64,000 nt of DNA from Algimonas porphyrae. Its GTDB lineage: Bacteria > Pseudomonadota > Alphaproteobacteria > Caulobacterales > Maricaulaceae. Position numbers and translations under genes: made by a program. Positions 1 through 64,000 of this stretch are shown piece by piece. Every line of letters starts with the position of its first letter. The first letter of the stretch is position 1. The DNA lies in NCBI RefSeq assembly GCF_041429795.1, contig NZ_CP163424.1:1924001-1988000 (forward strand). Reading direction: 5' to 3'. The notes under the pieces are model-generated. The model did no database searches. It was not told the DNA's origin and saw only the letters and a list, made by a program, of their open reading frames with translations.

Positions 1-1154
1 TGGACACGTTTGGGCAGTGATCCCGTCTCGACCAGCGCCGTCACCCGTTGCAGAGCATTCTGACGTAAATCTTCGTAGAACAGGTTGGAGGGCAAGGTCC
101 GGAATTTGGCCCCGATTTGAATGGGTCGCCGTAGTGAGCGAGAGCGCGGTTTGTCGACCAGCAGGACGCCGTCCTGGCATTGCGCACCAACCTGATTGGG
201 CCGAGCTGCCGGGCGTATATCGGGCTCAAGGCCTTCCGCGGCGACACCGCCCAGATGCAGACGTTCCGGGGCGTAATCCTCGCTTCGCGTCCAGGTTAGC
301 GGATTGATACAGACGAGGGACCGTCCGCTTACGCTTTGAAAACCATCGCCATCATGGACCAATAGACGCTCCGTGAACCGGTCAGCGATCCCGTCTTCGC
401 CGGGCATGACCATACCGAAGGCCGCGACGCAATTCGTATCGGACGCGGTTTCGCAGGGCGTCAACGGTGCCAGCGATTGGTCGAACAGGTCCTCGGGCAG
501 GGGATAATCGATCACATAAGCGACAGCCAGTCGCGCACGCAACGCCTCATCTTGCGCGAAAAAGTCGTGCAGAAGGCGGATCAGATGCGACGCCCCCTGA
601 TTATGTCCGGCCAGCACAATGGGGCGCTCCGGCGGGCTTTGCGTCAGAAAGACACGAAAGGCCCGCTTGACGTCCTGGTAGGCGAAATCCTGAGCGAGGC
701 GGGCATCCTCGCGCGTAGTCATGTAGCTATAGAGCGAGGCCTGACGATAGAAGGGCGCAAACAGGCGGCCCGCATCACCATATGGCACCACATAATTGGG
801 CCGGACGATCCGTTCGAGCTTGTTCTTCCGACGCAAATCGTCGCTCGGGAGAACATAATGTTCGCCGCCCCGGTAAACGCTGGGCACAACAACGAAGACG
901 TCACCTGGAACGTCGAGCGTATAGGGATCGACCGAAAGGTCCGGCTGGCTCAACCAGCTGTCCGCCAAAGCATAGTTCGGTGCGTCCGGTGGATCATAGG
1001 TCTGGAAAGGCTGGCGTGGGTCTTGAATCGTCTGAAAAATATCGTCGCGATAAATCCAGGCGAGCGTGCCTGCGATGATCAATGTCGCGACCACACCGCC
1101 CAGTATGATCTGCCAGAAAGCAAATCGACTCGTCGATTGGGAAGCTGCGCTCAT
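1..1154 (-). CDS. DUF3089-like alpha/beta-hydrolase-fold protein (3' end outside window)
   Basis: My hand translation of the minus strand gives an open frame from the ATG at 1154 to the window edge (384 codons, no stop), so the C-terminus is missing. Residues about 12-35 form one hydrophobic segment, an N-terminal anchor or uncleaved signal, so the rest should be periplasmic or extracytoplasmic. The body has the DUF3089 pattern, including RPNYVVPYGDAGR-type and YQDVKRAF segments and a nucleophile-elbow motif at about residue 183. That motif reads GHNQG instead of the usual GHSQG, so the expected catalytic serine is Asn185. The substrate of the family is unknown. The gene diverges from the DUF502 gene across about 90 bp. 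The open frames on the plus strand here are shadows. I am fairly sure of the family; activity is doubtful. Confidence 0.75.
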   Translation of the reverse strand, partial: MSAASQSTSRFAFWQIILGGVVATLIIAGTLAWIYRDDIFQTIQDPRQPFQTYDPPDAPNYALADSWLSQPDLSVDPYTLDVPGDVFVVVPSVYRGGEHYVLPSDDLRRKNKLERIVRPNYVVPYGDAGRLFAPFYRQASLYSYMTTREDARLAQDFAYQDVKRAFRVFLTQSPPERPIVLAGHNQGASHLIRLLHDFFAQDEALRARLAVAYVIDYPLPEDLFDQSLAPLTPCETASDTNCVAAFGMVMPGEDGIADRFTERLLVHDGDGFQSVSGRSLVCINPLTWTRSEDYAPERLHLGGVAAEGLEPDIRPAARPNQVGAQCQDGVLLVDKPRSRSLRRPIQIGAKFRTLPSNLFYEDLRQNALQRVTALVETGSLPKRV

Positions 1155-1245
1155 CCGTCATCTATTGCGCTTCCAGCTTTGCAAGGGAAGTCCCATCGGT
1201 CATAAGCGACGCACGGTTGGGCGAGTGAGAGGCAAGGCAAGAGCG

Positions 1246-1986
1246 ATGAGCAGCGCGCATCCTGAGATCAAGGTCGTTCCGAAGGCCGGACGTTTCCGTC
1301 TGTTTCGCTGGTTGCGCAATCGCTTTATCGCAGGCGTTCTGGTCGCCTTACCTATCGTGGCGGTTATCTGGCTCCTCAGCAAACTGATCGGCACGATCGA
1401 TAATGCGGTCTGGAGCATCGTTCCGCCGCAACTCGACCCCTCCAACTACTGGGACTTTCCCTTCTGGGGCCTGTCGCTAGTTATCGCGGTTTTTGGCCTG
1501 ACACTTTTGGGAATTTTCGCGTCGAATCAGGTTGGGACAAGCGTGTTGCGGACAGGGGAGTCGATCCTGGCGCGTGTTCCCGTGATTTCGCCGATCTATA
1601 ATGGCATCAAGCAAATCCTGAACACGATCGCGCAACAGAAAGACCGGGCCTTCCGCGATGTGTGTCTGATCGAATATCCTCGTAAAGGCATTTGGGCGAT
1701 CGGCTTCGTCACAGCTGATCTATCCGGCGCGCCTGAAAAGGAGCTCAGTCCGAACGGGAAGGATTACGTCTGTGTCTTTGTTCCGACGACGCCTAACCCG
1801 ACATCGGGCTTCCTGCTGTTTGTCCCAACTGATGAGATCAAACTGCTGGATATGACGCCGGAAGAGGGCGCCAAGATGATCATTTCAGGCGGCATGGTAT
1901 CATCCAATGAAGCGCTTGAGCAATATGTCGCCAAGAAGCCGACTGTCCCGCTCAGTGACGAAACACTGAGCGAGCCCAAGCCCTAA
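1246..1986 (+). CDS. DUF502 family inner-membrane protein
   Basis: A 246-residue protein of the DUF502 family, which has no established biochemical function. Two hydrophobic helices are visible, at about residues 24-46 and 68-92, followed by a soluble domain with the family signatures RVPVISPIYNGIKQ and FVPTTPNPTSGF. The start at 1246 gives the usual family N-terminus; an upstream in-frame extension to 1066 runs through the divergent promoter region and lacks family similarity. The stop codon TAA (1984-1986) overlaps the TAG of convergent recG (1983-1985). Pairing with recG is common in alphaproteobacteria and says little about function. Confidence 0.85.
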   Translation: MSSAHPEIKVVPKAGRFRLFRWLRNRFIAGVLVALPIVAVIWLLSKLIGTIDNAVWSIVPPQLDPSNYWDFPFWGLSLVIAVFGLTLLGIFASNQVGTSVLRTGESILARVPVISPIYNGIKQILNTIAQQKDRAFRDVCLIEYPRKGIWAIGFVTADLSGAPEKELSPNGKDYVCVFVPTTPNPTSGFLLFVPTDEIKLLDMTPEEGAKMIISGGMVSSNEALEQYVAKKPTVPLSDETLSEPKP

Positions 1987-4085
1987 CCCGCACGCATCAT
2001 CGCGATGCCGTAATCCTGTTCGAACAGATAGAGCAGGACCCGTGCCGCTTTGCCGCGCTCACTCGTCAGAGCTGGATCCTGAGCGACCAGAAGTCGGGCA
2101 TCCTGCATGGCGGTTTCCAGCAAGTCCCGATGCTTATCGAGATTGGCGAGACTGTAACGCGGTAAACCTGACTGTGCGGCCCCAAGAAGATCACCGGAAC
2201 CACGCAACTCCCAATCTTTTTCGGCAATTAGAAAGCCGTCCTCACTGTCCCGCAGCACACTCAGTCGTTCTTTGCCGTTCTGGCTCAGCGGCGATTTGTA
2301 GAGCAGAATGCAGGAAGATTTCTTGTTGCCGCGCCCGACACGCCCGCGCAACTGATGCAATTGGGCGAGGCCGAACCGTTCGGCATGCTCAATCACCATG
2401 ACCGTCGCATTAGGCGCATCCACGCCGACTTCGATGACTGTGGTCGCGACAAGAATGTCGTAGCCGCCCGACTTGAAACTGCCATTGACACGATCTTTCT
2501 CCATGCCGCTCATCCGGCCATGCAGCAGGCCCACACGGCCGCCGAAAATGGCCGTCAGCTGACGGTGGCGATCCTCGACGGATGACAGGTCGCTGAGCTC
2601 GCTGTCTTCGACGAGCGGGCAAACCCAGTAGACCTGATCGCCCGAACCGACGGCACGGCCGACCGCATCAATGATATCATCCAGCCTTTGCAGGGGCAGG
2701 GCAACGGTTTCGATCGGCTGACGCCCTGCCGGTTTCTCGTCGAGAATCGAAATATCGAGGTCGCCATAGCTCGTCAGCGCCAGCGTCCTCGGGATCGGCG
2801 TCGCCGTCATGACCAGCAGGTCCGGTGCGTCGCCCTTTTCCGTCAGCTTTAACCGGTCCCGCACGCCGAAGCGGTGTTGTTCATCGATGATGACAAGTCC
2901 GAGGCGTTCAAACGTGACCCCGTCTTGGAATAATGCATGGGTCCCAACGACGACATCGATATGACCGTCGATCAGACCTGTATTGATCGCCTTGCGCGCT
3001 GGTCCCTTGTCTCGCCCGGTCAGGGCTGCCACTGTCAATCCAGCCGGATCCAGCAGCGTCGTGAGAGTCTCCGCATGCTGCCGTGCCAGGATTTCCGTTG
3101 GGGCCATGATGGCGACCTGTGCCCCGGCTTCGCACGCCTGTGCGGCGGCCAGAGCGGCCACAAAAGTCTTACCCGCACCGACATCGCCCTGCAGCAGACG
3201 GGCCATGCGAGCATCTGACGCCATATCGGCCTTGATTTCCTCGAATGCACGGGACTGCGCGCCTGTCGGAGGGAACGGCGCGCCGCGCAGTACATCGCTG
3301 ACATATTCGCCGGGTGCGACCAGTGCGCGCCCTTTGAGACCACGATTGCGTTCCCGCACGAGCGCCATGGCGAGTTGTTTGGCCAGCAATTCATCATAGG
3401 CTAGCCGTCGACGAAGCGGCGCATCGGGAGAAGCATCAACAATGTGGACGGGCTGATGCAGGCGTAGAACGGCTTCATTGAAGGATGGCCATGCCTGACG
3501 CGTCAGAAAAGCCGGGTCGATCCATTCAGGCAGGGCCTCGCCCAGGCTGACAGTTTGCAGCGCCGACCAGACCGACTTGCGTGCGACTTTGGGCGACAAC
3601 CCCGCCGTCAGGGGATAGACAGGCTCGAAGGTCGGTAAATCTTCCGATTGCTCAGGCAGCAGGACATAATCCGGATGCGTCATTTGCGCTTCGGCATGGT
3701 AGACATCGACCTTGCCTGAAATCAGCCTTTGCGAGCCTTCAGGCAATTGTCGCTCCAGGGTCGATCCGTAAGCCTTGAAGAAAACGAGGGTCATGTCGCC
3801 CGTCTCGTCGAATACGCGGATCTTGTAGGGCTGCGTCCGGCTTTTCCCGGGACGGTGACGTCCGATAGTTACAAGAAATGTGGCAATATCGCCCTGCATC
3901 GCCCCGGCAATGCCCGGACGGTTGGACCGGTCAATCAGACTGGCGGGCGGTGTCAGCAGGAGATCGCGCAGCCGTCCGGTTCCGCGCACGCCGAATGCGC
4001 GCTCTAGCGCCTCGCCGACCTTGTCGCCGACGCCATTAAGCGTCCGGATGTCCGAAAACCAGCTGTTGAGAATTGGCGGTCTCAT
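1983..4085 (-). CDS. recG: ATP-dependent DNA helicase RecG
   Basis: A 700-residue RecG, the cytoplasmic helicase that remodels stalled replication forks and branched recombination intermediates. The N-terminal wedge/OB region (about residues 10-250) precedes the helicase core. Walker A is GDVGAGKT at about 300-307, the Walker B box is IDEQHRFG, motif III is TATPIPRT, and the C-terminal part contains QLRGRVGRG. The ATG at 4085 gives the normal family N-terminus and length; 12 extra upstream codons are open but less likely. It diverges from sdhE and its last codon overlaps that of the DUF502 gene. Nothing looks unusual. Confidence 0.95.
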   Translation of the reverse strand: MRPPILNSWFSDIRTLNGVGDKVGEALERAFGVRGTGRLRDLLLTPPASLIDRSNRPGIAGAMQGDIATFLVTIGRHRPGKSRTQPYKIRVFDETGDMTLVFFKAYGSTLERQLPEGSQRLISGKVDVYHAEAQMTHPDYVLLPEQSEDLPTFEPVYPLTAGLSPKVARKSVWSALQTVSLGEALPEWIDPAFLTRQAWPSFNEAVLRLHQPVHIVDASPDAPLRRRLAYDELLAKQLAMALVRERNRGLKGRALVAPGEYVSDVLRGAPFPPTGAQSRAFEEIKADMASDARMARLLQGDVGAGKTFVAALAAAQACEAGAQVAIMAPTEILARQHAETLTTLLDPAGLTVAALTGRDKGPARKAINTGLIDGHIDVVVGTHALFQDGVTFERLGLVIIDEQHRFGVRDRLKLTEKGDAPDLLVMTATPIPRTLALTSYGDLDISILDEKPAGRQPIETVALPLQRLDDIIDAVGRAVGSGDQVYWVCPLVEDSELSDLSSVEDRHRQLTAIFGGRVGLLHGRMSGMEKDRVNGSFKSGGYDILVATTVIEVGVDAPNATVMVIEHAERFGLAQLHQLRGRVGRGNKKSSCILLYKSPLSQNGKERLSVLRDSEDGFLIAEKDWELRGSGDLLGAAQSGLPRYSLANLDKHRDLLETAMQDARLLVAQDPALTSERGKAARVLLYLFEQDYGIAMMRAG

Positions 4086-4167
4086 TCCGTATGATGTGAC
4101 GCGGCATCCCCGTCCATGCAAGGGATCAACCCGTGACAGGCGCGGCCAGTTTCAGTAGGGCCCGCCC

Positions 4168-4446
4168 ATGCCAGATTCCGTGCCGACAATCGATTGGGAG
4201 ACGCGACGAAAGCGTCTGATGCACCGCGCTCACTATCGCGGTTTCAAGGAAGCGGACCTGATTCTGGGCGGCTTCGCACGGCAGCACGGGCCTGATCTGA
4301 CTCCAGACGAAATTCTGATGTTCGAAGATCTTCTGGGGGCCAAGGATCATGACATCTATGCTTGGATAACCCGTACTTTGCCCGTTCCGGCGAATTACGA
4401 CCCGCCCTTGCTGGAACGTTTGCGCGCGTTCAGACCTTCTGTTTGA
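4168..4446 (+). CDS. sdhE: Succinate dehydrogenase assembly factor SdhE (flavinator)
   Basis: A 92-residue DUF339/SdhE protein, the small cytoplasmic factor that promotes covalent FAD attachment to the flavoprotein subunit of succinate dehydrogenase. The family core motif appears as YRGFKEADLILGGFA (the RGxxE-type signature), followed by the acidic LTPDEILMFEDLL segment and the DIYAWI motif. Its stop is separated by one base from the mfd start, so the two are almost certainly cotranscribed. The recG/sdhE/mfd grouping is typical of alphaproteobacteria. Confidence 0.93.
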   Translation: MPDSVPTIDWETRRKRLMHRAHYRGFKEADLILGGFARQHGPDLTPDEILMFEDLLGAKDHDIYAWITRTLPVPANYDPPLLERLRAFRPSV

Positions 4447-4447
4447 T

Positions 4448-7400
4448 ATGCACATCCAACTGTCACGCTATATCGGACCTGATCACCGGCTAACGGCTGC
4501 AGGTTTACCGGAGGGCGCCGACGCGCTGGTTGTCACCCGCGCGGCTGCCCAGATATCGGGCCGAGTGCTGTTCATTGCGCGCGATGATGCCCGTGCGGCT
4601 TCGTTCACCGCGGCCTGTCGGTTCTTTCAATCCGACATTCCCGTCCTGAATCTGCCCGCATGGGACGCTTTGCCTTATGACCGCGTCTCGCCGAGCCGCG
4701 CCTTGGCATCGAAACGGGCAGGTGCACTTTACAGTCTTCTGGCCGTCAAAGCGGATCGCCCGCTGATCATCGTTACGACCGTATCGGCCATTCTGCAGCG
4801 TGTTCCGCCGCGCAAGGTCATCAAGGCGGCTGGGTTCCGGGCCAAGGCGGGCGATGATGTCAGACGCGAGGATCTGGAAGCCTACCTGTCCCGCAATGGC
4901 TACATCCGCGCCTCGACAGTGGTCGAGCCGGGCGATTATGCGGTTCGGGGCGGCCTGATCGACATTTTCCCGCCGACGCGAAAAGCGCCGTTGCGTCTGG
5001 ATTTCTTCGGCGATGAGCTGGAAAGCATCCGGGAGTTCGACATTGAAACGCAGCGCACGACCCATGCGCTGAAAAGTCTGACCCTCGCGCCTGTCAGTGA
5101 AGTCTTTGTCGAAGACGATACGGTCAGTCAGTTCCGGAAAGCCTATATCGCCGCATTTGGTGGTGGGGTCAGCCGTGACCCGGTCTATTCGGCTGTCGTG
5201 GACGGCATTCGTCCGCAGGGGATCGAGCATTATCTGCCCCTATTCTACGACCACACGGAAACAGTTTTCGACTATGTCGGTCCGCAAGCGATTATCGCAT
5301 TTGACGGATTGGCCAATGAAGCCATGGCCGAGCGTGATGCCCTGATCGAAGACTTCTACACATCGCGGAAGGAACATCAGGACGCCCGCGACACGGGGTC
5401 CGGTGATCCGTCCAAGACTGCGGGCCTCTATCGCCCGCTTGCGCCCGATGCGCTCTATATCCCGCCGTCGGAGCTCGCGGAACTGACCGCGCCTTTGCGC
5501 GTGCGTGATCACACGGCCTTCAACTCACCGGATGAGGGCGAGACTGTTGATTTCGGTGCGCGTGTCGGTCGCAGTTTTCTGGCCGAGCGTCAGACTGAAG
5601 GCGTCAACGTGTTCGACGCGGTTTCAAGACATGTTCAGGCGCTGCGCGAGACCAAGCACCGCGTCTGGTTAGCGACTTGGTCGGAAGGATCCCGCGAACG
5701 TCTGACCAATGTGCTGGACGATCAGGGTCTGATCGTCCCCATCGCGCGCGACGGACGTGCCGCTTTCGATATCGCACCCGGCGAGGTGAGGGCGGTTGTC
5801 CTGCCGCTCGAACAGGGTTTCGTGATGCCGACACCGGGATCCAATCTGGTCGTCATTTCGGAGCAGGACATATTGGGCGACCGACTGGTCAATCGGGGCC
5901 GGAAACGTCGTGCCAAGAATTTCATCGCGGAAGCGAGCGCACTCAACCCGAACGATCTGATCGTTCATATTGATCACGGCGTCGGGCGTTATCTGGGGCT
6001 GCGAACCCTGGATGTCGGCGGCGCGCCGCATGATTGTCTCGAACTGGAATATGCCAGCGAAGCCCGGTTGTACTTGCCAGTCGAGAATATCGAACTCCTG
6101 TCGCGCTACGGCAATGCGAACGAGACGGCCATGCTCGATAAACTTGGCGGTGTCGCGTGGCAATCCCGCAAGGCGAAAGCCAAGGGCAAGCTGCGCGAAA
6201 TGGCGGCCGAGCTGATCAAGATCGCGGCCAAACGTGCGATGAAGACGATCGAACCGATCGAAATTGACGACGGTGCCTATAATGAGTTTGCCGCCCGCTT
6301 CCCTTACGCCGAGACGGACGATCAGCTGAACGCGATCAAGGACGTCTTTGGGGATCTCACCTCAGGAAAGCCGATGGACCGTCTGATCTGCGGCGATGTC
6401 GGATTTGGCAAGACCGAAGTCGCCCTACGCGCGGCCTTCGCTGTCGCCATTACAGGCCGTCAGGTCGCCGTCGTTGCGCCGACCACGCTCCTGTCGCGGC
6501 AGCATTTCAAAACATTTTCCGAACGCTTCCGCGGCATGCCGATCAAGGTGCGGCAGTTATCGAGGCTCGTTCCGGCCAAACAGGCCAAGGATACGCGCGA
6601 GCGACTGGCGCGCGGAGAGATCGACATCATTGTCGGGACCCATGCCGTATTGTCGAAACAGGTCCAGTTTCAAAATCTCGGCCTGGTAGTCGTCGATGAA
6701 GAACAGCGGTTCGGCGTCCGTCACAAAGAACGTCTGAAGGCGCTGCGGGCCGATGTACATATGCTGACACTGACGGCAACGCCGATCCCGCGTACCTTGC
6801 AGATGGCGCTGACGGGTATCCGCGATCTGTCGCTGATTGCCACACCGCCTGTCGATCGCCTGGCGGTGCGGACCTATGTCCTGCCCTTCGATGAAGTCTC
6901 GATCCGCAAAGCGCTTCTGCGGGAGAAATATCGCGGCGGGCAGAGCTATTATGTGACGCCGCGCATCGCCGATATTTCGCGCTTGGAGGAATTCTTGCGG
7001 ACTCAGGTGCCGGAAGTGAAATATGTCATCGCCCATGGGCAGATGGCCGCAGGCGCACTCGATGACATTATGAGTGCCTTCTATGACGGTCAGTATGATG
7101 TGTTGCTGTCGACCTCGATCATCGAGTCCGGGATCGACATCCCGACGGCCAATACGATGATCATCAACCGGGCGGATAAGTTTGGCTTGGCACAGCTCTA
7201 TCAGATGCGGGGTCGCGTCGGTCGCTCCAAGACTCGCGCCTATGCCTATCTCACCATGCCGGGTGAGCATGTTGCCACACCGGGCGCGCTGCAGCGTCTT
7301 AAAGTCCTGCAGTCGCTCGATACGCTCGGGGCAGGGTTTACCCTCGCCAGCCATGATCTCGACATGCGCGGTGGAGGCAATCCACTGGGCGAAGAACAAT

Positions 7401-7957
7401 CCGGACATATCAAGGAGTTGGGTGTGGAACTCTATCAGCATATGCTGGAAGAGGCCGTTGCGGAACTCAGGGACGACGATACACTATCCGATCAAAGCTG
7501 GACGCCGCAGGTCAATCTGGGAGTCGCGGTCCTGATCCCGGACGAATATGTCGAAGACCTCAATCTTCGCCTCTCGCTCTACCGCCGGATCTCCGATCTT
7601 GAAAACGATACGGAGAGCGATGGGCTGGCGGCAGAGTTGATCGACCGTTTTGGCCCCTTGCCGGATGAAGTAGACGCATTGCTGAAAGTCATGAAGATCA
7701 AGCGGTTGTGCCGCCTTTCGCATGTTGCAAAAGTCGATGCAGGGCCAAAAGGCGTCGTCCTGTCCATGCGACATGAGGACATCAAGGACCCGTCAGTCGT
7801 AATGAATGCGATTACGCAGAATAGCGGCTGGCGCCTTCGTCCTGATCAGACGATCCTGGTTCAAGGGTCCTATCAGACCCCTAAGTCGAGGGTTCAGGGT
7901 GCTGAGCGCGCCGTGCGAGCCCTGATTGATCCGCGTGCGGCACAGGCCGCGGCCTAG
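4448..7957 (+). CDS. mfd: Transcription-repair coupling factor Mfd
   Basis: A 1169-residue Mfd, which displaces RNA polymerase stalled at lesions and recruits UvrA. The N-terminal UvrB-like modules (about 1-330) are followed by the RNA-polymerase-interaction (CarD-like) domain (about 490-560, including IDHGVGRYLGL). The translocase comes next: Walker A GDVGFGKT at 649-656, Walker B VDEEQRFG and TATPIPRT. The TRCF C-terminal domain includes LYRRISDLE. Length and domain order are normal. It starts one base after the sdhE stop. Its last 77 bp overlap the 3' end of the oppositely oriented PopA-like gene. Confidence 0.96.
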   Translation: MHIQLSRYIGPDHRLTAAGLPEGADALVVTRAAAQISGRVLFIARDDARAASFTAACRFFQSDIPVLNLPAWDALPYDRVSPSRALASKRAGALYSLLAVKADRPLIIVTTVSAILQRVPPRKVIKAAGFRAKAGDDVRREDLEAYLSRNGYIRASTVVEPGDYAVRGGLIDIFPPTRKAPLRLDFFGDELESIREFDIETQRTTHALKSLTLAPVSEVFVEDDTVSQFRKAYIAAFGGGVSRDPVYSAVVDGIRPQGIEHYLPLFYDHTETVFDYVGPQAIIAFDGLANEAMAERDALIEDFYTSRKEHQDARDTGSGDPSKTAGLYRPLAPDALYIPPSELAELTAPLRVRDHTAFNSPDEGETVDFGARVGRSFLAERQTEGVNVFDAVSRHVQALRETKHRVWLATWSEGSRERLTNVLDDQGLIVPIARDGRAAFDIAPGEVRAVVLPLEQGFVMPTPGSNLVVISEQDILGDRLVNRGRKRRAKNFIAEASALNPNDLIVHIDHGVGRYLGLRTLDVGGAPHDCLELEYASEARLYLPVENIELLSRYGNANETAMLDKLGGVAWQSRKAKAKGKLREMAAELIKIAAKRAMKTIEPIEIDDGAYNEFAARFPYAETDDQLNAIKDVFGDLTSGKPMDRLICGDVGFGKTEVALRAAFAVAITGRQVAVVAPTTLLSRQHFKTFSERFRGMPIKVRQLSRLVPAKQAKDTRERLARGEIDIIVGTHAVLSKQVQFQNLGLVVVDEEQRFGVRHKERLKALRADVHMLTLTATPIPRTLQMALTGIRDLSLIATPPVDRLAVRTYVLPFDEVSIRKALLREKYRGGQSYYVTPRIADISRLEEFLRTQVPEVKYVIAHGQMAAGALDDIMSAFYDGQYDVLLSTSIIESGIDIPTANTMIINRADKFGLAQLYQMRGRVGRSKTRAYAYLTMPGEHVATPGALQRLKVLQSLDTLGAGFTLASHDLDMRGGGNPLGEEQSGHIKELGVELYQHMLEEAVAELRDDDTLSDQSWTPQVNLGVAVLIPDEYVEDLNLRLSLYRRISDLENDTESDGLAAELIDRFGPLPDEVDALLKVMKIKRLCRLSHVAKVDAGPKGVVLSMRHEDIKDPSVVMNAITQNSGWRLRPDQTILVQGSYQTPKSRVQGAERAVRALIDPRAAQAAA

Positions 7958-9320
7958 CGCGCTGATTTCTCCGTTGTCGCGGTGAACCGATATCCGCGAG
8001 CACGCTTGTTGGCTGCGGAGGCAACACCTGTTCGACAATGTCGGTTTCTGCACGCAATGTCAGGGCTCCAGACGCCTCATGCGGCGTGTCGAAGGCGGCA
8101 TTGGCGATCAGTTCGCGAATGCGACCGGCGATGATTTCGACATCGCCGCGCCGTTCTTCGGGGAAAGCGACGGCGACCATGTCACGGTCCAGACGCGCGA
8201 CAATATCCTGCATCCTGACAATTCCGGCGACCAGACGAATGCACTTGGACAGAGCTATATCCATCACATCAGCAGCCAGAGACCCAGCTGCTTGCGGCTT
8301 GAGCTTGATCGTCAGAATACTCAGCGGCAGCCTTTGTTCGCGGCATTCCTGGCTGACACGCTTCAAATGGGCCGTGAAGAACGCCTTGTTGAAGACTGCC
8401 GTCTGTTGATCCATGCAGCTCGGCGTGCCGAAGTCCGAGAAATCGGATTTTAGCTTCTCATGCAGGCGATAGCTGTTTGCGAGTTCCAGAATACGGCCGC
8501 TGATCTCCAACGCGCAAGCATCCGAATCGATCAGATCATTGACGCCGTGACGATAGGCCATGTCCTCATCCTGAAAGCGCTCTTCGTCGATCAGAAGCAG
8601 GGTCGGCACATGTGTCAGGCGCGGATTGCGCCGCATCGTGTCGGAAATGGTCATGGCAGGCTCGTTTCCGCCGCGCGCATTCATCACAACAGCGTCAAAA
8701 CGCCGGTCATGGAGATAGTCGAAAGCTGAAAAGGAAGTGAAGGCCGCAACCACTTCGGCGTTCTTGTTCTGAAGGGCATTGACGACAGCCATATAGGCTG
8801 GGTCAGCCTTGCCAATGAAGAGGATCTGAAAAGGAGCGCGATTGATGTCAGGCGATAGCGTGACGGATTCGCCAAACGAATCGCGCATTGTCTCCATGCG
8901 GCGAATGATCTCGGCTTCCATCTGCCCCAATCGGATCAGCGACGCCATTCGGTGCGCAACCTGAACCGGGTGGACAGGGGCGTATAGAACACTGTCGAAC
9001 GGGTGGTCCCCATCAGTCTTGCGCATCAAGCGTCCCAGTATCGGGAAATCGCGGGGGGCGTAGTGAGCGCGTATCTGCGCGACAATTTCCGGTGCTTTTT
9101 CAATGTAGTCGGACAGAAAGCAAAGGACGGCCGAAGGCGGCTCGAACGGCAGGTTCTGAAGCGCGTCCCCATCATAGGTCGTGATCTTGACGCCCAGCAT
9201 GAGCGCTCTGAGATGCTCGACCATTCCGACAGAACCGTCGACATCATCTGTTACGATGAGAACGCGACGATTGATCCGCAAGGATGCAAAATCGCGAGTT
9301 TCTGGCGAAGAAATCGTCAT
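7881..9320 (-). CDS. PopA-like protein: receiver-like domains plus degenerate GGDEF with intact I-site
   Basis: A 479-residue protein built from two receiver-like folds (about 18-130 and 164-285) and a C-terminal GGDEF-type domain (about 300-445). The active-site motif is ruined: where GGDEF should stand the sequence is DRDMV (378-382). The allosteric I-site RxxD is intact as RMQD (369-372), with the same spacing as in PleD. This is the layout of Caulobacter PopA, a cyclic-di-GMP effector involved in CtrA proteolysis, so I infer a c-di-GMP receptor and not a cyclase. The last 25 codons are proline/arginine-rich and lie antisense to the end of mfd. A strong hairpin abuts the start codon. Confidence 0.75.
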   Translation of the reverse strand: MTISSPETRDFASLRINRRVLIVTDDVDGSVGMVEHLRALMLGVKITTYDGDALQNLPFEPPSAVLCFLSDYIEKAPEIVAQIRAHYAPRDFPILGRLMRKTDGDHPFDSVLYAPVHPVQVAHRMASLIRLGQMEAEIIRRMETMRDSFGESVTLSPDINRAPFQILFIGKADPAYMAVVNALQNKNAEVVAAFTSFSAFDYLHDRRFDAVVMNARGGNEPAMTISDTMRRNPRLTHVPTLLLIDEERFQDEDMAYRHGVNDLIDSDACALEISGRILELANSYRLHEKLKSDFSDFGTPSCMDQQTAVFNKAFFTAHLKRVSQECREQRLPLSILTIKLKPQAAGSLAADVMDIALSKCIRLVAGIVRMQDIVARLDRDMVAVAFPEERRGDVEIIAGRIRELIANAAFDTPHEASGALTLRAETDIVEQVLPPQPTSVLADIGSPRQRRNQRARPRPVPHADQSGLARRAQHPEPST

Positions 9321-9344
9321 GGAGCGGGCCTAGCGGTCCGCTCC
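9321..9344 (-). promoter_or_regulatory. Hairpin directly abutting the start codon of the PopA-like gene
   Basis: Ten-base arms (9321-9330 and 9335-9344) pair completely, counting one G-U wobble, around the 4-base loop at 9331-9334. In the minus-strand transcript the 3' arm ends immediately before the AUG at 9320. The only purine-rich Shine-Dalgarno-like run (GGAAGGGAG) lies at the outer base of the stem. Folding could either bring it close to the AUG or mask it. There is no T-run, so it is a poor terminator candidate for the upstream M2 peptidase gene. Confidence 0.5.
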
Positions 9345-9377
9345 CTTCCAATCCGTTAACCTAGATTGGCTCGCAAG

Positions 9378-11363
9378 CTATTGCGGCGTGCTCCAGCCGC
9401 AGGTCTGACCGGTGTTCTGCTCTTCCAGATAGGTCATCAGGGGAGCGTAATATTCCAGAATGGCCGATCCATCCATATCACGCGTTCCCGTGAAGGCCTC
9501 GAGCGCATCCGGCCAGGGTTTGGACGAGCCCATCTCCATCATCGCATTGAATCGCTTGCCGACGTCTTCATTGCCGTAGACCGAACAGCGATGCAGCGGA
9601 CCGTCAAAACCGGCTTGGTCGCAGGCGGCCTTGTGGAATTGGTATTGAAGAATGTGCGCCAGAAAGTAGCGCATATAGGGCGTGTTGCCGGGAATATGGT
9701 ATTTGGCCCCGGCATCGAAGGCACCGTCAGGACGGTCATTCGGAGGACGAATACCCTGATATTCTGTCCGGAGTGCCCACCAGCCATCATTATATTCGGA
9801 CGGGCTGAGCGTTCCGTCAAACACCTGCCAGCGCCATTTATCGACCAGAAGGCCGAAGGGCAGGAAGGCGACCTTGTCCATGGCTGACCGCATCAGCAAC
9901 GCAATGTCGGCGTCCTCGCCGGGTACGTCGGCAGGATCCAGCAGCCCGATCTCGACCAGATATTCCGGCGTGATCGACAGAGCGATCATATCGCCAATAG
10001 CTTCGTGGAAGCCGTCATTGGCGCCGTCCTTGTAGAAAACGGGCTGATCCTTGTAGGCGCGCTGATAGATGTTGTGGCCGAGTTCGTGATGAACCGTATT
10101 GAAGTCCTCTCCGGTGACTTCGGTACACATCTTGATACGGATATCCTCTATGTCGTCGAGGTTCCAGGCCGAAGCGTGACACTGCACGTCCCGGTCTTCG
10201 GGCTTGGTGATCAGAGACCGTTCCCAGAACGTCTCGGGCATGGGGTCAAACCCCATGGAGACAAAAAAGTCGTCCGCAGTTTGAACCATCTTCAGCGCAT
10301 CATAATCCTGGGCTTCCAGAAGGGCCGTCGTATCGACCCCTTCGCCAGCCCCTTCGGGTGCGACCAGCTCATAGACATTGCCCCAGCTCTGCGCCCACAT
10401 ATTGCCAAGCAGATCGGCACGGATCGGCTGATCGAGCGGTACGACATCATCGCCATATTCGGCGTTCAGACCAGTGCGAACGTAGCAGTGTAGCTGATCG
10501 TAAAGCGGGCTCACCTGTCCCCAGAGTCGGTCGACTTCGGTCGCGAATTCATCCGCATCCATATCGTAACCCGCGCGCCAAAGGTTACCGGCATCGGCGT
10601 AACCCAGTTCCTGCGCGCCTTCATTGATGAGGCTGACCATACCGGAATAATCGTCGGCCATCGCATAGCTGTTGGACATGTTGCCAGGAACGGAGGCCGA
10701 CCCGATCAGCTGCGAGTGACCACTATTGTAAGGCATGGCCAGTGTTCGCCAACCGGACCAGACGGCTTCCAGAAGGTCAGGGTCACGCGCTTCGGCCATG
10801 AGGCGTACAGCCTGGAACTGTTCCAGCTCCCCATCTGCATCCTCGCCGATAATCGCTTCGGCTTTTGCCATCTGTGCGGCGGGCAATGTGAACTTGGCCG
10901 TGCCGTAAACGGCGTCCATACGCGACATAATCTCAGAGAGGTCCTGCGCGGCACCGGGGCGATCCGGGGCCGGGAAGTTGGAGCCGCGCTTGAGCATGTC
11001 GATCTTGCGACGCATATCATCCGGCAAGGTGACATCATTGAACCGCTTGGCTGCATTGGCTAGCCGGGTCGACAGCTCGGCCACTTCTGTGCCGACTTCG
11101 GCGACCATGGCATTCGTATCTTGCGTAATGAAGTTGGCCTGAACCCAGTAGATGCGGGCGGCGCGTAGGCTCAGATCGACAATATCCGCTTCGGCCTGTT
11201 GCAAAAACTCGCGTGCATCCTGGATCGTCGGACGGGCATCGACCGGCGTCGCGACCGTTACAGCCGGTTCCGCGTCCAGATCAGGCAAAGCCGGTTGCGA
11301 CTGCTGACAGCCGGCAAGCGTGAGGACGGCAAGGCAGGACGTGGCAAGAAAGAAATTTTTCAT
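9378..11363 (-). CDS. Peptidase family M2 (ACE-like) peptidyl-dipeptidase, predicted lipoprotein
   Basis: A 661-residue zinc metallopeptidase of family M2, the angiotensin-converting-enzyme family, which removes C-terminal dipeptides. The start at 11363 gives a classic lipoprotein signal with lipobox LAGC (Cys19), so it should be membrane-anchored in the periplasm. The zinc motif HELGH is at about residues 426-430, and the third ligand lies in the downstream EAIGD segment. Family landmarks such as NSGHSQ, KCTEV-like KMCTEV and YQFHKAACD are present. It is transcribed towards the PopA-like gene and diverges from hemH. An in-frame extension to 11531 would bury the signal peptide and is rejected. 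Confidence 0.93.
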   Translation of the reverse strand: MKNFFLATSCLAVLTLAGCQQSQPALPDLDAEPAVTVATPVDARPTIQDAREFLQQAEADIVDLSLRAARIYWVQANFITQDTNAMVAEVGTEVAELSTRLANAAKRFNDVTLPDDMRRKIDMLKRGSNFPAPDRPGAAQDLSEIMSRMDAVYGTAKFTLPAAQMAKAEAIIGEDADGELEQFQAVRLMAEARDPDLLEAVWSGWRTLAMPYNSGHSQLIGSASVPGNMSNSYAMADDYSGMVSLINEGAQELGYADAGNLWRAGYDMDADEFATEVDRLWGQVSPLYDQLHCYVRTGLNAEYGDDVVPLDQPIRADLLGNMWAQSWGNVYELVAPEGAGEGVDTTALLEAQDYDALKMVQTADDFFVSMGFDPMPETFWERSLITKPEDRDVQCHASAWNLDDIEDIRIKMCTEVTGEDFNTVHHELGHNIYQRAYKDQPVFYKDGANDGFHEAIGDMIALSITPEYLVEIGLLDPADVPGEDADIALLMRSAMDKVAFLPFGLLVDKWRWQVFDGTLSPSEYNDGWWALRTEYQGIRPPNDRPDGAFDAGAKYHIPGNTPYMRYFLAHILQYQFHKAACDQAGFDGPLHRCSVYGNEDVGKRFNAMMEMGSSKPWPDALEAFTGTRDMDGSAILEYYAPLMTYLEEQNTGQTCGWSTPQ

Positions 11364-11451
11364 CAGGGTCGCTCCGTTTGGCCCCGTTTGCGGATGCGTC
11401 GGGCCGTCTATTTGTCTATGTGGTTCGTAACCACCAAGGCCGGGTGATTCA

Positions 11452-12504
11452 ATGTCGCTTTCGCCCTCTATGGCCAAGGAATTGGAGAAACGCTTGCCCG
11501 ATCCGTCACCCATCGGCCTGATGATGGTCAATCTGGGAAGTCCGGACGCACCAACGGCTGACGCGACTCGCCGTTATCTGTTCGAATTTCTGCATGACTA
11601 CCGCGTTGTCGACACGTCGCGCTGGATCTGGTGTCCGATCCTGCACGGGATCATCCTGCGCATCCGTCCCGCCCGGTCGGCAAAAGCCTATGCCAGTATC
11701 TGGGGCGATCCGCAGGAAGAAGCTCCGCTGATCCGCATTACGCGCGATCAGGTCGCCGGGGTTCAGGCAAGGCTGGGCGAGCGTGTGATCGTTGAAACGG
11801 CCATGCGCTATGGCAATCCATCCATTCCCGACACGCTCGACCGTTTGATGGAACAAGGATGCCGCCAAATCGCCGTACTGCCGTTATATCCGCAATATGC
11901 CGGCGCGACGACCGCGTCCGTCTACGACAAGGTCGCCAAATCGCTTATCGGACAGTGGGACGTTCCGGAGCTCCGCTTTTTGCGCGACTATTATCGGGAG
12001 CCAGCCTTCATTGCAGCGTTGGCCGATAGCCTGTCGGATCATCTGGCGACGCTCGACTGGAAACCGGACCGTATCCTGACCTCCTATCACGGTTTGCCAC
12101 AGAGCTATGTCGACAAAGGGGATCCCTATCAACGCGAATGTCTGGAGACGACGGAATTGTTGCGGGCGCATACGGGCTATGACGCCACCTTGCTGCAATC
12201 GACTTTTCAGTCGCGGTTTGGCCCCAAGGCCTGGCTGCAGCCTTATACCGATAAGACGCTCGAAGCGCTGCCAGAGCAAGGTGTGAAGAAAGTTGCCGTC
12301 ATGATGCCGGGCTTCTCAGCTGACTGTCTGGAAACGCTCGAGGAAATCGCGATTGAGGCGGAAGAGAGTTTTCTCGAGGCGGGCGGAACCCATTTCACAG
12401 CCGTGCCATGCCTGAATGACCGGGCCGACCATATCGATCTTCTGGCCGATATTTCGCGACGTCGCCTACTCGGCGACTGGCTTGATGAGGTCGAAGAGTG
12501 CTGA
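11452..12504 (+). CDS. hemH: Ferrochelatase HemH
   Basis: A 350-residue ferrochelatase, which inserts Fe2+ into protoporphyrin IX in the last step of protoheme synthesis. The family N-terminus GLMMVNLGSPD, the YPQYAGATTAS segment and the active-site signature SYHGLPQSYVDKGDPY (catalytic His) are all seen, followed by the acidic metal-path motif FSADCLETLEEI. The start at 11452 is used; a second Met six codons later is possible. Its last 39 bp overlap the 3' end of the convergent P-loop gene. Confidence 0.95.
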   Translation: MSLSPSMAKELEKRLPDPSPIGLMMVNLGSPDAPTADATRRYLFEFLHDYRVVDTSRWIWCPILHGIILRIRPARSAKAYASIWGDPQEEAPLIRITRDQVAGVQARLGERVIVETAMRYGNPSIPDTLDRLMEQGCRQIAVLPLYPQYAGATTASVYDKVAKSLIGQWDVPELRFLRDYYREPAFIAALADSLSDHLATLDWKPDRILTSYHGLPQSYVDKGDPYQRECLETTELLRAHTGYDATLLQSTFQSRFGPKAWLQPYTDKTLEALPEQGVKKVAVMMPGFSADCLETLEEIAIEAEESFLEAGGTHFTAVPCLNDRADHIDLLADISRRRLLGDWLDEVEEC

Positions 12505-13107
12505 GCTATCGGTCGTCAGGATCGCGTCAGAGCCGATTATGCGGTCCGCGAGCGCGGCATAAGCATCCGCGCGAGAGCTTAGCAGCTCTGGATAGCACGC
12601 CATCAACGATTCGTTGGCACTGAGACCGTCCTGTAAGGCAAAATGTCCATTCCAGGCGAGCGGCTTGGGATGTGCGAAATATTGCGTTTTCAGTCGCTCA
12701 AGATGCTGGGGAGCCGCTTCGATATAGACGACATACCAGTCGTCTTTGAGCGACCTCAGGACGTCCTTATCTGTGTAGATTACGGATCCGGTAGTATCGA
12801 GCAGGGGGTTGCGTGCTTGCATCGTCAGGCTCTGCCGGGTTGCATCCGTTTCAAGCGCGATCGACTGTCGCTCCCGTTCTGCATAACCGTCACTATAGGG
12901 CTGGCCCTGCCAAGCGGCGAAGGCTGTCATGTCGGTTTCGCCCAGCGCGTCCCAGATCAGCCGGTCCACCTCGATCAGTGTGAAGTCGTAATCCGTCGCC
13001 AGCCGCATGCCGGAATAGCTTTTGCCGATATTGGACATGCCGATCAACGCCAGTCGCAATGTTCCGGCGGCATAGCGGCGATTAAACTCGGCGCGCGACA
13101 GTTTCAT
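12466..13107 (-). CDS. P-loop NTPase, shikimate-kinase-like, function unknown
   Basis: A 213-residue protein with a kinase-type P-loop, GMSNIGKS at residues 23-30 (GxxxxGKS), in the position expected for a small-molecule kinase of the shikimate/gluconate kinase fold. The nearby acidic EVDRLIWD segment could bind substrate or metal. No family-specific shikimate motifs are obvious, so the substrate is unknown. Its start overlaps the thrC stop by 4 bp (ATGA), so it is translated with thrC. Its 3' end runs 39 bp into convergent hemH. Such ATPase genes next to thrC are seen in related bacteria. Confidence 0.75.
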   Translation of the reverse strand: MKLSRAEFNRRYAAGTLRLALIGMSNIGKSYSGMRLATDYDFTLIEVDRLIWDALGETDMTAFAAWQGQPYSDGYAERERQSIALETDATRQSLTMQARNPLLDTTGSVIYTDKDVLRSLKDDWYVVYIEAAPQHLERLKTQYFAHPKPLAWNGHFALQDGLSANESLMACYPELLSSRADAYAALADRIIGSDAILTTDSSALFDLIKPVAE

Positions 13108-14459
13108 TCCAGGACGGAGGCAAGATGGCCGACGAGCGCGTCGAGGGTCGGTTCGATCGGCGTCACGCGCTTCTCTGTCTGATAGGCTCGAGCAAGCCGT
13201 TCGGGCATGCTGAGCGTTTCATCGATGATCTTTTCCAGGGAGTCGGCAAACTTCGCCGGATGTGCCGTCGCAACAGTCAGGAATGTCGCATCATCCGGAT
13301 GGAGATGCCGAAAGGCGAGTGTGCCCATATGCCCGACGGTCGTATGCGGACACATGAGATAACCGGTCTCCCTGTAATGCCGACGCAAATGTGCGGCTGT
13401 GGTGTCGTCATCAAAGGACACGCCCCAGCAGACACGGCGCAGCACCTCAAGATTCTGATCGAATAAGCTGAGAATACGAGGGAAATTATTCGGACGACCG
13501 ATATCCATCGCATTTGATAAGGTCGGGACGGATGGGCGCGGCCTGTATTCACCGACGACCAAGTAATCGACAAAGGGATCGTTGACATTGTGTGCCACGA
13601 TAAACCGGTCAATTGGTGCGCCCATCTGTTGGGCAATCAGCCCGCCTGTAAGATTGCCGAGATTTCCTGACGGGATGGATATGACCAGATCGCGCTCAGG
13701 ATAGGCGGCCTTGGCGTGAAGCGAGGCCCAGACATAATAGAAGCTTTGCGGGATCACGCGGCCGACATTGATGGAATTGGCGCTCATCAAATCGAAGCGC
13801 GCGCTGAGAGCCGGATCGGCAAAGGCGCCTTTTACCAAGGCCTGACAATCGTCAAATGTCCCTGTGACTGACAAGGTGTGCACATTGGAATTAGCCCCGC
13901 CAATCGTGCAGAGTTGCTGTTCCTGAACGGTTGAGACCCCGCCTTCCGGAAACAGGATAAAGACGTCCACCCCGTCTTGCCCCAGAAAAGCATCGCCAAT
14001 CGCGCCGCCAGTATCGCCGGAAGTCGCGACAAGGATCGTTCGTCTTTCGCCCGAGGCTTGCATCAGGCGGGAGGCAGCGCGGCCCATGAACCGGGCTGCG
14101 AAGTCCTTAAACGCCAAGGTCGGACCATGAAATAACTCAAGAAAGAAATGGTCGGACTGAGGCGGCATGGCGGGATCGAGCCGTTCTCCTGCGCTCGTCA
14201 CCATAGGCATGTCGTAACTATAGGCGTCGCGGCAAAGTGCGCGCAATGCGTCGGGGTCGAACAAACTATCCGTGAAATGCGCCGCAAGTTCAGCTGCGCA
14301 GTCCGCGAAACTCATTGCTCCCAGTGTTGCCATGCGGCTTGCCGGAATGTGCGGGATGACGTCTGGCATCCAGAGCCCACCATCGGGCGCAAGGCTGGCC
14401 AGGAGAGCATCGCCAAAGCGTGCAGCCATACCTGGATCAAGATGAGAGTGGTAAGTCAT
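13104..14459 (-). CDS. thrC: Threonine synthase ThrC
   Basis: A 451-residue PLP-dependent threonine synthase, converting O-phosphohomoserine to threonine. The PLP-lysine motif appears as HGPTLAFKDFAARF and the phosphate-binding loop as SGDTGGA. The later IPSGNLGN motif and the long C-terminal part are those of the class found in fungi and proteobacteria. It heads a two-gene unit with the P-loop gene (ATGA overlap). No attenuator or riboswitch was recognised upstream. Confidence 0.95.
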   Translation of the reverse strand: MTYHSHLDPGMAARFGDALLASLAPDGGLWMPDVIPHIPASRMATLGAMSFADCAAELAAHFTDSLFDPDALRALCRDAYSYDMPMVTSAGERLDPAMPPQSDHFFLELFHGPTLAFKDFAARFMGRAASRLMQASGERRTILVATSGDTGGAIGDAFLGQDGVDVFILFPEGGVSTVQEQQLCTIGGANSNVHTLSVTGTFDDCQALVKGAFADPALSARFDLMSANSINVGRVIPQSFYYVWASLHAKAAYPERDLVISIPSGNLGNLTGGLIAQQMGAPIDRFIVAHNVNDPFVDYLVVGEYRPRPSVPTLSNAMDIGRPNNFPRILSLFDQNLEVLRRVCWGVSFDDDTTAAHLRRHYRETGYLMCPHTTVGHMGTLAFRHLHPDDATFLTVATAHPAKFADSLEKIIDETLSMPERLARAYQTEKRVTPIEPTLDALVGHLASVLE

Positions 14460-14530
14460 GGGGCCAACCGCGTAGCGCGATCAGTTTGAATGACAAGAGG
14501 CTGAAGCCGGAATAATAGGAGACGCCAAGG

Positions 14531-15150
14531 CTAACCGGGGCGGACAGCGTGGGCCAGTATGTTGACCATTGTGGCATGGGCGGGCGTTTTGCCCGGATTG
14601 TGAATGCTATGCGGACGATCTGCCCGGTACCTCAATGTCTCTCCAACATTCAGAATCCAACGTTCCTCATCTACACGGACTTCAAGCTCGCCGGCCAGTA
14701 GAGTCAATTCTCTACCGACCCGTCCGGGTGCGGCGAACTGACCAGCTTCCCGCCAGCTTCGGCCCTGAAATCATAGACCTGAACGAACTGAACAGTTTCC
14801 AGCGCCCCGATGATGCGAAGCTCACACAGGCCGTCATCTGAAATGATGCGTGGAATGTCCTGAACCCTTGCGTGCTGTACCAGAGCCGTTTCGGTGGCGT
14901 CAGCCGCAAACATTGCTTCTACGCTTGTTCCGAGCGCTTGCGACAAGCGCGACAAGGTAGCGACAGTTGGATTGGATTCATTTTTTTCGATCTGACTGAT
15001 CATCGACTTGGCGACCCCGGACATGTCCGACAACTCCCCGAGCGACAGCTGATCAGCCTTGCGCAACCGTGCGATTGTCTCGCCGAGCTTACCAGACAGG
15101 GCTTCGGTCTGAGGACAGGGTTGGCGTTTGGATCGGGCTTTGCGGGGCAT
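14531..15150 (-). pseudogene. XRE-family HTH regulator with cupin domain, interrupted by a one-base frameshift
   Basis: The first frame (15150 to TGA at 14704-14706) encodes 148 residues: an HTH of the XRE/Cro type (about 24-80, including SGVAKSMISQIEKNESNP) and the start of a cupin. After a frame change near 14710 the minus strand continues in the -1/+2 frame with a good cupin C-terminus (GELEVRV, GETLRYRADRPHSI, HATMVNIL) to a TAG at 14531-14533. One inserted base near 14710 would restore a protein of about 205 residues. This is either a recent inactivation or a sequence error. It diverges from the sulfur operon, so it may once have regulated it; the XRE-cupin family typically senses small metabolites. 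Confidence 0.8.
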
Positions 15151-15251
15151 GACAGCTTTGTGAGTTTTTTTAGACTGGATGTTTCAAGGGTGTTCGATAT
15201 ATAGTACGCATCGTCCTTTCAAGAGAACCTATTTCATATAAAGTCCATGTG
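15151..15251. promoter_or_regulatory. Divergent control region between XRE-cupin regulator and sulfur operon
   Basis: About 100 bp separate the regulator start (15150) from cysG (15252). It is noticeably A+T-richer than the flanking genes and contains TATA-like hexamers around 15198-15206 that could serve as a -10 element for the rightward operon. I could not assign a confident -35 box or operator. Its promoter role is inferred from the divergent layout. Confidence 0.4.
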
Positions 15252-16631
15252 ATGCGTTACCTTCCTATCCATATCGACCTGCGCGGCAAGCGTGTTCTCG
15301 TCTTTGGCGGTGGTCCGGCTGCTCAGGCCAAGCTCCGTACCTTGGTCAAAACCGAAGCCGAACTGATTGTTGTATCGGGTAAACCAGACGCAGAAATCAG
15401 GCGCTGGGCCGAGCATGGGCGGCTCACCCTCACGGATCATGCGGACTTCACCAGCGCAACGCTGATCTATGCAGCCACGGAAGATCAGGATGAGAATCTG
15501 CGACTGGCCTTGCTAGCCCGCGAACACGGCATTCCCGTTAATGCGGCCGATCAACCCACCGGATGCGACTTCATTACGCCTGCCATTGTCGACCGCTCAC
15601 CGGTTGCCATATCGATCGGGACAGAAGGAACGAGTCCTGGTCTGGCCCGCGCTCTGAAGAGCGACTTGGAATCCCGCCTGCGCTCTGATCTCGGTCAGAC
15701 CGCGCAGACGATTAAGACGCTGCGAGACGCATTGAAGAATGAGGAGCCCGACATTGCCAAACGGCAGGCGCTCTGGGCTTCCGTTCTGGGGTCTGGTCTC
15801 GGCGATTTTGTTTCACTTGATGCGGAAATCGTCACACGTCGCTACGAAGAACGTCGCCCCGAAGGCCGACAGGAAACAAGCGACCGTACCGCGACCGGTC
15901 ATGTGCATATTGTCGGCGCCGGACCGGGCGATCCGGATCTTCTGACGATTGGCGCATTGCGGGTCATGCATAGTGCTGACGTCGTTGTTTACGATCGTCT
16001 AGTGAGTGACGAGGTTCTCTCGCTTTGCCGTCGCGAAGCTGATTTCATCTATGTCGGCAAAGTGCCAGGCGGCGCGTCGACACGACAGGACAAAATCAAT
16101 CAGATCATCGTCGAGAAGGCTCTGGCAGGGCATTCGGTCGTGCGCCTTAAGAGCGGCGATCCGCTGGTATTCGGACGCGCGGAAGAAGAGTTCGTCTCCC
16201 TTGATGCAGCTGGCGTTGATTTCACCATCCATCCTGGAATTACAGCGGCCACGGCTGCGGCGGCGTCGCTGCGACATTCGCTTACAGTCCGGGGGGAGAA
16301 TACCGCCGCAACTCTGGCCACAGGACATGACGAGAACGGCTTTGCAGAACTTGACTGGACAGCTCTGGCTCGACTGAACGCGCGCGCCACCATCTATATG
16401 GGCTTGCGCGCCGCCCGCTTCATCCAGGGGCGCCTGATGCTGCATGGCGCCAATCCGGACACGCCCGTTTCCATCGTCGAGAACGCGTCGCGGCCTGACG
16501 AAATCATACTCGAGAGCACGATCGGCGCATTGCCGGACGATCTGAAGGCCGGAGGCATCAAAGGCCCTGCCGTGCTGATGATCGGCTACGCCCGCCGTTC
16601 GGCCGCAAAATCGCTGAAAGCAGCGTCATGA
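15252..16631 (+). CDS. cysG: Siroheme synthase CysG (precorrin-2 dehydrogenase/ferrochelatase plus uroporphyrinogen methyltransferase)
   Basis: A 459-residue multifunctional enzyme that makes siroheme, the cofactor of the sulfite reductase encoded downstream. The N-terminal NAD-binding part (about 1-200) has RVLVFGGGPAA and the TEGTSPGLAR segment. The C-terminal SUMT part (about 215-455) has VGAGPGDPDLLT, VVYDRLVS, RLKSGDPLVFGR and PGITAA. The ATG at 15252 is preferred over the GTG one codon earlier. It is first in the cysG-DUF2849-cysI-cysH unit, and its stop overlaps the next start (ATGA). Confidence 0.95.
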   Translation: MRYLPIHIDLRGKRVLVFGGGPAAQAKLRTLVKTEAELIVVSGKPDAEIRRWAEHGRLTLTDHADFTSATLIYAATEDQDENLRLALLAREHGIPVNAADQPTGCDFITPAIVDRSPVAISIGTEGTSPGLARALKSDLESRLRSDLGQTAQTIKTLRDALKNEEPDIAKRQALWASVLGSGLGDFVSLDAEIVTRRYEERRPEGRQETSDRTATGHVHIVGAGPGDPDLLTIGALRVMHSADVVVYDRLVSDEVLSLCRREADFIYVGKVPGGASTRQDKINQIIVEKALAGHSVVRLKSGDPLVFGRAEEEFVSLDAAGVDFTIHPGITAATAAAASLRHSLTVRGENTAATLATGHDENGFAELDWTALARLNARATIYMGLRAARFIQGRLMLHGANPDTPVSIVENASRPDEIILESTIGALPDDLKAGGIKGPAVLMIGYARRSAAKSLKAAS

Positions 16632-16924
16632 GCACGTTGAAACACAAAGGAAAAGGCCCGCAAGCCATGACCGCGAACGAGCTCCGCTCCGGGTTGAATG
16701 TGTGGATGACGGCCGATTACGAGTGGTCGCGCGACTATACGGACGCGCTGCTGACCGAGGACGAAACGGTCATCGCCAAGATGGACGCCGTCGCCAAGGC
16801 CGCCGAGCGCTTCAACGAAGTGGTCGGCGCCTATTTCATCGACACGGTGGAGGGGAAGCCGACGCGTTACCGCGAACGCTTCCGCACGCACGGCCCGACT
16901 TATGACACGGCGGAGCTGATCTAA
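16628..16924 (+). CDS. DUF2849 protein associated with sulfite reductase
   Basis: A 98-residue DUF2849 protein. The family is found almost only between cysG and the sulfite reductase gene and is thought to assist that enzyme, but its role is not proven. Visible features are the conserved NVWMTADYEWS start region and an acidic, alanine-rich middle. It overlaps cysG by 4 bp and ends one base before cysI. From here codon use becomes markedly more G+C-rich at third positions than in cysG, a shift that continues into cysI. Confidence 0.85.
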   Translation: MSTLKHKGKGPQAMTANELRSGLNVWMTADYEWSRDYTDALLTEDETVIAKMDAVAKAAERFNEVVGAYFIDTVEGKPTRYRERFRTHGPTYDTAELI

Positions 16925-16925
16925 G

Positions 16926-18572
16926 ATGTACCGTTACGATGAATTCGACCAGGAGTTCGTGGAATCCCGGGTCGCACAGTTCCGCGACCAAGTGGAACGC
17001 CGCCTGGACGGACGGCTGAGCGAGACGGAGTTCCGCCCGCTGCGCCTGATGAACGGACTCTACCTGCAGCTCCACGCCTACATGCTGCGCGTGGCCGTGC
17101 CCTACGGCACGCTGCGAAGTGAGCAGCTGCGAATGCTCGCCCATCTCGCTGACACATATGACAAGGGCTATGGCCATGTCACGACGCGCCAGAACATGCA
17201 GTATAACTGGCCGAAACTGGGCGACGTGCCCCACATGCTGGCCGATCTCGCCAGTGTCGAGATGCACGCCATCCAGACCAGTGGGAACTGCATCCGCAAC
17301 GTGACCTGCGATCCCTATGCCGGTGCCGCTGGCGACGAGATCGAGGATCCGCGGCCCATGGCGGAGCTGATCCGGCAATGGTCCATGCTCCACCCGGAAT
17401 TTTCCTTCCTTCCGCGCAAATTCAAGATCGCCGTGACCGGTGCGCCGACCCATGACCGCGCCATGGTGCGCGCGCACGACATAGGCATCGAGATCGTGCG
17501 CAACGCGGCGGGCGAGACGGGCTACCACATCATCGTCGGCGGCGGTCTGGGCCGCACGCCCGTCATCGGACAGACGCTGCGCGCCTTTCTGCCCAAGGCC
17601 GATCTGCTGCCCTACCTGGAAGCGACGATGCGGGTCTACAATCGCTTCGGGCGGCGCGACAACAAGTATAAGGCGCGGATCAAGATCCTCGTCCGCGAGA
17701 CTGGGATCGAGGACTTCACGCGTCTGGTGGAAGAGGAATTCGCCGCGCTCGAGCCGAGCGACATCGCCGTCGGGCGGGAGGAGCTGGACCGGATCGCGGC
17801 CTATTTCGCTCCGCCCGAATATCGGAACGACATCAAGGCGTTCGACCTGTCGGCTCAGCCTGAAGGCTTCCGGAAGTGGGTCGACACCAATGTCGTTCCG
17901 CACAAGCAAAACGGCTACGCCATCGTCAATATCAGCCTGAAGGACCCGGAGCGTGCACCCGGAGACATCACGGCGGAGCAGATGCGCGCCGTCGCTGATC
18001 TGGCCGATGCCCATAGCTTCGGTGAAGTTCGCACCACCCATCAGCAGAATATGGTACTTGCTCATGTGCGTCAGGATCATTTGCGCGCTTTGTGGGACGA
18101 GTTGGTCAAAGCAGGGCTGGAAGACGCTAATATCAACCTCATCGGCGATATCATCTGCTGCCCCGGCATGGACTTCTGTGCGCTGGCAACCGCGCGGTCC
18201 ATTCCCGTTGCACAGGCGATCGCAAACCGGTTCGATGATCATGCCCGCCAGCAGGCGATCGGTGAGATGCAGATCAAGATTTCCGGCTGCATCAATGCCT
18301 GTGGTCATCACCATGTCGGACATGTCGGGATTCTCGGGCTGGAGAAGGCTGGAGTCGAATTCTACCAAGTCACGCTCGGCGGAGACGCGACGCAGACCGC
18401 CACGATCGGCGACAAGATGGGCGCGGGCTTCTCGCAGGAGGAGCTCGTCGATGGCATCGAACGAATCGTCAATTTCTACCTGGACCAGCGAGAGCAGGGC
18501 GAGCGCTTCCTCGACACCTACCGTCGTATCGGAACACCCGCATTCAAGGAGGCGCTTTATGCCAAAGCTTAA
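16926..18572 (+). CDS. cysI: Siroheme-dependent nitrite/sulfite reductase (assimilatory)
   Basis: A 548-residue hemoprotein that reduces sulfite to sulfide (six electrons) using siroheme and a [4Fe-4S] cluster. The two ferredoxin-like halves and the cluster ligands are present: C411-X5-C417 and, 37 residues on, C455-X3-C459 in ISGCINACGHHH. Position after cysG and DUF2849 and before cysH favours sulfite over nitrite as substrate. The 5' part up to about 17990 has much higher GC3 than the rest (hand counts of 41 codons: about 80% versus 56%), suggesting recombination inside the gene. It overlaps the next gene by 14 bp. Confidence 0.92.
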   Translation: MYRYDEFDQEFVESRVAQFRDQVERRLDGRLSETEFRPLRLMNGLYLQLHAYMLRVAVPYGTLRSEQLRMLAHLADTYDKGYGHVTTRQNMQYNWPKLGDVPHMLADLASVEMHAIQTSGNCIRNVTCDPYAGAAGDEIEDPRPMAELIRQWSMLHPEFSFLPRKFKIAVTGAPTHDRAMVRAHDIGIEIVRNAAGETGYHIIVGGGLGRTPVIGQTLRAFLPKADLLPYLEATMRVYNRFGRRDNKYKARIKILVRETGIEDFTRLVEEEFAALEPSDIAVGREELDRIAAYFAPPEYRNDIKAFDLSAQPEGFRKWVDTNVVPHKQNGYAIVNISLKDPERAPGDITAEQMRAVADLADAHSFGEVRTTHQQNMVLAHVRQDHLRALWDELVKAGLEDANINLIGDIICCPGMDFCALATARSIPVAQAIANRFDDHARQQAIGEMQIKISGCINACGHHHVGHVGILGLEKAGVEFYQVTLGGDATQTATIGDKMGAGFSQEELVDGIERIVNFYLDQREQGERFLDTYRRIGTPAFKEALYAKA

Positions 18573-19743
18573 TCTCTCGCTCGTCAAGGCGACCGGTCGG
18601 GCCGCGAATGACAGCGATCCCGTACTATTTGACGCGACCCGTAATGATGACATTGAAGCTCTGCGCCTACCGGCGGATGCGGATCTAACCGATATTGTCG
18701 ACGCCCTGCCGCGCATTCAGTCGATCTTCATCGAATTTGCAGCCTTCACGGACGGGCGCGGTTTCAGCCTCGCGCGGATTCTGAAGTCCCGCCATGGCTA
18801 TACAGGTCTGCTGGTTGCCGATGGTCAGCTTATTCCCGATCAGTTTGCCTTCGCCCTGCAGTGCGGCTTCGACGCTGTCCGGATCGCAGATAGCGAACTG
18901 GGTCGTCATACCCCTGAAGCTTGGGATGCGGCTCTCGAAGCCTTCGATCTGACCTATCAACGTGGCTACGCCGTAAGATCAGGGCCGGGGACATCCATCT
19001 TCGATGCACGCCTGACAGCGATGGAGGATCGAAAGACCGACGACCCTTTTTTCGGGTTGAGCGCGCAAGCCGCGCTCAGACAAGCGATTGCGCAGCATGA
19101 TGGCGACATTTTCCTGGCCAGCAGCCTCGGTGCGGATAGCGCCGTGTTGCTGCATATGGTCAGCCGCATCCAGCCTGATCTGCCGATCTATTTTCTCGAT
19201 ACGGGCAAGCATTTCCGTCAAACACTGGCCTATCGCGACCAGCTGATCGGCGATCTCGGCCTGACCAATTTTATCAGCGTTGCGCCAGATCCTGATGAGG
19301 TGAAAGCAAATGACCCGGATGGGCAATTACATGCGACTTATGCCGATGCCTGCTGTGCCTTGCGAAAAGTCGAGCCATTGCAACGGGCTGTCGGTCATTT
19401 CGGGGCACAGATTACGGGTCGGAAGCGCTACCAGACACCCGAGCGTGCGAGCATGCCGATCTACGAAATACGCGAAGGCGGTACGGTGAAAGTCAACCCG
19501 CTAGCTTATTGGAGCGCCAAAGATGTGACGAACTATATCCGCCGGTATGACCTGCCTGCGCACCCGATGTTTGCGCTGGGCTATCTGTCAATCGGATGTC
19601 AGCCCTGCACGACACGAGTCGCTGAGGGCGAGGATCCAAGGGCCGGACGTTGGCGCAACCAGGGTAAAACCGAATGTGGCATCCACATGGTGGATGGCAA
19701 GTGGGAACCGCTTGAGCGCAAGCAGACGTTCGAAGCGTTCTAA
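18559..19743 (+). CDS. cysH: DUF934-CysH fusion: APS/PAPS reductase
   Basis: A 394-residue fusion. Residues about 1-145 are a DUF934 domain, normally a separate small protein next to cysH. Residues about 160-394 are the CysH reductase, which makes sulfite from adenylylsulfate. The PP-loop is SSLGADSA (188-195). Cysteines C265-C266 and C347-X2-C350 form the [4Fe-4S] set of the APS-type enzyme, and the catalytic cysteine is in ECGIH (C373). The ATG at 18559 has a good AAGGAGG ribosome site inside the end of cysI. A longer in-frame reading from 17953 is antisense-like noise within cysI. No cysD/N/J is present nearby. Confidence 0.92.
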   Translation: MPKLNLSLVKATGRAANDSDPVLFDATRNDDIEALRLPADADLTDIVDALPRIQSIFIEFAAFTDGRGFSLARILKSRHGYTGLLVADGQLIPDQFAFALQCGFDAVRIADSELGRHTPEAWDAALEAFDLTYQRGYAVRSGPGTSIFDARLTAMEDRKTDDPFFGLSAQAALRQAIAQHDGDIFLASSLGADSAVLLHMVSRIQPDLPIYFLDTGKHFRQTLAYRDQLIGDLGLTNFISVAPDPDEVKANDPDGQLHATYADACCALRKVEPLQRAVGHFGAQITGRKRYQTPERASMPIYEIREGGTVKVNPLAYWSAKDVTNYIRRYDLPAHPMFALGYLSIGCQPCTTRVAEGEDPRAGRWRNQGKTECGIHMVDGKWEPLERKQTFEAF

Positions 19744-19765
19744 CGCCGACGAGGGATGGTCAGTT

Positions 19766-20164
19766 CTACTGACCGCCTATCTCTTCGGCAGGATTGAGAA
19801 ACTCCTGCATGCACTGATCCTGATAGTGATCCATACAGGCATAGAAGGTGTCGCGCATCTCCAGTGGACCGTTAAGCATGAACACGCACATGTCGTGTGC
19901 AACTTGATAACAGAAATCTTCCATTAGCAAACTTGCAGTGCGTTTATAGCTTTGCTGGGTTTCGTCGCGGTTTTGATGAAAGTTACGCTCGATCATAGAC
20001 ATCTCGGCTGGCCGGTCGATCGCGGCCAGTTGGGCAGCCTGAGCGCTTGTGAGCGTTGCTGCAAAATCAGTTTCCCGATCCGGAATATTCACGTCTGCAC
20101 CGGCGGTAAGGCTGAAGACGATCGAACCTGCAACCACAAGTCCGCCCTTGATGTATGCTTTCAT
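19766..20164 (-). CDS. Exported small protein with twin CX7C motifs, function unknown
   Basis: A 132-residue protein with a typical Sec signal peptide (about 1-23, ending near TAGA). The mature part contains exactly four cysteines, arranged C-X7-C, 16 residues, C-X7-C near the C-terminus in a helix-favouring context. This suggests a disulfide-stapled helical hairpin in the periplasm. I do not recognise a family. It is transcribed alone and convergent to cysH, whose stop lies 22 bp away. A small hairpin at 19758-19774 overlaps both gene ends. Confidence 0.6.
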   Translation of the reverse strand: MKAYIKGGLVVAGSIVFSLTAGADVNIPDRETDFAATLTSAQAAQLAAIDRPAEMSMIERNFHQNRDETQQSYKRTASLLMEDFCYQVAHDMCVFMLNGPLEMRDTFYACMDHYQDQCMQEFLNPAEEIGGQ

Positions 20165-20415
20165 GATGTACCCGCTCGCTCAGTTTGAACTGTTGAGGGG
20201 ATAAATGCACGAAGGATCGGTTATAGTAAACGAAAAGTTAACGATGATATCGCTGTCAATAGAAACAGTGGGTTAAGTGCTTGCTGCTTTGGAATATTAT
20301 CCAAGCTGAATGATAAAAAACCTATGTTAACGACTCATTCCGGTCAGCAAAGCTGAGGATCCCTGCCTGGCGAGAAAGATAACGAGCGCGTTGACTGTTT
20401 TGATTGTCTTGACGC

Positions 20416-21066
20416 TTACTCTGCCACATCTGCAAAATGAGCTTTCAGACTACGGACAAGGATAGTTTGATAATAGCCCGACGCCCGCGCTTCTGCTGCA
20501 TCCAGAAAAGCTTCAATTTCAACGGGGTCGATGACGGGATAGTCGTCGCAATCTAAAAACTGACCCGTTTGCACATAGTGTGGAAAGCCCACCAGACCGG
20601 CAAAACGCCCGGCCTGAGCGGACCGGCGGACCAGTTCGCCGCCATAACAGGGATCAGGATTGCGACCATCCCAGCCCTCGATCCGGATATAGCCGACAAC
20701 GAAAAGCGACTGCGGATAACCGGCTTTTACGGCACGGTTGCGATAGATATCGCCTTTCTCATGCAGTCCAGAATAGCCATAGGCCCGCGCCAGCTGATAA
20801 TTCAGCCTTGGATTATTCGGATCATCAAGCAGAGCGGTGTGACAGGCCTGAATGGCGGCAGGTTTATCCATTTGCTCGCGCGTGATGCCGTCCGTCAGTA
20901 CGGCTTCAGGATCGCTCGGATGGGTGGCAAGCCGGTCGCATTCTGTGACCGTCCGGTCATGATCGCTCCGAACATAGGTTTTGATCTCGGAAAATGGGTC
21001 GGCCCAAGCGTCTCCTGCGGCGCCGGACAACAATATCGCGATAAGGATCAAACCCACTCTACGCAT
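20416..21066 (-). CDS. Exported TPR/Sel1-like protein, function unknown
   Basis: A 216-residue protein with a clear signal peptide (about 1-22, cleavage near AWA). The mature part has helical-repeat character: NPRLNYQLARAYGYSGL and the following YRNRAVKAGYPQSLFVVGY resemble TPR/Sel1 units. Several cysteines (ECD, QAC, DPCYG, LDCDD) suggest disulfides. Sel1-like exported proteins usually mediate protein contacts; no specific role can be inferred. It stands alone between the small twin-CX7C gene and the his operon, with about 250 bp of A+T-rich non-coding DNA after it (20165-20415) in which I see no gene. Confidence 0.65.
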   Translation of the reverse strand: MRRVGLILIAILLSGAAGDAWADPFSEIKTYVRSDHDRTVTECDRLATHPSDPEAVLTDGITREQMDKPAAIQACHTALLDDPNNPRLNYQLARAYGYSGLHEKGDIYRNRAVKAGYPQSLFVVGYIRIEGWDGRNPDPCYGGELVRRSAQAGRFAGLVGFPHYVQTGQFLDCDDYPVIDPVEIEAFLDAAEARASGYYQTILVRSLKAHFADVAE

Positions 21067-21141
21067 ACCAAACTCCCGAATAACTGCGCGAGCTATAGAC
21101 GATCACGGGGCGACGGGTTTGTCAGAGAGCAAGCTTTATTC

Positions 21142-21744
21142 CTACTGGTGGCGACTTTCGAGCACGGTCAATATCTGTGTCAGCGAGAGCCCCTTATGAC
21201 GGGCGAGAACAAGCACATGATAGAGCAGGTCCGACGCTTCGTTCAGAAAGGCTTCGTCGCTCTCCGCTACCGCGGCCAAGGCTGTCTCGACACCTTCTTC
21301 ACCAACCTTCTGCGCAGCTTTTACTAGCGATCCGTGTAAAAGTCTGGCGGTGTAACTGCCCTGCGGGTCACCGCCCCGTCGCCTATCAATGAGCTGATCG
21401 AGCGCAGCCAGAAAGCCGACGCCTGATGCACCCTCCCGACCAAAACAGGAGGGTGTGCCTTCATGACAGGTCGGGCCTGCGGGACGAGCTTTGACCAGGA
21501 GCGTGTCCATATCGCAATCGGCCTCAATCGACACCAGCGCCAGCGTATTTCCGCTGGTTTCGCCCTTGGTCCAGAGCTTGTCACGACTGCGCGAATAGAA
21601 TGTCACCTGGCGCTTTGTGTAGGTCGCTGCCAATGCTTCTGCATTCATATAGCCGACCATCACCACTTGCAGTGTCTCTGAGTCCTGCACCACGGCGGGG
21701 ACAAGACCATCAGGCCCATGTTTGAGGCTTTCGAAAGTGATCAT
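21142..21744 (-). CDS. hisI: Bifunctional phosphoribosyl-AMP cyclohydrolase / phosphoribosyl-ATP pyrophosphatase HisIE
   Basis: A 200-residue HisIE carrying out steps 2 and 3 of histidine synthesis. The HisI part (about 1-105) has the [17 protein letters not shown] motif and zinc/metal ligands in ADCDMDTLL and CHEGTPSCF. The HisE part (about 110-200) has KVGEEGVET and EASDLLYH. In most alphaproteobacteria I know of these are separate genes, so the fusion is notable. It is the last gene of the his operon; its start overlaps the hisF stop by 4 bp. Confidence 0.93.
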
Positions 21745-22508
21745 TGCCTTATCTCCACGCCCGCTGCGGCCAGATCACTTTTCAGATCAGCGATGGCGAT
21801 GACCTTCTTATGAAAAACCGACGCCGCCAGTGCCCCATCGACATCCACCTGTTTGAATACCGTTTCGAAATGATCCGTTGCACCGGCTCCGCCCGAGGCA
21901 ACCAGGGGAACATCGCAGATGGCCCGGACGGCCGAGAGTTGAGCAATGTCGTAGCCTTGTCGTACGCCGTCCTGATTCATGCAGTTCAGCACGATTTCGC
22001 CAGCGCCGCGCGCTTGGGCTTCCTGAACCCAGTCCAGCGTCGCGCGACCCGTTTCGCGCGTTTTGCCGGGGTCACCAGTATGACTTTTCACACGATAGGT
22101 GCCGTCTTCTTCGAATGTGTCGATACCCACCACGATACACTGACGTCCGAACGCGTCGCAAAGCTCGTCGATCAGGCCCGGACGGAGCAGGGCCGGGGAG
22201 TTGACGCTGATCTTGTCCGCGCCGGACGCAAGACGAGCCCCTGCTGCGCTGACACTATCAATCCCCCCAGCAACGCAGAACGGAATATCAAGTTCGCGGC
22301 TCACACGTGCGATCCAGTCCGGGCTGACCTGTCGATTATCCGTCGATGCCGTAATGTCATAAAAGACAAGCTCGTCAGCCCCCTCGTCGCGGTAGCGTGC
22401 AGCCAGTTCAACAATGTCGCCAACATCTTCATGATTGCGGAATTGAACGCCTTTAACGACGCGGCCATTACGCACATCCAGACAGGGGATGATGCGCCGC
22501 GCTAACAT
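21741..22508 (-). CDS. hisF: Imidazole glycerol phosphate synthase cyclase subunit HisF
   Basis: A 255-residue (beta/alpha)8 barrel that, with HisH, forms imidazole glycerol phosphate and AICAR. Family motifs seen are [19 protein letters not shown] with the catalytic Asp, the VAGGIDS-type phosphate loop, the second catalytic Asp in LNCMNQDG and ASGGAG near the C-terminus. The ATG at 22508 fits the family N-terminus; the longer frame to 22529 overlaps hisA. It follows hisA by 10 bp. Confidence 0.95.
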
Positions 22509-22518
22509 GGATGAGGGC

Positions 22519-23244
22519 CTAACACGCAATCGCCTCGGCCAGCGTGAAGTTGCCCTCGTAAAGCGCGCGGCCGATGATGATCCCGTAAGGGCTCAAGGTC
22601 TTGAGTTCGCGAACATGATCCAACGTGCCGACACCGCCGGATGTGATCAGGTCTAGAGTCGGGTAATCGCGCAGGATCGTCTTGTAGAGTGATGTATTTC
22701 CACCTGTTTCAGCGCCGTCACGACCGATGTCCGTGACCAGTATTGTGCGCAGACCCGACCCGGCATAATTATCGAGAATTTCCAGAAACGGCGTCTCGGT
22801 CGCTTCCGTCCATCCCTTGATTGCTGGAAAGGCGATGCCGCGCTCGTCCAGATTGACATCAAATGCCAGAACGATCTTGTCGGGTCCCAGTTCGCTCAGC
22901 CAGCGCCGAACCATGATCGGCTGCGTGACAGCCAGGCTACCGATGACGACCCGGTCTACACCTGCATCGAGCAAATGCCTGATCGTACCGAGTTCACGAA
23001 TGCCGCCGCCGGCCTGCACTTTCAAGCCGCTAAGCTGGGCCAGTTCGCTAATCAGAGCAGCCTGTGAGGATGACTGGTTCTTGGCACCATCGAGATCAAC
23101 GATATGCATCCATTCCGCACCAGCCTCAGCATAAGACAAGGCGACATCACGCGGATCGGTCGCATATTCCGTCTTGGCGTCGAAACGGCCTTTCAGCAAG
23201 CGGACACACTGACCGTCCATCAAATCAATAGCGGGCACAATCAT
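22519..23244 (-). CDS. hisA: ProFAR isomerase HisA
   Basis: A 241-residue barrel enzyme that isomerises ProFAR to PRFAR in histidine synthesis. It shows the half-barrel phosphate motifs [10 protein letters not shown] and TSGGVGTLD, the catalytic acids in [13 protein letters not shown] and in VTDIGRDG. The ATG at 23244 overlaps the hisH stop as ATGA and gives the normal family start; 22 extra upstream codons are antisense-like and lie within hisH. It sits in the middle of the his operon. Confidence 0.94.
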
Positions 23245-23834
23245 AGGGCTGCAAAGGCTTTCAAAATCGACGCTCCAGTCGCGGAGCTCCGTTCCGGGTG
23301 GAACTGGCATCCCCGCACATTGCCATGCCGGATGATCGACGAAAAGGGCGAACCATGCGTTGATGTCGCTATTGTCGCAGTCGAAATGGGCGCAGCGTAG
23401 GAATGAACAAAATAGGCATGGTCTCCATTCGTCAGACCCTCTGTTACTGGATCATCGACTAGATCTGTAAGCTGGTTCCAGCCCATATGCGGGGAAGGCA
23501 GATCGCCTGTATCCAGAGCCGTCACCCGTCCCGGCACCAGGCCGAGCCCCTGCGTCAGCAGTCCGCCCTCGTCCAGCTCTTCGAACAAAAGTTGCATGCC
23601 CAAGCAGATGCCGAGGACAGGCTGGGACAATGCGCGCAATGTGTCGGTCAGTCCGGCAGCATCAATCTTGGCCATGGCATAGGGCGCTGAACCGACCCCC
23701 GGTATCAGCACGCGGTCGGCGGCTGCGATTTCTTCAGGTACGTCACTGACCTTTGAGATGATACCAAGCCGATCGAACGCAAATCCGACCGACGCCAAAT
23801 TGGCACACTTCGTATCGACAATGAGAACGCCCAT
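23241..23834 (-). CDS. hisH: Imidazole glycerol phosphate synthase glutaminase subunit HisH
   Basis: A 197-residue class I glutamine amidotransferase that feeds ammonia to HisF. The nucleophile motif is GICLGMQLLFE, the oxyanion region PGVGS, and the His/Glu of the triad lie in CQFHPERS. Three bases separate it from the hisC/hisB gene upstream, and it overlaps hisA by 4 bp downstream. Confidence 0.94.
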   Translation of the reverse strand: MGVLIVDTKCANLASVGFAFDRLGIISKVSDVPEEIAAADRVLIPGVGSAPYAMAKIDAAGLTDTLRALSQPVLGICLGMQLLFEELDEGGLLTQGLGLVPGRVTALDTGDLPSPHMGWNQLTDLVDDPVTEGLTNGDHAYFVHSYAAPISTATIATSTHGSPFSSIIRHGNVRGCQFHPERSSATGASILKAFAAL

Positions 23835-23837
23835 GGC

Positions 23838-25475
23838 CTAAAGCATGCCCTTGGTCGAGGGCATGTCAGTGCCGGAAACGGCCAAGGCCGGACGCAACGC
23901 TCGGCCGACACCCTTGAAACAAGCTTCGATCATGTGGTGGCTGTTTTCACCTTCAACATCGATCTGAATGGCCGCGCCAAGCGTTTGCGCCAGGCTTTGA
24001 AAGAAGTGCGGGCACATCTCGACAGCAAACTCGCCGACATGATCGGTCGGAAACTCGCCCTTGAAGGTCGCGGCAGGGCGACCGGACAGGTCGATCGCGA
24101 CTCGGGCCTGTGTCTCGTCCATCGGCATGATGAAACCGTAGCGACCGATACCCGCGCGATCTCCCAGCGCCTGTTTCATCGCCGATCCGAGCGCCAATGC
24201 TGTGTCTTCGACCGTATGATGTGCATCAATCTCAAGATCGCCTTTTACTACACAGGTCAGGCCTAACCCGCCATGTTTGGCGATCTGTTCAAGCATATGA
24301 TCATAAAAGCCTAGTCCCGTATCGATCCTGACCTCTTTCGGATCGTCGAGATTGACGCGGATGGCAACATCTGTCTCTTTGGTTGTACGAAAGACTTCGC
24401 CGACGCGCTGGGACGGTTGCGGTCTGTCGGACAGCCCGAGTGCAGCCAGCGCCAAATCATTCTCTTCAGGCGTCCCGATTGACAGCCGGAAATGACCGGG
24501 AATCTTACTCCGAAAATCTCTGATCCGGATGTTGGCGGCGCTCAACCGCATCAGCATCTCGGTCTCATTCATTGCTTCGAACAGGATGAAGTTCGCATCG
24601 GAATGGTATGTTTTTACGACATATTCTGATTCGTTCAGTCGGGAGGCGATTCGGTTGCGTTCGGATATGAGAATGTCGCCACGTTGCTGGAGGACTGCCA
24701 TAGCTGGCGCCGACAAGGCCGCCATGGCTGCATCGATGACAGGCTTCGGCAGAGGATAGGGCGGGATGACTTTCAGCATCAATTCAATGATCTCCGGGGT
24801 CGCTATGGCTGCGCCAAGCCGAACGCCTGCAAGACCGTAAAGCTTGGACAATGTCCGCGTAACAACGAGATTTTTCGGGCGGTCAGTGATTAGGCTCGGT
24901 TTAGGAGAAAACTCGATATAGGCTTCGTCCAGCATGACCAGTCCATCGCTGGCCTCGCAGACGCGCAGGATATCGGCCTTATCGATGGAATAGCCCGTCG
25001 GGTTGTTGGGCGAGCAGAGAAAGGTGATCTTGGGCTGTGCTTTCACTACGGTCTTAACGATTGCGTCCATGTCCGGGCGCAGGGCTGGGCCACTTGGGAC
25101 ATCGATGACGTCACAGCCGTTTAGGGTGGCAACTGTATGAAAGAAGGAAAAAGTGGGTGATGACAGCAGGATCCTGTCCTGACCAGGGACGCAAAAGGTC
25201 CGAACCAGCACGTCGATGAGCTCATCCGCACCGCGTCCCATTGCGATTTCTTCTGCCGTAACCCCGTAAATATCGGCCAGTCTTTGGCGCAATGCATCCG
25301 GCTGCTGGGCGGGATAACGGTTATACCCATCAACGGCGGCGGTTCCGGGTGGCGGTGCCCAGGGACTTTCGTTCGCGTCGAGATGCAGCGCTTCTGTGGA
25401 CGCTCCGCGCGCCGAATAGGCATTCATGGCCACGATGTTGGGTCGCGCCATCCGTTCCGCCCAGTTCAGGGTCAT
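23838..25475 (-). CDS. hisC/hisB: HisC-HisB fusion: histidinol-phosphate aminotransferase plus imidazoleglycerol-phosphate dehydratase
   Basis: A single 545-residue frame. Residues about 1-345 are a fold-type I PLP aminotransferase of the HisC type: SPNNPTG near 155 and the PLP lysine K211 in TLSKLYGLAGVRLG. Residues about 357-545 are an imidazoleglycerol-phosphate dehydratase with GFYDHMLEQ, the metal motif DAHHTVEDTA (417-426) and NSHHMIEA (511-518). A short linker containing SDRPQPSQ joins them. The enzymes catalyse consecutive steps (dehydratase then transaminase), so channelling is plausible. The histidinol-phosphatase domain that E. coli HisB carries is absent. It lies between hisD (ATGA overlap) and hisH (3 bp gap). 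Confidence 0.93.
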   Translation of the reverse strand: MTLNWAERMARPNIVAMNAYSARGASTEALHLDANESPWAPPPGTAAVDGYNRYPAQQPDALRQRLADIYGVTAEEIAMGRGADELIDVLVRTFCVPGQDRILLSSPTFSFFHTVATLNGCDVIDVPSGPALRPDMDAIVKTVVKAQPKITFLCSPNNPTGYSIDKADILRVCEASDGLVMLDEAYIEFSPKPSLITDRPKNLVVTRTLSKLYGLAGVRLGAAIATPEIIELMLKVIPPYPLPKPVIDAAMAALSAPAMAVLQQRGDILISERNRIASRLNESEYVVKTYHSDANFILFEAMNETEMLMRLSAANIRIRDFRSKIPGHFRLSIGTPEENDLALAALGLSDRPQPSQRVGEVFRTTKETDVAIRVNLDDPKEVRIDTGLGFYDHMLEQIAKHGGLGLTCVVKGDLEIDAHHTVEDTALALGSAMKQALGDRAGIGRYGFIMPMDETQARVAIDLSGRPAATFKGEFPTDHVGEFAVEMCPHFFQSLAQTLGAAIQIDVEGENSHHMIEACFKGVGRALRPALAVSGTDMPSTKGML

Positions 25476-26770
25476 TGCATGGCCTCCAGCCTTAACGTTA
25501 CCGCTCTGCGGTGCGCATCGAGCCCTTCCATATCCGCCAGCCTTTCGACCGTAGGACCAAGGCTGCGCAGACCTGCCTTAGTCAGTTGCTGGACTGAAAT
25601 GAATTTCAGAAAACTCTCAATCGTAATGCCGCTATAGGCGCGCGCTGCACCGTTGGTCGGCAAGGTATGGTTTGTCCCGGAGGCATAGTCGCCGACAGAT
25701 TCTGGCGTCCATGGCCCCAGGAAGATCGATCCGGCATGACGGATCGCCGGAACCAATAAATCCGGCCTATCCATCTGCACGATCAGATGTTCGGGGGCGT
25801 AGCGATTTACAATATCGACGATCTCAATCCGCTCATCCGTCACGATCATACGCGCATGTGATAGAGCTTTTTCGGCAATCTCGCGACGCCCGAGCGTTGC
25901 GACCTGCCGATCGAGTTCTTCCAGAACGGCTTGCGTAATACTGGGGCAGCAGGACACGCAGAGCACCTGAGCTACGGTGTCATGTTCGGCCTGGCTGAGC
26001 AGATCGGAAGCAACGAAGGATGCGTCTGCGGTTTCGTCGCAGATCACCATCGCTTCGCTCGGTCCAGCCGGCATGTCGATGGCCGGACCGCCCGGTTCCT
26101 GCGCGACAAGCGACTTGGCGGCAGCCACATAGGCATTGCCGGGACCAAATATCTTGTCGCAACGCGGAATTGTCTGCGTCCCGTAGGCGAGGGCCGCGAT
26201 CGCCTGCGCTCCTCCGACTGCAAACAGGTCTGTGACCTTGCAGCGCCAGGCACAGGCCAGAATGATGGGGTCGATTCTGCCGTCACTGCCTGGCGGCGTG
26301 ACGACGACGCGCCTTCGCACGCCCGCGACTTTGGCCGGAGTAGCCAGCATGATCAGAGTTGAAACGAGCGGGGCCGTTCCGCCAGGAACATAGAGCCCGG
26401 CAAATTCGATTGCACGCACTTCGCGGCGGCAGACTACGCCTGGTTCGGTTTCAACTTCGATGTCTGCAGGCATCTGTGCGGCATGGAATCGCTTCACGTT
26501 GCGTCGGGCGCGTTCGATGACCGCCTGATCCGCAGCTGACAGCGCCTCCCAGGCGGCTTGCATATCTGTTTCCGGGACACGCAGCACGACCTTGCGATCC
26601 GTATCGAAACGCTGTGTATATTCGGCTAGAGCCGCATCACCGCGCGCTTTCACGTCCGAGAGAATGTCGCGTACACGCGCGATCAGCGCAGCATCCGCGA
26701 TTTCCACCGGGCGGGCGAGGGCGGCATCTCGCGCCGCCTCATTCATATCGGTCCAGTCAAAACGGCGCAT
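25472..26770 (-). CDS. hisD: Histidinol dehydrogenase HisD
   Basis: A 432-residue NAD-dependent histidinol dehydrogenase that performs the last two oxidations to histidine. Recognisable segments are FAGLYVPGGTAPLVST, DKIFGPGNAYVAAAK, the active-site region SQAEHDTVAQ, and HTLPTNGAARAYSG near the C-terminus. The ATG at 26770 shares one base with the hisG stop and gives the normal family start; the longer reading to 26866 runs into hisG. Confidence 0.95.
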   Translation of the reverse strand: MRRFDWTDMNEAARDAALARPVEIADAALIARVRDILSDVKARGDAALAEYTQRFDTDRKVVLRVPETDMQAAWEALSAADQAVIERARRNVKRFHAAQMPADIEVETEPGVVCRREVRAIEFAGLYVPGGTAPLVSTLIMLATPAKVAGVRRRVVVTPPGSDGRIDPIILACAWRCKVTDLFAVGGAQAIAALAYGTQTIPRCDKIFGPGNAYVAAAKSLVAQEPGGPAIDMPAGPSEAMVICDETADASFVASDLLSQAEHDTVAQVLCVSCCPSITQAVLEELDRQVATLGRREIAEKALSHARMIVTDERIEIVDIVNRYAPEHLIVQMDRPDLLVPAIRHAGSIFLGPWTPESVGDYASGTNHTLPTNGAARAYSGITIESFLKFISVQQLTKAGLRSLGPTVERLADMEGLDAHRRAVTLRLEAMQ

Positions 26771-27648
26771 CAGCTCATCATCTTCTCGATCGGGAGCACG
26801 AGGATGGCGCGCGCGCCGAGCGCTTTCAGGTCCTCCAGCGTTTCCCAGAAGACATTTTCTGTACATACGGCCTGAACCGCCACCAGTTCGTCATTTCCGG
26901 CCAAAGGCATAACCGTCGGTGCGTCCGATCCAGGGAGCAGGTTGGTGATCGCCGCAACCTGCGACTTGGGCGCATTCAGCATGATATATTTGGTTTCGGA
27001 CGATTTGATCACGCCTTCGATCCGTCGCAACAATTTGTCGAGCAGTTCCGTCTTGGCCGCTGACAGTTCGCGCGAACTGCGGATCAGCACGGCTTCGGAT
27101 TTCAGAATGGTTTCGAAAGCGCTGAGGCCATTGGCCTCGAGCGTTGCGCCGGACGAGACCAAGTCACAAATGCTCTCCGCCACGCCGATTGATGGTGCCA
27201 GTTCGACGGCACCTTTCATCTCGACCAGCTTGGCATCAATGCCGCTGTCGCTCAGGAAACGCCGTGTAACGCCTGGATAGGTCGTCGCTATGCGCGTCCC
27301 GGATAGATCGGTCTTTGATTTCACCGTGCCGCCGTCTGGCGCGGCCAGGCAGAGACGACAACGTGAAAAGCCAAGGCGCATCGCGATCGTCGCGTCCAAC
27401 TCGCCTGTCAGCTGTTCCTCGACGAGTACATTTTCACCGACAATACCGATATCCGCTGCATCATTCGAAACGAAGGAGGGGATGTCGTCATCGCGGACCA
27501 GCAACAAGTCGATGGGCATGTTCTTAACACGGGCCAGCAAACCGCCGCCTCGGATCGCGAACCGCAGGCCACACGCCTTCAACAGCGCAAAGCTGTCATC
27601 GGCGAGACGGCCTTTTTTCTGTAGCGCAATGCGCAGGCGATCGCTCAT
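26770..27648 (-). CDS. hisG: ATP phosphoribosyltransferase HisG
   Basis: A 292-residue HisG, the first committed step of histidine synthesis. It begins with LRIALQKKGRLADDS, shows the phosphoribosyl-diphosphate motif ESICDLVSSGATLEANGL, and its length and C-terminal region are those of the long form with a built-in regulatory domain. That agrees with no hisZ being seen here. It overlaps the yerC stop by 4 bp and the hisD start by 1 bp. Confidence 0.94.
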   Translation of the reverse strand: MSDRLRIALQKKGRLADDSFALLKACGLRFAIRGGGLLARVKNMPIDLLLVRDDDIPSFVSNDAADIGIVGENVLVEEQLTGELDATIAMRLGFSRCRLCLAAPDGGTVKSKTDLSGTRIATTYPGVTRRFLSDSGIDAKLVEMKGAVELAPSIGVAESICDLVSSGATLEANGLSAFETILKSEAVLIRSSRELSAAKTELLDKLLRRIEGVIKSSETKYIMLNAPKSQVAAITNLLPGSDAPTVMPLAGNDELVAVQAVCTENVFWETLEDLKALGARAILVLPIEKMMS

Positions 27649-27923
27649 GGCGTCATCTCCAACAGCAGGCGATAGCCGCCATGCGGTTCATCCTTCAGAA
27701 AGCGGGCGACACGCCCAATGGTCGTCGTACTCACGCCAGTATCGGCACTGATCTCGCGGTAGCTTTTCTCACCATTCGCCAGCATCTGCGCGACGCGCCA
27801 ACGCTCCGACAGAGCCCGAAGTTCCGCAGGCGTACATAGGTCGATCAACACCGCCCGCATCTGCGCCGCATCGTCGATACGCACCAGCACATCGCAAAGT
27901 TCATCAGTATTCAGCTCATTCAT
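27645..27923 (-). CDS. YerC/YecD-type TrpR-family DNA-binding protein, head of the his operon
   Basis: A 92-residue protein of the TrpR-like YerC/YecD family. The family core LCTPAELRALSERWRVAQML and the helix-turn-helix SYREISADTGVSTTTIGRVARFL are clear. In E. coli the relative TrpR binds a palindromic operator when loaded with tryptophan; the ligand of the YerC branch is not known to me. Being first in the his operon with a 4-bp overlap to hisG, and having a near-perfect palindrome 13 bp upstream of its start, it is a strong candidate for an autoregulator of histidine synthesis. Confidence 0.88.
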   Translation of the reverse strand: MNELNTDELCDVLVRIDDAAQMRAVLIDLCTPAELRALSERWRVAQMLANGEKSYREISADTGVSTTTIGRVARFLKDEPHGGYRLLLEMTP

Positions 27924-27935
27924 GATCGTGCCTTT

Positions 27936-27953
27936 GTGTTAGCGCGCTAATAC
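27936..27953. promoter_or_regulatory. 18-nt palindrome, candidate operator of the YerC-his operon
   Basis: The 18 bases GTGTTAGCGCGCTAATAC form an inverted repeat with a perfect 12-base core (27939-27950) and a single mismatch pair outside it. It lies 13-30 bases upstream of the yerC start codon, where a repressor would block transcription or translation. A 12-base direct repeat (CATTCATGATCG at 27917-27928 and 27953-27964) flanks it with a 36-base period. The size and symmetry resemble TrpR-class operators; binding by YerC is inference. Confidence 0.6.
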
Positions 27954-28160
27954 ATTCATGATCGCCTCGGTCAAGCCGGTTCGCTCACGTGACGCCGAAT
28001 TAGACATGTTTATCTAAACACAGCTCGGATCGTGAAAAGGATATTGAGAGCGGCAGCTGATAAAGCTGGCCACAGCATCGGTGCGCTGACTGATCGCTCG
28101 CATTAAGGGCGAAATCTGTCCTCATAAACATGCTTACATACATGAATGTGCAGGAATGAG

Positions 28161-28250
28161 TGGCGGGCGGGGCGGGATTCGAACCCGCGAAGGAGTTGCC
28201 CCCTTGCCGGTTTTCAAGACCGGTGCATTCAACCACTCTGCCACCCGCCC
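28161..28250 (-). tRNA. tRNA-Ser (anticodon TGA)
   Basis: The minus strand reads a complete class II tRNA: acceptor stem GGGCGGG/CCCGCCC, a seven-base anticodon loop CTTGAAA with anticodon TGA, a variable arm AAGGGGGCAACTCCTT, a T arm with GGTTCGAATCC, and an encoded CCA at 28161-28163. It reads UCA-type serine codons. No copy of its 3' end was noticed nearby. Confidence 0.95.
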
Positions 28251-28543
28251 GTCGGGTGGGCGTCTGTGACGACGCCTTTGTGGTGGCGGCGCTTTAAGGC
28301 GCTGCGCAGCAGGCTTCAACCATCAATCGCGTTTACGACTGCTTAACGACAGACATTGGGACTCCGTTATCACTGTTTTCGAACGGTGCGTTACCCGCGT
28401 TTCCGAACGTGGATTTAGGACTGAGCCGCTAATCCGTTCTGCAATGACACGAAACACGTGGCGCAGGCCGACCGATGTTTCGGGGAATTGAAAAGGTGAG
28501 GGCACCGAGGGGTGCCGTTCAAGCGACCGATGGTGAGGAAGAG
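28251..28543. other. Gene-free leader between tRNA-Ser and rlpA with a small hairpin
   Basis: No credible gene is seen in these 293 bases. The right end holds a perfect hairpin (GGCACC-GAGG-GGTGCC, 28501-28516), 27 bases before the rlpA start, within the likely 5' leader. The promoters of rlpA (rightward) and tRNA-Ser (leftward) should lie here, but I could not assign boxes with confidence. Confidence 0.45.
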
Positions 28544-29524
28544 ATGAGAACGACGTTTTTGAAGATGACAATGATTGCGGCTGCGTCCGGGCTTCTGGCC
28601 ACGGGTTGCGCCACATCACAGGTGACCGCGACATCGAAAGCGGCGCCGATCACCTACAAAATCGGGCAGGGCGGCACACAATTCGCCTCACTAAGCACGC
28701 CTGAACGTTCGTCCCGCCGGGCATTGCCGCGCTATAACGCCCCCCTTGGTGCGCAGGGCCGTATCTTCGATCCCAGCAAGATCGATCGGCAACTCTATAG
28801 TCATCAGAAAGTCGGGAAGCGCTACACCATTATGGGCCGGAGCTATAAGCCTCAGCATGATCCTGATTATGACCAGACCGGCACAGCGTCTTGGTATGGC
28901 CCAAAATTCCACGGCAAACCAACCGCTAATGGCGAAACGTTCGACAAGCGCGCCATGACAGCAGCACACAAGACGCTCCCGCTCAATTCAATGGTTGTTG
29001 TTACGAATCTCGAAAATGGTCGTACGGTTACCTTGCGCCTGAATGATCGCGGACCCTTCATCGGGAACCGCATCATCGATTTGTCGGAAGCTGCTGCCGA
29101 GGCCTTAGGCTACAAAGCTAACGGACTAGCGGAAGTGCGCGTCCAATATGCGGGACCCGCCGATCCGATGGCCGGCGACCGCATTCTTCCGCGCCGTTCC
29201 CCGCGTGTCGCCGAACTGCCGCGCGACAATATCACGATACCGACGTCACCCCGGACCAACCCGTGTCACGATGTGAGCACACGAATGGGTGACGGCACGG
29301 TCATACCTGCGGCCTGCGAGACGGTGCCGCGCACGCGTCGGAAATTTGCCGCGCCGTCACTGCCGACGCCGATCGCACCGAGTCAGCCGCGTCGAGCCCA
29401 GCCAATAACCCCGCCTGCTTCGGGTAACATCACCATGACGATCAAGGGCCCGATCCATATCGCCAAGTCAGATGAGACCCAGCCAAAACCGGAATTCATC
29501 GCTGAACCGGTCAGAACGAAATAG
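28544..29524 (+). CDS. rlpA: RlpA-family septal-ring lytic transglycosylase, lipoprotein
   Basis: A 326-residue lipoprotein. The signal has the lipobox ATGC (cysteine at about residue 22), so it should be anchored in the outer membrane. The double-psi beta-barrel domain (about 115-205) shows GTASWYGPKFHGKPTANGE and the catalytic-Asp segment LRLNDRGPFI. RlpA enzymes cleave naked glycan strands at the septum. No SPOR domain is recognisable in the proline-rich C-terminus, although the E. coli and Pseudomonas proteins carry one. The start at 28544 has a GAGGAAGAG ribosome site. It ends at a strong terminator. Confidence 0.9.
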   Translation: MRTTFLKMTMIAAASGLLATGCATSQVTATSKAAPITYKIGQGGTQFASLSTPERSSRRALPRYNAPLGAQGRIFDPSKIDRQLYSHQKVGKRYTIMGRSYKPQHDPDYDQTGTASWYGPKFHGKPTANGETFDKRAMTAAHKTLPLNSMVVVTNLENGRTVTLRLNDRGPFIGNRIIDLSEAAAEALGYKANGLAEVRVQYAGPADPMAGDRILPRRSPRVAELPRDNITIPTSPRTNPCHDVSTRMGDGTVIPAACETVPRTRRKFAAPSLPTPIAPSQPRRAQPITPPASGNITMTIKGPIHIAKSDETQPKPEFIAEPVRTK

Positions 29525-29571
29525 CACAGCCTCGCCGCCTTGCGGTGGCCACAGTTTCCGGGCATCTGCTG

Positions 29572-29597
29572 ACGGACGCCAATTCGGCGTCCGTTTT
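29572..29597 (+). terminator. Rho-independent terminator after rlpA
   Basis: A perfect 9-base stem (ACGGACGCC at 29572-29580 with GGCGTCCGT at 29586-29594), 5-base loop AATTC, followed by a TTTT run (29594-29597). It lies 48 bases after the rlpA stop and 18 bases before the next start. It would therefore insulate rlpA from the carboxypeptidase operon, whose promoter would have to lie in or beside it. Confidence 0.85.
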
Positions 29598-29614
29598 CGA
29601 TTCAGACCCGGACT

Positions 29615-30748
29615 ATGCTGCGCTTTTTCCTCTCGATTTTTCTCGTCATCCTCTTGCCGGCATCTTTGCTCGCCGCGCCGATCCAGACTGATGCCAAGCA
29701 GGCTGTAATCATTGATCACGATACTGGCATCGTTCTATTCGAAAAGAATGCCCGCGACCCGATGCCCCCTGCATCCATGACGAAGATCATGACTGTACAG
29801 ATGGTATTGGAAGCCATTGACGCGGGTGATCTCAGCGAAGATACGCTTTTGACCATCTCAGAGGATGCCTGGCGTCGCGGCGGTGCTGCATCCGGCGCTT
29901 CGACCATGTTTTTAGCACCACGATCGGAAGTCAGTGTCATCGACCTGTTGCGCGGTCTGATCATTCAATCCGGAAATGACGCCGCCATCACGTTCGCGGA
30001 ACGTCTGGGCGGTTCTGAGCCCGCCTTCGCTGACATGATGACACAGCGTGCGCGTGAATTGGGCCTCGATTCGGCGACGTTTCGCAATGCGACGGGCTGG
30101 CCGAATGAGGAACACCGGATCAGCGCACTGGACCTGGCTAAGCTCACGGGCATTCAGATCGAGCGCTTCCCGGATTATTACGACATTTATGCGGAGCGCA
30201 GCTTCAGTTGGAACGGTATCTCGCAGGACAACCGCAACCCGCTTCTGGGCAACTTCACAGGGGCGGACGGGGTGAAGACTGGCTCGACATCGGTGGCGGG
30301 TTTTGGATTGGTCGCGTCTGCAGAGCGCAATGGTATCCGTCGCACAGTCGTGCTGAACGGCCTGACGTCTCAATCTGAGAGACGTCGCGTGGCAATGGAG
30401 TTGATGACGGCGGCGTTCGACCAGTTTTCCATTCTCCAACTGTATGAAAATGGGCTCTCCATGGGTGAGCTGCCGGTCTATCTTGGTAAATCCGAGACCG
30501 TCGGGCTTGTCATCCGTGATACGGTTACGGTTCCGGCTCATCGCTCAGAGCGTCGCCTGATCAAGGCTCGGATCGATTATGTCACGCCTACAGCCCCGGT
30601 CGACGCCGGCGCCAAGCTTGCCGAGCTGATCATATCCAAAGAGGGTGTCGAGCTGGGGCGCTATCCGCTTTATGCATCCGAATCCGTTGACAGAATCGGC
30701 TTTTTCGGGCGCGTGGCGACATCATTGGCGCAAAAGATCAGAGGCTAG
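29615..30748 (+). CDS. dacA: D-alanyl-D-alanine carboxypeptidase (PBP5/DacA family, S11)
   Basis: A 377-residue penicillin-binding protein of peptidase family S11 that trims the terminal D-Ala from peptidoglycan stem peptides. A signal peptide (about 1-21) precedes the catalytic domain. The active-site set is complete: S54-MT-K57 (SxxK), S119-G-N121 and K221-T-G. A C-terminal PBP5-like domain follows and ends in an amphipathic segment (RVATSLAQKIRG) that could attach it to the membrane. Only two bases separate its stop from tmk. Confidence 0.94.
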   Translation: MLRFFLSIFLVILLPASLLAAPIQTDAKQAVIIDHDTGIVLFEKNARDPMPPASMTKIMTVQMVLEAIDAGDLSEDTLLTISEDAWRRGGAASGASTMFLAPRSEVSVIDLLRGLIIQSGNDAAITFAERLGGSEPAFADMMTQRARELGLDSATFRNATGWPNEEHRISALDLAKLTGIQIERFPDYYDIYAERSFSWNGISQDNRNPLLGNFTGADGVKTGSTSVAGFGLVASAERNGIRRTVVLNGLTSQSERRRVAMELMTAAFDQFSILQLYENGLSMGELPVYLGKSETVGLVIRDTVTVPAHRSERRLIKARIDYVTPTAPVDAGAKLAELIISKEGVELGRYPLYASESVDRIGFFGRVATSLAQKIRG

Positions 30749-30750
30749 AC

Positions 30751-31413
30751 ATGACCGGACAGCTCATCACATTTGAAGGTGGCGAAGGCGCGGGTAAAAC
30801 CACTCAGGCCAAAATGCTGGCAGATGCGCTGGAAGGTGTCGGCGTTGAAGTCATCCTGACCCGCGAGCCTGGCGGAACCTTTGGCGCTGAGTCCATCCGC
30901 AAACTTGTCCTGGAAGGCACAGATGACCGCTGGTCGGGCATGACGGAATTACTTCTCATGTATGCAGCCAGGATCGATCACGTCGAAAAACTTATCAAGC
31001 CTGCCTTGGAACGCGGCGCATGGGTCATCTCTGATCGGTTTTCCGATTCTAGCCTTGCCTATCAGGGCTATGCGCGTGGCATGGGTGTGGAGACGGTCCG
31101 GTCTGTGCATGAGGTCGTCATGCAAGGCTTCAATCCCGATCTTACGCTCGTCTTCGATATGGATGTCTATCTGTCGCTCAAGCGCGTAGAAACGCGTGCC
31201 TTTGAACAGGATGAGGATCTTTCCCGCTTCGACAAGGCCGGGCAGGATTTCCACGTCAAGATCCGCGATGCGTTTCTCGATATCGCCAAAACGGAACCGG
31301 ACCGTGTTAAGGTGATCGATGCGGACGGATCGCGCGGTGCGGTCCATGCTCGCATTCTAAATGCGCTGACCGCGAGTTACCCTGAATTCGCCGGGAAGCT
31401 CGGTGGCGCGTGA
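30751..31413 (+). CDS. tmk: Thymidylate kinase Tmk
   Basis: A 220-residue dTMP kinase. The P-loop is GGEGAGKTT (about 10-18), followed by the TREPGGT motif with the DR(E/S)-type base-binding region, and DRFSDSSLAYQG in the middle. It makes dTDP for DNA synthesis. The neighbouring holB overlaps it by 11 bp, the usual tmk-holB-tatD-MBL order in proteobacteria. Confidence 0.96.
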   Translation: MTGQLITFEGGEGAGKTTQAKMLADALEGVGVEVILTREPGGTFGAESIRKLVLEGTDDRWSGMTELLLMYAARIDHVEKLIKPALERGAWVISDRFSDSSLAYQGYARGMGVETVRSVHEVVMQGFNPDLTLVFDMDVYLSLKRVETRAFEQDEDLSRFDKAGQDFHVKIRDAFLDIAKTEPDRVKVIDADGSRGAVHARILNALTASYPEFAGKLGGA

Positions 31414-32455
31414 GCCGCTAGACTTTCCCGAACCGGACCGATCGGACGGATCCCCCCATCCGCGCGAGGTCTATGAACTGCTCGGCCATGCGGCTGCGGA
31501 ACGGCGCTATCTGGACGCATCGCAATCGGGACGGCTGCATCATGCCTGGTTGGTCACGGGTCCGCCCGGTATCGGGAAGGCAACGCTGGCCTATCGGATT
31601 GCGCGGCATCGCCTTGGCGGAACCACATTGCTGGAAGGGTCCCTCGACATTCCGGCATCGGATCCTGTCGCGCAGCGCATCGAGAGTCAGGGCCATGGCA
31701 ATCTTTCCGTCATCCGCAGGCCCTATGATCCGAAGTCGAAAAAGCTCAAGCGCGACATTCCGGTCGATGAAATCCGCGCGCTGGCCAAATTCTTCCAGAG
31801 CACGGCTGCGGAAAGCGATGACTGGCGGGTCTGCATCGTCGACAAGGCCGATGATCTGAATGCGAATTCGGAGAACGGGTTGCTGAAACTGCTCGAAGAA
31901 CCGCCCAAGCAGACATTGTTCCTGCTACTGGCCGATCAGCCCGGATGCCTGCTGCCGACGATCCGGTCACGCTGTCTGCATTTGCCGCTTCGCGCGGTCG
32001 ACAAGACAAATGTAAAGCGCTGGCTTGGTGCGCGGACGGATGTCAGACCCGAATTTCAGGAGGCCGCCGTCTCGCTGTCACGCGGCGCACCGGGTAAAGC
32101 GCTCGCATTGGTTGGACATGTTGAGACTGTTCTTCAACCTCTCAAACGTCTCATGCAATCTCTCTCAGGAAACGGCGACGACATGGCCTTGGCCAAGTCA
32201 CTGGCCACGATCAAGGAAGCGACATCGCGAGAGCTATTCTGGGACGCGCTGATCGACGTCCTGCAGGCACAGGCGGTCCAGGCTGGCACAGGCGAGTGGA
32301 CGGGTCCGTTCGACCCATCGACCGCACAAAAGTCCCCCGAGACATGGGTCACACTGGCGGAGCGGGCGCAGCAGACTCGCGCCGCCGAAACAGGCATCAA
32401 TCTCGATAAGACAGCAGCGCTCTATGATCTACTGAGCCGCGTGCGCGCCGCATGA
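31403..32455 (+). CDS. holB: DNA polymerase III delta-prime subunit HolB
   Basis: A 350-residue clamp-loader subunit. The degenerate P-loop region reads GPPGIGKATLAYR, and the NGLLKLLEEPP and SRC (IRSRCLHLPL) signatures of the DnaX/HolB family follow. The start is a GTG at 31403 inside tmk. It ends by overlapping tatD by 4 bp. Together with tmk it forms a replication-linked operon. Confidence 0.94.
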   Translation: MAREPLDFPEPDRSDGSPHPREVYELLGHAAAERRYLDASQSGRLHHAWLVTGPPGIGKATLAYRIARHRLGGTTLLEGSLDIPASDPVAQRIESQGHGNLSVIRRPYDPKSKKLKRDIPVDEIRALAKFFQSTAAESDDWRVCIVDKADDLNANSENGLLKLLEEPPKQTLFLLLADQPGCLLPTIRSRCLHLPLRAVDKTNVKRWLGARTDVRPEFQEAAVSLSRGAPGKALALVGHVETVLQPLKRLMQSLSGNGDDMALAKSLATIKEATSRELFWDALIDVLQAQAVQAGTGEWTGPFDPSTAQKSPETWVTLAERAQQTRAAETGINLDKTAALYDLLSRVRAA

Positions 32456-33228
32456 TCATCGACAGTCACGTCAATCTCCATGGCGAACGCTTTGCCGAGG
32501 ACTTGGATGACGTCATCCTGCGAGCCCGTGAAGCAGGTGTCAGCCACATGCTGAACATCTGCTGCAATATCAAGGATTTCGAGGCTGTAATTGCTATTGC
32601 CGAGGCTCATGATCACATCTGGGCCACAGTCGGCACGCATCCGCATGACGCGAAAGACAATCCAGATCTGACCGCAGATACGCTGATCGATATGGCTGCC
32701 CATCCCAAAGTCGTCGGGATCGGCGAGACGGGATTTGATTTTCACTATGGCTATTCCACCCGTGATGATCAGATTGCCAATTTCGCGGCCCATATTGAAG
32801 CAGCACGTGAGACGCAGCTTCCACTCGTCATTCACACGCGCGAGGCAGACGAACTGATGCTTGACACATTGCAGAAGAGCGGGGCCGGCCAGGATTATCC
32901 TGCGCTGCTGCATTGCTACACATCTGGGGAAGCACTTGCTGAATGGGCGGCTGACGCCGGATTATATTTTTCCGTATCCGGCATTGTGACGTTCAAGAAC
33001 GCGCATGATGTTCGCGCGCGGATACAGGTCATGCCCGACGATCACATCATGCTGGAAACGGACTGCCCCTATCTCGCACCTGTTCCGCATCGGGGACGGC
33101 GGAACGAGCCCGCTTTTCTGACCCACGTGGCCGATGGTCTGGCCGATGTAAAAGGCTGGACGCGCGCAGAAACGGAAGACCGTACCAATGCCGCCTTCTT
33201 TCGGTTGTTCAAGAAGATCACGGCATGA
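32452..33228 (+). CDS. tatD: TatD-family metal-dependent DNase with altered first metal motif
   Basis: A 258-residue TatD hydrolase, a TIM-barrel metal-dependent nuclease family. It has the family segments ATVGTHPHDA, GIGETGFDFHYG, VIHTREAD, LHCYTSG and LETDCPYLAP. The usual N-terminal DxHxH metal pair reads DSHVN (His5, Asn7), so one zinc ligand is replaced by asparagine. I recall similar substitutions in related alphaproteobacteria but cannot verify this here. It overlaps holB and the next gene by 4 bp each. Confidence 0.92.
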   Translation: MIIDSHVNLHGERFAEDLDDVILRAREAGVSHMLNICCNIKDFEAVIAIAEAHDHIWATVGTHPHDAKDNPDLTADTLIDMAAHPKVVGIGETGFDFHYGYSTRDDQIANFAAHIEAARETQLPLVIHTREADELMLDTLQKSGAGQDYPALLHCYTSGEALAEWAADAGLYFSVSGIVTFKNAHDVRARIQVMPDDHIMLETDCPYLAPVPHRGRRNEPAFLTHVADGLADVKGWTRAETEDRTNAAFFRLFKKITA

Positions 33229-34031
33229 GGCTGTCAGCCACCATACTGGGCTGCGGGAGTTCCGGAGGCGTGCCACGTGTGGGCGGGGAGTGGGGTTATT
33301 GCGATCCCGCTGAACCAAAAAACCGTCGCAGCCGCTGTTCTCTTCTGGTCGAAAAAACTGGACCGGATGGGACGACATCGATCCTGATCGATACGTCGCC
33401 CGATCTGCGGGAGCAGCTTCTGAGAGCCGAAGTCACGCGTCTGGACGCCATATTGTTCACGCACGACCATGCGGACCAGACGCACGGCATCGACGATCTG
33501 CGCGCTATTGCCTACGGCATGCGAAAGCGCCTGCCGACCTATATGGACGCACACACGCAAACGCATGTCGTGAGCCGTTTCGACTATTGTTTCGAAATGC
33601 CGGAAGGGCGCGTGCATCCTGCTATTCTTGAGCTCCAGCCTTTGCTGGAGGATGGTGACAGGGTCAAAATCGATGGGCCGGGTGGTTCGATCCAGGTTGA
33701 TGTCATCGTTGCGTCGCACGGGCCGACGCCGGTTCTAATGTTCATTTTCGACGATCATCTCGCATATAGTCCTGACGTCTGGGACATTCCGGATAATGCA
33801 CTCAGTCGCCTCGACGGCATCGATACATGGATTTGCGACAGTCTGCGCTATAATGATCATCCCACGCACGCCCATGTCGACAAGACGCTTAGCTGGTTCG
33901 CCAGAACACGAACGCGACGCGGCATTCTGACCAACTTGCATATTGATCTGGATTACAGCATGTTAGCGGAAGAACTTCCAAAGATTGCGCAGCCTGCATA
34001 TGATGGAATGGTTGTTAAGACGGCGCAATAA
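33225..34031 (+). CDS. Metallo-beta-lactamase-fold hydrolase, PhnP-like
   Basis: A 268-residue member of the PhnP/RNase Z-like branch of the metallo-beta-lactamase fold. It starts with LGCGSSGGVPR, contains the metal motif THDHADQTHG (HxHxDH-type) and ends with TNLHIDLDY. PhnP itself is a cyclic phosphodiesterase; the substrate of this holB/tatD-linked branch is not established. It is the last gene of the dacA-tmk-holB-tatD run and overlaps tatD by 4 bp. Confidence 0.9.
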   Translation: MRLSATILGCGSSGGVPRVGGEWGYCDPAEPKNRRSRCSLLVEKTGPDGTTSILIDTSPDLREQLLRAEVTRLDAILFTHDHADQTHGIDDLRAIAYGMRKRLPTYMDAHTQTHVVSRFDYCFEMPEGRVHPAILELQPLLEDGDRVKIDGPGGSIQVDVIVASHGPTPVLMFIFDDHLAYSPDVWDIPDNALSRLDGIDTWICDSLRYNDHPTHAHVDKTLSWFARTRTRRGILTNLHIDLDYSMLAEELPKIAQPAYDGMVVKTAQ

Positions 34032-34296
34032 GTTCTCATAATATGCATTATGCGTTTAATTGGCTTATGTAGGAAACCTGCTTCTTCTGTGTTTTCCAAA
34101 GCCATAGGTCGGCCCTGCGCCAGGTCATAATCACAATGTCTCTGATGCTCTCGACATCGTTGGGTCACGCTACCTCCCTTCATGCGAGCGTGGACTGATA
34201 GGCGAGATTGATACCGCGACAGTTTTGTGACATATCTGTGACGAAGGGTGTCACTAAGCGCGGTTGCATATCCGGCACTCTGAGGAAAAAAAATAT
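34032..34296. other. Gene-free region with TGTGAC repeats upstream of the orphan gene
   Basis: No credible gene is visible. TGTGAC occurs twice exactly 11 bases apart (34226-34231 and 34237-34242), with an inverted GTCAC at 34250-34254. They lie 43-71 bases upstream of the gene at 34297 and could be an operator with helical phasing. The spacing does not fit a canonical CRP site. Confidence 0.35.
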
Positions 34297-34884
34297 ATGA
34301 GCGAACCCGCGATACTGGTCCAATTTCTACCGCCTTGGCGTAGTCTGTCTGGCTTACGGCGTTTCAAGCTTCATGCTGACGGACGGCTCGTGCCCTACAA
34401 AGCTGTCAAACCGCGCAAGGCGCTCAGCAAGGGCCCTAAAAACATTGATGGATTATTGTTGAGACCGAGCTGGCCGACGCGGCGCGGACTGGCACTCATT
34501 TGCACGTCCGCTGGCACGCATCTTCATGCTTTGGATGGCCAATGCATTGCGCCGGACTCGAATCCGATCGATATAAATGATCCGACACTCGTCATGAAGA
34601 CTGCAGAACGGGGCCTGTACCGTCGGTTCAGCTTTGAGACCTCTGTGCAGTCACTTGTCTATCGGGATTTTGCAGGCCGCCTAGTCGGTCCGCAGCGTAA
34701 GGCCTATGAGACCTTTCCAGACACCGACTTTTCGCCGTTTGCTCGCCTGATGATGATGCTTGAGGACCCAGCCTTGCGGAAAACATTGTTAGCGGATCTT
34801 GCCAAACATCGGTTCAAATATTCGCATTGGATTGATGGTCAGAGGCTTCGGCCGTCAGCAGGCACCGCACCATTGGAAAGCTAA
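34297..34884 (+). CDS. Conserved-looking hypothetical protein, function unknown
   Basis: A 195-residue soluble, basic protein that I do not recognise. There is no signal peptide, membrane segment or known motif. The middle has a beta-rich pattern (GLLLRPSW, GLALICTSAG) and the C-terminal half a helical one (FSPFARLMMMLEDPALRKTLL). The ATG at 34297 has a GAGG ribosome site ten bases upstream, followed by a run of eight A; an earlier in-frame start is less likely. It stands about 150 bp before the FAN1-like gene in the same direction, so a DNA-repair link is possible but unproven. Confidence 0.6.
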   Translation: MSEPAILVQFLPPWRSLSGLRRFKLHADGRLVPYKAVKPRKALSKGPKNIDGLLLRPSWPTRRGLALICTSAGTHLHALDGQCIAPDSNPIDINDPTLVMKTAERGLYRRFSFETSVQSLVYRDFAGRLVGPQRKAYETFPDTDFSPFARLMMMLEDPALRKTLLADLAKHRFKYSHWIDGQRLRPSAGTAPLES

Positions 34885-35032
34885 AGCGCTCCCTTCCCCA
34901 GACAGCTGTGCAACTGTATGACGTTTGAGATCGCCCTTGACCGATCGACTCCCGATGCGCCATGGAACGAAGACTGAACAAACACGGCACGTCTTCTGTG
35001 CGTAAGTCTGTGTGCATGATGGGGAGAACCGT

Positions 35033-37237
35033 GTGAGTACCGCTCGGGCGAATGACTACATCCGCGCGGAACAGAGACGATTTCGGCGTGCGCAATCCGG
35101 ACGCGCCTGGGCGATCAAGGATCTCCCCCAATTCTATTATCTGAATAATTTCAATCGGTTTCTTGCCGATATTCACGCAAATTGCTTCGATTTACTCGGT
35201 CAGCCGGAACTGGCTTTTTTGACGGCTTTCGACGCTCTACCCCAGCCCGCCCAATGCACCTATGTCCGCATGGCCAATCGTCGTGGATATGTCTTCGACA
35301 AGACCAAGTTTCGCTATGATGAGATCGATCAGATTGATGCGCAGTGGCAAGTCCTGCGCGACCATGACTTCGTGGATCCGATCGGGGCAGCTCTGTTTCG
35401 CGACTGGCTGAGCGCTTTGCCGAAGCCAGAGCTGACCCTCGTCTTAGCGGAAAGTGTCTGTGAGACGCTATTCAGGAAAAGCTGGAAGAAAGACCGCCTC
35501 ATCGATATTGGCCACGCTCATATCGACCCGGATGACGCCCATATCCCTGACCGTTTCGTCGCGCAGGGCCATCGGGACACGTTGCAATATCTTCTTTTTC
35601 TGTATTTCGGCAAAATTGAAGACAATCTGCAGGCTTTCACCTTGCGCGACCTTGGCTTGGTCAAGCTATCTGAGATAAAGGCAGCCAAATTGCGCTTTCA
35701 GACGATCGAGGAAGCCCGGACAGCCTATTTCTACGCACGGGCGCTGCACGACTTCAAACAGGGAACGGACCATGATGCCCTGTCTCTGATTTCGGAGGTT
35801 GAGGACTGGCCTGAGCCGCTCTGCGAACAGAGCGCGCGCCATGCCGGGAAGCTATTGCAAAAGCTGGGTGGGTGGTCGGAACGCCGCGACGATACTGACG
35901 CCGCTCTGGCTCTCTATGATCGTTCCGACAGCGCGCATAGTAATGAACGTGTCGTTCGTATTCGCTGGTCGCGCGATATGGCAGATGATCGCGACTGGTG
36001 CCGCACGCGACTGGAAGCCATGATCGAAAGTCCGGCTTCGGATACTGAAGCGCAGTTTGCCGAAGACTTCTACGCCCGCAAATTTCACAAGAAACGAACA
36101 TCCGCTACTACAGATTTGCTGCGCAGTGCGACCGAGCTTTTCCTCGACGAAGCCTATCGAAATCAGCCTGAGCGCGCCGCCCTTCGCCACTACAAGGCGC
36201 AGGGGCTGGATGCCTATCGTTCCGAGAATGTGCCTTGGCGCAACCTGTTCGGTCTTCTCTTCTGGTCCCTCCTCCACACATCCGATATGCCGCGCCGTCG
36301 CGTTCCGGAAATTTTGCGCGCCGGACAATTCTACGCCACACACAAAGACGAGATCGAACGTCGCCTCGCCCGTCTCGATACGCCGCACCGTGTCTTGCTC
36401 GACCTATTGAAGACGCTGTCCCTTCATTACGGCGAAGACAATGCACTAGTGCATTGGGGATCGCGGTCACTGGACCGCATTCAGGCGCTTGTGAGTCACG
36501 CACCTCACGGGGCCGTGGCAACTATCCTGCGGCAGATGGCGCAGGATTGGCGCGGGACGAAGGACGGCTTTCCAGACTTGATGCTGATCGATGACGGTCG
36601 CATCCGCTTTGTTGAGATCAAGACGTCCGGTGACAGCATTCGCCGCAACCAGCTGACACGGATGCGCCAGCTAACAGCGGCTGGATTTGAATGCCGGATC
36701 GTCAAGGTTCGTTGGGCCGTCGATCCCGATCAACCCTATGTCGTCGTCGATGTTGAAACGACGGGTGGTCGACCAGGCCTGCACCGCCTCACGGAAATCG
36801 GTGCGGTTAAGATGATCGGCGGCGAAGTGGCGGACGAATTTCAGACACTATTGAACCCGCAACGCTCCATTCCGCCCCATATTACGCGGATTACGAACAT
36901 TACCAATGAGATGGTGGCCGGCGCACCTCTCTTTGTCGAAATAGCCGAACAGTTTCGCACATTCATGGGCGATGCGATCTTCGCGGCCCACAATGTGAAT
37001 TTCGACTACGGTTTCATATCAGCTGAATATGAGATGATCGATCAGCGGTTTCGCCATCCGAAAATTTGCACCTGCGCATCGATGCGGCGTCTCTATCCCG
37101 GACATCGGTCTTATTCGCTGAAAAATCTCTGTGGGGACTTCGAAATCGATCTGAAGAGCCATCACCGCGCGCTCTGCGATGCCCGGGCCGCCGCAGCGTT
37201 ACTTTGCCTTATCAATGACAAGCGCATGAGCGATTAG
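35033..37237 (+). CDS. FAN1-like VRR_NUC nuclease fused to a C-terminal DEDDh exonuclease
   Basis: About 734 residues. The N-terminal part matches bacterial FAN1: FYYLNNF, the ALPQPAQ-YVRM-RRG stretch and KFRYDEI, then a helical TPR-like middle. The VRR_NUC domain follows (about 465-560) with PD-(D/E)xK residues in GFPDL (D515) and VEIK (E528, K530) and a downstream Gln. A DnaQ-like 3'-5' exonuclease domain (about 565-730) is then fused, with DVETTG (D573, E575), HN-x3-D and H-x4-D in HRALCD, a full DEDDh set. FAN1 trims DNA flaps and unhooks interstrand crosslinks. The GTG at 35033 has a GGGGAG site. Confidence 0.88.
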   Translation: MSTARANDYIRAEQRRFRRAQSGRAWAIKDLPQFYYLNNFNRFLADIHANCFDLLGQPELAFLTAFDALPQPAQCTYVRMANRRGYVFDKTKFRYDEIDQIDAQWQVLRDHDFVDPIGAALFRDWLSALPKPELTLVLAESVCETLFRKSWKKDRLIDIGHAHIDPDDAHIPDRFVAQGHRDTLQYLLFLYFGKIEDNLQAFTLRDLGLVKLSEIKAAKLRFQTIEEARTAYFYARALHDFKQGTDHDALSLISEVEDWPEPLCEQSARHAGKLLQKLGGWSERRDDTDAALALYDRSDSAHSNERVVRIRWSRDMADDRDWCRTRLEAMIESPASDTEAQFAEDFYARKFHKKRTSATTDLLRSATELFLDEAYRNQPERAALRHYKAQGLDAYRSENVPWRNLFGLLFWSLLHTSDMPRRRVPEILRAGQFYATHKDEIERRLARLDTPHRVLLDLLKTLSLHYGEDNALVHWGSRSLDRIQALVSHAPHGAVATILRQMAQDWRGTKDGFPDLMLIDDGRIRFVEIKTSGDSIRRNQLTRMRQLTAAGFECRIVKVRWAVDPDQPYVVVDVETTGGRPGLHRLTEIGAVKMIGGEVADEFQTLLNPQRSIPPHITRITNITNEMVAGAPLFVEIAEQFRTFMGDAIFAAHNVNFDYGFISAEYEMIDQRFRHPKICTCASMRRLYPGHRSYSLKNLCGDFEIDLKSHHRALCDARAAAALLCLINDKRMSD

Positions 37238-37276
37238 ACACTGGAGCGGTGCTCCGGACTGTGCGAGAGCGGGATC

Positions 37277-38194
37277 ATGACTGTGACTGCGATTGGCGCC
37301 GACCCGACTTCCCTTTCCCAGATCGACGCCGCTCGCGGTCGTATCGATGCCTGCTTGGTCACACTGATTCCATCGGCCGATACGTGGCCGCGCCGTCTGC
37401 ACGAAGCTCAGCGGCATGCCCTGCTCTCCCCCGGCAAGCGTTTTCGGCCTCTGCTGACCTTATTCCTGTCGAAAGCCTGTGGCGTAGACCAAGATCGACT
37501 TGTTGCGGTCATGGAGGTTGGCTGCGCCATCGAAATGGTTCACGCCGCCTCGTTGATACTGGACGACCTGCCCTGCATGGACGATGCTCATCTGCGGCGC
37601 AATCAGCCCACAACCCATGTCGCCTTTGGCGAAAGCACGGCGATACTGTCCGCAACGGCGCTCCTGAACAGATCATTTGGTATCATCGCTCGCAACCCTG
37701 CGCTCAGTCCCGCGCAACGGACCGAATTGTGTGACCTACTGTCCTATGCGGTCGGGTCGACGGGACTGATAGCTGGGCAAATGGCCGATCTAGACAATAA
37801 TAGCGCGGCAAGCGTGTCGGAGATCGAACGGGTCAACCGGCTGAAAACGGGTGCATTGTTCGATTTCGCAGCTGATGCAGCGGCCATTCTGGCCGAAAGC
37901 CCGGCTGGACAACGCGCGGCCCTGAAGGATTTCTCTCGTCAGATCGGCTTGGCGTTTCAGCTTCTTGACGATGTTAAAGATGTTCTGCAAAGCCCTGAAA
38001 TCAGTGGAAAAACGCCCCATCGTGATGAGGGCAAGACAACGCTCGTTGCGACCCACTCTCTCGCTGAAACCAAGGCTATGCTGATGACGTATCTGGATAA
38101 TGCGAAGCTGGCATTGGCGAGGGCAGAACTGGCAGATATGGGCGTGCTAGGCGATCTGATCGACGCGCAGTTCGCTTTTCTTCAGGAACTGTGA
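37277..38194 (+). CDS. crtE: Geranylgeranyl diphosphate synthase CrtE (polyprenyl synthetase)
   Basis: A 305-residue trans-prenyl diphosphate synthase. The first aspartate-rich motif is DDLPCMDD (96-103) and the second DDVKD (231-235); GKRFRPLL and KTGALF are also present. IspA (farnesyl-PP synthase) is a close relative, but position directly before crtW and crtZ favours CrtE supplying geranylgeranyl-PP for carotenoids. A gap of about 130 bp separates it from crtW. crtB, crtI and crtY are not in the window. Confidence 0.85.
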   Translation: MTVTAIGADPTSLSQIDAARGRIDACLVTLIPSADTWPRRLHEAQRHALLSPGKRFRPLLTLFLSKACGVDQDRLVAVMEVGCAIEMVHAASLILDDLPCMDDAHLRRNQPTTHVAFGESTAILSATALLNRSFGIIARNPALSPAQRTELCDLLSYAVGSTGLIAGQMADLDNNSAASVSEIERVNRLKTGALFDFAADAAAILAESPAGQRAALKDFSRQIGLAFQLLDDVKDVLQSPEISGKTPHRDEGKTTLVATHSLAETKAMLMTYLDNAKLALARAELADMGVLGDLIDAQFAFLQEL

Positions 38195-38326
38195 CGCATC
38201 GCATGTTTGCGGCTCTACAAAGCGCCATTTGGTCGCTAGTCCCGTTGCAGTGTTCGACTGGCGGTCACCGGTAGGACATGGTAATTGCCTGACCAATCAA
38301 TGACCATGAGAAACACCTGAAGCGCC

Positions 38327-39049
38327 GTGTCTGCCACCTCGTCACATCGCACGCCAAATCGCGGCCTGATCTACGCGGCACTGATGGCTGTGGCATGGCT
38401 CACGCTCCATCTGTATGCATTGTTCGGTCACACGATCGGGGATCCCTGGTGGCTGACTGTCGCTCTGATCTTCGGTCAGCTCTGGCTCTATACGGGTTTG
38501 TTCATCGTCGCTCACGATACGATGCATGGATCCTTTGCGCCACGCCACGCACGCCTGAATGACTGGACAGGGCGCATCATTCTGTTCTGGTATGCGGGCT
38601 TTAACTGGGACTCGATGCGAAAAGCTCACCATCAGCATCATGCGACGCCTGGAACGCCGGAAGATCCGGACTTCAATGCTGATGATCCGCATCGTTTCTG
38701 GCCGTGGTATCTGCGCTTCTTCCTGCGTTATTTTTCCTGGAAACAGATTGTCGTGCTGGCTGCCATCGGTGCGGTCTATACGCTGCTGGGTGCGCCCTAC
38801 CCCAATCTTCTCCTGATGTGGGCCCTGCCAGCCATCCTGTCCTCCGTACAGCTCTTCTATTTCGGCACCTATCTGACGCACCGGCATGGTGAGCCCTTTG
38901 ACGATGCCCATCTCGCCAGAACGAATGAATACCCACGTTGGCTGTCATTGCTGACATGTTTTCACTTCGGCTATCACCATGAGCATCATCTCTACCCGCA
39001 TGAGCCGTGGTGGCGATTGCCTTTCCGTAAGCTGGAATCCCGTACATGA
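38327..39049 (+). CDS. crtW: Beta-carotene ketolase CrtW
   Basis: A 240-residue membrane di-iron oxygenase of the fatty-acid desaturase superfamily that adds 4-keto groups to beta-ionone rings. Histidine boxes are HDTMH (63-67), HHQHH (101-105) and HHEHH near the C-terminus, with four hydrophobic stretches between. WYAGFNWDSMRKAHHQHH and the C-terminal FHFGYHHEHHLYPHEPWW are characteristic of CrtW. The start is a GTG at 38327; no better ATG is in frame. It overlaps crtZ by 4 bp. Confidence 0.92.
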   Translation: MSATSSHRTPNRGLIYAALMAVAWLTLHLYALFGHTIGDPWWLTVALIFGQLWLYTGLFIVAHDTMHGSFAPRHARLNDWTGRIILFWYAGFNWDSMRKAHHQHHATPGTPEDPDFNADDPHRFWPWYLRFFLRYFSWKQIVVLAAIGAVYTLLGAPYPNLLLMWALPAILSSVQLFYFGTYLTHRHGEPFDDAHLARTNEYPRWLSLLTCFHFGYHHEHHLYPHEPWWRLPFRKLESRT

Positions 39050-39522
39050 CGCTATGGGCCGCCCTTACGATTGTCCTGCTTTCCATCATCTTGATGGAAA
39101 TCTTTGCTTGGGCCATCCATAAATATGTGATGCACGGCATCGGCTGGGGGTGGCATGAAAGTCACCACAGAGAGACGGACGGTCCGTTTGAAACCAACGA
39201 TCTTTATGCTGTCTGCTTTTCCGTCATTGCAGCAGCCTTGTTCATTGCCGGTTCGCTCTGGTGGGACCCGGCCTGGTTTATCGCTCTCGGCCTGACAATC
39301 TACGGCCTGCTCTACGCTTTTGTCCATGACGGTCTGGTACATCAGCGCTGGCCGTTCTTCGTCAAGGCACGCGGTCGTTACATGAAACGCCTGGTGCAAG
39401 CGCACCGGCTCCATCATGCGGTCCATACACGCGACGGCGCCGTCAGCTTCGGCTTTCTCTGGGCCGAGGATGTTCGTCGGCTGAAAGCCAGGCTCAAGGC
39501 TCAAAATCCAGTCCTGAAGTGA
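39046..39522 (+). CDS. crtZ: Beta-carotene 3-hydroxylase CrtZ
   Basis: A 158-residue CrtZ-type hydroxylase. Histidine clusters are HKYVMH, HESHH, HDGLVH and HRLHHA, in a protein with about four membrane helices. With CrtW it would turn beta-carotene into astaxanthin or its intermediates. It overlaps crtW at its start and aat at its end, both by 4 bp, so the three are translated together. Confidence 0.93.
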   Translation: MTLWAALTIVLLSIILMEIFAWAIHKYVMHGIGWGWHESHHRETDGPFETNDLYAVCFSVIAAALFIAGSLWWDPAWFIALGLTIYGLLYAFVHDGLVHQRWPFFVKARGRYMKRLVQAHRLHHAVHTRDGAVSFGFLWAEDVRRLKARLKAQNPVLK

Positions 39523-40103
39523 CTGGTTTCGGCGCGGAGGAACTAATCGACTGTTACCGCCGCGGGGCATTCCCCATGGCCGAAAGCCGTTGGTCGGACG
39601 GCTTTTATCTGATGGAACCGGACACCCGCGCCGTTTTTCCGCTCGATACATTCAAGCCGTCTCGGTCCATGGAGAAGTTCCGTCGCAAGACATCACTGAC
39701 TGTGACGATCAATCAGGCCTTTGCGGATGTAATCGGTGCCTGTGCGACATCGCATCCAGAAACCTGGATCAGCTTCGGAATCGAAGGGCTGTATCGTGAT
39801 CTTCATGACCGAAACCTCGCTCATTCGGTCGAAGTCTGGGATCAATCCCGGCTGGTCGGAGGGCTTTATGGCGTTACACAGGGTGGTGCGTTCTTCGGCG
39901 AGAGCATGTTTTCACGGGCCACCAATGCGTCCAAGCTCGCCCTCATCCATCTGATCGAACGGCTGCGGGATCGCCGGTTTACGCTGCTGGATGCACAATA
40001 TATGACCGACCACCTGGCTTCACTCGGCGCGATCGAAATCTCTCGCGATGACTATCTGGCACGTCTGAGGCGGGCAATTTTTATCGAGACAACATTCGAC
40101 TAG
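39519..40103 (+). CDS. aat: Leucyl/phenylalanyl-tRNA-protein transferase Aat
   Basis: A 194-residue Aat, which adds Leu or Phe from aminoacyl-tRNA to N-terminal Arg/Lys proteins, marking them for ClpS/ClpAP. Family segments seen are YRRGAFPMAES, TWISFGIEGLY, HSVEVWD, LVGGLYGV and FFGESMFSR. The start is a GTG overlapping the crtZ stop. It is near the short end of the family range but complete. Being coupled to carotenoid genes is probably a lineage arrangement. Confidence 0.93.
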   Translation: MTGFGAEELIDCYRRGAFPMAESRWSDGFYLMEPDTRAVFPLDTFKPSRSMEKFRRKTSLTVTINQAFADVIGACATSHPETWISFGIEGLYRDLHDRNLAHSVEVWDQSRLVGGLYGVTQGGAFFGESMFSRATNASKLALIHLIERLRDRRFTLLDAQYMTDHLASLGAIEISRDDYLARLRRAIFIETTFD

Positions 40104-40140
40104 CGCTTGCCCCTTCCAGTTACGGCGTTACGGTGCAGCC

Positions 40141-41496
40141 ATGAAATATTTGAAACTCCCCCTCTTTCTGTCAGCCGCCATGCTTGTGGCCTGTTCAGCG
40201 GCGAACGATGAGGATGCGAAGGAGACAGTCGCCTTCGAACTGCCCACCGCTTTTCCCAGCACCTATGAACCCATGCCGTCAGCTATGACGCTTATTACCA
40301 ATGCTCGCATCATCGACGGCACAGGAGAGGCCTCGACGGCCAATTCCATTCTGTTGGCTGACGGACGTATCAGTAGCATCGGGACCGATCTGAGCGCTGA
40401 CGGTGCCACCGTGATCGATGCTGGAGGTCGCTTCGTCACGCCGGGAATCATCGATATTCACAGTCACCTCGGAAATTATCCATCGCCTAGCATTAATGCG
40501 CATAATGACGGCAATGAAGTGACCTCGCCGATCACGTCTGAGGTTGATGCTGAACACGGGGTCTGGCCGCAGGATCCGGGCTTCGACGAAGCCTTGCAGG
40601 GCGGCGTTACGACACTGCATATTCTTCCGGGATCGGCGAACCTGTTTGGGGGACGTGGCGTGACCTTACGCAATGCGCCGGCACGAACAGTGCAGGGCAT
40701 GAAGTTCCCTGACGCACCCGAAACGCTGAAAATGGCCTGCGGTGAGAACCCGAAACGCGTCTATGGCGATCGTGGTGGCCCTGGGTCACGCATGGGCAAT
40801 GTCGCCGGCTACAGGAAAAACTGGATCAGAGCGACCGAGTATAAGAAGAAGATCGAGGATGGCGATGAACCAACGCGCGATCTGCAGCTTGAAACGCTGG
40901 CGGGTGTTCTGAACGGCGATATATTGATCCAGATGCATTGCTACCGCGCGGATGAAATGGCGCAGATCATGGATCTGGCCAAGGAATTCGACTATAAGGT
41001 CACCACTTTCCATCACGCTGTCGAGGCCTACAAGATCGGCGATCTTCTGGCTGACAATGACGTCTGCGCTGCCATGTGGGCCGACTGGTACGGCTTCAAG
41101 ATGGAGAGCTATGACGGTATTCTGGAAAACATTCCCTTCGTCCACGCGTCGGGCGCCTGTGCCATGATCCACTCGGATGATGACAAGAATATTCAGCGTC
41201 TCAATCAGGAAGTCGCCAAGGCCTGGGCCAACGGCAACCGGGCCGGGTTGAACATTTCACAGGACGAAGCCTGGACATGGTTATCGACCAATCCGGCAAA
41301 GGCGTTGGGCATTCTCGACGAAACTGGAACACTGGAAGCGGGCAAGCGTGCCGACATCGTGCTCTGGAGCGCCGATCCTTTCTCGACCTACGCCAGACCT
41401 GATCAGGTTTATATGGATGGCGCATTGATGTTCGACCGTGCGACGGGACTCAAGCCGCAGTCAGACTTCCGCCTTGGCACGGAGATTGCCCGATGA
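40141..41496 (+). CDS. Amidohydrolase-family lipoprotein (imidazolonepropionase-like)
   Basis: A 451-residue protein with a lipoprotein signal (lipobox LVAC, Cys18) and an amidohydrolase fold. TLITNARIIDGTGE opens the composite beta-domain, and DIHSHLG supplies the HxH metal pair. Further candidates are HCY (about residue 266), HHA (about 298) and the late SDD metal aspartate; C-terminal AGKRADIVLW closes the fold. It should be a periplasmic hydrolase of unknown substrate, perhaps cyclic amides or dipeptides. Its stop overlaps the start of a second, degenerate family member by 4 bp. Confidence 0.85.
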   Translation: MKYLKLPLFLSAAMLVACSAANDEDAKETVAFELPTAFPSTYEPMPSAMTLITNARIIDGTGEASTANSILLADGRISSIGTDLSADGATVIDAGGRFVTPGIIDIHSHLGNYPSPSINAHNDGNEVTSPITSEVDAEHGVWPQDPGFDEALQGGVTTLHILPGSANLFGGRGVTLRNAPARTVQGMKFPDAPETLKMACGENPKRVYGDRGGPGSRMGNVAGYRKNWIRATEYKKKIEDGDEPTRDLQLETLAGVLNGDILIQMHCYRADEMAQIMDLAKEFDYKVTTFHHAVEAYKIGDLLADNDVCAAMWADWYGFKMESYDGILENIPFVHASGACAMIHSDDDKNIQRLNQEVAKAWANGNRAGLNISQDEAWTWLSTNPAKALGILDETGTLEAGKRADIVLWSADPFSTYARPDQVYMDGALMFDRATGLKPQSDFRLGTEIAR

Positions 41497-42740
41497 GACG
41501 CCTCTTCCTGACCTCTGCAGCAATTCTCATGACGGCGAGCGGTGCGGCCGCACAGGACATGTTCCTCGACGATGCGACCGTCATTGACGAAAACGGTATC
41601 ACGACCACAGCCGACATACAGCTTAGCGGCGGCGTGATCGCGGCCATGGGATCCAGCCTGACAGCGACGGATGGCTCTGAAACGATGACCGGCATGTGGG
41701 TCACTCCCGGTCTGGTGTCGTCCTACAGCACGCTGGGGATTGTCGACATCGGGGCTGAACGCTCGACCAATGACACGCAATCGGCAACGGACCGCGCGTC
41801 GATTTCGATCAAGGCTTCGGACTCATTCAATCCGCGTGAAGCGCATATCGCAAATGCCCGCCGTCGCGGCGTCATGTATGTCGCTGTGACCCCGTCCCCG
41901 ACAGGTGACACCATCTTTGCCGGAACGGGTCTTGTGGCCAGCCTTAGCGGCACGGAAGACTCCGTGCTGGACGACCGGGCGTTTATCCATCTCGCTCTGG
42001 GGGAAGCCGGGTCACGGCGCGCGGGTAACACGCGCGGCGCAGCGATCGCGCAACTCGAAGCCGCACTCGGCGATGCTCGTCGCAGCTTCCTGACACAGGA
42101 TGAGGGTGATGTTCTGCGCAGGCAGGATGCCCAGGCATTTCGCGACGCGGTCGCTGGTCGTATTCCTCTCCTGATCGCTGCCAGTCGAGCCTCTGACTTG
42201 CGCCGTATCATCGGTCTGACGCAGGACTATCCCAGCCTCGACATCATTATTGTCGGCGCTGAAGAAGCCCATCTCCTGGCTGACGACATTGCAGCCGCGG
42301 GCATTCGTCTGATCGTCGATCCGCATGAAAACCTCCCGGACACGTTCGATACGCTCAACTCGTCGCTCGACAATGTTCTGGCGCTGGACACAGCAGGCGT
42401 GGACTTCGCTATTTCCGGCCTGTCCTCCTTCCGCGTCGTCAAGGCGGGCGGTCTGTCGCAGCATGCCGGCAATGCGGTCGGACAAGGTCTGTCACGCGAG
42501 GCGGCCTTCCGCGCCATAACCGGTACGCCGGCCCGTTGGTTCGATATCGATCTGGGCGATATCCGTGCAGACAGCCCTGCATCGCTGGTTATCTGGGATG
42601 GTGATCCGATGGAGGTGACGTCCGCCCCTGTGGCCATGTTCCAGGACGGGCAAGCCATGTCACTGGAATCGCGCATGACCGCGTTGCGGGACCGCTATAA
42701 TCCGACCAGCCAGGACAACCGACCGCATAAATATCGCTAG
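41493..42740 (+). CDS. Degenerate amidohydrolase-like exported protein
   Basis: A 415-residue protein with a cleavable signal peptide (about 1-20, ending ASGAAA). The fold matches the preceding amidohydrolase (VTPGLVSS at the first metal strand, SPASLVIWDGDP near the end), but the HxH metal motif is replaced by SSYS and few of the other metal histidines remain. It is likely a non-catalytic partner of the active upstream protein, with which it overlaps by 4 bp. Such active/inactive pairs are known in marine gammaproteobacteria and alphaproteobacteria; a heterodimer is inference. Confidence 0.8.
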   Translation: MRRLFLTSAAILMTASGAAAQDMFLDDATVIDENGITTTADIQLSGGVIAAMGSSLTATDGSETMTGMWVTPGLVSSYSTLGIVDIGAERSTNDTQSATDRASISIKASDSFNPREAHIANARRRGVMYVAVTPSPTGDTIFAGTGLVASLSGTEDSVLDDRAFIHLALGEAGSRRAGNTRGAAIAQLEAALGDARRSFLTQDEGDVLRRQDAQAFRDAVAGRIPLLIAASRASDLRRIIGLTQDYPSLDIIIVGAEEAHLLADDIAAAGIRLIVDPHENLPDTFDTLNSSLDNVLALDTAGVDFAISGLSSFRVVKAGGLSQHAGNAVGQGLSREAAFRAITGTPARWFDIDLGDIRADSPASLVIWDGDPMEVTSAPVAMFQDGQAMSLESRMTALRDRYNPTSQDNRPHKYR

Positions 42741-42879
42741 CCAGCACAGGCGCATAGCATCGCTTGATTATACGCCGCGCCCGTGTAGGGTGCGCGCGCC
42801 AGAGAGGAGTGCGCGAGAGTCGTGCACAAAGCCGCGTCAAGACGATAAGACGCTGCGCACGGCCCGAAAGACCCCTTAA

Positions 42880-44622
42880 GTGAGCTCTAAAGACTCCCCG
42901 ACCGAAATTTCACCCGATGCCCCGGTGGAAACGACTTTCACTGAACTTGGCCTCGACCGCCGCATCCTGAAAGCGCTGGGCGATATTGGCTATGAAACGC
43001 CGACGCCTATCCAGGCAGAGGCCATTCCCGCTGCCATGCAGAACCGCGATGTTCTGGGTATCGCCCAAACCGGCACCGGCAAGACAGGCGCCTTTACCCT
43101 GCCGACCATGAACAAGTTGGCGACGGGGCGCGCACGCGCGCGTATGCCGCGCTGCCTGATCGTCTGTCCGACACGCGAGCTCGCGGCACAAGTTGCCGAA
43201 GATGTGGAAGCCTACGGTAAATACCTCAAGCTCGAAATGGCGCTGCTGATTGGCGGCGTGTCATTCGGTGAGCAGGACAAGAAGCTGACCAAAGGCGTCG
43301 ATATTCTGATCGCAACGCCGGGTCGTCTGCTCGACCAGTTCGAACGCGGCAAAATCCTGATGACGGGCGTTCAGACGCTGGTCGTCGACGAAGCCGACCG
43401 CATGCTCGACATGGGTTTCATCCCGGATATCGAGCGCATCTTCGAGATCACACCATTTACGCGGCAGGTCCTCTTCTTCTCCGCGACGATGCCGCCGGAG
43501 ATCAAGCGCTTGGTCGATCAGTTTCTGCACCAGCCGGTGACAGTTCAAATCGCGCGGCGCAACTCGACCGCCAAAACAGTGACCCAACGCATTGCGCGTG
43601 TCCCGTCGTCAGATGGCAAGTTGAAGCGAAATGCCCTGCGCTGGATCATCGAGCAGGAAGAGGTCGATAGCGGCATCATCTTCTGCAATCGCAAGAAGGA
43701 TGTCGACATCGTCGCCAAGTCGATGACCAAATATGGCTATAATGCCGAACCGATCCATGGTGATCTGCCGCAGAGCGTGCGCACAAAGACTCTTGAGAAA
43801 TTCAAGAGTGAGGACATCAAGTTCCTCGTCGCCTCCGACGTGGCGGCGCGCGGTCTGGATGTTTCCAGCGTCAGCCATGTGTTCAATTACGATGTCCCTT
43901 TCCATTCCGAGGATTATATTCACCGCATTGGCCGTACAGGCCGGGCGGGCCGTGAAGGCGACGCCATCATGCTGGTCGCGCCGCTGGACGACAAGAATTA
44001 CGAGGCGATCCTTGACCTGATCGATCGGGACTCGATTGACGAAATCGATATTCCCGACGTTGACAACTTCCCGCGCGAAGGCCGCGGCGGCGGTCGGGGA
44101 CGCTCTTCTGGTGGGTCCCGCGGACGCTCAGGAAGCAGCGGTTCACGCGGCGGACGGTCGAGTGGTAGCCGCGAGCGGAAACCTGCTCGCAAGGCTGCAG
44201 CAGACGAGCGCGAAGATACGCCTTCCAAGGAGCAAGCCGAGGAACGCGAAAACGCCAAGCCTCGCCGTAGCAAAGACAGCCGATCCAATGCCGGGACCCA
44301 GCGCACTCGCAAGGCTCCCGGCCGCAAGACTGCGAAGTCCGACGATGCGAATGACCGCGTTACGCCGAACGCGTCTTCTCAGGAAGACAAGACCGAAACC
44401 AAGCGCGCCTCAAGCCGCTCCCGCCGCGCGCCCAAACGCGAGACAGATTCAGAGACGCCGAAGAAATCGCAATCCCGTAGCCGCAAGTCCGCTGACTCGG
44501 AGACTGAGACGCCAAAACCACGCAAATCATCTGCGCGGAAAAGCGAACCTCGCGGCAAACGTGAATCCGGCGGCAAGGATGCCGGTTTCGGTGGAGACGT
44601 TCCAGCTTTCTTCCGGAATTAG
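42880..44622 (+). CDS. DEAD-box ATP-dependent RNA helicase, RhlE-like, with long basic RG/S-rich tail
   Basis: A 580-residue helicase. The core (about 15-385) has the Q motif (PTPIQ), AQTGTGKT, PTRELA, TPGRLLDQ, VDEADRMLD, FSATMP, and HRIGRTGRAG. From about residue 392 the tail is low-complexity: RGGGRGRSSGG-type repeats, then nearly 160 residues rich in K/R, S, E and P. Such tails bind RNA non-specifically and may promote condensates. The start is a GTG. RhlE-type helicases assist ribosome assembly and mRNA decay, often in the cold. It is monocistronic and convergent with guaA. Confidence 0.93.
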   Translation: MSSKDSPTEISPDAPVETTFTELGLDRRILKALGDIGYETPTPIQAEAIPAAMQNRDVLGIAQTGTGKTGAFTLPTMNKLATGRARARMPRCLIVCPTRELAAQVAEDVEAYGKYLKLEMALLIGGVSFGEQDKKLTKGVDILIATPGRLLDQFERGKILMTGVQTLVVDEADRMLDMGFIPDIERIFEITPFTRQVLFFSATMPPEIKRLVDQFLHQPVTVQIARRNSTAKTVTQRIARVPSSDGKLKRNALRWIIEQEEVDSGIIFCNRKKDVDIVAKSMTKYGYNAEPIHGDLPQSVRTKTLEKFKSEDIKFLVASDVAARGLDVSSVSHVFNYDVPFHSEDYIHRIGRTGRAGREGDAIMLVAPLDDKNYEAILDLIDRDSIDEIDIPDVDNFPREGRGGGRGRSSGGSRGRSGSSGSRGGRSSGSRERKPARKAAADEREDTPSKEQAEERENAKPRRSKDSRSNAGTQRTRKAPGRKTAKSDDANDRVTPNASSQEDKTETKRASSRSRRAPKRETDSETPKKSQSRSRKSADSETETPKPRKSSARKSEPRGKRESGGKDAGFGGDVPAFFRN

Positions 44623-44811
44623 ACCTCCAGCACTTTTGCCGTCTTCCGGGATGAAGAAGCGCGCTCGGGACTCCGCATTCAGGCCTTTCAGCCTTGCCGT
44701 CAGATCGGCACGCGTCGAGACATCGTGATCGGCAAATCCGTTTCTTGGGGGCGTCGACGAAAGGCCTAGATCGAAGCACCGTGGCTTAGCATATCACAAT
44801 GGATCAGTTCC

Positions 44812-46383
44812 CTACTCCCATTCGATCGTTCCGGGCGGCTTGGACGTCACATCATAGACGACCCGGTTCACACCGCGCACTTCATTGATAATGCGCGTGG
44901 CTGTCTCGCCTAGAAAATCGTGGCTGTAAGGATAATAGTCCGCCGTCATGCCGTCGGTTGAGGTCACGGCCCGCAAAGCCAGGACATAGTCATAGGTACG
45001 GCTATCGCCCATAACGCCGACAGTCTGTACGGGCAGCAGTACGGCAAAGGCCTGCCAGATGTCATTGTAGAGCCCGTGTTTGCGGATCTGATCGAGATAG
45101 ACGGCGTCGGCTTCGCGCAGAATATCGAGCCGCGCCTTGGTGATCTCGCCGGGGCAACGAATGGCAAGGCCCGGGCCCGGGAACGGGTGGCGTTCCACGA
45201 AGTCCTTGTGCAGGCCGAGCTCACGACCAAGCGCCCTCACCTCATCCTTGAACAATTCGCGCAAGGGCTCGACAAGTTCTAGGTCCATCCGCTCTGGCAG
45301 GCCGCCCACATTATGGTGGGACTTGATGGTGACGCTCGGACCGCCATCGAAGGAAACAGATTCGATCACGTCGGGGTAGAGCGTACCTTGGGCGAGGAAC
45401 TTCGCGCCGCCGATGGTCTTGGCTTCGCGCTCAAAAATGTCGATGAAGGTTCCGCCGATGATCTTGCGCTTGCGCTCCGGGTCGGACACGCCCTCCAGCA
45501 GCGATAGGAATTCATCGCCTGCATCGACATGGATCAGATTGATGTCGTAGTGATCGCGAAACAGTGCTGTGACCTGATCGCTCTCGCCCTTTCGCATCAT
45601 GCCCGTATCGACATAGACGCATGTCAGCTGATCGCCGATGGCCTCATGGATCAGCACAGCTGCAACAGAACTGTCGACCCCGCCGGACAGTCCGCAAATA
45701 ACTTGGCCGTCACCAACCTGATCGCGGATCGCCTGCATCATTTCGCCTTTGAAGGCGGCCATCGTCCAATCGCCTTTGAAACCGGCAATCGTGTGCGTGA
45801 AGTTACGCAGAATGAGTGCGCCATTTTCCGTATGTACAACTTCGGGGTGGAACTGGACGCCGTAAAAGCGACGCGCTTCATTAGCAATGGCGGCCAAGGG
45901 TGCGTTCGGGCTTTTTGCAATGATTTCAAACCCGTCCGGCATGTCGCTCACGCGATCACCGTGACTCATCCAGACCTGCTCCCGTTCCGTCAGCCCGGCA
46001 AAGAGTGGCGATACGCCCGTCTTTTCCAGATAGGCTCGACCAAATTCCTGCTCATCGGATTTTTCGACGGCTCCGCCGAGTTGAGCCGCCATGAGTTGCT
46101 GACCATAACAGATGCCAAGTACGGGAACCCCGAGCTGGAAGATCGCATCGTCGGCCCGCGGGCTTCCCATATCGGCCACACTGGCCGGGCCACCCGAAAG
46201 AATAAGCGCTTTGGGATTGAAGGCTTTGAGAAAGGCGGCGTCGACCTTGTTGAATGGATGGATTTCCGAATAGACACCGCTTTCACGCACACGGCGGGCA
46301 ATCAGCTTGGTCACCTGTGAACCGAAATCGACGATCAACAACCGTTCATGCTGCTGAATGATCTCGTCATGCTGTTCAGTCAT
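44812..46383 (-). CDS. guaA: GMP synthase (glutamine-hydrolysing) GuaA
   Basis: A 523-residue GMP synthase converting XMP to GMP. The amidotransferase part (about 15-200) has the nucleophile motif GICYGQQ and the HPEV triad segment. The ATP-pyrophosphatase part has the PP-loop [12 protein letters not shown], and the C-terminal dimerisation domain ends in [10 protein letters not shown]. The ATG at 46383 has a GGAAG ribosome site. It is the last gene of ppx-rlmE-guaB-rsmB-guaA and is 12 bp from rsmB. Confidence 0.96.
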
Positions 46384-46395
46384 TCGTACTTCCAA

Positions 46396-47670
46396 TCAAG
46401 ACTGGCGTTCCATGACGGCAAAGAAAAAGCCATCCGTGCCGGTCGATGCGGGGGTCATCGTCAAGGTCAGCCCGTCTTCTGACCATGGTTTCGGGCCATC
46501 GACGCCAAATCGTTCTTCGAACACCTCACCCGCACTAAGGAGCGAAAAGCCCTCCGATCGCTCGAGGAAGCTGTAGATCTGGGCTTCATTCTCTTCAGCC
46601 AGCATCGAACAGGTCACATAGAACAGATAGCCGCCCGGTCTCACGAATTGCGATCCTTCGTCGAGAACCGTCACCTGCTCCTTGACCCGGCGTTCCAGAG
46701 CGGACTCAGTCAATCGCCATTTCGCATCGGGCTTGCGTCGCCATGTTCCGACGCCCGTGCAGGGCGCATCGATCAGCACGCGGTCCATCGACCCTTTCAG
46801 CGCGGGTAGCGTTTCGGCTGGCGGCGCGATTACCTCGATGATCGACGCCCCAGCCCGGTCTGCGCGTTGCCAGGTCGGCGCCAGACGGCGCTTGTCGATA
46901 TCGTAAGCGTAAAGCTCGCCGCGATTATTCATGTCTGCGGCTAGTGCCAGGGACTTTCCGCCGCCGCCCGCGCAATAGTCCAGAACCTTGTCGCCAGACT
47001 GCGCCGCGCAAAGCAAACTAACCAGCTGACTGCCTTCATCCTGAATTTCAATTTTGCCGCGCTGGTAATCTGCCGTGGATTGTACGTCGGGATGTCGTCC
47101 GAAGCCGTCAACTGGCGGATGGCGGAGCCCGATCGGCGACAAGATGGTTGGTGTAGCTTCCGTCTGAATATCGCTGCGGATGGCCTTGATCGTATTGACG
47201 CGCATATCCAGGGATGGACGCTGGGCCAGAGCCTGTCCTTCCTGGATCGCCTCGTCCGTGAAATTGTTCTCGAATGCCGGCCAGACCCATTCCGGCACAT
47301 CCGCCCGAACCCAGTCCGGCGCTGTCGCCAGATCGATACGGCCATTCAAATTGGCATGCTCGGCGTCGCTTAACGGTTTGGGGGCATGACGGTCATCGCC
47401 GAAGTCGAGCTGAGGGAGCGATACGCCGCAGCCCCAGACCGTTGCGGCAAAAGCAAGTGCACGCGGACTGTCGTCATCCATACGAAAAGCGAGACTGCTG
47501 CGCTGTCGCAGGGCGTCATAGACGATATTGCCAATCGCCGCCCGGTCCTTGGAACCGGCGAAACGATGCGCTTTCGCCCAGTCCCGCAAAGCCAGAGCAA
47601 CGGGTGTCCGACGCTCAAGAATGTCCTGCAGGACTTCTTCCGCCGCAGCTATGCGCCCGCCCAGTCTCAT
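46396..47670 (-). CDS. rsmB: RsmB/NOP-type RNA m5C methyltransferase
   Basis: A 424-residue cytosine-5 methyltransferase of the RsmB family. The N-terminal NusB-like helical part (about 1-140) and a Rossmann methyltransferase (about 215-424) are seen. The SAM motif is LDYCAGGGGKSLALA, motif IV is DAPCTGVGTWRRKP and the catalytic cysteine lies in VTCSM. Likely target is 16S rRNA C967-type, though the sub-branch in alphaproteobacteria is not fully assigned. It sits between guaB and guaA in the purine operon. Confidence 0.88.
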   Translation of the reverse strand: MRLGGRIAAAEEVLQDILERRTPVALALRDWAKAHRFAGSKDRAAIGNIVYDALRQRSSLAFRMDDDSPRALAFAATVWGCGVSLPQLDFGDDRHAPKPLSDAEHANLNGRIDLATAPDWVRADVPEWVWPAFENNFTDEAIQEGQALAQRPSLDMRVNTIKAIRSDIQTEATPTILSPIGLRHPPVDGFGRHPDVQSTADYQRGKIEIQDEGSQLVSLLCAAQSGDKVLDYCAGGGGKSLALAADMNNRGELYAYDIDKRRLAPTWQRADRAGASIIEVIAPPAETLPALKGSMDRVLIDAPCTGVGTWRRKPDAKWRLTESALERRVKEQVTVLDEGSQFVRPGGYLFYVTCSMLAEENEAQIYSFLERSEGFSLLSAGEVFEERFGVDGPKPWSEDGLTLTMTPASTGTDGFFFAVMERQS

Positions 47671-47697
47671 CGAATCTGGCTCACGCGGACGGACCCA

Positions 47698-49215
<1,518 letters not shown>

Positions 49216-49965
49216 TTAAAGCGAGTCAGGACCGCCCTGTGGTCCGATAAAGCCCTTTGCGACAAGGTAGATTTCCGGTGATCCCTTGCGGGAACTGGCC
49301 GGTTTGGCATGGCGCACAAATTCGAACTGGTCTTTCAGGCGCTTGAGGAGCTGCTCTTCCGTGCCGCCCTGAAAGACTTTGGTCACGAAGTGCCCGCCGG
49401 GTTTCAAAACATCCATCGCGAATTCAGCTGCCGCTTCGACAAGCGCGACGGTCTTGAGATGATCAGTCTGCTTATGGCCGGTCGTATTGGCTGCCAGATC
49501 CGACATGACGAGGTCAGGGGCGCGGTCCAGATGCGCTTTCAAGCGGTCCGGCGCATCCTCCGCCATGAAGTCGAAATGCAGGATTTCGGCGTTGGGCACA
49601 GCTTCCACAGGCAGAATATCAATGCCGACGATACGTTTGGCCCCGCGCTTGAATGCCGCCTGCATCCATCCACCTGGCGCACAACCGAGATCGACGATCA
49701 GCGCATCGCGACCAACAAGCTTATACTTGTCGTCAAGTTCTTCCAGTTTGAAGGCCGCGCGTGACCGGTAGCCCAACTCTTTGGCTTTCTGCACATAAGG
49801 GTCATTAATCTGACGTTCGATCCAGAGCTTGGAACTGATCTTGCGACCGCGGGCCGTCTTGACCTTCTTAGTCAGCATCCGCGTTGCGTTGTCGGCATCG
49901 GGTTTGGTCTGACGACGACGTTTTTCGTCGCTAGGCTTTCCACCGCTCATACGTTTATTCGTCAT
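49216..49965 (-). CDS. rlmE: 23S rRNA (uridine-2'-O)-methyltransferase RlmE
   Basis: A 249-residue RlmE/FtsJ/RrmJ that methylates U2552 of 23S rRNA on the 50S subunit. Catalytic tetrad elements are seen: the SRAAFKL segment, [10 protein letters not shown] (SAM site), [11 protein letters not shown] and [12 protein letters not shown]. The N-terminus has a basic extension of about 40 residues, usual in alphaproteobacteria. It follows ppx by 6 bp and precedes guaB by 60 bp. Confidence 0.95.
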
Positions 49966-49971
49966 GGCCGC

Positions 49972-51120
49972 TTATCCGTCATCGCGGCCCCTTGCCGGTT
50001 TTGGGCCGTCATTATCTCGGCCATGCCCGATCAGGCCGATCAGCATACCTTCGCGCAAACCACGATCGGCGACACGGATCATCTTTGAAGGCCACATCGC
50101 GCAAACGACATCGATAATCGCACAGCCCGCGACGAGCATACGCGCCCGGTCTGTCCCGATACACGGCTCCTTGGCCCGGTCCTCAGGAGACCGTGACGCC
50201 ATGTCGCGCGCAACATTGACCGCGTCTCGCGATCGTAGCCAGAGGCCGTCCACCTTGTCGCGCTGATAAAATGGCAACTTCAGATGAATACCTGCCAGCG
50301 AGGTAATAGTCCCGCTCGTGCCGATCAGATGGCCGCGGCCATCTTCGAAGGCGCGCGTGAAGCGCGTGTCGCAGCCTTGCTCGCGAATGGCGGCCCTGAC
50401 TGTCTCCTTCATCTCTTCATACCAGTTGTCGCGATCTTCGCGCTCCGGAACCGCGTCGGACAGGGTGACGACCCCAAAAGGCAACGACGCCCAGGCACTG
50501 ATAGGCGGGCGATGAATACGCGTGCTGTCCTGATCCTTGAGCTTGCGAATGTCGACCCAGGAGAGCTCCGTCGATCCGCCGCCAATATCAATGACCAGAG
50601 CGACGTCCTTGGTCGGATCCACCAGTTTGACGCAGCCCATAACGGCTAGACGGGATTCGACGCGCGGCGAAATCACTTCAAGCGCGATTCCCGCCTCGTC
50701 CTTGACGCGTTGCAGAAACTCCAAGCCATTATCTGCCCGGCGGCACGCTTCCGTCGCCACACATCGCCAGCGCTTGACTTGTTTGGACTTCATCTTGCGA
50801 GCGCAGACTTTTAGCGCGTCGACAGCCGCATCCATACTATCCTGTGCAAGCTCGCCACTATGGGCCAGACCCTGACCCAAACGCACAACCTTCGAATAGC
50901 TGTCGATAATCCGAAACCCGTTCGGTGTTTCCCGCGCAATCAGAAGACGGCAGTTATTGGTGCCAAGATCGATCGCGGCAAATGTACTGGCGCGGCGATT
51001 CCCCGTCTGAGGACGCCGCGCACCATTCCTGGGTCTTGCCCGTCTCCGTGCCGTACGCGGCGCAGACTCATCCCGTGGAGTCGGCGCAGGCTCGGATCCG
51101 GACTGCATATCGTCCGGCAT
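49972..51120 (-). CDS. Ppx/GppA-family phosphatase
   Basis: A 382-residue member of the actin-like Ppx/GppA family (exopolyphosphatase / pppGpp phosphatase). Phosphate-binding loops AIDLGTNNCRLLIA and VIDIGGGSTELS and the GTSGTITSLAG motif are clear. The first 45 residues are a basic, disordered-looking extension, and the C-terminal HD-like domain of long Ppx is absent, so it is the short form. Which substrate it prefers cannot be told from sequence. It heads the operon with rlmE and guaB. Confidence 0.9.
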   Translation of the reverse strand: MPDDMQSGSEPAPTPRDESAPRTARRRARPRNGARRPQTGNRRASTFAAIDLGTNNCRLLIARETPNGFRIIDSYSKVVRLGQGLAHSGELAQDSMDAAVDALKVCARKMKSKQVKRWRCVATEACRRADNGLEFLQRVKDEAGIALEVISPRVESRLAVMGCVKLVDPTKDVALVIDIGGGSTELSWVDIRKLKDQDSTRIHRPPISAWASLPFGVVTLSDAVPEREDRDNWYEEMKETVRAAIREQGCDTRFTRAFEDGRGHLIGTSGTITSLAGIHLKLPFYQRDKVDGLWLRSRDAVNVARDMASRSPEDRAKEPCIGTDRARMLVAGCAIIDVVCAMWPSKMIRVADRGLREGMLIGLIGHGRDNDGPKPARGRDDG

Positions 51121-51265
51121 GGCCGTCTTTCTTTTCGCGGTCGCCCGAGTCGCTGCCCTGTCGGGCGCGCCTTTCGGTCGTCCTGCTGTTTCGTGTCCCG
51201 TCGTTGTTAGCGAGCGTTGCCGACAGGTGCAAGGCCGGGTTTAAGCATGAAGCACGCGGTAAAGC

Positions 51266-53014
51266 TCAATGAATATCAATATGATCGTCCAGAAACGACC
51301 AGTCAGGCTCTGGCTCCAAGGCCTCCATGGCCTCATGCTGGGACAGGAATATTCGCCCTGTCAGACGATCAAGGAAAGACGACCGGAACAGGCGCTCCCT
51401 CACCCGACTTTGCATGTCGGAAAAATGAAGCTTGATCCCCGAAGCACGGAGGCGATTATTGATCGTTTCGAGGGAGTTGAGTGCCGACGCATCGATCCGG
51501 TTCACAGCCGTACACATCAGGATCAGATCCGTAAGGTCCTCATGCTTTGAAACGATTCCAGCCACGCGGTCTTCCAGCGTCCGCGCATTGGCATAATAAA
51601 GACTCTCATCGATCCGGAGCGTTTTCACCCGATCACTGGTCTCGACCACGAAACGATCGGCGTCGCGATAATGCTCTGTACCCGGGAACCGTCCGACCAG
51701 GGGCATATGCGGATTGACTGTCGTCCGGATATGAAGCGCCATGGCTAGGACAACGCCGACCAGCACGCCATACTGCACGCCCAGCAGCAAAACGGCCAAG
51801 AAAGTCGCCACAGCCGTCAAACCATCCAGCCGCGAATAGACCCAGGTCCGCCAGATCGACCGGAAATCCAGCAGAGACAGACAGGCAATAATGATCAGGG
51901 CCGCCAGCACGGCCAGCGGGAGCGGTCTGAGCAGCGGGGTCAGGAACATGGCCGTCAGCGCCATCAGGGCCGCGACGATAATGCTTGAAAGCGGAGTTTC
52001 GCCGCCAGCCGAAGCATTGACCGCCGAGCGCGACATGGAGCCGTTTACCGCGTAACCCGACGACCACCCCGCAGCGATATTGGCAGCGCCCAGACCGAAC
52101 AATTCCCGATTGGCGTTGATCGATTCGCGCTTGCGGGCGGCCAGTTCCTGCGCCGTCGACGTGCTATCGACAAAGGCGACGATCGCGATCACAGCCGCCG
52201 GCACGAGCAGGGACTGCATCAAGGACTGTTCGACCCAAGGCAATGCGAAAGGCGGAAGACCGCCGGGGACGTCACCGACAACGGCCAGACCGATCTGTTC
52301 CAGATCCCCTGCCCAGCTGGCGATGATGAAAACCGCAATGATGAAGATCGGCGCCATACGGGACAACATCTTGGCACGACGACTGGACACACCTGCCTTG
52401 ACGAGCCTGTAGGCGATGCTGTTTCGAGCGAGGAAGAACAGCGACAGTGCGGCCCCTCCCACGACCATCGTAATCGCGCTAATCTGTCCGAATTGCTGCG
52501 ACAGGCTCTGGATCATCGACAGAGCAGTCCGTCCACCGCCCTCGACACCCACAATGTGTCGCAACTGGCTCACAATAATCAGAAAAGCCGCGCCCGTGAT
52601 ATAGGCTGACACGACAGGCCGAGAGACGAAATTCATCAGAAAACCCGCCTTGAGGAGGCCAGCCCCGATCAGCATCATGCCGACGATAAAGGCAAGTGCA
52701 GCTGCACCGACGATCCTGGTCTCATCCGGTAGATCAGCAATCGTTGCTGCGGTCATTAATGAAATCACGGCGGTTGGGCCGACATTGAGCTGCCGCGAAC
52801 TGCCGAGTAGAGCATAGGCGACGAGCGGCGTAATCGACGCATAAATGCCGACCTTGGGCGGGAGTCCGGCCAGCAAAGCATAGGCCAGTGACTGCGGAAC
52901 CAGCAAAATGGTGACGACGATTGCAGCCACAACGTCGCTGGAGAACTGCCGCCCATTATAGCCTGACAACCAGCCAAACTGCCGAGTCAGCGCTGTTTGC
53001 ACGACACCACTCAT
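51266..53014 (-). CDS. SulP-family anion transporter with STAS domain
   Basis: About 582 residues from the ATG at 53014; a TTG at 53077 would add 21 and overlap the upstream gene by 26 bp, and I cannot decide between them. About ten to twelve membrane helices (residues about 20-430) include the SulP signatures VPQSLAYALLAGLPP and GPTAVISL, and the GYAVNGSMSRSAVNASAGG segment. A C-terminal STAS domain follows (about 440-555), with the MCTAVNRIDASAL nucleotide-binding-type loop. SulP proteins carry sulfate, bicarbonate or other anions; a sulfate role would suit the cys operon but is not shown. Confidence 0.9.
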   Translation of the reverse strand: MSGVVQTALTRQFGWLSGYNGRQFSSDVVAAIVVTILLVPQSLAYALLAGLPPKVGIYASITPLVAYALLGSSRQLNVGPTAVISLMTAATIADLPDETRIVGAAALAFIVGMMLIGAGLLKAGFLMNFVSRPVVSAYITGAAFLIIVSQLRHIVGVEGGGRTALSMIQSLSQQFGQISAITMVVGGAALSLFFLARNSIAYRLVKAGVSSRRAKMLSRMAPIFIIAVFIIASWAGDLEQIGLAVVGDVPGGLPPFALPWVEQSLMQSLLVPAAVIAIVAFVDSTSTAQELAARKRESINANRELFGLGAANIAAGWSSGYAVNGSMSRSAVNASAGGETPLSSIIVAALMALTAMFLTPLLRPLPLAVLAALIIIACLSLLDFRSIWRTWVYSRLDGLTAVATFLAVLLLGVQYGVLVGVVLAMALHIRTTVNPHMPLVGRFPGTEHYRDADRFVVETSDRVKTLRIDESLYYANARTLEDRVAGIVSKHEDLTDLILMCTAVNRIDASALNSLETINNRLRASGIKLHFSDMQSRVRERLFRSSFLDRLTGRIFLSQHEAMEALEPEPDWSFLDDHIDIH

Positions 53015-53051
53015 TAGGTGGCCACCCGGTGGGAGCGGAATGAGCTCCGGC

Positions 53052-53480
53052 TCAGCAGGTACGGTCTCTTGCGGCAAATTCCATCAATGGCTGACGGATC
53101 TGTTCAAGCGAATAGCCGGCGTCAGACAGCGCCTGCATGACGGAGTCGATGCCCATCCTGTCGACATGGGCGAACGCCCAGAGTGCGGCAGAGCGCATGC
53201 CCGACGCACAATAGGCCACGATGGGACGAGGGGTCGTGTCGTAGGCTGTCATTGATGCCTCGATCAGACCGGGTGTGAGCGCACCGGCCATGGGAATATG
53301 GAAATAATCGATCGACGCACTCAAGGCCGCTTGCTCCATTTCATCCGATGCAGGCTGGAGCGGCGCTTCGAAATCGGGGCGATTATTGATGATGCTCATC
53401 ACGCCCTGCTCGGCCAGCGCTGCAAGCTGGGCCGGCATGAGTTGTCCCGTCACGAACACATCTCCGGGCAGTTCCTTCAT
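53052..53480 (-). CDS. TIGR01244/DUF442-family phosphatase-like protein
   Basis: A 142-residue protein of the family often called beta-lactamase-hydrolase-like or TIGR01244, with a tyrosine-phosphatase-like fold. The P-loop reads YCASGMRSA (C-x5-R), and the N-terminal segments VTGQLMPAQLAALAEQG and INNRPDFEAP are typical. Related domains are linked to sulfide oxidation and to persulfide dioxygenase genes; its own activity is uncertain. It overlaps the tkt stop by 4 bp and adjoins the SulP gene. Confidence 0.85.
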   Translation of the reverse strand: MKELPGDVFVTGQLMPAQLAALAEQGVMSIINNRPDFEAPLQPASDEMEQAALSASIDYFHIPMAGALTPGLIEASMTAYDTTPRPIVAYCASGMRSAALWAFAHVDRMGIDSVMQALSDAGYSLEQIRQPLMEFAARDRTC

Positions 53481-55471
53481 CCGTTCAGCTTGGCTTTGGC
53501 AGCGTTGTAAACAGCGTCAGCCGTAATTCCGAAGTGTACGAATAGATGCGCGCCGGGTGCGGATGCGCCAAATCCGTCCATCCCGATGAATGTCCCTTCA
53601 CGACCGATCAAGGCGTCCCATCCCTGTCTCACACCGGCCTCGACGGCGACTTTGGGCAAAGACTGGCCTAAGACAGAGGTGATATAGTTCGCGTCCTGTT
53701 CCATGAACACATCCATGCAGGGGATCGACACAACGCGTGCGGAGATGCCCTCCTCTTGCAGACGTTTCGCAGCTTCGACGCAGAGGTGAACTTCCGAGCC
53801 CGTCCCGATCAGGATGATGTCGTCCGCACCCTCCCCCGGACGCAATACATAGCCGCCCCGTTCACACCAGTTCTTCGATGCGTCGTCGCGCACAGCCGGA
53901 ACACTCTGGCGAGTCAGAGCCATGATACTGGGTGCGTCGCTGCGTTGAACGGCCAGTTCCCAGCATTCTGCCGTCTCGACGGCATCGGCAGGTCGGTATG
54001 TGTAGACATTCGGCATGGACCGCAGCGATGCCAGATGTTCGACCGGTTGATGTGTGGGACCGTCTTCGCCGACGCCGATCGAATCATGGGTCGCCACATA
54101 TATAACACGCTTCTGCATCAACCCGGCCAAGCGCACGGATGGTCGGCAATAATCCATGAACACCATGAACAGTCCCGAATAGGGCAGAATTCCTCCATGC
54201 AGCGCCATGCCGTTCATGGCAGCAGCCATGCCATGTTCGCGAATGCCGTAGTTAATGTAGCGGCCTCCATATTTGCCGGCTTGGATTTCGTTCGATGTGG
54301 CCGGGGTTTTGGTCTTGTTCGATCCTTCCAGATCGGCAGAGCCGGAAATCATATCCGTAAGAGCTTCGGTCAACGGACCCAATGCCTTCCCGGATGCGGC
54401 GCGGGTCGCCAGAGATGGTTGTTCCACCGCGATCCGGTCCTTGTAATCCTGGAAGCTGTCCAGCCAGCCTCCATTCAAATCGCCAGCCATGGCGCGCTCG
54501 AAATCGGCCTGATGATCAGAGGCTTGCAGGCGCGAACGCCACTCGCGATGGGCTTTGCGGCCACGCCGCCCCGGACGCTTCCACAGCTTGTAGACATGAT
54601 CTGGAATGTGAAATGGAACATGTTCCCAGCCGATGGCGGCACGGGCCCCTGCGATTTCATCATCACCCAGCGGAGCCCCATGTGCTTTATTCAGGCCCGC
54701 CTTGGTCGGTGCCCCCTTACCGATCGTCGTCTTGCAGGCGATCAGCGTCGGTTTGTCAGATTTCCTGGCGCGGCGGAGTGCGCTGGCGACTTGCTGCGGA
54801 TTGTGTCCGTCAATCTCGATGACTTTCCAGCCGCAGGCTTCGAACCGTTTCTTCTGATGAGTTGAATCCGAGAGCGAAACAGGGCCATCGATGGTGATAT
54901 TATTGTCGTCCCAGAGAACGATCAGCCGATTCAATCCCAGATGACCGGCCAGACTGATCGCTTCTTGGCTAATCCCTTCCATCAGGCAGCCATCGCCAGC
55001 GATCACATAGGTGTGGTGATCGACCAGGCCATCACCGTAACGGGCATTCATATGGCGTTCGGCGAGAGCGAAACCGACGGCATTAGCAATACCCTGCCCC
55101 AGTGGACCTGTCGTCGTCTCGACGCCGGGCACATGACCATATTCCGGATGCCCGGCCGTAATCGAACCTAGTTGCCGGAAATTCTTGATCTCCTTCATCG
55201 TGACCGCCTTGTAGCCCGTCAGGTGAAGCAGGCTGTAAATCAGCATGGATCCATGGCCCGCCGAAAGGATGAACCGGTCGCGATCGGCCCAATCAGGATC
55301 GCTGGGGTCGAATTTCAGGAACTTTGAAAACAAGACTGTCGCCGCGTCCGCCATGCCCATCGGCATGCCCGGATGACCGGAATTGGCGCGCTGGACCGCA
55401 TCCATAGAGAGGGCAGCAATGGCATTCGCCATGTCACGATGGTCGCGCTGGCTCTGAGTCATGTCGGTCAT
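53477..55471 (-). CDS. tkt: Transketolase
   Basis: A 664-residue TPP-dependent transketolase of the pentose phosphate pathway. The TPP motif is GDGCLMEGISQEA with the downstream NN; SGHPGMPMG opens the N-terminal domain, GPTHQPVEHLASLR is the invariant active-site stretch and the C-terminal domain ends with HFG-containing residues. Length is normal. It is first in a unit with the TIGR01244 gene (ATGA overlap) and the SulP gene. The 210 bp upstream hold the promoter region and then tRNA-Phe; no other gene is seen there. Confidence 0.95.
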   Translation of the reverse strand: MTDMTQSQRDHRDMANAIAALSMDAVQRANSGHPGMPMGMADAATVLFSKFLKFDPSDPDWADRDRFILSAGHGSMLIYSLLHLTGYKAVTMKEIKNFRQLGSITAGHPEYGHVPGVETTTGPLGQGIANAVGFALAERHMNARYGDGLVDHHTYVIAGDGCLMEGISQEAISLAGHLGLNRLIVLWDDNNITIDGPVSLSDSTHQKKRFEACGWKVIEIDGHNPQQVASALRRARKSDKPTLIACKTTIGKGAPTKAGLNKAHGAPLGDDEIAGARAAIGWEHVPFHIPDHVYKLWKRPGRRGRKAHREWRSRLQASDHQADFERAMAGDLNGGWLDSFQDYKDRIAVEQPSLATRAASGKALGPLTEALTDMISGSADLEGSNKTKTPATSNEIQAGKYGGRYINYGIREHGMAAAMNGMALHGGILPYSGLFMVFMDYCRPSVRLAGLMQKRVIYVATHDSIGVGEDGPTHQPVEHLASLRSMPNVYTYRPADAVETAECWELAVQRSDAPSIMALTRQSVPAVRDDASKNWCERGGYVLRPGEGADDIILIGTGSEVHLCVEAAKRLQEEGISARVVSIPCMDVFMEQDANYITSVLGQSLPKVAVEAGVRQGWDALIGREGTFIGMDGFGASAPGAHLFVHFGITADAVYNAAKAKLNG

Positions 55472-55681
55472 AACGGATCAATGCCACGATTTTAACGACA
55501 GGTTAACCCGCCATTACGTGCATATAGCCATGGAATGTGGACGAATATCCTCCCAGCATCAGACTGTTAGCCCAAGGAACGGGACAGCGACAAACAGGGC
55601 CTCACACCGCTGCAAATCGATAGGTAATCCGATATGGACAGGCCCGACTCGCGACCCTATAGACGCGACTTCGAAAAAAGG

Positions 55682-55757
55682 GCCCGAATAGCTCAGTTGG
55701 TAGAGCAACGGATTGAAAATCCGTGTGTCCCTGGTTCAAATCCAGGTTCGGGCACCA
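55682..55757 (+). tRNA. tRNA-Phe (anticodon GAA)
   Basis: A complete 76-base tRNA: acceptor GCCCGAA/TTCGGGC, D arm with AGCTCAGTTGGTAGAGC, anticodon stem CGGAT/ATCCG around a loop with GAA, T arm GGTTCAAATCC and encoded CCA at 55755-55757. No attachment-site duplicate was noticed. Confidence 0.96.
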
Positions 55758-55792
55758 TTTCCCTTCCCATTATCTTGGTTTAGTCACGACGC

Positions 55793-56599
55793 ATGGCCAA
55801 GTTCGACCAGATCATTTCGCATCGGTTTCGTGGATTCGCAGAACGGGAAAGCTCGCTGGACGGTCTTAAGGCGGCACTCGATTTTGGCGTTCGTCAGATA
55901 GAGTTCGACATCCGGCTAACCGCGTGTGGAACACCGCTTGTCACGCATGATGAAGCGGCCCGCGACAAAAACGGACGCTGGCACAAGGTCTGCGACATAT
56001 ATGCGCGTGATCTGACATCTCTCGGCGGTGACTTCGCGCATATGCCGATGGCAGAATCGGTTTTTGCTGCCATCGCAGCTCATGATAACCGGGCGTGTCG
56101 CATTCTGGTCGATATGAAGGATGCGGGCTTTGAGGAAATGCTCTACGCGCTCTGTGCTGCATATGGCTTGCTAAATCGCGCCGTCTGGGTGTCCTGGTTA
56201 CCCGAAGTCCTTTTCGCACTGCATGATATCGACCCGGGCGCTCATTCTTGCCTGTCGCACTGGTGTCAGTCACCCGGTGTAGCGACACGCTCTATTCACA
56301 AGGTCTTCAACGCTCATCTGGGCCATATTGAACGACCCGTTCGAAGACATGTTCACGGCGAACGGTCCGGCTGGTTCGTCAATGGGCCCTTACGCGGAGA
56401 ACTGCGGCAGATCATCGACTGGGTCTGCGTTCCGGCCAATCAGATCAATGCCGCCCTGGTTGACGATTACCATCTGGACGGCACGCGGGTCAGCGCCTTT
56501 TCCTACGTCACAGCTGCAGCTATCGAACAGGCCGAGACCCGGTTCGGTCACGACGCCTTTTTCAGTGACTCGCGCGCCCCCTTCGAGAGCTACCGCTAA
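55793..56599 (+). CDS. Glycerophosphodiester phosphodiesterase-like protein
   Basis: A 268-residue TIM-barrel protein of the GDPD family without a signal peptide, so cytoplasmic. The first catalytic region reads [13 protein letters not shown], keeping His10, Arg11 and a Glu but lacking the usual HRG-x-ENT order. EFDIRLT supplies the metal acids and THDE the second histidine. The altered first loop leaves the exact substrate open (glycerophosphodiesters are typical). It is 35 bp after tRNA-Phe and its stop overlaps that of convergent yacG by 4 bp. Confidence 0.8.
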
Positions 56600-56781
56600 T
56601 CGTTTGCGGCGTCAGGATGGGGGACCATAACAGGCACCTCTGACACAGTTTCCTCTGTTGGGATCGCATATTGGCCTGTCAGCCAGCGGTTTAGGTCGAC
56701 GTCCGAGCAGCGTTTTGAGCAGAAGGGCTTATACGCGGTTACAGCCTCGCGCTTCCGACAGATTGGACACGTCTCGGTCAT
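56596..56781 (-). CDS. yacG: DNA gyrase inhibitor YacG
   Basis: A 61-residue YacG zinc-finger protein. The four zinc cysteines are in CPIC (residues 5 and 8) and [11 protein letters not shown], followed by the [10 protein letters not shown] motif. In E. coli YacG binds GyrB and blocks DNA binding by gyrase. Its start overlaps the RNase E/G-family gene stop by 4 bp. It is the last gene of the murA cluster. Confidence 0.92.
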
Positions 56782-57794
56782 CGGTCGCCCCGCACATCGA
56801 CTGCGTTGCCTTCATCGAGGGTAAACCTCGCACCGATGCGTTCAGTCAGTGGCGTTCGCCAGTCGAACGGGCAGTCGTCAAGCCAGTGTCGAATGTCTGG
56901 GGTCACGCTCAGCGTCAATCGGGCACCCGGCGCCGCTCTGGCTTCACGTGTCAGACGTCGCAGAGCCTGAATGGACTGCGTTTCTATCGTCGGGCGCCCA
57001 AAACGGTCATTCATCTTGGCATCGATCGAAGGCCCGTCCTGCCCTCGTGTCATCTCAACGACGCCAAAACGCGAAAAAGGAGCAACCCGAACACTAGCCG
57101 GGTCAGCCTCGCCGGCCTCTTCCAGAAGGCGGATCAGAGTACTGCGATGTTTTGACTGGCGCATGTTGGGAAAATCAACCGCCACGAGACCGCCCAGACC
57201 CCGCAGACGCAGCTGCGACATTATCAGGCTGGCCGCATTGGTGCTGCAATCCATAACTGTTTTAGCGCCGCCCTTGTCCACATCGACCGCAATCAGTGCC
57301 TGTGTGCGTTCCAATGTAACCGTTCCACCGCCCGGGACTGCAAGCTGTCGTTCGGTCGCCATATCCATGACGCCGACCGTCGAATCTTCGAATCCGATAT
57401 CCGGGAAGCGGGATTCAAGGCGTTGCTGCAGAGACAGGACGGTCACAGCTCCGGGCTTATCGCGCGAAGGATCGCCCACATAACGCAGAGTCGGACCTTT
57501 CTCGGACATGGCTTCCTTGGTGATGATGACGTCGATCAGCGCGCCTTCGGTCAGACGCGGCAGATCTTTCTGAGCCTTGAATGTCAGCAACCCCGATGGT
57601 CCCTTCCCCAATTCGAGCCACAGCCCGCCCACGGACGGATCGATTGATGTCACCTGTCCTGTCCAGCGCTCGCCGATCCGGGGCGTATTGAAGTCAGACC
57701 AACGGTCAAGATGGAGCTCGACCAGTTTGCGACCCTCATAGACTGCTGCACGGGTTTCCCCGATGCAGTCCTCGATCACGGCGCGCCGTTTCAT
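56778..57794 (-). CDS. Ribonuclease E/G-family protein, short form
   Basis: A 338-residue RNase E/G-like protein, shorter than E. coli RNase G. An S1-like N-terminal part (about 30-110, with [24 protein letters not shown]) leads to the catalytic region. The two catalytic aspartates appear in IAVDVDKG and VAVDFPNM, in place of the usual IDVNTG and DFIDM. The zinc-link cysteines and large C-terminal scaffold of RNase E are absent. It probably trims RNA ends, but activity is unproven. It overlaps maf and yacG by 4 bp each, the usual alphaproteobacterial order. Confidence 0.85.
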
Positions 57795-58369
57795 GCATTC
57801 ACTCCAGCCGCAACGAGCAGGGTGCGTGTTTCATAGACCGGCAGACCGACAACCCCGGTGTAAGAGCCCGATAGATGATGAATATAGGCACCGAAACGAC
57901 CCTGAATCCCGTAACCGCCGGCCTTGCCGTGCCATTCGCGACTGTCGAGATAGGTCGCCAATTCCTGCTCAGACAGACGTTTGACCTTCACGCGTGTTTC
58001 GCTGAGACGGTAGCGCGATAATCCGTCACGATCGATCACGCAAATACCCGTAAAAACGCGATGCGCGCGGCCGCTCATGAGACGCAGACAGGTTTCGGCC
58101 TCGTCGGTTTCATGGGTTTTGGGAAGAATGCGGCGCCCAACACCGACCACAGTATCGGCCGCCAGAACAACGCATGCCGCGTTTTGTTTCGCAACATGAT
58201 GGGCCTTTTCCTGCGCCAGACGCAATGCATGCGGTCCCGGCAACTCGCCTCCAACTGGATTTTCATTGATGTCGGCCGGAATAACAGCGTCAGGGGTCAG
58301 TCCGATCTGGGCCAGGAGATCCAGGCGACGCGGACTGGCACTGGCCAGTATGAAGCCGTCACCGGACAT
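57791..58369 (-). CDS. maf: Maf-family nucleoside triphosphate pyrophosphatase
   Basis: A 192-residue Maf protein, a house-cleaning pyrophosphatase that hydrolyses non-canonical or canonical NTPs (dTTP/UTP or modified bases, depending on the subgroup). The P-loop-like start ILASASPRRLDLLAQIG, ADTVVGV and the C-terminal GKAGGYGIQG-VVGLP segment are clear. It lies 11 bp after infA and overlaps the RNase gene. Confidence 0.93.
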   Translation of the reverse strand: MSGDGFILASASPRRLDLLAQIGLTPDAVIPADINENPVGGELPGPHALRLAQEKAHHVAKQNAACVVLAADTVVGVGRRILPKTHETDEAETCLRLMSGRAHRVFTGICVIDRDGLSRYRLSETRVKVKRLSEQELATYLDSREWHGKAGGYGIQGRFGAYIHHLSGSYTGVVGLPVYETRTLLVAAGVNA

Positions 58370-58380
58370 ATAAGGCCGTG

Positions 58381-58599
58381 CTATTTGAAGCGATAGGTGA
58401 TCCGACCCTTGGACAGATCATAGGGAGTCATCTCAACGGTCACACGGTCGCCTGCCAGCACACGAATTCAATTCTTGCGCATCCGGCCCGCCGTGTGGGC
58501 AATGATTTCATGATCATTGACCAGCTTCACGCGGAAGGTGGCGTTTGGCAGAAGTTCGACAACTTCGCCTTCAAATTCGAGGAGTTCTTCTTTGGCCAA
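58381..58599 (-). pseudogene. infA: Translation initiation factor IF-1 gene with in-frame TGA at codon 44
   Basis: The minus strand reads a complete IF-1: TTG start at 58599, AAGGA ribosome site six bases upstream, 72 codons and TAG at 58381-58383, the exact family length. It begins [20 protein letters not shown] and ends YDLSKGRITYRFK, all normal. Codon 44 (58468-58470), between RMRKN and IRVLAGDRV, is TGA; alphaproteobacterial IF-1 normally has Arg here, so one C-to-T change of CGA explains it. IF-1 is essential, so this is a sequence error, a nonsense mutation covered by another copy, or read-through. TGA is a normal stop in neighbouring genes. Confidence 0.9.
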
Positions 58600-58687
58600 A
58601 ACCAGTCCTTAATCCGTCGCTGCCCGGTGCAGCCCGTTCTTCGCGCGCTATATAGGGCGTTTCACGCTAACCGAAAGGGTAAATACA

Positions 58688-59086
58688 TCAGGATAGCCGT
58701 GATAGCCTGTTGGTAATGACAGATCGAATGGCGCGGTAATTGTCCATAATGGCGCGCACGTCATAACTGGCTGAAGATGGGTTGGGCACGGTCCAGAGCT
58801 CGACAGGCGCATCCGGTCCCAGTACGGCTTCGGCGGCATCCTTCGTGTCATGTGAGAATGCGACAACACGGTCGAAGGTCTGATCTGCAAAGTCTTGCAG
58901 GGATTTCGGCTGATGTGCGCTCATATCGATCCCGACCTCGCGCATCACCGCCAGCATCAGCTCATCGACATCACCGGGCTCCAATCCGCAAGATTGCGCC
59001 ATAAACCCTTGTTTTTGAGCGATTCCTTCTGCCATAGGCGAGCGGACCATGTTCAGCTGACAAACAAAAAGGACGGTCTCGCTCAT
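58688..59086 (-). CDS. Low-molecular-weight phosphatase-family protein
   Basis: A 132-residue LMW-PTP/arsenate-reductase-like protein. The P-loop is C9-QLNMV-R15-S (C-x5-R-S), followed by PMAEG, and the general-acid region contains PNPSS near residue 100. It may be a protein tyrosine phosphatase; no arsenic-resistance context is present. Genes like it stand between UPF0262 and infA throughout the alphaproteobacteria. It overlaps UPF0262 by 4 bp. Confidence 0.87.
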   Translation of the reverse strand: MSETVLFVCQLNMVRSPMAEGIAQKQGFMAQSCGLEPGDVDELMLAVMREVGIDMSAHQPKSLQDFADQTFDRVVAFSHDTKDAAEAVLGPDAPVELWTVPNPSSASYDVRAIMDNYRAIRSVITNRLSRLS

Positions 59087-59583
59087 CGATTCTGCCTGTG
59101 GAGAGAACAGATCAGCGTGAAAAGTCGCCGCGACGTGTCGAAGCTGAGGTCGGCCTGATTGCGCAGCGAGTCGCTCAACAGCCGCGACCCTTCATTGTGC
59201 AGTCCGCGGCGACCCATATCGATCGCTTCGATCTGGGCAGATGTGGCCGTGCGAATAGCATTGTGATAACTCTCGCAGATCATGAAATAATCCTTGATGA
59301 TCCGCCGAAAGGGAACGACCGACAGGCCGATCTGCGCTCGTGGGACGCCCAGCGTTGTGCTGACATCGAATTGCAGACGACGGCCTTCTTCAAGTGAAAG
59401 ACGAACCATGTAGGGCCCGGACACCGAATCAAGTGGTTTGAACTGGTTGCCCTCGATCAGGTCGAAAATGGCAACACGACGCTCATGCTGCATTTCGACG
59501 GATGTAATAGGCAGGCTTTCATCATCGATATGCAGCTCGGCGATGAAATGCTCGCCAGCCTCATAATCAGGCTCGTCACTCAT
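59083..59583 (-). CDS. UPF0262 family protein
   Basis: A 166-residue member of UPF0262, a family restricted to alphaproteobacteria with no assigned function. Family segments are EHERRVAIFDLIEGN-like (here MQHERRVAIFDLIE), GPYMVRLSLEEGRRL, FRRIIKDYFMICESYHNAIR and RRGLHNEGS. It is soluble and mostly helical in the C-terminal half. It overlaps both neighbours by 4 bp. Confidence 0.9.
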   Translation of the reverse strand: MSDEPDYEAGEHFIAELHIDDESLPITSVEMQHERRVAIFDLIEGNQFKPLDSVSGPYMVRLSLEEGRRLQFDVSTTLGVPRAQIGLSVVPFRRIIKDYFMICESYHNAIRTATSAQIEAIDMGRRGLHNEGSRLLSDSLRNQADLSFDTSRRLFTLICSLHRQNR

Positions 59584-59996
59584 GACACGGCATGATCCGG
59601 GCGATGACGGGTACGGCGGCCATCACCGACATCGGCGAGGAGAACATCCAGCGCTTCGACATCGAGTTGCAATGCGCCGCCACCGGCAAATGTCACCGTC
59701 AATGTCCCGGAAGGCGCGTCGCCGACGTCAAAGGCAAGGCTCAGCAATACCAGAAAAGCATCGGGGTGGCTTCGGTCTATAGCCTGACTGCGCATTGCGG
59801 TGACGCCATCGATCCGCAGACCTGCCTCGATGCGCTCGGCTTTAGCGGCTTCATGCCGAAAGCGGGACAGACGCAGGGTCAGAAACCGCTGTGCTGCGTT
59901 CCATTCAATATCGCCAACCCGCAGGATCGCGTCCTGCAGGGCGCTTGCAACGATCCGAAGATCATCTGCGTCACTGGCAATCAGTTTCAAGCTCAT
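59580..59996 (-). CDS. DUF2948 family protein
   Basis: A 138-residue DUF2948 protein, found beside murA in alphaproteobacteria; its function is unknown. It starts LKLIASDADDLRIVASALQDAIL and contains the conserved WNAAQRFLTLRLSRFR region and a late FAGGGALQLDVEALDVLLAD stretch. It lies 24 bp after murA and overlaps UPF0262. Confidence 0.88.
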   Translation of the reverse strand: MSLKLIASDADDLRIVASALQDAILRVGDIEWNAAQRFLTLRLSRFRHEAAKAERIEAGLRIDGVTAMRSQAIDRSHPDAFLVLLSLAFDVGDAPSGTLTVTFAGGGALQLDVEALDVLLADVGDGRRTRHRPDHAVS

Positions 59997-60020
59997 CGCT
60001 TTTTCAGCCCTTGCACAATC

Positions 60021-61286
60021 CTAGTCGTCGCGGACGCGTTTAATGCGCGCCCCGCATTGTCCAAGCTTTAATTCGATATTCTCGAAGCCACGATCAAGAT
60101 GGTAGACCCGGGAAATATGTGTTTCACCCCGCGCCGCCAGTCCAGCATTGATGAGGCTGGCCGAGGCCCTGAGATCGGTCGCCATGACAGGGGCGCCGAC
60201 ATAGTCCGCGACGCCCTGAACGATCGCCTCACGCCCGCGCACTGTAATGTCCGCCCCCATCCGGGTCAGCTCCGGACAGTGCATGAACCTGTTTTCGAAG
60301 ATGTTTTCACGAATAATCGACACGCCGTCTGCCAGTCCGATCAGAGCCATGAACTGCGCCTGCAGATCCGTTGGGAAGCCAGGATAGGCTTGCGTGTCGA
60401 CATTGACGGGTTTGGGCCGGCCCGTGCCGCGCTCGATCAGGACGGATTGATCATCGAGACTGACACGTGCGCCCGCCTGCGCGATGAGCGGCCAGAGCGA
60501 CCCCAGATGATCATGCCGGACATGGGTCAGTCGCACGGCACCGCCTGCCGTTGCCGCGGCCAGGGCGTAAGTACCGGCTTCAATCCGGTCGGGAACGACA
60601 GAATGAGTTACTCCTGAAAGGCTCTTAACGCCCTCAATGCGGATCTCCGACCGCCCGGCCCCGCTGATTTTCGCTCCCATGCCATTCAGACATTCCGCCA
60701 GATCGACAATTTCGGGTTCCCGGGCCGCGTTCATCAGCACCGTCTCTCCATCAGCCAAAACAGCCGACAGTAGCGCATGTTCAGTCGCGCCGACGGTGAC
60801 GAAGGGAAAGGCGATCTCGGCCCCCTTCAATCCGCTGCGAGCCGAGGCCACAACATAACCCTGTTCCAGCTCTATCTTTGCGCCCATCGCTTCCAGCGAC
60901 TTCAGATGCAGATCCACAGGCCGTGCGCCGATCGCGCAACCACCGGGCAGACTGACGCGCGCTTCCCCTTCTCTTGCGAGCAACGGACCCAGCACATTAA
61001 AACTGGCACGCATTTTCCGGACGAGATCGTAGGGAGCTTCGGTCCCGCTTAGCTTTGGCGCATGCAGTTTCAGCGTCGCGTTGCCCTCTTCCTCGACAGA
61101 CACGCCCAGATGGGCCAGCAGTTCACCCATTGAGCGTGTATCGCGTAGTCGCGGCATGTTGGTCAGCGTCACGGGCTGATCCGTCAGGAGGCTGACAGCC
61201 ATCAACTTGATTGCGGAGTTTTTCGCGCCGCTGATCCGGATGTCGCCACGCAGCGGAAATCCGCCTTCGATCACTATCTTGTCCAT
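60021..61286 (-). CDS. murA: UDP-N-acetylglucosamine 1-carboxyvinyltransferase MurA
   Basis: A 421-residue MurA, the first committed step of peptidoglycan synthesis (enolpyruvyl transfer to UDP-GlcNAc). The N-terminal SGAKNSAIK motif, the fosfomycin-target cysteine in [15 protein letters not shown] and the [15 protein letters not shown] stretch are all present, so the enzyme should be fosfomycin-sensitive in principle. It heads the cluster running down to yacG. Confidence 0.96.
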
Positions 61287-61319
61287 AGGACGGGCGCATG
61301 ACGCGACCGTTAGACGTTA

Positions 61320-61463
61320 TCAAGGCTCAGGCGCGTCTTTTTTGCGGTCATCGATTTGACGCGTCTTGCGCGCGGCCGCTTTGCGTCGGCGAAGGTTGGC
61401 CCGCAACTGTTCCGCCAGCCTGTCTTCGCGGGATTTCACATCGGATTTTTTTTCACCTGTCAC
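61320..61463 (-). CDS. Small basic protein upstream of murA
   Basis: A 47-residue reading from GTG 61463 to TGA 61320-61322, found by hand translation. It is highly charged, with the pattern ReDRLAEQLRANLRRRKAAARK. Short proteins with this LRxNLRRRK-type core occur next to murA in many alphaproteobacteria, which is my main reason for calling it. The ribosome site is weak and the start is uncertain. Function unknown; it ends 34 bp before the murA start. Confidence 0.55.
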   Translation of the reverse strand: MTGEKKSDVKSREDRLAEQLRANLRRRKAAARKTRQIDDRKKDAPEP

Positions 61464-61570
61464 GCAGCGTTTCTAACCGCGTGAAGGGGCTTTTCAACAC
61501 TGCATGCGCAAGTTATAGCGCGCGGCCTTCGGAAGGCCCGGTTTGATTTGCCGGTCCCCACGACCTGAAG

Positions 61571-61645
61571 GCCGCGGTAGCTCAGTGGTAGAGCGCATCA
61601 TTGGTAATGATGAGGTCGAGAGTTCAATTCTCTCCCGCGGCACCA
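61571..61645 (+). tRNA. tRNA-Thr (anticodon GGT)
   Basis: A complete 75-base tRNA: acceptor GCCGCGG/CCGCGGC, D arm AGCTCAGTGGTAGAGC, anticodon loop TTGGTAA with anticodon GGT, T arm GAGTTCAATTCTC and encoded CCA at 61643-61645. The core genome stops at its 3' end and short phage-type genes follow, so it is a likely integration site. Confidence 0.95.
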
Positions 61646-62039
61646 GCAAAAGCCCCACTATTACTGGACTTTTCGGCGGTTTCGCCTCGGTTTCGCGCTG
61701 TCACCACGTTCGTCGAACGTGTCCCAAAACGTCGATATCGGTGCAAACTGGTAGAACAAAGTTGGGCAATTCTTGGGCAACGCCGGAACGCACTGCCCAC
61801 CACACCAGATTCGTAGTCTGGTGTTTACGCCTGATACGTCAATGGCTTGGCGGTAAACCAAAACGCCGATCCGGCCAATACGGTCAATGGCTTGCCGAAA
61901 AAGTGGAAACCGTTTCCGGCCACTCCCGTCCGGCTGGGGTGGCCCGACTGCCCGCCTTTGAAAGCAAGGCTCCGTTCATACCGTGGAATGGCTGGATGGG
62001 GCTGTTTTCGGGGCGATGTGTGAATATGGGGGTGGGGCT
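61646..62039. other. Gene-free 394-bp stretch with inverted repeats beside tRNA-Thr
   Basis: No convincing gene is seen on either strand. Two perfect inverted repeats are present: 61705-61721 (7-base arms CACGTTC/GAACGTG, 3-base loop) and 61802-61824 (8-base arms ACACCAGA/TCTGGTGT, 7-base loop). A short repeated unit, GTCAATGGCTTG, occurs near 61840 and 61887. These could be recombinase or excisionase arm sites, or remnants of an attachment region. Confidence 0.45.
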
Positions 62040-62297
62040 GTGAGTGTGCAGCGCCCACCTATCTGCTTGAACGAGCGGCAGCGTGAAGTCCTTCGAGGCC
62101 TGCTTTACTTCACCGAGGGCGGCGACTGGGCGCGTCCTATGGACGTAGGCGGATGGGACGCAAGCTATCACGGAAGGACGCTTCGGCAGCTCGCCAGTAA
62201 GGGGCTTGCCGAGGTGCGCACCTTCGGCGGCATCCGTCGGACCAATCACTATCGGATTACCGGCGCTGGACGCGCTGCTTTGCAGGACCCCGCCTGA
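62040..62297 (+). CDS. Small winged-helix-like protein of the mobile element
   Basis: An 85-residue protein from the GTG at 62040, preceded by a G-rich ribosome site. The pattern NERQREVLRGLLYFTE, RTLRQLASKGLAEVRTFGG, NHYRITGAGRAAL is that of a small winged helix-turn-helix (helix, recognition helix, beta-wing, ITxxG end), as in many phage and restriction-type regulators. A longer in-frame reading from 61983 is possible. Its stop overlaps the next start (TGATG). Confidence 0.6.
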   Translation: MSVQRPPICLNERQREVLRGLLYFTEGGDWARPMDVGGWDASYHGRTLRQLASKGLAEVRTFGGIRRTNHYRITGAGRAALQDPA

Positions 62298-62752
62298 TGC
62301 CTGCCAGCATGACCCCGACCCCATCCCGTGCGGAGGCGTGTCGCTGCGACGGCGACGGCTACCGCTATGAAGGGCTTTACCAACTGGACGCGGATTGTCC
62401 GGTCCACCCCAACCATCAATGCCCGATCAGCAGCACGAAAAGGGGGCGGATGATGGATAAGAGAATGCTCACACTGGCGGCAATGTTCGTAGCGGCTTGC
62501 GGCACGCAGCAACAACAGCTGCATTCCGACCAGCCGATCGCCGCCGAGCCAGTCACGCAAAGTCGGTTCGTTCACATCCTGCAGCATGACGATGACGGGA
62601 CGCTCCTGCCCTACAGCGCAAGTTACGATGAAGTCGAAGCTGATCTTCGCGCCCGGACGACAGAGTTTCTGGCGCGCTGCCCCAACCATCAATGCCCGAT
62701 AAATCCCGATCCCCGCCCTGACGGCGGACGGACAGACCAGAATGGAGAATGA
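62297..62752 (+). CDS. Phage-type hypothetical: Cys-rich leader fused to lipoprotein-like part
   Basis: A 151-residue open frame with two unlike halves. Residues 1-48 hold a cysteine pattern (CRCDG, DCP, HPNHQCPI) suggestive of a small metal-binding peptide. From Met52/Met53 (62450/62453) a second start with an AAAAGGGGGCGG ribosome site opens a lipoprotein-like signal with lipobox VAAC, so a separate in-frame product is likely. The peptide PNHQCPI recurs at the end through a 21-base direct repeat. I do not recognise a family. It may be one gene with internal initiation or two genes fused by stop loss. Confidence 0.5.
   Translation: MPASMTPTPSRAEACRCDGDGYRYEGLYQLDADCPVHPNHQCPISSTKRGRMMDKRMLTLAAMFVAACGTQQQQLHSDQPIAAEPVTQSRFVHILQHDDDGTLLPYSASYDEVEADLRARTTEFLARCPNHQCPINPDPRPDGGRTDQNGE
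62407..62427 (+). repeat. Direct repeat copy 1 (21 bases)
   Basis: Identical to 62680-62700, 273 bases downstream. Both copies lie in the same reading frame of the same gene and encode PNHQCPI with flanking bases. Confidence 0.85.
62680..62700 (+). repeat. Direct repeat copy 2 (21 bases)
   Basis: Identical to 62407-62427; the 273-base period is a multiple of three, so the repeat keeps the frame. Confidence 0.85.
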
Positions 62753-62754
62753 AG

Positions 62755-63027
62755 ATGGCTGATAGTCGGTTCACCGATGAGTTTCCTATGCCCGCGCGAA
62801 TGAGCGGAGCGATGCTCATCTTGTCGAGCAATCTCCGCGATTGTCCCGTGGGGCAATCTTTCTTCTGGTCGCGCCGTGACGGCAAGGAAGCGCGTGTAGG
62901 CATGGTCACGTCCCGCATCCGAGACATGCGCCTATCCGGAGATCTGAATGACACGACAATCTTCACCTGCAAGCGCGCTGCCAAGAGCGACGTGATCGGC
63001 GTCCGCGTGTGGAAAGTGTCTGACTAA
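62755..63027 (+). CDS. Phage-type hypothetical protein
   Basis: A 90-residue protein (ATG at 62755 with a GGAG site; an ATG two codons earlier lies too close to that site). The middle part (GQSFFWSRRDGKEARVGMVTSRIRDM, then TIFTCKRAA) looks like a small alpha/beta domain with many basic residues and may contact DNA. No family recognised. It follows the preceding frame with almost no gap. Confidence 0.55.
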   Translation: MADSRFTDEFPMPARMSGAMLILSSNLRDCPVGQSFFWSRRDGKEARVGMVTSRIRDMRLSGDLNDTTIFTCKRAAKSDVIGVRVWKVSD

Positions 63028-63092
63028 CCCCACCCCGCGCGTCTTCCCCGGCGCGCACACAACAGCCCGACGCGGGCGGAAGGAGAATAGAG

Positions 63093-63359
63093 ATGAAGCG
63101 AGAAAGAGCGCCGCTGCCTAATGAAATTAGAGGCGGCTGGCATGCGGTCGAGGACATGCCGGAGCCTTGGCAAGATGCCCGGGCATTGGAGGTCTACGTC
63201 CATAGTTGGCCAAGCCGTATTGTCTCTTGCCAGTATGGTTGCGCAATTGATGAAGGTGGCGATGAAATTTGTGGTTTCCACACTATTGGGAAGCCGGGAG
63301 ACTGGATACGCATGGAGGACGAGCCTGCCGTTCTCGTCCGGGAGCCTGTAAAGCAATGA
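63093..63359 (+). CDS. Phage-type hypothetical protein
   Basis: An 88-residue acidic protein with a strong GGAAGGAGA ribosome site at about 63079. GWHAVEDMPEPWQDARALEVYVHSW is weakly like the tryptophan-rich start of DUF551-type phage proteins, but I would not assign the family. Two cysteines (SCQYGC) and a C-terminal acidic segment are seen. Its stop overlaps the next start by 4 bp (ATGA). Confidence 0.55.
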   Translation: MKRERAPLPNEIRGGWHAVEDMPEPWQDARALEVYVHSWPSRIVSCQYGCAIDEGGDEICGFHTIGKPGDWIRMEDEPAVLVREPVKQ

Positions 63360-63871
63360 CCGCCCCGACCGTCCCTCCCATGGACGAGCTGGAGGCGTTG
63401 CTGGCAGAGGCGGCGCCGGGGCCGTGGTTCATAAGAGACGGCTCTTCTTGGCGGCGCATTCGCTCTGACTGGCGGAGTGGGCAAGATGTAGAGGTTATTA
63501 CGCCGACCATACAGAATGACGGCCACCCTGACCTGTCATGCGCGCGAGGCCACGATCGAATGGCAAACTTGGGTCTGGCTGCCGCTGCCCCCGCCCTACT
63601 CGACTACTGCGAACACCTAGAAGCCCGCCTTGCCGATGCGGAGGCGCGGGCAGAAATGTTTCAAGCCGCGCTGGACGAGTTGGTCGGCTCCCCGGACCAT
63701 GAGTTTTCCGGCGTAGGGGCTGACGGGCTGTCTCACCTTCGGGACATGTATCGTGAGAAATGGGATATGCTCGGGCCGTCGTGCCGGACCTCGCTACGCA
63801 ATCACATCGACATGGCGGTAAGGACCGCAGCAGCTCAAGCCCGCCGCGCCCTCAAGGATGGGGAGGGGTAG
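63356..63871 (+). CDS. Phage-type hypothetical with coiled-coil segment
   Basis: A 171-residue protein from ATG 63356. The N-terminal LEALLAEAAPGPW and central LGLAAAAPALLDYCEHLEARLADAEARAEMF resemble the conserved opening and alanine-rich helix seen in many small phage early proteins (Ead/Ea22-like in style). The helix from about 80 to 115 has coiled-coil character. Function unknown. It overlaps the previous gene by 4 bp and ends 3 bases before the HNH gene. Confidence 0.55.
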   Translation: MTAPTVPPMDELEALLAEAAPGPWFIRDGSSWRRIRSDWRSGQDVEVITPTIQNDGHPDLSCARGHDRMANLGLAAAAPALLDYCEHLEARLADAEARAEMFQAALDELVGSPDHEFSGVGADGLSHLRDMYREKWDMLGPSCRTSLRNHIDMAVRTAAAQARRALKDGEG

Positions 63872-63874
63872 GAG

Positions 63875-64000
63875 ATGCCGATTTCTGCCAGAAACATGAG
63901 GCGCTATCCCGGCGGATCAACGAACTCCAAAGAGTGGAAGGCAATCAGGGCGGAAATCCTAGAGCGCGCCGATAACGCGTGTGAGGGCTCTCCCGCTTTC
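63875..64000 (+). CDS. HNH endonuclease-like phage protein (5' end only)
   Basis: The window ends inside this frame (42 codons visible, ATG 63875 with a TAGGAG site). The visible YPGGSTNSKEWKAIRAEILERA, then CEGSPAF, matches the start of a phage HNH endonuclease family with the layout W-x-IR-x5-RA-x3-CEGSP. The HNH motif itself would lie beyond the window. Such enzymes often sit near terminase or replication genes. Confidence 0.6.
   Translation, partial: MPISARNMRRYPGGSTNSKEWKAIRAEILERADNACEGSPAF

Follow-up and report, generated by a model that had tools for sequence, protein, structure and literature searches.

How can the infA gene of Algimonas porphyrae, the gene for translation initiation factor IF-1, carry a stop codon in the middle of its reading frame? 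The question arises in a stretch of 64,000 nucleotides (the window; positions 1,924,001 to 1,988,000 of contig NZ_CP163424.1). In the window, infA occupies positions 58381..58599 on the minus strand. Frame reading and a profile search delineate 72 codons with a TTG start, a TAG stop and one in-frame TGA at codon 44 (58468..58470 on the minus strand, read 58470-58468). Read through this TGA, the frame matches TIGR00008 over model positions 1-68 of 69, with 107.7 bits and an E value of 7.8e-31. Since the score exceeds the curated cut-off of the profile (61.15 bits), the frame is not due to chance. A sequence-only reading had described a perfect 72-codon infA frame with one TGA at 58468-58470. 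The coordinates were confirmed and the profile match supports the description, which gave the positions correctly but left the minus strand unstated. It also placed a C at the wobble position of codon 44, whereas the presumed C-to-T change would fall on the first position of that codon (58470).

As compared to bacterial IF-1 genes in general, infA here is alike in its 72 codons, in its near-complete profile match, in its neighbourhood and in the TTG of its closest relatives. It differs in that its frame is interrupted in the assembly, whereas 59 matches in 57 relatives have no in-frame TGA. A Shine-Dalgarno-like AAGGA (58606..58610, minus strand) lies 6 nt 5′ of the TTG, and the same or a similar AAGGA stands ahead of the TTG in the closest relatives. 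The TTG itself (58597-58599) is also the start codon in these relatives, and ATG is found there in several more distant ones. When stops with coding signal on both sides were searched for in 464 kb of the genome (20 stretches of 20 kb plus the window, with 1 kb counted twice), the infA TGA ranked first among 58.

The gene lies in the run murA, an unknown gene, UPF0262, a low-molecular-weight phosphatase, infA, maf, rng and yacG. Apart from infA and murA, the names in this cluster are our assumption and follow those usual for the conserved cluster. On the minus strand, infA is followed by a maf-like open frame (57791..58369) and preceded by a low-molecular-weight phosphatase-like open frame (58688..59086). 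Further upstream stands the murA-like open frame (60021..61286, minus strand), likewise a presumptive label, with best-segment identities of 90% to A. arctica and 87% to Algimonas sp. In the relatives, a motif found infA in 41 of 80 murA-centred loci; several of the remaining loci run off the end of a contig, and a divergent infA could escape the motif. The placement of infA within a conserved murA-to-yacG cluster, claimed earlier, is borne out by the run and by these loci. Beyond it, downstream of tRNA-Thr(ggt), positions 61571-63975 hold a series of short plus-strand open reading frames of no obvious core-gene identity, possibly an integrated element.

We then asked whether this copy stands alone. 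The genome consists of one contig of 3,169,281 bp and is 99.88% complete. A whole-genome search with TIGR00008 gave a single match, the interrupted copy. The genome paper states that the absence of plasmids was confirmed by plasmid extraction, with completeness given as 99.84% (PMC11556061). A second infA elsewhere, one of the options raised by the sequence-only reading, thus found no support. In the same search, infA was matched in 58 of 60 genomes (this one and 59 relatives); the 59 matches in the 57 other genomes are all free of internal stops, and two of the 59 relatives gave no match. A class-wide sweep of genomes at least 95% complete found infA in 384 of 389 and no match in five, with no stops in infA among the matches listed. 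Some genomes have two infA matches.

In order to see what codon 44 should be, the codon was compared across relatives. It encodes arginine in 64 of 64 rows (CGT 36, CGC 24, CGA 3, CGG 1); these rows represent 54 distinct contigs, since ten rows repeat a contig, and cover the loci where the motif found infA. Two of the three CGA rows come from one A. arctica contig. A comparison with sister genomes, as had been proposed, therefore upholds arginine. The proposed path from an arginine codon to TGA by a single CGA-to-TGA transition also holds with the CGA of A. arctica; most rows have CGT or CGC. As compared to A. arctica, infA shows 29 synonymous and 2 non-synonymous codon differences, one of the latter being the stop. 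With seven other relatives, 29-39 synonymous and 2-3 non-synonymous differences were counted. Judging from these codons, infA has evolved under purifying selection. Under such selection, the stop must be either an artefact or of very recent date. An origin of the stop from an EcoRI linker was considered on account of an adjacent GAATTC and dropped, the same GAATTC being present in A. arctica.

We next considered how UGA is read in this genome. RF1-like, RF2-like and ArfB-like proteins are encoded; the first two were distinguished by the tripeptide region, PVT as against SPY, which we take to be diagnostic. Near position 1,792,670 of the genome contig, prfB shows a short first frame from an ATG, an AGGAGG-like stretch and then CTT TGA C. 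The CTT TGA C autoregulatory frameshift of prfB is known from other bacteria and depends on UGA acting as a stop. By its sequence, the prfB site is a classic programmed frameshift, with an in-frame TGA that is genuine and functional in this genome. Among the tRNAs, RF00005 gave 39 matches, 38 of them over the Rfam cut-off, and ARAGORN was run on loci covering these 38. None of the 38 has a UCA anticodon, and the anticodon of tRNA-Trp is CCA. Because an RF2 with a CTT TGA C site is present and a UCA-anticodon tRNA was not found, UGA looks like a working stop in this genome. The search for a tRNA-Sec (RF01852) had a sole match over the cut-off, an ordinary tRNA-Ser(tga) at genome contig position 1952165.

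Several routes to a decoded UGA were discarded on these grounds. Loss of RF2 is contradicted by the RF2-like protein and the prfB site, genome-wide reassignment of UGA by RF2 and by the lack of a UCA anticodon among the 38 tRNAs, and selenocysteine insertion by the identity of the only tRNA-Sec match. Nor did the suppressor tRNA that the sequence-only reading wished to look for turn up among the 38, and the read-through or suppression that it allowed for has no visible machinery. The locus resembles known cases of UGA recoding or suppression in that a TGA interrupts the frame of a gene that is otherwise conserved and probably essential; unlike them, it comes with an RF2 bearing a frameshift site and with no suppressor or selenocysteine tRNA among the tRNAs seen. 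The genome paper counts 41 tRNAs and 3 rRNAs (PMC11556061). It is unlikely that a suppressor hides among the three tRNAs unseen here. In our searches of the genome, tRNA-Ile(gat), tRNA-Ala(tgc) and the SSU rRNA were not found, and the rRNA search also missed 5 of 14 controls, Caulobacter included. A weak tRNA-like match of 26.7 bits (genome contig 2026487-2026544), below the cut-off and uncalled by ARAGORN, is possibly a tRNA remnant.

The way in which the sequence was obtained offers another answer. Strain LMG 26424T (CP163424) was sequenced as native DNA with Oxford Nanopore R10.4.1 (Rapid Barcoding kit, sup@v4.2.0). The reads, at 59x, were assembled with Trycycler and Medaka, and the paper describes no step with short reads (PMC11556061). 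The result is thus a native nanopore assembly without described short-read polishing, the setting of methylation-related consensus errors. The paper counts 25 pseudogenes in CP163424; an older draft of this strain, GCF_030159935.1, has 22 (PMC11556061). Errors of this type have been described elsewhere. According to passages of a study on agrobacteria, most SNP errors of assemblies lay near likely methylation sites, with GANTC named; long-read assemblies at 50x or more averaged 23 such errors, and methylation-aware models gave fewer than v4.2.0 did (PMC12710330). Excerpts of a study on Brucella tie GANTC to two potential methylation-related errors, and also state that methylation explains 6.5% of nanopore errors and that methylated motifs mostly cause none (PMC12392509). 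In passages of a third study, RA/TY is given as the minimal pattern of ambiguous bases common to 32 species and 264 isolates; R (3311) and Y (3111) made up most of the 6556 ambiguous bases in 33 K. pneumoniae samples, and no literature motif is said there to fit the RA/TY pattern (PMC11610573).

The sequence around codon 44 may fit these descriptions. The plus strand reads A at base 58470, then ATTC. The resulting AATTC (58470..58474, plus strand) would be a GANTC if 58470 were a miscalled purine. That is, if codon 44 is in fact CGA, as in A. arctica, the site becomes a GANTC with the target adenine of CcrM at 58471. Positions 58470-58471 are an R before an A, in agreement with the RA/TY pattern as reported in the available part of PMC11610573. 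CcrM is encoded in the genome: a protein with N6_N4_Mtase (PF01555) and RAMA domains matches PDB 6pbd, 'Modification methylase CcrMI', at 5e-165. The genome contig carries two PF01555 methylases, the CcrM-like one and a second, longer one (1688985-1689650 and 1547629-1548510). The second, a 576-aa open frame, could be another source of methylation-linked errors; it resembles, we presume, a type III modification subunit. In 387 ORFs sampled from the 464 kb, a transition could create a nonsense codon in 9,214 ways, 50 of which (0.54%) fall inside a GANTC; for CGA to TGA, the figures are 6 of 927 (0.65%). A true random mutation would therefore rarely hit such a site; the coincidence presumes that codon 44 is CGA, which makes up 9% of the arginine codons in the sample.

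Accordingly, with a probability that we put at about 85%, the TGA of infA would be a base-calling error that entered the consensus of an assembly from nanopore reads only; the gene itself would be ordinary and intact, with arginine at position 44. In the mechanism that we propose, CcrM would methylate the adenine in GANTC, so that base 58470 would have a methylated neighbour, the adenine at 58471 on the plus strand. The purine before the methylated A, and with it the pyrimidine opposite on the gene strand, would then be misread by the basecaller, and the miscall would survive polishing, since this draws on the same reads. Of the three outcomes that the sequence-only reading held to be of equal interest, an assembly error is thus favoured by the sequencing method, the methylation context and the published precedent, whereas a second infA and read-through are not supported. 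From our own analysis, this explanation draws on the sequence, the single copy, the invariant arginine, the purifying selection, the CcrM gene and the rare motif coincidence. The assembly method and the error type come from the papers, and we infer that 58470 is an error of this type. As far as the consulted parts of PMC12710330, PMC11610573 and PMC12392509 go, the published cases share with infA the native-DNA R10-type reads and would share a transition beside a methylated adenine; PMC12710330 also covers basecalling with sup v4.2.0 and alphaproteobacteria that methylate GANTC. In contrast to these published errors, the one at infA would be deduced from context and conservation. If the TGA is such an error, 'complete' genomes of CcrM-bearing bacteria built from nanopore reads only may contain isolated spurious stops where an essential gene has a GANTC; such stops could be flagged cheaply by looking for single-copy essential genes that are interrupted at a would-be GANTC.

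Further errors were searched for in the rest of the genome. In the 464-kb sample, 22 of 23 calls of a frame-change scan fit ordinary gene overlaps by their start and stop positions, with one 30-codon stretch left over; the scan had no positive control, missed both the infA stop and the prfB frameshift in the sample, and is weak for short interruptions. None of 34 ABC_tran matches contained a stop. As to the 57 other stops ranked with that of infA, judged by position, a start codon lies no more than 20 codons away for 42, which are likely gene boundaries, and farther off for 15. A stricter stop-flank scan returned two stops, that of infA not among them, and counts neither way. Overall, no sign of a poor assembly with many errors was seen, the pseudogene counts of 25 and 22 included. 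In the seven neighbouring genes, 14 residues are unique to this genome at otherwise invariant columns; seven are one transition away, and none of these seven makes a GANTC. Together with infA the number rises to 15, as compared to 0-33 in 14 relatives and to 5 and 6 in the two closest, Algimonas sp. and A. arctica. Both further errors and a longer branch could account for these 15 residues. At 6 of the 8 one-transition sites, infA included, this genome shows A or T against G or C in relatives; the same lean is seen in relatives and is not specific, and more miscalled bases are possible. Genome-wide depletion of GANTC was also considered as a trace of errors and rejected, the value of 0.56 lying within the spread of the relatives (0.56-0.70).

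If the TGA is real, it means either life without IF-1 or UGA decoding in a core gene. It could be a very recent nonsense mutation of the sequenced laboratory stock, IF-1 being dispensable or bypassed in this strain. No sign of many errors was seen elsewhere, so that a random error is not a cheap explanation, and a single transition separates the stop from the codon of A. arctica. Against this, the strain grew from a single colony to an OD600 of 1.34 in broth (PMC11556061), and PMC9398171, in the part drawn on here, calls infA essential in E. coli. By analogy, life without IF-1 would not be expected. Moreover, 57 of the 59 other relatives have kept a stop-free infA, and a random mutation would meet the would-be GANTC in less than 1% of cases. 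We regard such a mutation as unlikely, though as the foremost of the rivals. Much less probable is a real TGA decoded as an amino acid to give full-length IF-1, by a suppressor tRNA, by near-cognate tryptophan read-through or by other recoding. Frame and conservation do carry on past the stop, and three of the 41 published tRNAs (PMC11556061) lie outside the 38 typed. The anticodons, the RF1- and RF2-like proteins and the AGGAGG..CTT TGA C of prfB speak against it. A TGA followed by A is, in addition, not known as a leaky context. Site-specific decoding of UGA in the single infA with RF2 still present, the read-through of the stop setting the supply of the initiation factor, would be equally hard to credit.

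Beyond the TGA, after two intervening codons, comes a GTG, which would allow a split IF-1, made of residues 1-43 and of a reinitiated 26-residue piece that together form one OB fold. By eye, no Shine-Dalgarno-like sequence stands ahead of this GTG, and the 59 matches in 57 relatives are all unbroken; of all the readings weighed here, this one appears the least credible. Finally, the copy in the window could be a pseudogene, with IF-1 supplied by a second infA on a plasmid outside the assembly. Plasmid-borne infA does exist, 35 plasmid records matching a query with the A. arctica infA region; among the best 10 of the 35, four carry an annotated infA, three of them alphaproteobacterial. The single match in the whole genome, the plasmids reported absent (PMC11556061) and the purifying selection still visible in infA make this arrangement very improbable. 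The infA-like plasmid matches come from Sinorhizobium, Neorhizobium, Sphingomonas and others, some of them non-alphaproteobacterial.
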